Of a DNA stretch of 10,974 nucleotides, positions 1-10,974 are shown piece after piece (the stretch's first letter is position 1; each line of letters opens with the position of its first letter). The notes under the pieces were generated by a model. That model worked only from the letters and a program-made list of their open reading frames with translations. It ran no database searches and was not told the origin of the DNA. The translations under genes and the position numbers were made by a program. This DNA comes from Lachnospiraceae bacterium (GTDB lineage: Bacteria; Bacillota; Clostridia; Lachnospirales; Lachnospiraceae): positions 1-10,974 of the forward strand of contig CAAEAB010000063.1 of assembly GCA_900753685.1 (NCBI GenBank), read 5' to 3'.

Positions 1-488
1 GCCACCGCCGTACAGGAGCCTCCGGAGGAACCGCCCGGTACGTGGTCCGTATTCCACGGGTTCTTTGTCGGTCCGAAGGCAGAGGTTTCTGTCGTGCTTC
101 CCATGGCAAACTCATCCATATTCGTTTTTCCGATGATGACAGCGCCGGCCTTTTCCAGATTCAAAACAGCTTCCGACGTATAAGGCGGCACAAAATTATA
201 AAGAATTTTTGAACTGCAGGTTGTCACCATTCCTTCTGTACACATATTATCTTTGATGGCCACTGGAACGCCGGCCAGCGGCCCCGTAAGCTCTCCCGCG
301 TCAATTTTAGCCTGAATCTCTTCCGCTTTTTTTAGTGCGCCTTCTCTGTCTATCGTGACAAAGCTGTGGATTTTTCCTTCCACAACATCGATCTGAGCGA
401 GGGCAGCCTCCACACATTCCTTCACAGTCACTTCTTTATTTTTAATCTTTTTCCCCAGTTCGACTGCGGTGAACTGCATTAAATCCAT
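1..488 (-). CDS. gatA: Glutamyl/aspartyl-tRNA amidotransferase subunit A, 5' part (partial)
   Basis: This is the N-terminal 162 codons of GatA, cut by the window edge; the rest lies to the left. GatA is the amidase subunit of cytoplasmic GatCAB. It releases ammonia from glutamine so that mischarged Glu-tRNA(Gln) or Asp-tRNA(Asn) can be amidated. The translation starts MDLMQFTAVELGKKI and contains the amidase-signature motifs AGVPVAIKDN (residues 72-81) and PGGSSGGS (151-158). Lys79 and Ser154 match the Lys and cis-Ser of the family's Ser-cisSer-Lys triad; the nucleophilic Ser, expected near residue 178, is beyond the edge. The ATG at 488 has an ideal AGGAGG at 495-500, six bases away, overlapping the gatC stop codon, so translation is probably coupled to gatC. 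The usual family residue after GGSSGGS is Ala; Cys here is unremarkable. gatB probably follows outside the window. Confidence 0.97.
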   Translation of the reverse strand, partial: MDLMQFTAVELGKKIKNKEVTVKECVEAALAQIDVVEGKIHSFVTIDREGALKKAEEIQAKIDAGELTGPLAGVPVAIKDNMCTEGMVTTCSSKILYNFVPPYTSEAVLNLEKAGAVIIGKTNMDEFAMGSTTETSAFGPTKNPWNTDHVPGGSSGGSCTAV

Positions 489-498
489 GGTTTTCCTC

Positions 499-792
499 CT
501 ACTCTACCGTTTTCGGCACAACAAAGCTGCCATCTTTTTTCTCCGGTGCATTGGCCAGCATTTTTTCGCGGGCATCTCCATTGACAACCACATCTTCCCG
601 GAACACATTGTGTACTGGAAATACATGGGACATCGGCTCCACACCGGAAGTATCCAATTCATTTAATTTATCAATATAATCCAGCATACTGCCCATATCC
701 TTTTTTGCCTGCTCTTTTTCATCTTCAGACAATTCAAGCTTTGCCAGAATGCCGACATATTCAATGGTCTCATCTGAAATTACATTTGCCAT
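499..792 (-). CDS. gatC: Glutamyl/aspartyl-tRNA amidotransferase subunit C
   Basis: GatC (97 aa, normal for the family) is the small, largely helical subunit that wraps around GatA and GatB and stabilises the amidotransferase. Family hallmarks are the start [17 protein letters not shown], the central [12 protein letters not shown] and the C-terminal [19 protein letters not shown]. The frame stays open upstream to 852, but the ATG at 792 is preferred: it has AGGAGG at 802-807 with a 9-base spacer, and the family N-terminus begins here. That ribosome binding site overlaps the stop of the DUF4349 gene, and the gap to gatA is 10 bases, so all three are probably co-transcribed. I see no separate gatCAB promoter, though one inside the DUF4349 gene cannot be excluded. 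Confidence 0.96.
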
Positions 793-805
793 AAAATCTG
801 CCCTC

Positions 806-1813
806 CTATGCCTGATCTTTTCCGTCCGTCCGGGACTGTTTATCCGAATCACTCTTCGTTTTCTTTGCCCGTTTTTTATGGGCGATTTTTACAATGATAA
901 CAACCACCACCGCGATCACCGCCAGATAGGGAATCGCACAGATCAGACCAATAATAAAACCTCCCAGCCCTCTTCCCAGACTATAAAGGTTATTCATAAA
1001 GCCGCTTTGAATCTGTTCCCAGACAGAATCTCCCTGATTGGCCGATACAACATCCACTTCCAGAACATAAATATCCACAGTGCTGTAATCCACCAGATTG
1101 TCATAGGTATTCATCTGCCCCTGATAAGACTCCAATTCATAACGGACATCCGAAATCTTTGATTCGATGGCCAGGATATCCTCCATGGATGACGCCTCGG
1201 AAAGCAGTTCGTTCAACCGCTCAAGTTCTGTCTCCAGAGTTGAGATCCGGCCGGCCACATCCACATATTCCAGCGTAATATCCCGGACGTTTCGTGAAAT
1301 ATTTGTAATATTTCCATTATCTCCAATCTTCGAAATAAAGGTTTCCAGTTTTTCCTCCGGAATTCTCGCCGTATACCAGGCCGTGCGCTGGCTGCCCTCG
1401 GATACATAGCTGCTGCCGCCCACGCTGGAATACTCGATATAACCTCCAAGACTCTCCACCTCATTTTCCAGATTTGAAACAAATGTATCAAAAGCCCTTG
1501 TCTCCACATCCAGACTGGCATTTTTAATCAATTTCCGTCCGCTTTCTGCCGACGCCATATCTTCGGATAATATTGTATTATCACCAAGCCCTCCGGTGGT
1601 CTCCGACGCCTCCATTGTAGCCGCATCGACGCTCACCCCGGAGCCTGAACTGTAACCGTTATCCGCTGCCGCATAATTATTCGTTCTGACACCATCCGTC
1701 TTCTGTTCCACGGCGCTCTCCGCCCCGGATGGGCTGCCGCAGCCTGTGAAGATCAGTGCCAGCATCATTGATGCCGCAAAAAGAAAATATTTCCCCCGAT
1801 TTTTTTTGTTCAT
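806..1813 (-). CDS. DUF4349 domain-containing lipoprotein with C-terminal membrane anchor
   Basis: This is a 335-aa protein of the DUF4349 family; its biochemical function is unknown. Residues 1-24 are a lipoprotein signal peptide (positive N-end NKKNRGK, hydrophobic core, IFTGC lipobox), so Cys25 should be lipidated. Residues 26-95 are a low-complexity Ser/Gly/Ala linker. The DUF4349 region follows from about 95 ([19 protein letters not shown]) to 255, with a heptad-like coiled-coil stretch at about 186-236. A strong transmembrane helix (about 284-310) precedes the basic tail [10 protein letters not shown]. By the positive-inside rule that tail should be cytoplasmic, leaving the main domain outside and tethered at both ends. 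The ATG at 1813 is chosen because GGAGG lies at 1819-1823, five bases away; a TTG at 1834 would overlap the preceding gene and lacks such a site. It sits between a regulator and gatCAB, with 13-base gaps on both sides. Confidence 0.88.
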
Positions 1814-1826
1814 GAATTCCTCCCGT

Positions 1827-2378
1827 CTATCCAAATAACTCCAATACCATCTGAGCCGTTTCTACCATACTGGTCCCATTACTCATGCTGGTTTTTTGAA
1901 GATAACGATGTGCCTCTTCCTCCGTATATTTTTTCGCTTCCATTAACAGACTTTTTGCACTGTCAATGAGAATACGTTCTTCCCCCGAACGGCTCTTCGG
2001 CATTTCGCGACGTTTTTTGCGTCTGCGCAGCATCGTCGTCTCCAAAAGCTCGATATTATTCATGAATGTCTGGGTTTTCATCGGCAGCGCAATTTTCAGG
2101 ACTTCCATATATTCCATCTGTCCCAAAGCGACCTGAGAACCCATAACGACCATTTCATAATATTCGGGCAGGTACTTATGCAGATTGAAACAATCCATAT
2201 CGCCCAAACGGCAGCCGCAGATGACAATGCCATCGGAATCGATCATCTGGTCAATGACATTTAATACGGCGGCGCCGCTTGTACAAACCCCGACTACATT
2301 ATACCCAAAACGTGTCAACAAATTTCGTATATTTGCCGCATCTGTCTGTTTCTTAAAGGCTACGATTATGCTGACCAT
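1827..2378 (-). CDS. ANTAR-domain antiterminator with a pseudo-receiver domain (NitR-like)
   Basis: This 183-aa protein is a REC-ANTAR regulator. Residues 1-115 have the alternating beta/alpha pattern of a receiver (MVSIIVAF, YNVVGVCTSG, GIVICGCRLGD, LPMKT). The phospho-acceptor Asp at the end of strand 3 is missing: the segment reads IVICGCRL, and the N-terminal acidic pair is also absent. Residues 116-132 are a basic linker (RRRKKRREMPKSR). Residues 133-183 are a three-helix ANTAR domain (ERILIDSAKSLLMEAKKYTE, EEAHRYLQ, then a last helix ending MVLELFG). ANTAR domains bind RNA hairpins and prevent termination. The ATG at 2378 is preferred because GAGGTGA upstream is well placed; GTG 2390 and ATG 2387 lie within that site. 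It starts 39 bases after glnA. From memory, Clostridium saccharobutylicum has a comparable glnA-linked regulator called NitR. Control of glnA is inference. Confidence 0.9.
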   Translation of the reverse strand: MVSIIVAFKKQTDAANIRNLLTRFGYNVVGVCTSGAAVLNVIDQMIDSDGIVICGCRLGDMDCFNLHKYLPEYYEMVVMGSQVALGQMEYMEVLKIALPMKTQTFMNNIELLETTMLRRRKKRREMPKSRSGEERILIDSAKSLLMEAKKYTEEEAHRYLQKTSMSNGTSMVETAQMVLELFG

Positions 2379-2417
2379 TTCTCTCATCACCTCGGTTTAC
2401 TGTATGTCGGTCGGCCA

Positions 2418-3749
2418 TTAGATCCGGTATAAATATTCTTCGATCTCCCATTCAGTTACCTGAACCCGGTAGTTTTCCCATTCTTTATATTTTGCCTCGA
2501 TATATTTCTCGCTGACATGCTCACCCAGCACATTGCGGATAAAGGCATCCTTTTCCAGTTCCCGTGTCGCCTCACACAAATCCTGCGGAAGACTTTCGAT
2601 GTGAAGCGCTTCCTTTTCGTTTCTGTCCATCTCGAAAATATTCCGGTCAACCCTTGCCGGAGGAACAAGCTTTTTCTTGATTCCCTCCAGCCCTGCTGCC
2701 AGGCAGACAGCCAGAACAAGATAAGGATTACATGCCGGATCCGGGCAGCGCAGCTCCACACGGGTTCCTTTGCCCCGTGCCGCCGGCACACGCACGAGAG
2801 GACTCCGGTTCATCACAGACCAGGCGATATAAATCGGCGCCTCATAGCCGGCCACCAGACGTTTATAGGAATTTACCAGCGGATTCGTCAGAGCTGTCAT
2901 ACCTTTGGCATGGGCCAGAATTCCGGCAATAAAATGATAGGCGTCTTCACTCAATTCCAGTTCGCCTTCCGGATTATAGAAAATATTATGCCCGTTTTTC
3001 TGCATGGACATGTTAATATGCATACCGGAACCGGAAACTCCCGACTTCGGCTTCGGCATAAAGGATGCATGTAAGCCGTGGCGCTTGGCAATAGATTTAA
3101 TGACCAGCTTTAAAGTCATGATATCATCGGCTGTCTGTAAAGCTCCGTTGTGAGCAAAATCAATCTCATGCTGGGCGGAAGCGACCTCATGATGGGACGC
3201 CTCGATTTCAAAGCCCATGTCCTCCAGATTCAATACCATATCCCGGCGGGCGTTTTCTCCCAGATCCACCGGACCCAGATCAAAATAGCTGCCCTTTTCA
3301 TGGGTAATCGTCGTCGGCATACCGTTATCATCCGTATGGAAAAGGAAAAATTCACATTCCGGTCCGACCTCAAACTGATAGCCCATATCCTCAGCCTGCT
3401 TAATGACCTTTTTTAAAATATATCTCGGATCGCCCTCAAACGGCTCCCCATTCGGACGGTATACGTCACAGATCAGGCGGGCAACCTTTCCCTGCTGAGG
3501 ACGCCACGGAAAAATCTGGAAGGTATCCAAATCCGGATGAAGATACATATCCGATTCCTCAATTCGAACAAAGCCTTCGATGGCCGAACCGTCAAACATA
3601 CATTCATTTTTCAGCGCTCTTTCGATCTGACTGGCCGTAATCGCCACATTTTTTAAGGTTCCGAAAATATCTGTAAACTGTAAACGGATAAATTCAACAT
3701 CGTTATCCTGAATCATACGGATAATATCCTGCTTAGTATATCTTGACAC
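2418..3749 (-). CDS. glnA: Glutamine synthetase, type I-alpha
   Basis: GlnA (443 aa) is the cytoplasmic dodecameric enzyme that makes glutamine from glutamate, ammonia and ATP. An N-terminal beta-grasp domain (1-105) is followed by the catalytic domain. Visible motifs are [10 protein letters not shown] (51-60), metal-ligand ECE (131-133) and [10 protein letters not shown] (186-195), SGMHINMS (241-248), flap [13 protein letters not shown] (293-305) and NRSPLVRVP (314-322). Length and the lack of the extra segment and adenylylation Tyr place it in GSI-alpha, the Firmicute type regulated by feedback inhibition. Arg62, the position linked to feedback inhibition in Bacillus subtilis, is present. 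The start is GTG: an in-frame TGA lies immediately upstream, and [11 protein letters not shown] is the conserved N-terminus. A nearby ATG at 3753 is in another frame. glnA has its own candidate promoter and a leader hairpin, and is followed closely by the ANTAR gene. Ala56 replaces the more usual Ser, a mild change. Confidence 0.98.
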
Positions 3750-3763
3750 TCATTTTCACTCCT
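3733..3763 (-). promoter_or_regulatory. glnA ribosome binding site, GTG start and overlapping out-of-frame ATG
   Basis: AGGAG at 3759-3763 lies nine bases before the glnA GTG (3749) and five bases before an ATG at 3753. Translation from that ATG gives only MSVKIY and a TAA at 3733-3735, so it cannot start glnA. The two starts sit in ATGAGTG. The ATG may be chance, a decoy, or a re-initiation device; only its existence is certain. Confidence 0.6.
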
Positions 3764-3769
3764 TTTTTT

Positions 3770-3805
3770 AAAAAAAGGCGTACTTATACAGCTAAGCACG
3801 CCTTT
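3770..3805 (-). terminator. Rho-independent terminator hairpin between carB and glnA (probable glnA leader attenuator)
   Basis: On the minus strand AAAGGCGTGCTTA (3805-3793) pairs with TAAGTACGCCTTT (3786-3774). This is a 13-bp stem with one G-T pair and a 6-base loop GCTGTA (3792-3787). Seven T follow (3776-3770, the first three shared with the stem), then seven A leading into the glnA AGGAG. It is a textbook intrinsic terminator and would end carAB transcripts. It also lies downstream of the candidate glnA promoter, so it would block glnA unless bypassed. The 6-base loop recalls ANTAR target hairpins: position 4 is G as in the known consensus, but position 1 is G rather than A. Confidence 0.85.
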
Positions 3806-3818
3806 GTGTTATGGGCTA

Positions 3819-3848
3819 ATCATATCAGCTAATCCCATATTTTGTCAA
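3819..3848 (-). promoter_or_regulatory. Candidate glnA promoter inside the carB 3' end
   Basis: On the minus strand, TTGACA (3848-3843) is a perfect sigma-A type -35. After an 18-base spacer comes TATGAT (3824-3819), matching five of six -10 positions. The -35 lies within the carB codons for Ile-Asp-Lys near the C-terminus, and the -10 follows the carB stop. The start point would be near 3812, giving a leader of about 63 bases that contains the hairpin at 3770-3805 from about position +8. It was read by eye without a scoring matrix. Confidence 0.6.
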
Positions 3849-6800
3849 TAGCAATTTCAGCAATATCCACCACCGACAAATTATTCAGACTGGCATTTTC
3901 CAGACTGGTCACGAGGGCTCTGGCCGTATCCAGGGATGTGAGACAGGTCACACCGGTCTCAATCGCATTCCGTCGGATCAGGAAACCGTCTCTGGATTTA
4001 TCCCGGCCATGGGTCGGCGTATCGATGATCAAATCCACTTCTCCAGCCAGAATCAGATCCAGCACATTCGGAGAACCGTCATGGATTTTATTGATCCGGG
4101 TGGCCTTCATGCCGTTTTCATTCAGCACCGCCGCCGTGCTGCGGGTGGCATAGATTTCATAACCCAGATCATAAAACCGCTTTGCGATCGGAATCAATTC
4201 TTCTTTATCCGAATCCTTCACTGTGCAGATCATTTTCTTTGTCCGCGGCAGGTTGATGCCTGCCCCCAGGAAGGATTTATATAAGGCTTCATGGAAATCT
4301 CTCGCAATACCAAGCACCTCGCCGGTGGACTTCATCTCCGGCCCAAGGCTGATCTCCGCGCCGCGGAGCTTCTCAAAGGAGAATACCGGCTGCTTGATGG
4401 CAATATAGTCAGACTTTTTCTGCAGTCCCGGCGCATATCCCAGTTCCTTAATGGACTTGCCAACAATGACCTTGGATGCGATATCCACGATCGGAATGCC
4501 CGTTACCTTACTGATATAAGGAACTGTACGGCTGGAACGCGGATTAACTTCGATGACATACACCTCATTGTCATGAACGATAAACTGGATGTTCAAAAGG
4601 CCTTTCACATGAAGGGCCCTGGCCAGACGGCCGGTATAATCCTCCAGCTTTTCGATAATCTCATCCGACAGGCTCTGGGCCGGATAAACAGAAATACTGT
4701 CTCCGGAGTGAACGCCTGCCCGCTCAATATGCTCCATGATTCCAGGAATGAGAATATCGTTGCCATCGCATACGCCGTCGACTTCCACTTCCTTGCCAAC
4801 CAGATATTTGTCGACAAGAATCGGATGCTCCTGAACGTCCCGGTTGATAATGGCCATAAACTCAACGATATCGCCGTCATTGACCGCAATCTGCATACCC
4901 TGACCGCCCAGAACATAGGACGGACGCACAAGAACCGGATACCCCAGCTCATTGGCCGCCTGGATTGCTTCTTCTGTCGTAAATACGGTCGTTCCGGCCG
5001 GACGCGGAATTTTACACTGCTCAAGGATTTCATCAAAACGTTCTCTGTCCTCGGCCGCATCCACATCGTCCGAACTTGTACCGAGAATCGGCACACCCAT
5101 TTTCATGATGGCTTCCGTCAGCTTGATGGCTGTCTGACCGCCGAACTGAACGACGGCGCCGTCCGGTTTTTCCAGACGGACAATATTTTCCACATCCTCC
5201 GGCGTCAGCGGTTCAAAATAAAGCTTATCTGCAATATCGAAATCCGTACTTACCGTTTCCGGATTGTTATTGATGATGATCGTCTCATAACCTGCGTCAG
5301 CCAGCGCCCACACACTGTGTACGGAACAATAATCGAACTCGATACCCTGGCCGATCCGGATCGGTCCGGAACCAAGGACAATGACCTTTTTGCGCATGTT
5401 ATCTCCCGGCTCCACCTCATTCTGGCTGCCAAAGCAGGAATAATAATATGGTGTTTCTGATTCAAATTCGGCGGCGCAGGTGTCTACCATTTTAAATGCG
5501 GCAATGATATTGTTGCGGTAACGCATCGCCTTAATTTCAGCTTCGCCCTTTCCCGTAAACTGGGCGATGGCCTTATCCGGAAATTCCATCCGTTTTGCCT
5601 CTTTCAAAAGCTCTACGGTCAGTTCTTCGGTCTTTAAACGACTTTCCATGTCAACCAATACTTTGATTTTATTTAAGAACCACATATCAATTTTATTAAT
5701 GGCATGGATTTTTTCGATGTCATACCCCCGGCGGAATGCTTCGGCAATGTAGAACAGACGATGGTCGTCGATGAGATAAAGAGCCTTTTCCAGTTCCTCA
5801 TCGGAAAGCTCCCCAAAACCGCCATAATTTAAGCTGTAAATATTCTGTTCCAGAGAACGGAGGGCTTTCATCAGAGCGCCCTCAAAGTTCGGACAAATAC
5901 TCATAACCTCGCCGGTGGCCTTCATCTGGGTCGTCAGTGTTCGTTTTGCGCTGACAAATTTATCGAAAGGCCATTTCGGGATTTTCACCACGCAGTAGTC
6001 CAGAGCCGGTTCAAAGCTGGCATAGGTTTTTCCGGTCACGGCGTTTTTAATCTCATCCAGGGCATAACCAAGAGCGATCTTTGCCGCAACTTTTGCAATC
6101 GGATAACCCGTCGCTTTTGAGGCCAGGGCTGAAGAACGGCTGACACGGGGATTTACCTCGATAACACAATATTCAAAGCTGTCCGGATTTAACGCATACT
6201 GAACGTTACAGCCGCCGGTGATTCCAAGCTCTGTGATAATATTCAACGCCGATGTACGAAGCATCTGATATTCTTTATCCGCCAGTGTCTGGGACGGAGC
6301 CACAACAATACTATCTCCCGTATGGACGCCGACCGGGTCAATATTTTCCATATTACAAACGGTGATACAATTGCCGTAGCTGTCTCGCATCACTTCGTAT
6401 TCGATTTCCTTCCACCCGCCAATATAACGCTCGACCAATACCTGACCGACACGACTTAAGCGCAGGCCGTTACTGGCAATTTCTTTTAATTCCTCCAACG
6501 TGTGGGCGATGCCCCCACCGCTTCCGCCCAATGTATAGGCCGGACGGATGACGACCGGATACCCAATTTTCTCAGCAAAATCTATACAACCTTTTAATGT
6601 GGTACAAACCTCGCTGGCCGCACACGGCTCACCGATTTTCTCCATGGTCTCTTTAAATTCCAGACGGTCCTCCGCTTTCTTAATCGTCTCGGAGGTCGTT
6701 CCGATCATCTCAACCTTCTTTTCGGCCAGGAAGCCGGATTCATAAAGCTCCATGGCAATATTTAATGCAGCCTGGCCGCCCAGAGTCGGAAGGAGACTGT

Positions 6801-7050
6801 CCGGCTCTTCCTTTTCGATAATTTTCTTAAGCACGTCCACATTTAACGGCTCGATATAGACTTTATCTGCGATATGTTTATCGGTCATGATGGTTGCCGG
6901 ATTTGAGTTGACAAGAACAACCTCTATGCCCTCTTCTTTCAGAGAACGGCAGGCCTGTGTACCGGCATAATCGAACTCTGCGGCCTGTCCGATGATAATC
7001 GGACCGGAACCAATGACTAACACTTTTTTGATATTATTTTTCTTAGGCAT
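3829..7050 (-). CDS. carB: Carbamoyl-phosphate synthase large subunit
   Basis: CarB (1073 aa, the same length as the Escherichia coli enzyme) takes ammonia tunnelled from CarA and, with bicarbonate and two ATP, makes carbamoyl phosphate for arginine and pyrimidine synthesis. The expected internal duplication is visible: [23 protein letters not shown] near the N-terminus recurs as [21 protein letters not shown] near residue 555, each heading a biotin-carboxylase-like/ATP-grasp half with EVNPR motifs. The last 140 or so residues are the MGS-like allosteric domain ([17 protein letters not shown] onward). I see no frameshift or missing block. The ATG at 7050 is preferred, with GGAGG at 7060-7064 nine bases away; a TTG at 7059 sits against that site. 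The gene overlaps carA by 8 bases (ATGCCTAA), so translation is coupled. The glnA -35 element lies in its last codons. Confidence 0.98.
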
Positions 7051-8122
7051 CTTTCGCAACCTCCATCATATTAATAAACTTGTCAAAAAGAAATCCTGTA
7101 TCCTGCGGGCCGCCGCAAGCTTCCGGATGGAACTGAACCGTAAAAGCATTTTTGCCGAGATAATGAAGCCCTTCCATCGTGGCGTCGTTGGCATTTCTGA
7201 AGCTTATTTCTGCAACACCGTCCGGAATGGATTTCGAAGAGACCACATAGCCGTGATTCTGCGTCGAAATATAAACCCGTCCGCTGTTCAAATCCTTAAC
7301 CGGGTGATTGGCTCCCCGGTGTCCCCATTTCATCTTCCGGGTATCCGCGCCGTTAGCCAGGGCTAGAAGCTGATGGCCGAGACAGATACCAAACATCGGT
7401 ATATCTGCATCAAAGAGTTTTTTTACCTCAGCCACGATCGGCATACAGTCTTTTGGGTCCCCAGGACCATTGGAAAGCATAACTCCATCCGGAGCATCCG
7501 CCATAATTTCTTCCGCCGATGTATAAGCCGGATAAATCGTCACTTCGCAATTCCGCTTTGCAAGCTCCCTTGCGATATTTCTTTTTGCGCCGAAATCCAT
7601 CAGGGCAACCTTATATTTTCCGTCGGAAAAATGTTCCTTCTCAGAACAGGTCACCTTTTTAACTACATCTTCAGCTTTGAATGCCCGAATCTTCGGAAGG
7701 ATTTCTTCCAGATCAAAATGTTCATTTGTGGTGATCATGCCATTCATCGTACCCTGACTTCTCAGAATCTTCGTCAATGCCCGGGTATCAATTCCCTCAA
7801 TTCCCGGAATATCATGCGCCTTTAAGAATTCGGACAGACCACATTCATTCCGGAAATTGCTCGGCGCCGCTGCCAGTTCTCTAACAATAAACCCATCCGG
7901 CCAAGGTCTGTCATCTTCCATATCGTCAAAACATACACCATAATTTCCAATTATTGGATATGTCATGACGACGGCTTCCCCGGCATAGGATGGGTCTGTA
8001 AGAATCTCTAAATATCCTGTCATTGACGTATTAAAAACGATTTCACTAATCATCTCTTTCTGCGAACCAATGCTTGTTCCTTCAAAGACTGTGCCATCGG
8101 CTAGTATTAAAAATGCCTTCAT
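7043..8122 (-). CDS. carA: Carbamoyl-phosphate synthase small (glutaminase) subunit
   Basis: CarA (359 aa, normal length) hydrolyses glutamine and passes ammonia to CarB. Residues 1-150 are the CPSase small-subunit N-terminal domain ([35 protein letters not shown]). Residues 170-355 are a class I glutamine amidotransferase with the nucleophile Cys247 in GICLGHQ, the TQNHGY segment at 287-292, and His332/Glu334 in FHPEA, so the catalytic triad is intact. The ATG at 8122 is preceded by AGGTGA with a short spacer. It is the first gene of the carAB unit and is divergent from the SleC-like gene. The region upstream holds candidate promoters, an ARG-box-like site and a hairpin, described separately. 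No pyrimidine (PyrR-type) leader was recognised. Confidence 0.98.
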
Positions 8123-8173
8123 TCAATCACCTGTCCCTTTCTTATCCCTGTCTCAGCCACACCGGAGCTGTTA

Positions 8174-8187
8174 GGTATAATTATTCA
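8174..8187 (-). promoter_or_regulatory. ARG-box-like operator in the carA leader
   Basis: The minus strand reads TGAATAATTATACC, matching 13 of 14 positions of the general ArgR/AhrC box TGNATWWWWATNCA; only the final A is replaced by C. It lies about 15-30 bases downstream of the likely start of the proximal carA promoter, where a bound repressor could block transcription. Arginine control of carAB is well known in other bacteria. The surroundings are very AT-rich, so a chance match is possible. Confidence 0.35.
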
Positions 8188-8209
8188 CATTTTCCTTTTT
8201 ATATGCATA

Positions 8210-8238
8210 AATATAAGCATTTTGCCCTATTTTTCCAA
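8210..8238 (-). promoter_or_regulatory. Candidate proximal carA promoter
   Basis: On the minus strand TTGGAA (8238-8233) matches four of six -35 positions and, after exactly 17 bases, TATATT (8215-8210) matches five of six -10 positions. A run of T lies just upstream, as often seen near strong promoters. The leader to the carA start would be about 80 bases. It overlaps the T-run of the hairpin described at 8237-8272. Confidence 0.4.
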
Positions 8239-8272
8239 AAAAAAAGAGTGATTCGTGAATTTTATTCCGAAT
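8237..8272 (-). terminator. Hairpin followed by nine T upstream of carA
   Basis: On the minus strand ATTCGGAAT pairs with ATTC(A)CGAAT around an AAA loop: a 9-bp stem with one bulged A (8272-8251). After five bases (CACTC) come nine T (8245-8237). It could act as a weak terminator or attenuator for transcripts from the distal promoter at 8316-8344. The low GC of the stem and the 5-base gap before the T-run argue against strong termination. The same bases also resemble an ARG box, but with one base too few between the half sites. Confidence 0.3.
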
Positions 8273-8310
8273 TTCTTTTTCTTTCATATCTGACAAAAAA
8301 CCCTAAATTG

Positions 8311-8336
8311 CTAAAAGTATACCACAAGGCTTTTAG
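8311..8336. repeat. Inverted repeat CTAAAAG-N12-CTTTTAG over a candidate -10 box
   Basis: The arms are at 8311-8317 and 8330-8336, a perfect 7-bp inverted repeat with a 12-base spacer. The arm centres are 19 bases apart, roughly two helical turns, as in many dimeric repressor operators. It overlaps the -10 and spacer of the distal carA promoter candidate. No known regulator consensus was recognised. Confidence 0.35.
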
Positions 8337-8344
8337 AAAAACAA
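8316..8344 (-). promoter_or_regulatory. Candidate distal carA promoter with extended -10
   Basis: On the minus strand TTGTTT (8344-8339; three of six -35 positions) is followed after 17 bases by TATACT (8321-8316; five of six -10 positions). TG one base before the -10 makes it an extended -10, which can compensate for a weak -35. The leader would be about 187 bases and would include the hairpin at 8237-8272 and the ARG-box-like site. Confidence 0.4.
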
Positions 8345-8405
8345 CCTTTTCCTTCATTTTTTTTAGCCTTAAAAAAGTTTTTGTTAAAATCCGAATAAAT
8401 TTTAT

Positions 8406-8434
8406 TTATCAATTCCTCTGTATTTGCATATATT
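8406..8434 (+). promoter_or_regulatory. Candidate promoter of the SleC-like gene
   Basis: TTATCA (8406-8411) and TATATT (8429-8434) are separated by 17 bases and match four and five of six sigma-A consensus positions. The overlapping CATATATT (8427-8434) also resembles the CATA-type -10 of sporulation sigma factors E and K, which would suit a cortex-lytic protein, but no matching -35 is clear. The gene's AGGA is at 8450-8453, eight bases before the ATG. Confidence 0.25.
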
Positions 8435-8461
8435 ATACAAAACAAATTCAGGAAACAAACT

Positions 8462-9709
8462 ATGCCAGAAACAAATTTAATTGATAAGGGGCAACTCCGT
8501 ATCTCTGCGGTCTCCGAACAGGGAAACGTCCCGATTGACAATGCAACTATTGAAATATCCTTCACCGGCGAACCGGATCAGATTCTGGAACAAATCACCA
8601 CAGATAACAGCGGCAACAGTGATACCGTCGAACTGGGCGCCCCACCTGTAGAATACAGCCTTGAACCGGGAGATAATCAGCCCTATTCCGAATATAATCT
8701 GAAAATCACCGCCCCGGGCTTTGAGGAGGTGGAAATTTCCGGCATACAGATTTTATCCGGACAGCTTGGCTTGTCCAATGTCCGGATGACCCCTGTCGTC
8801 ACCCAGACACCAGCCTATAATCCACTGGTCATCGGCGCCCATACTCTCTGGAAACTCTATCCGCCAAAAATTGCCGAGGCAGAGATCAAGGATATCGACG
8901 AAACCGGCGAAATCGTCCTCAGCCGGGTCGTTATTCCTGAAACCATCATCGTCCACGACGGACCGCCGACAGACAGCAGCGCTGCCAACTATTTTGTCCC
9001 ATTCCGCGATTACATTAAAAATGTAGCCTCCAGTGAAATTTACGCAACCTGGCCCGAAACCACCATCATTGCCAATATTCTCGCCATTTTGTCCTTCACC
9101 CTGAACCGGGTTTATACCGAATGGTACAGAAACAAAGGCTACGACTTTACCATTACCTCTTCCACAGCCTACGACCATTTTTTTGTCTATGGACGAAATG
9201 TCTATGAGAGCATCTCCCGAGTCGTGGATACGATTTTCTCCAATTTCTTATCCCGACCAAATGTACGACAGCCGATTCTTACCCAATACTGCGACGGCAA
9301 ACGGGTCAGCTGCCCGAACTGGATGTCCCAGTGGGGCTCCAAAGCACTTGGAGACCAGGGGTACACGCCGCTGGAAATTATCCGCTATTATTATGGAAAT
9401 GATATGTACATCAATACCGCTGAACAAATCAGCGGCATCCCATCGTCATGGCCCGGAGCCAATCTAACCGTCGGTTCTACGGGCTCCAAGGTCCTCCAGA
9501 TGCAGGAACAATTAAACCGCATTGCTCAGGCCTATCCGGCCCTTCCGACAATTACGGCCGACGGTATTTTCGGTGAAAGAACACGCCAGGCCGTCGCAGA
9601 CTTTCAGCGGATTTTCGGCCTTCCGGTCACCGGTATCGTCGACTATCCGACCTGGTTTAAAATCAGCGACATTTACGTGGGCGTCTCCCGAATCGCCGAA
9701 TTGCAATAA
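8462..9709 (+). CDS. SleC-like spore cortex-lytic protein: SpoIID-like domain plus peptidoglycan-binding domain
   Basis: This 415-aa protein resembles clostridial SleC, a spore cortex hydrolase used in germination. Residues 10-112 look like a carboxypeptidase-regulatory/prealbumin-like beta domain (RISAVSEQGNVPIDNATI). A linker with VIPETIIVHDGPP (157-169) follows. Residues 180-320 form a SpoIID/LytB-like lytic domain: IYATWPETTIIANILAIL (193-210), FTLNRVYTEWYRNKGYDF, STAYDHFFVYGRN, CDGKRVSCPNWMSQWG (277-292) and IIRYYYGNDM. Glu199 is at the place where the SpoIID lytic Glu is expected. Residues 337-402 are a PG_binding_1 domain (VGSTGSKVLQMQEQL, DGIFGERTRQAVADFQ). There is no signal peptide, consistent with production inside the sporangium. 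SleC is made as a precursor activated by Csp proteases in Clostridium perfringens; no csp gene is in view. It may be a SleC paralogue rather than the orthologue, so no symbol is given. Confidence 0.8.
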   Translation: MPETNLIDKGQLRISAVSEQGNVPIDNATIEISFTGEPDQILEQITTDNSGNSDTVELGAPPVEYSLEPGDNQPYSEYNLKITAPGFEEVEISGIQILSGQLGLSNVRMTPVVTQTPAYNPLVIGAHTLWKLYPPKIAEAEIKDIDETGEIVLSRVVIPETIIVHDGPPTDSSAANYFVPFRDYIKNVASSEIYATWPETTIIANILAILSFTLNRVYTEWYRNKGYDFTITSSTAYDHFFVYGRNVYESISRVVDTIFSNFLSRPNVRQPILTQYCDGKRVSCPNWMSQWGSKALGDQGYTPLEIIRYYYGNDMYINTAEQISGIPSSWPGANLTVGSTGSKVLQMQEQLNRIAQAYPALPTITADGIFGERTRQAVADFQRIFGLPVTGIVDYPTWFKISDIYVGVSRIAELQ

Positions 9710-9722
9710 AAATATTCATAAG

Positions 9723-10796
9723 CTATTCGCTCACCTGATGTTTTGCAAAAATCTTTCGGGAAAATACAAAGCTTAAGGCTGTCAGCGCAAATGTCACAGG
9801 GACAGCCCATATAGCATAAAGGAGTCCTCCCTTTATTTGCTCTACAGACATCAAAGAAACAAACTGGGCATGATATACAGGAAACAGTCCGATGATTCGG
9901 AACAGCGGATGAGTCGCCGCAACAGGCAGCATAACCGGAAATAAATACGCTGCTGCTGAAAAAGCCAGCGCCGCCATTTGATTTTTAGACAAAGCAGAAA
10001 AAATTAAAGTCATTGCGGCGGCGCTGATCGCTCCGGTAACCGCCAAAAGACATTGATATTTAAGCAGCGTACCGCAGGTTATATTGAAAGGTATATATCC
10101 TTCCGTAAAAAGTAACGGGGCAAACAGGATACTACAGTCCAGCCCTTCATTTCCATAAAGCCAAAAGGCTATTAATAAATTAACCGCAAGAGCCCCTAAG
10201 GTTACTATAAGAGCCGCCCCGAATCCGGCAACAATCTTTGCCGCGGCACATTTTGTTTTTCCATATTTACTTGATAAGATAATATGGTCAACGCCGCCGT
10301 ATTCCGCCGAAAAAACTGGGGCCGTCATTATAATAATGACCAATGAAAGAAAAATGATGATTTTAATCATATCCTGGCTCACGCCAAGCCACCCGTCGAC
10401 ATATCCGACTTTAATTTTCTCATTGCCAAATACGTCGGAAACCGTCAGCCCGTTCCAATTGCCATCAATATCTGAAAATCTGGCACACACCGCAGACTGT
10501 ATAGTATTTTGATAAAGATATTTTGCGTTGATATCCGATTCCACATAAAAATCCGCCAACATCTGCCCTACCTTTTCGTCCGTCAGCGGTCCGCTGTACT
10601 TTTTTGCAATGGCCTTATCGATTTCCACAGCCTCCCTGCCGGTTCCTTCCCGGTTGATGCCGTCGAAGGCGTACTTATTCTGGTAAGTTGAAAACATGAA
10701 TAATATCGATATAAAAATCAGGCCAAGCAGAAAAATCTGCGTCAGACGCCTTGAAAAAATTTTTCTCAGTTCAAATTGAATCAATCTTGCCATCAT
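9723..10796 (-). CDS. ABC-2 type transporter permease
   Basis: This 357-aa integral membrane protein is an ABC-2 permease, partner of the ATPase encoded just upstream. It begins MMARLIQFELRKIFSRRLTQ, the amphipathic start common to this family. About six membrane segments are visible: 19-36, 143-163, 187-214, 244-269, 273-294 and 324-346. A large hydrophilic loop (about 37-140), probably extracellular, separates the first two. The motif SAEYGGVDHIILSSKYGK (163-180) after segment 2 is typical of bacitracin/lantibiotic-type or generic ABC-2 permeases. The substrate cannot be told. The ATG at 10796 overlaps the ATPase stop as ATGA and has a G-rich ribosome binding site at 10802-10807, five bases away. 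The ATG at 10793 is an alternative. It converges on the SleC-like gene with only 13 bases between stops. Confidence 0.88.
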   Translation of the reverse strand: MMARLIQFELRKIFSRRLTQIFLLGLIFISILFMFSTYQNKYAFDGINREGTGREAVEIDKAIAKKYSGPLTDEKVGQMLADFYVESDINAKYLYQNTIQSAVCARFSDIDGNWNGLTVSDVFGNEKIKVGYVDGWLGVSQDMIKIIIFLSLVIIIMTAPVFSAEYGGVDHIILSSKYGKTKCAAAKIVAGFGAALIVTLGALAVNLLIAFWLYGNEGLDCSILFAPLLFTEGYIPFNITCGTLLKYQCLLAVTGAISAAAMTLIFSALSKNQMAALAFSAAAYLFPVMLPVAATHPLFRIIGLFPVYHAQFVSLMSVEQIKGGLLYAIWAVPVTFALTALSFVFSRKIFAKHQVSE

Positions 10797-10974
10797 TCAT
10801 TCCCCCCTTTGAAATAATAAAGATATAAATCTTCTAAATGAGGTTCCACCGAAACAGCGCCGGGGAGGGGCATATATTCAGAAATTATCCGGAGAATCGT
10901 TTCGTTATTTTCCACGTTCCGCAGATTGCTTACATTAAATCGGGACGCATACTGTTCCGCCTTTTCGGCTGGAA
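10793..10974 (-). CDS. ABC transporter ATP-binding protein, C-terminal end (partial)
   Basis: Only the last 59 codons and the TGA stop are in the window; the ATPase core lies beyond the right edge. The translation includes EKAEQYASRFNVSNL and ends GAVSVEPHLEDLYLYYFKGGNE. The V-x-P-x-LEDLYLYYF ending is characteristic of the ATPase subunit of ABC-2 drug or antimicrobial-peptide transporters, where this region follows the nucleotide-binding domain. Its stop overlaps the permease start by four bases (ATGA), so the two are translationally coupled subunits of one transporter. Walker motifs cannot be checked here. Confidence 0.85.
   Translation of the reverse strand, partial: PAEKAEQYASRFNVSNLRNVENNETILRIISEYMPLPGAVSVEPHLEDLYLYYFKGGNE

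Follow-up and report, generated by a model that had tools for sequence, protein, structure and literature searches.

The window, by which we mean the whole stretch of 10,974 nucleotides of Lachnospiraceae DNA analysed here (contig CAAEAB010000063.1), carries carA, carB, glnA, an ANTAR regulator gene, a gene for a DUF4349 protein and gatC/gatA, all on the (-) strand. The carB, glnA, ANTAR and DUF4349 proteins were named by family scan, and carA, gatC and gatA by eye from their translations. The glnA gene (2418..3749, (-) strand) encodes a type I glutamine synthetase of 443 aa (TIGR00653, 566 bits against a cut-off of 429), beginning with a GTG codon at 3749 behind the ribosome binding site AAAGGAG (3759..3765, (-) strand). 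The preliminary description of this DNA had placed an ANTAR protein after glnA, and the family scan agrees: the product of 1827..2390 ((-) strand) matches PF03861 at 58.8 bits (Pfam cut-off 27.3, E-value 4.6e-16) and comprises a receiver-like N-terminal domain without a phospho-acceptor Asp and an ANTAR domain. Elsewhere in the window, a (+) strand gene divergent from carA (8462-9709) gives a weak SpoIID/LytB-like match together with a C-terminal peptidoglycan-binding domain, and 9723-10796 on the (-) strand encodes a protein of 357 residues that neither Pfam nor NCBIfam matches at E 0.01.

Along the (-) strand, the end of carB runs into a sigma-70-type promoter, TTGACA-18-TATGAT (3819..3848), whose -35 element falls within the last carB codons. 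It agrees with the consensus at 11 of 12 bases and ranks first among the window's 26 promoter-like sites (shuffled sequences hold 18.3 on average, sd 4.2). Directly after it lies a 13-bp terminator-type stem-loop (3774..3805, (-) strand, -18.3 kcal/mol) with a six-base terminal loop and a T7 tract (3770..3776, (-) strand), the first three T of which pair with A residues of the stem; then come the ribosome binding site of glnA and its GTG start. The 114-base region folds at -30.6 kcal/mol, against a shuffle mean of -17.9 kcal/mol (z -4.6, 0/200 shuffles as good). Promoter and hairpin are thus as first described. The glnA RNA is predicted to begin near 3812 and the T7-terminated RNA to measure about 43 bases. 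An inverted repeat further upstream, TATGGG...CCCATA, was considered as part of a dual-hexaloop target and rejected: it overlaps the promoter, and its loop, UGAUAU, has neither A at position 1 nor G at position 4 (A1/G4).

Searching GTDB genomes with the ANTAR protein as query gave 151 relatives, and the best 80 of the 151 were used. At all 80 of these loci glnA lies directly upstream of the ANTAR gene on the same strand; the closest relative is Frisingicoccus caecimuris (L001), at 93% identity. We compared 79 leaders, namely the window and 78 others, with L033 and L052 excluded as ended by the contig end. Within 250 bases 5' of glnA, 71 of the 79 have a promoter with at least 5/6 of the -35 bases. 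The arrangement of a promoter with such a hairpin directly behind it is found again in many Lachnospiraceae glnA-ANTAR loci, and most promoter-bearing leaders go on as GAACAARGGCGTTCTTA ... TAAGAATGCCYTTTTT; the 5' arm is matched at 12 or more of 17 places in 64/79 leaders, a few of them by chance. Two different glnA-ANTAR pairs, L049 and L077, stand on contigs of one metagenome-assembled genome (RGIG9054), which has either two copies or a mixed assembly. The covariance search against RNA families suggested at the outset as a check found no known family here: the Rfam scan of the window gave seven matches at E up to 10, every one far below gathering score, and in a scan of 10 loci it gave tRNA and TwoAYGGAY only, with nothing at the leader. 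The TwoAYGGAY RNAs (RF01731) near glnA-ANTAR loci are L003:7591-7754, L016:6724-6889 and three more in L003/L016, three of the five being on the opposite strand.

The preliminary description had taken the six-base loop of the terminator as the site of the ANTAR protein and had pointed to conservation of hairpin and loop in relatives as a check. The helix covaries: in alignment A1 (29 elements) 95.7% of its cells are paired, with 29 double changes. The terminal loop is not conserved, even in the closest relatives, reading GCUGUA in the window (3787..3792, (-) strand), CCUGUU in L001 and AUGGA in L002, with lengths from 4 to about 40 bases elsewhere. Being free in sequence and length, it cannot be a conserved protein site. 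The hexaloop that does fit lies in a competing fold, a mini-hairpin P1 at the predicted 5' end of the RNA (3797..3808, (-) strand), CAC[AAAGGC]GUG, identified by conservation and covariation and carrying the A1 and G4 of an ANTAR-type hexaloop. An attenuator leader tied to the ANTAR protein is supported; the terminator loop as its site is not.

The P1 consensus is AC[RANGNN]GU and takes the form GAAC[AARGGC]GUUC in the glnA leaders of relatives, where it is drawn from the terminator 5' arm; the window has C-G at the third pair, where A-U is usual. An A1/G4 hexaloop on at least three stem pairs lies within 24 nt of the -10 element in 51/71 promoter-bearing leaders, against a background of 9.5% among 5000 random places, a few of the leaders so counted (e.g. 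L046) having a different motif. With either A or G at position 1 and G4 the count within 24 nt is 61/71, and the promoter or such a hexaloop after it is missing in 18/79 leaders. Four glnA leaders (L009, L011, L012 and L046) have a TTGACAAAAAGT promoter and no hairpin, despite a linked ANTAR gene.

The loop and 3' strand of P1 are contained in the terminator 5' arm (3797-3808 overlaps 3774-3805), so the two folds exclude each other, whereas the P1 5' strand is outside the terminator stem, which makes covariation in P1 independent of the terminator. In alignment A1, 96.6% of P1 cells are paired, compared with 35 to 60% for slid versions, and seven cells are changed on both sides (shuffle mean 2.3, 0/500 as high, in shuffles that ignore kinship). 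We then built a covariance model, R1, that holds the pairs of the long helix only, excludes the promoter and contains the letters of P1 without its pairs. Its genome matches gave 135 distinct elements, excised at one fixed offset without regard to pairing. Among them P1 pairs 1 to 5 are formed in 131, 132, 131, 121 and 80. Pairs 1 and 2 are nearly invariant and thus uninformative for covariation; the highest counts that 500 shuffles gave for pairs 3, 4 and 5 were 126, 107 and 78, all below those observed, and pairs 6 to 8 stay within the shuffle range. The 134 elements absent from both the R1 seed and the 79 leaders behave alike, with pairs 3, 4 and 5 in 130, 120 and 79 against shuffle maxima of 127, 106 and 76. 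In the loop, position 2 is A in all 135, position 4 is G in 134 and position 1 is A in 118 and G in 17, although R1 carries the P1 letters and the conservation of loop and closing pairs among its matches is partly by selection.

The same inverted repeat could in principle be a DNA operator, to which a nitrogen repressor binds just downstream of the promoter. It lies about 6 to 13 bases past the -10 element in the element-bearing glnA leaders, a position that would suit an operator. We regard this reading as very improbable, as the spacer between the arms ranges from 4 to about 40 bases and conserved G-U pairing, as at pair 15-43 (GU in 19 and GC in the other 10 of 29 elements), is consistent with RNA.

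The window's own element is a weak member of the group, and the glnA copy may be fading in this clade while the regulon stays. P1 has three pairs in the window, and in the glnA copies of L001 and L002 only two without a bulge; a one-base bulge giving five pairs in all three was considered and found possible but unfavourable (+0.6 to +0.8 kcal/mol). Since pairs are so few in the window, L001 and L002, the glnA copy of the clade may be decaying. The energy of P1 is -1.5 kcal/mol in the window and -1.6 kcal/mol for the consensus. F. caecimuris has stronger P1 copies at glnK (AAGAC[AAAGAC]GUCUU, 5-bp) and at a type III glutamine synthetase gene, where the elements, before glnK-amtB and the synthetase, have weak R1 scores (E 0.12 and 0.015, respectively).

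Classical ANTAR targets have two hexaloops, and a two-hexaloop target might be present after all if P1 were joined by a mini-hairpin from the terminator 3' arm, (U)AAG[AAUGCC]YUU. An A1/G4 hexaloop with at least three pairs is found in the 3' arm in 31/63 of the glnA leaders having a P1 candidate, and one occurs downstream of P1 in 36/87 elements of the family sample, above a background of 19%. We consider a second site of this kind unlikely. The 3' arm hairpin shows no covariation (82.8% of cells paired versus 82.1% in shuffles), it largely follows from complementarity to the 5' arm, the window lacks it (U1), and 51/87 elements have no A1/G4 hexaloop downstream of P1. A second A1/G4 hairpin upstream of P1 occurs in 15/88 (family sample, L108 included), against a background of 16%; because the promoter abuts P1, there is little room upstream of it in glnA leaders, and the view that this leader is too short for the classical two-hairpin target holds. 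With no second conserved hexaloop found, the leader has the look of an ANTAR antitermination variant that naturally uses one hexaloop.

R1 also finds places beyond glnA, in the genomes of 27/80 loci. We examined 22 of these (E 6e-7 to 0.12) and found glnK and/or amtB in eight, a type III glutamine synthetase in four, an operon with a circularly permuted ATP-grasp gene in three, and a urea-transport-like binding protein (a name taken from an NCBIfam match below cut-off), formate-THF ligase, serine dehydratase and an aminotransferase in one each, the remaining three being without a clear gene class; the Pfam check covered one example of every class in this list up to serine dehydratase, and so not the aminotransferase. 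C. catus (L010) has no element at glnA and has matches before a type III synthetase and glnK.

In a search of 120 genomes of the family, R1 matches at E up to 0.01 were present in 61. Sorted by BLAST to reference proteins, 94 matches (the rest were already in the set or the reverse strand of one that was) precede glnA in 27 cases, a type III synthetase in 23, glnK in eight, amtB in three, the ATP-grasp operon in five and urtA in two, with 26 unassigned. Ten of the 26 were scanned. The NCBIfam matches above cut-off are glutamate dehydrogenase, carA, DapF and LL-DAP aminotransferase; those below it, some from incomplete proteins, are asparagine synthase, two of glutamate synthase and two GlnQ-like ABC proteins; the tenth is PPDK-like (Pfam). 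P1 with at least three pairs is found in 87/94 matches. A strong promoter (at least 10/12) abuts the element at glnA in 24/27, glnK in 7/8, amtB in 3/3, the ATP-grasp operon in 3/5, urtA in 1/2 and the unassigned genes in 9/26; at type III synthetase genes the count is 0/23, so those leaders must start differently. At class level, 20 matches, of which 18 come from ANTAR-bearing genomes, all have an A1/G4 P1 of 3 to 8 pairs at the expected place, several of them with compensating stems such as GUGAAC/GUUCAC, AUUGAAC/GUUCAAU and UUAAGAAC/GUUCUUAA. Among the genes downstream, judged by eye, are glnA, genes for a type III synthetase and an ammonium transporter, and glutamine amidotransferase parts of glutamate synthase. 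An element before the circularly permuted ATP-grasp gene is seen in L109, L116, L128, L161, L166, L187, L193 and L214, with an alpha-E gene after it in L116; such a position would put the ATP-grasp operon under nitrogen control.

Because the same element precedes other nitrogen genes, the idea of a circuit self-contained at glnA is too narrow. The recurrence also bears on a simpler account, in which the hairpin is merely a carB terminator or 5' stabiliser, P1 is accidental and the ANTAR protein acts elsewhere. The hairpin does directly follow carB in the window, and L009 to L012 lack the element in their glnA leaders despite a linked ANTAR gene. Within the flanks examined, however, carB precedes glnA at only 3/80 loci (L001, L002 and L010), yet the element is common; the P1 5' strand covaries though it lies outside the terminator; and the element recurs at other nitrogen genes. 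We therefore hold that account to be improbable and retain attenuation under the ANTAR protein as the preferred reading.

The link to the ANTAR protein was also apparent across genomes. An ANTAR gene is present in 105/120 family genomes, exactly one in 103, and elements occur in 60/105 genomes with the gene as opposed to 1/15 without (Fisher p 0.0002, a test that, like the shuffles, ignores kinship). The one exception, G139, has P1 before a type III synthetase. Among 291 genomes of the class, elements are found in 51/143 with an ANTAR gene versus 13/148 without (p 3e-8, again ignoring kinship); both samples include a few genomes from which R1 came. The match in 13/148 class genomes without a detected ANTAR gene counts against the link, and the two class-level matches examined from such genomes also show P1.

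The structural model of the ANTAR protein (pLDDT 87) combines a receiver-like fold with one long helix and three helices at the C terminus. A VIA-align comparison of the model returned mainly receiver domains and hardly covered residues past 132, so it is silent on the ANTAR half. In an alignment of 22 proteins, the position of the phospho-acceptor Asp of EutV (D54) is G in 21 and S in one. Of the EutV residues that bind G4 or form the plug, K149, E160, residue 164 (H in 21, Y in one) and M172 are kept in 22/22; R142, which likewise contacts G4, is kept in the window protein but varies in the others, and K143 and K147 are not kept. The backbone-contact loop N173/R175/R177, a feature of EutV that Pfam does not require, has all three residues replaced in 22/22 (S-G-S in the window protein; S or D, G/S/A/C and S/N/G across the 22). 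A triple alanine change at these positions in EutV abolished binding, and G4 is the base that EutV holds (PMC8934654). From the alignment, most of the base-reading part is kept and the backbone-holding loop is changed; the change may accompany the altered target or may indicate a mode of binding unlike that of EutV. Since the receiver has no acceptor Asp, the protein probably receives its signal through protein contact rather than by phosphorylation.

Sequence, conservation, covariation, gene context and co-occurrence point to transcription attenuation in the leader, under control of the ANTAR protein whose gene follows glnA, and we consider this likely; ANTAR binding, antitermination and the signal with its direction are what we infer from them. 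RNA polymerase would start near 3812, and the first bases out would fold as P1 with its hexaloop AAAGGC. Left alone, P1 would yield to the 13-bp terminator, which is far more stable, and the RNA would end near base 43. An active ANTAR protein, signalled probably by protein contact, would grip the single hexaloop, with G4 as the main contact, and keep the 5' arm out of the terminator, so that the polymerase would continue into glnA and the ANTAR gene. Given the same one-hexaloop element before other nitrogen-assimilation genes, the protein would run a small nitrogen regulon. Against this reading stand the replaced backbone-contact loop, the two hexaloops that EutV requires, the 18/79 leaders missing the promoter or the hexaloop, the few P1 pairs in the window and its nearest relatives, and the 0/23 promoter count at type III synthetase genes. 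On balance, and with less assurance, we also favour a wider reading in which Clostridia, chiefly Lachnospiraceae, control their nitrogen-assimilation regulon by a natural one-hexaloop ANTAR attenuator with a compact leader, and the driving protein belongs to a diverged ANTAR subfamily that does not depend on phosphorylation and whose gene stands next to glnA. If true, this would break the rule that ANTAR antitermination requires two hexaloops and would name the nitrogen switch of a major gut-bacterial family. A widespread natural target with one conserved 5'-end hexaloop makes the two-hairpin question directly testable.

ANTAR nitrogen regulons are already known (PMC3369931). We found no earlier description of the one-hairpin 5'-end design in the literature searched, which included PMC3369931, PMC8934654, PMC7496416 and PMC4676874 and few subscription journals; nor did titles and the beginnings of abstracts in that literature describe a Lachnospiraceae glnA leader. 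In regulons such as that of Desulfotomaculum acetoxidans, the targets likewise include P-II, ammonium and urea transporters and glutamine and glutamate synthases (PMC3369931), although those regulons were found by a dual-hairpin model and the elements here have one hexaloop in a compact leader. In solvent-forming clostridia (NitR/glnA), glutamine synthetase genes are likewise accompanied by an ANTAR or antiterminator gene; there they are paired with an antisense RNA, and the passages of PMC4676874 seen mention no hexaloop element. The same source indicates an ANTAR gene in the GS-GOGAT cluster of C. thermocellum. AmiR of Pseudomonas, a pseudo-receiver ANTAR protein, resembles the present one in a receiver that is not phosphorylatable (PMC8934654) and in His at EutV position 164, but has an AmiC partner and an amidase target.

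The closest parallel in the RNA is EutV and the eut leaders of Enterococcus faecalis (PMC3369931, PMC8934654). Common to both are an A1/G4 hexaloop with AC/GU closing pairs, a mini-hairpin overlapping an intrinsic terminator and an ANTAR protein with an N-terminal receiver; the A-U and C-G closing pairs found in P1 are those that EutV requires in vivo (PMC3369931). Unlike the dual hexaloops of eut, the leaders here have one conserved hexaloop, at the predicted RNA 5' end, and unlike EutV the receiver is without Asp and the backbone-contact loop is replaced. Set beside a classical ANTAR target, the window has an A1/G4 hexaloop on at least three pairs and its overlap with a terminator, and no two hexaloops in tandem. 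EutV grips a single hexaloop, yet two are needed to antiterminate, for a reason that Walshe and colleagues left open (PMC8934654). The same authors foresaw ANTAR sites with a single hexaloop, and the leaders described here resemble such sites, placed in an antitermination context.
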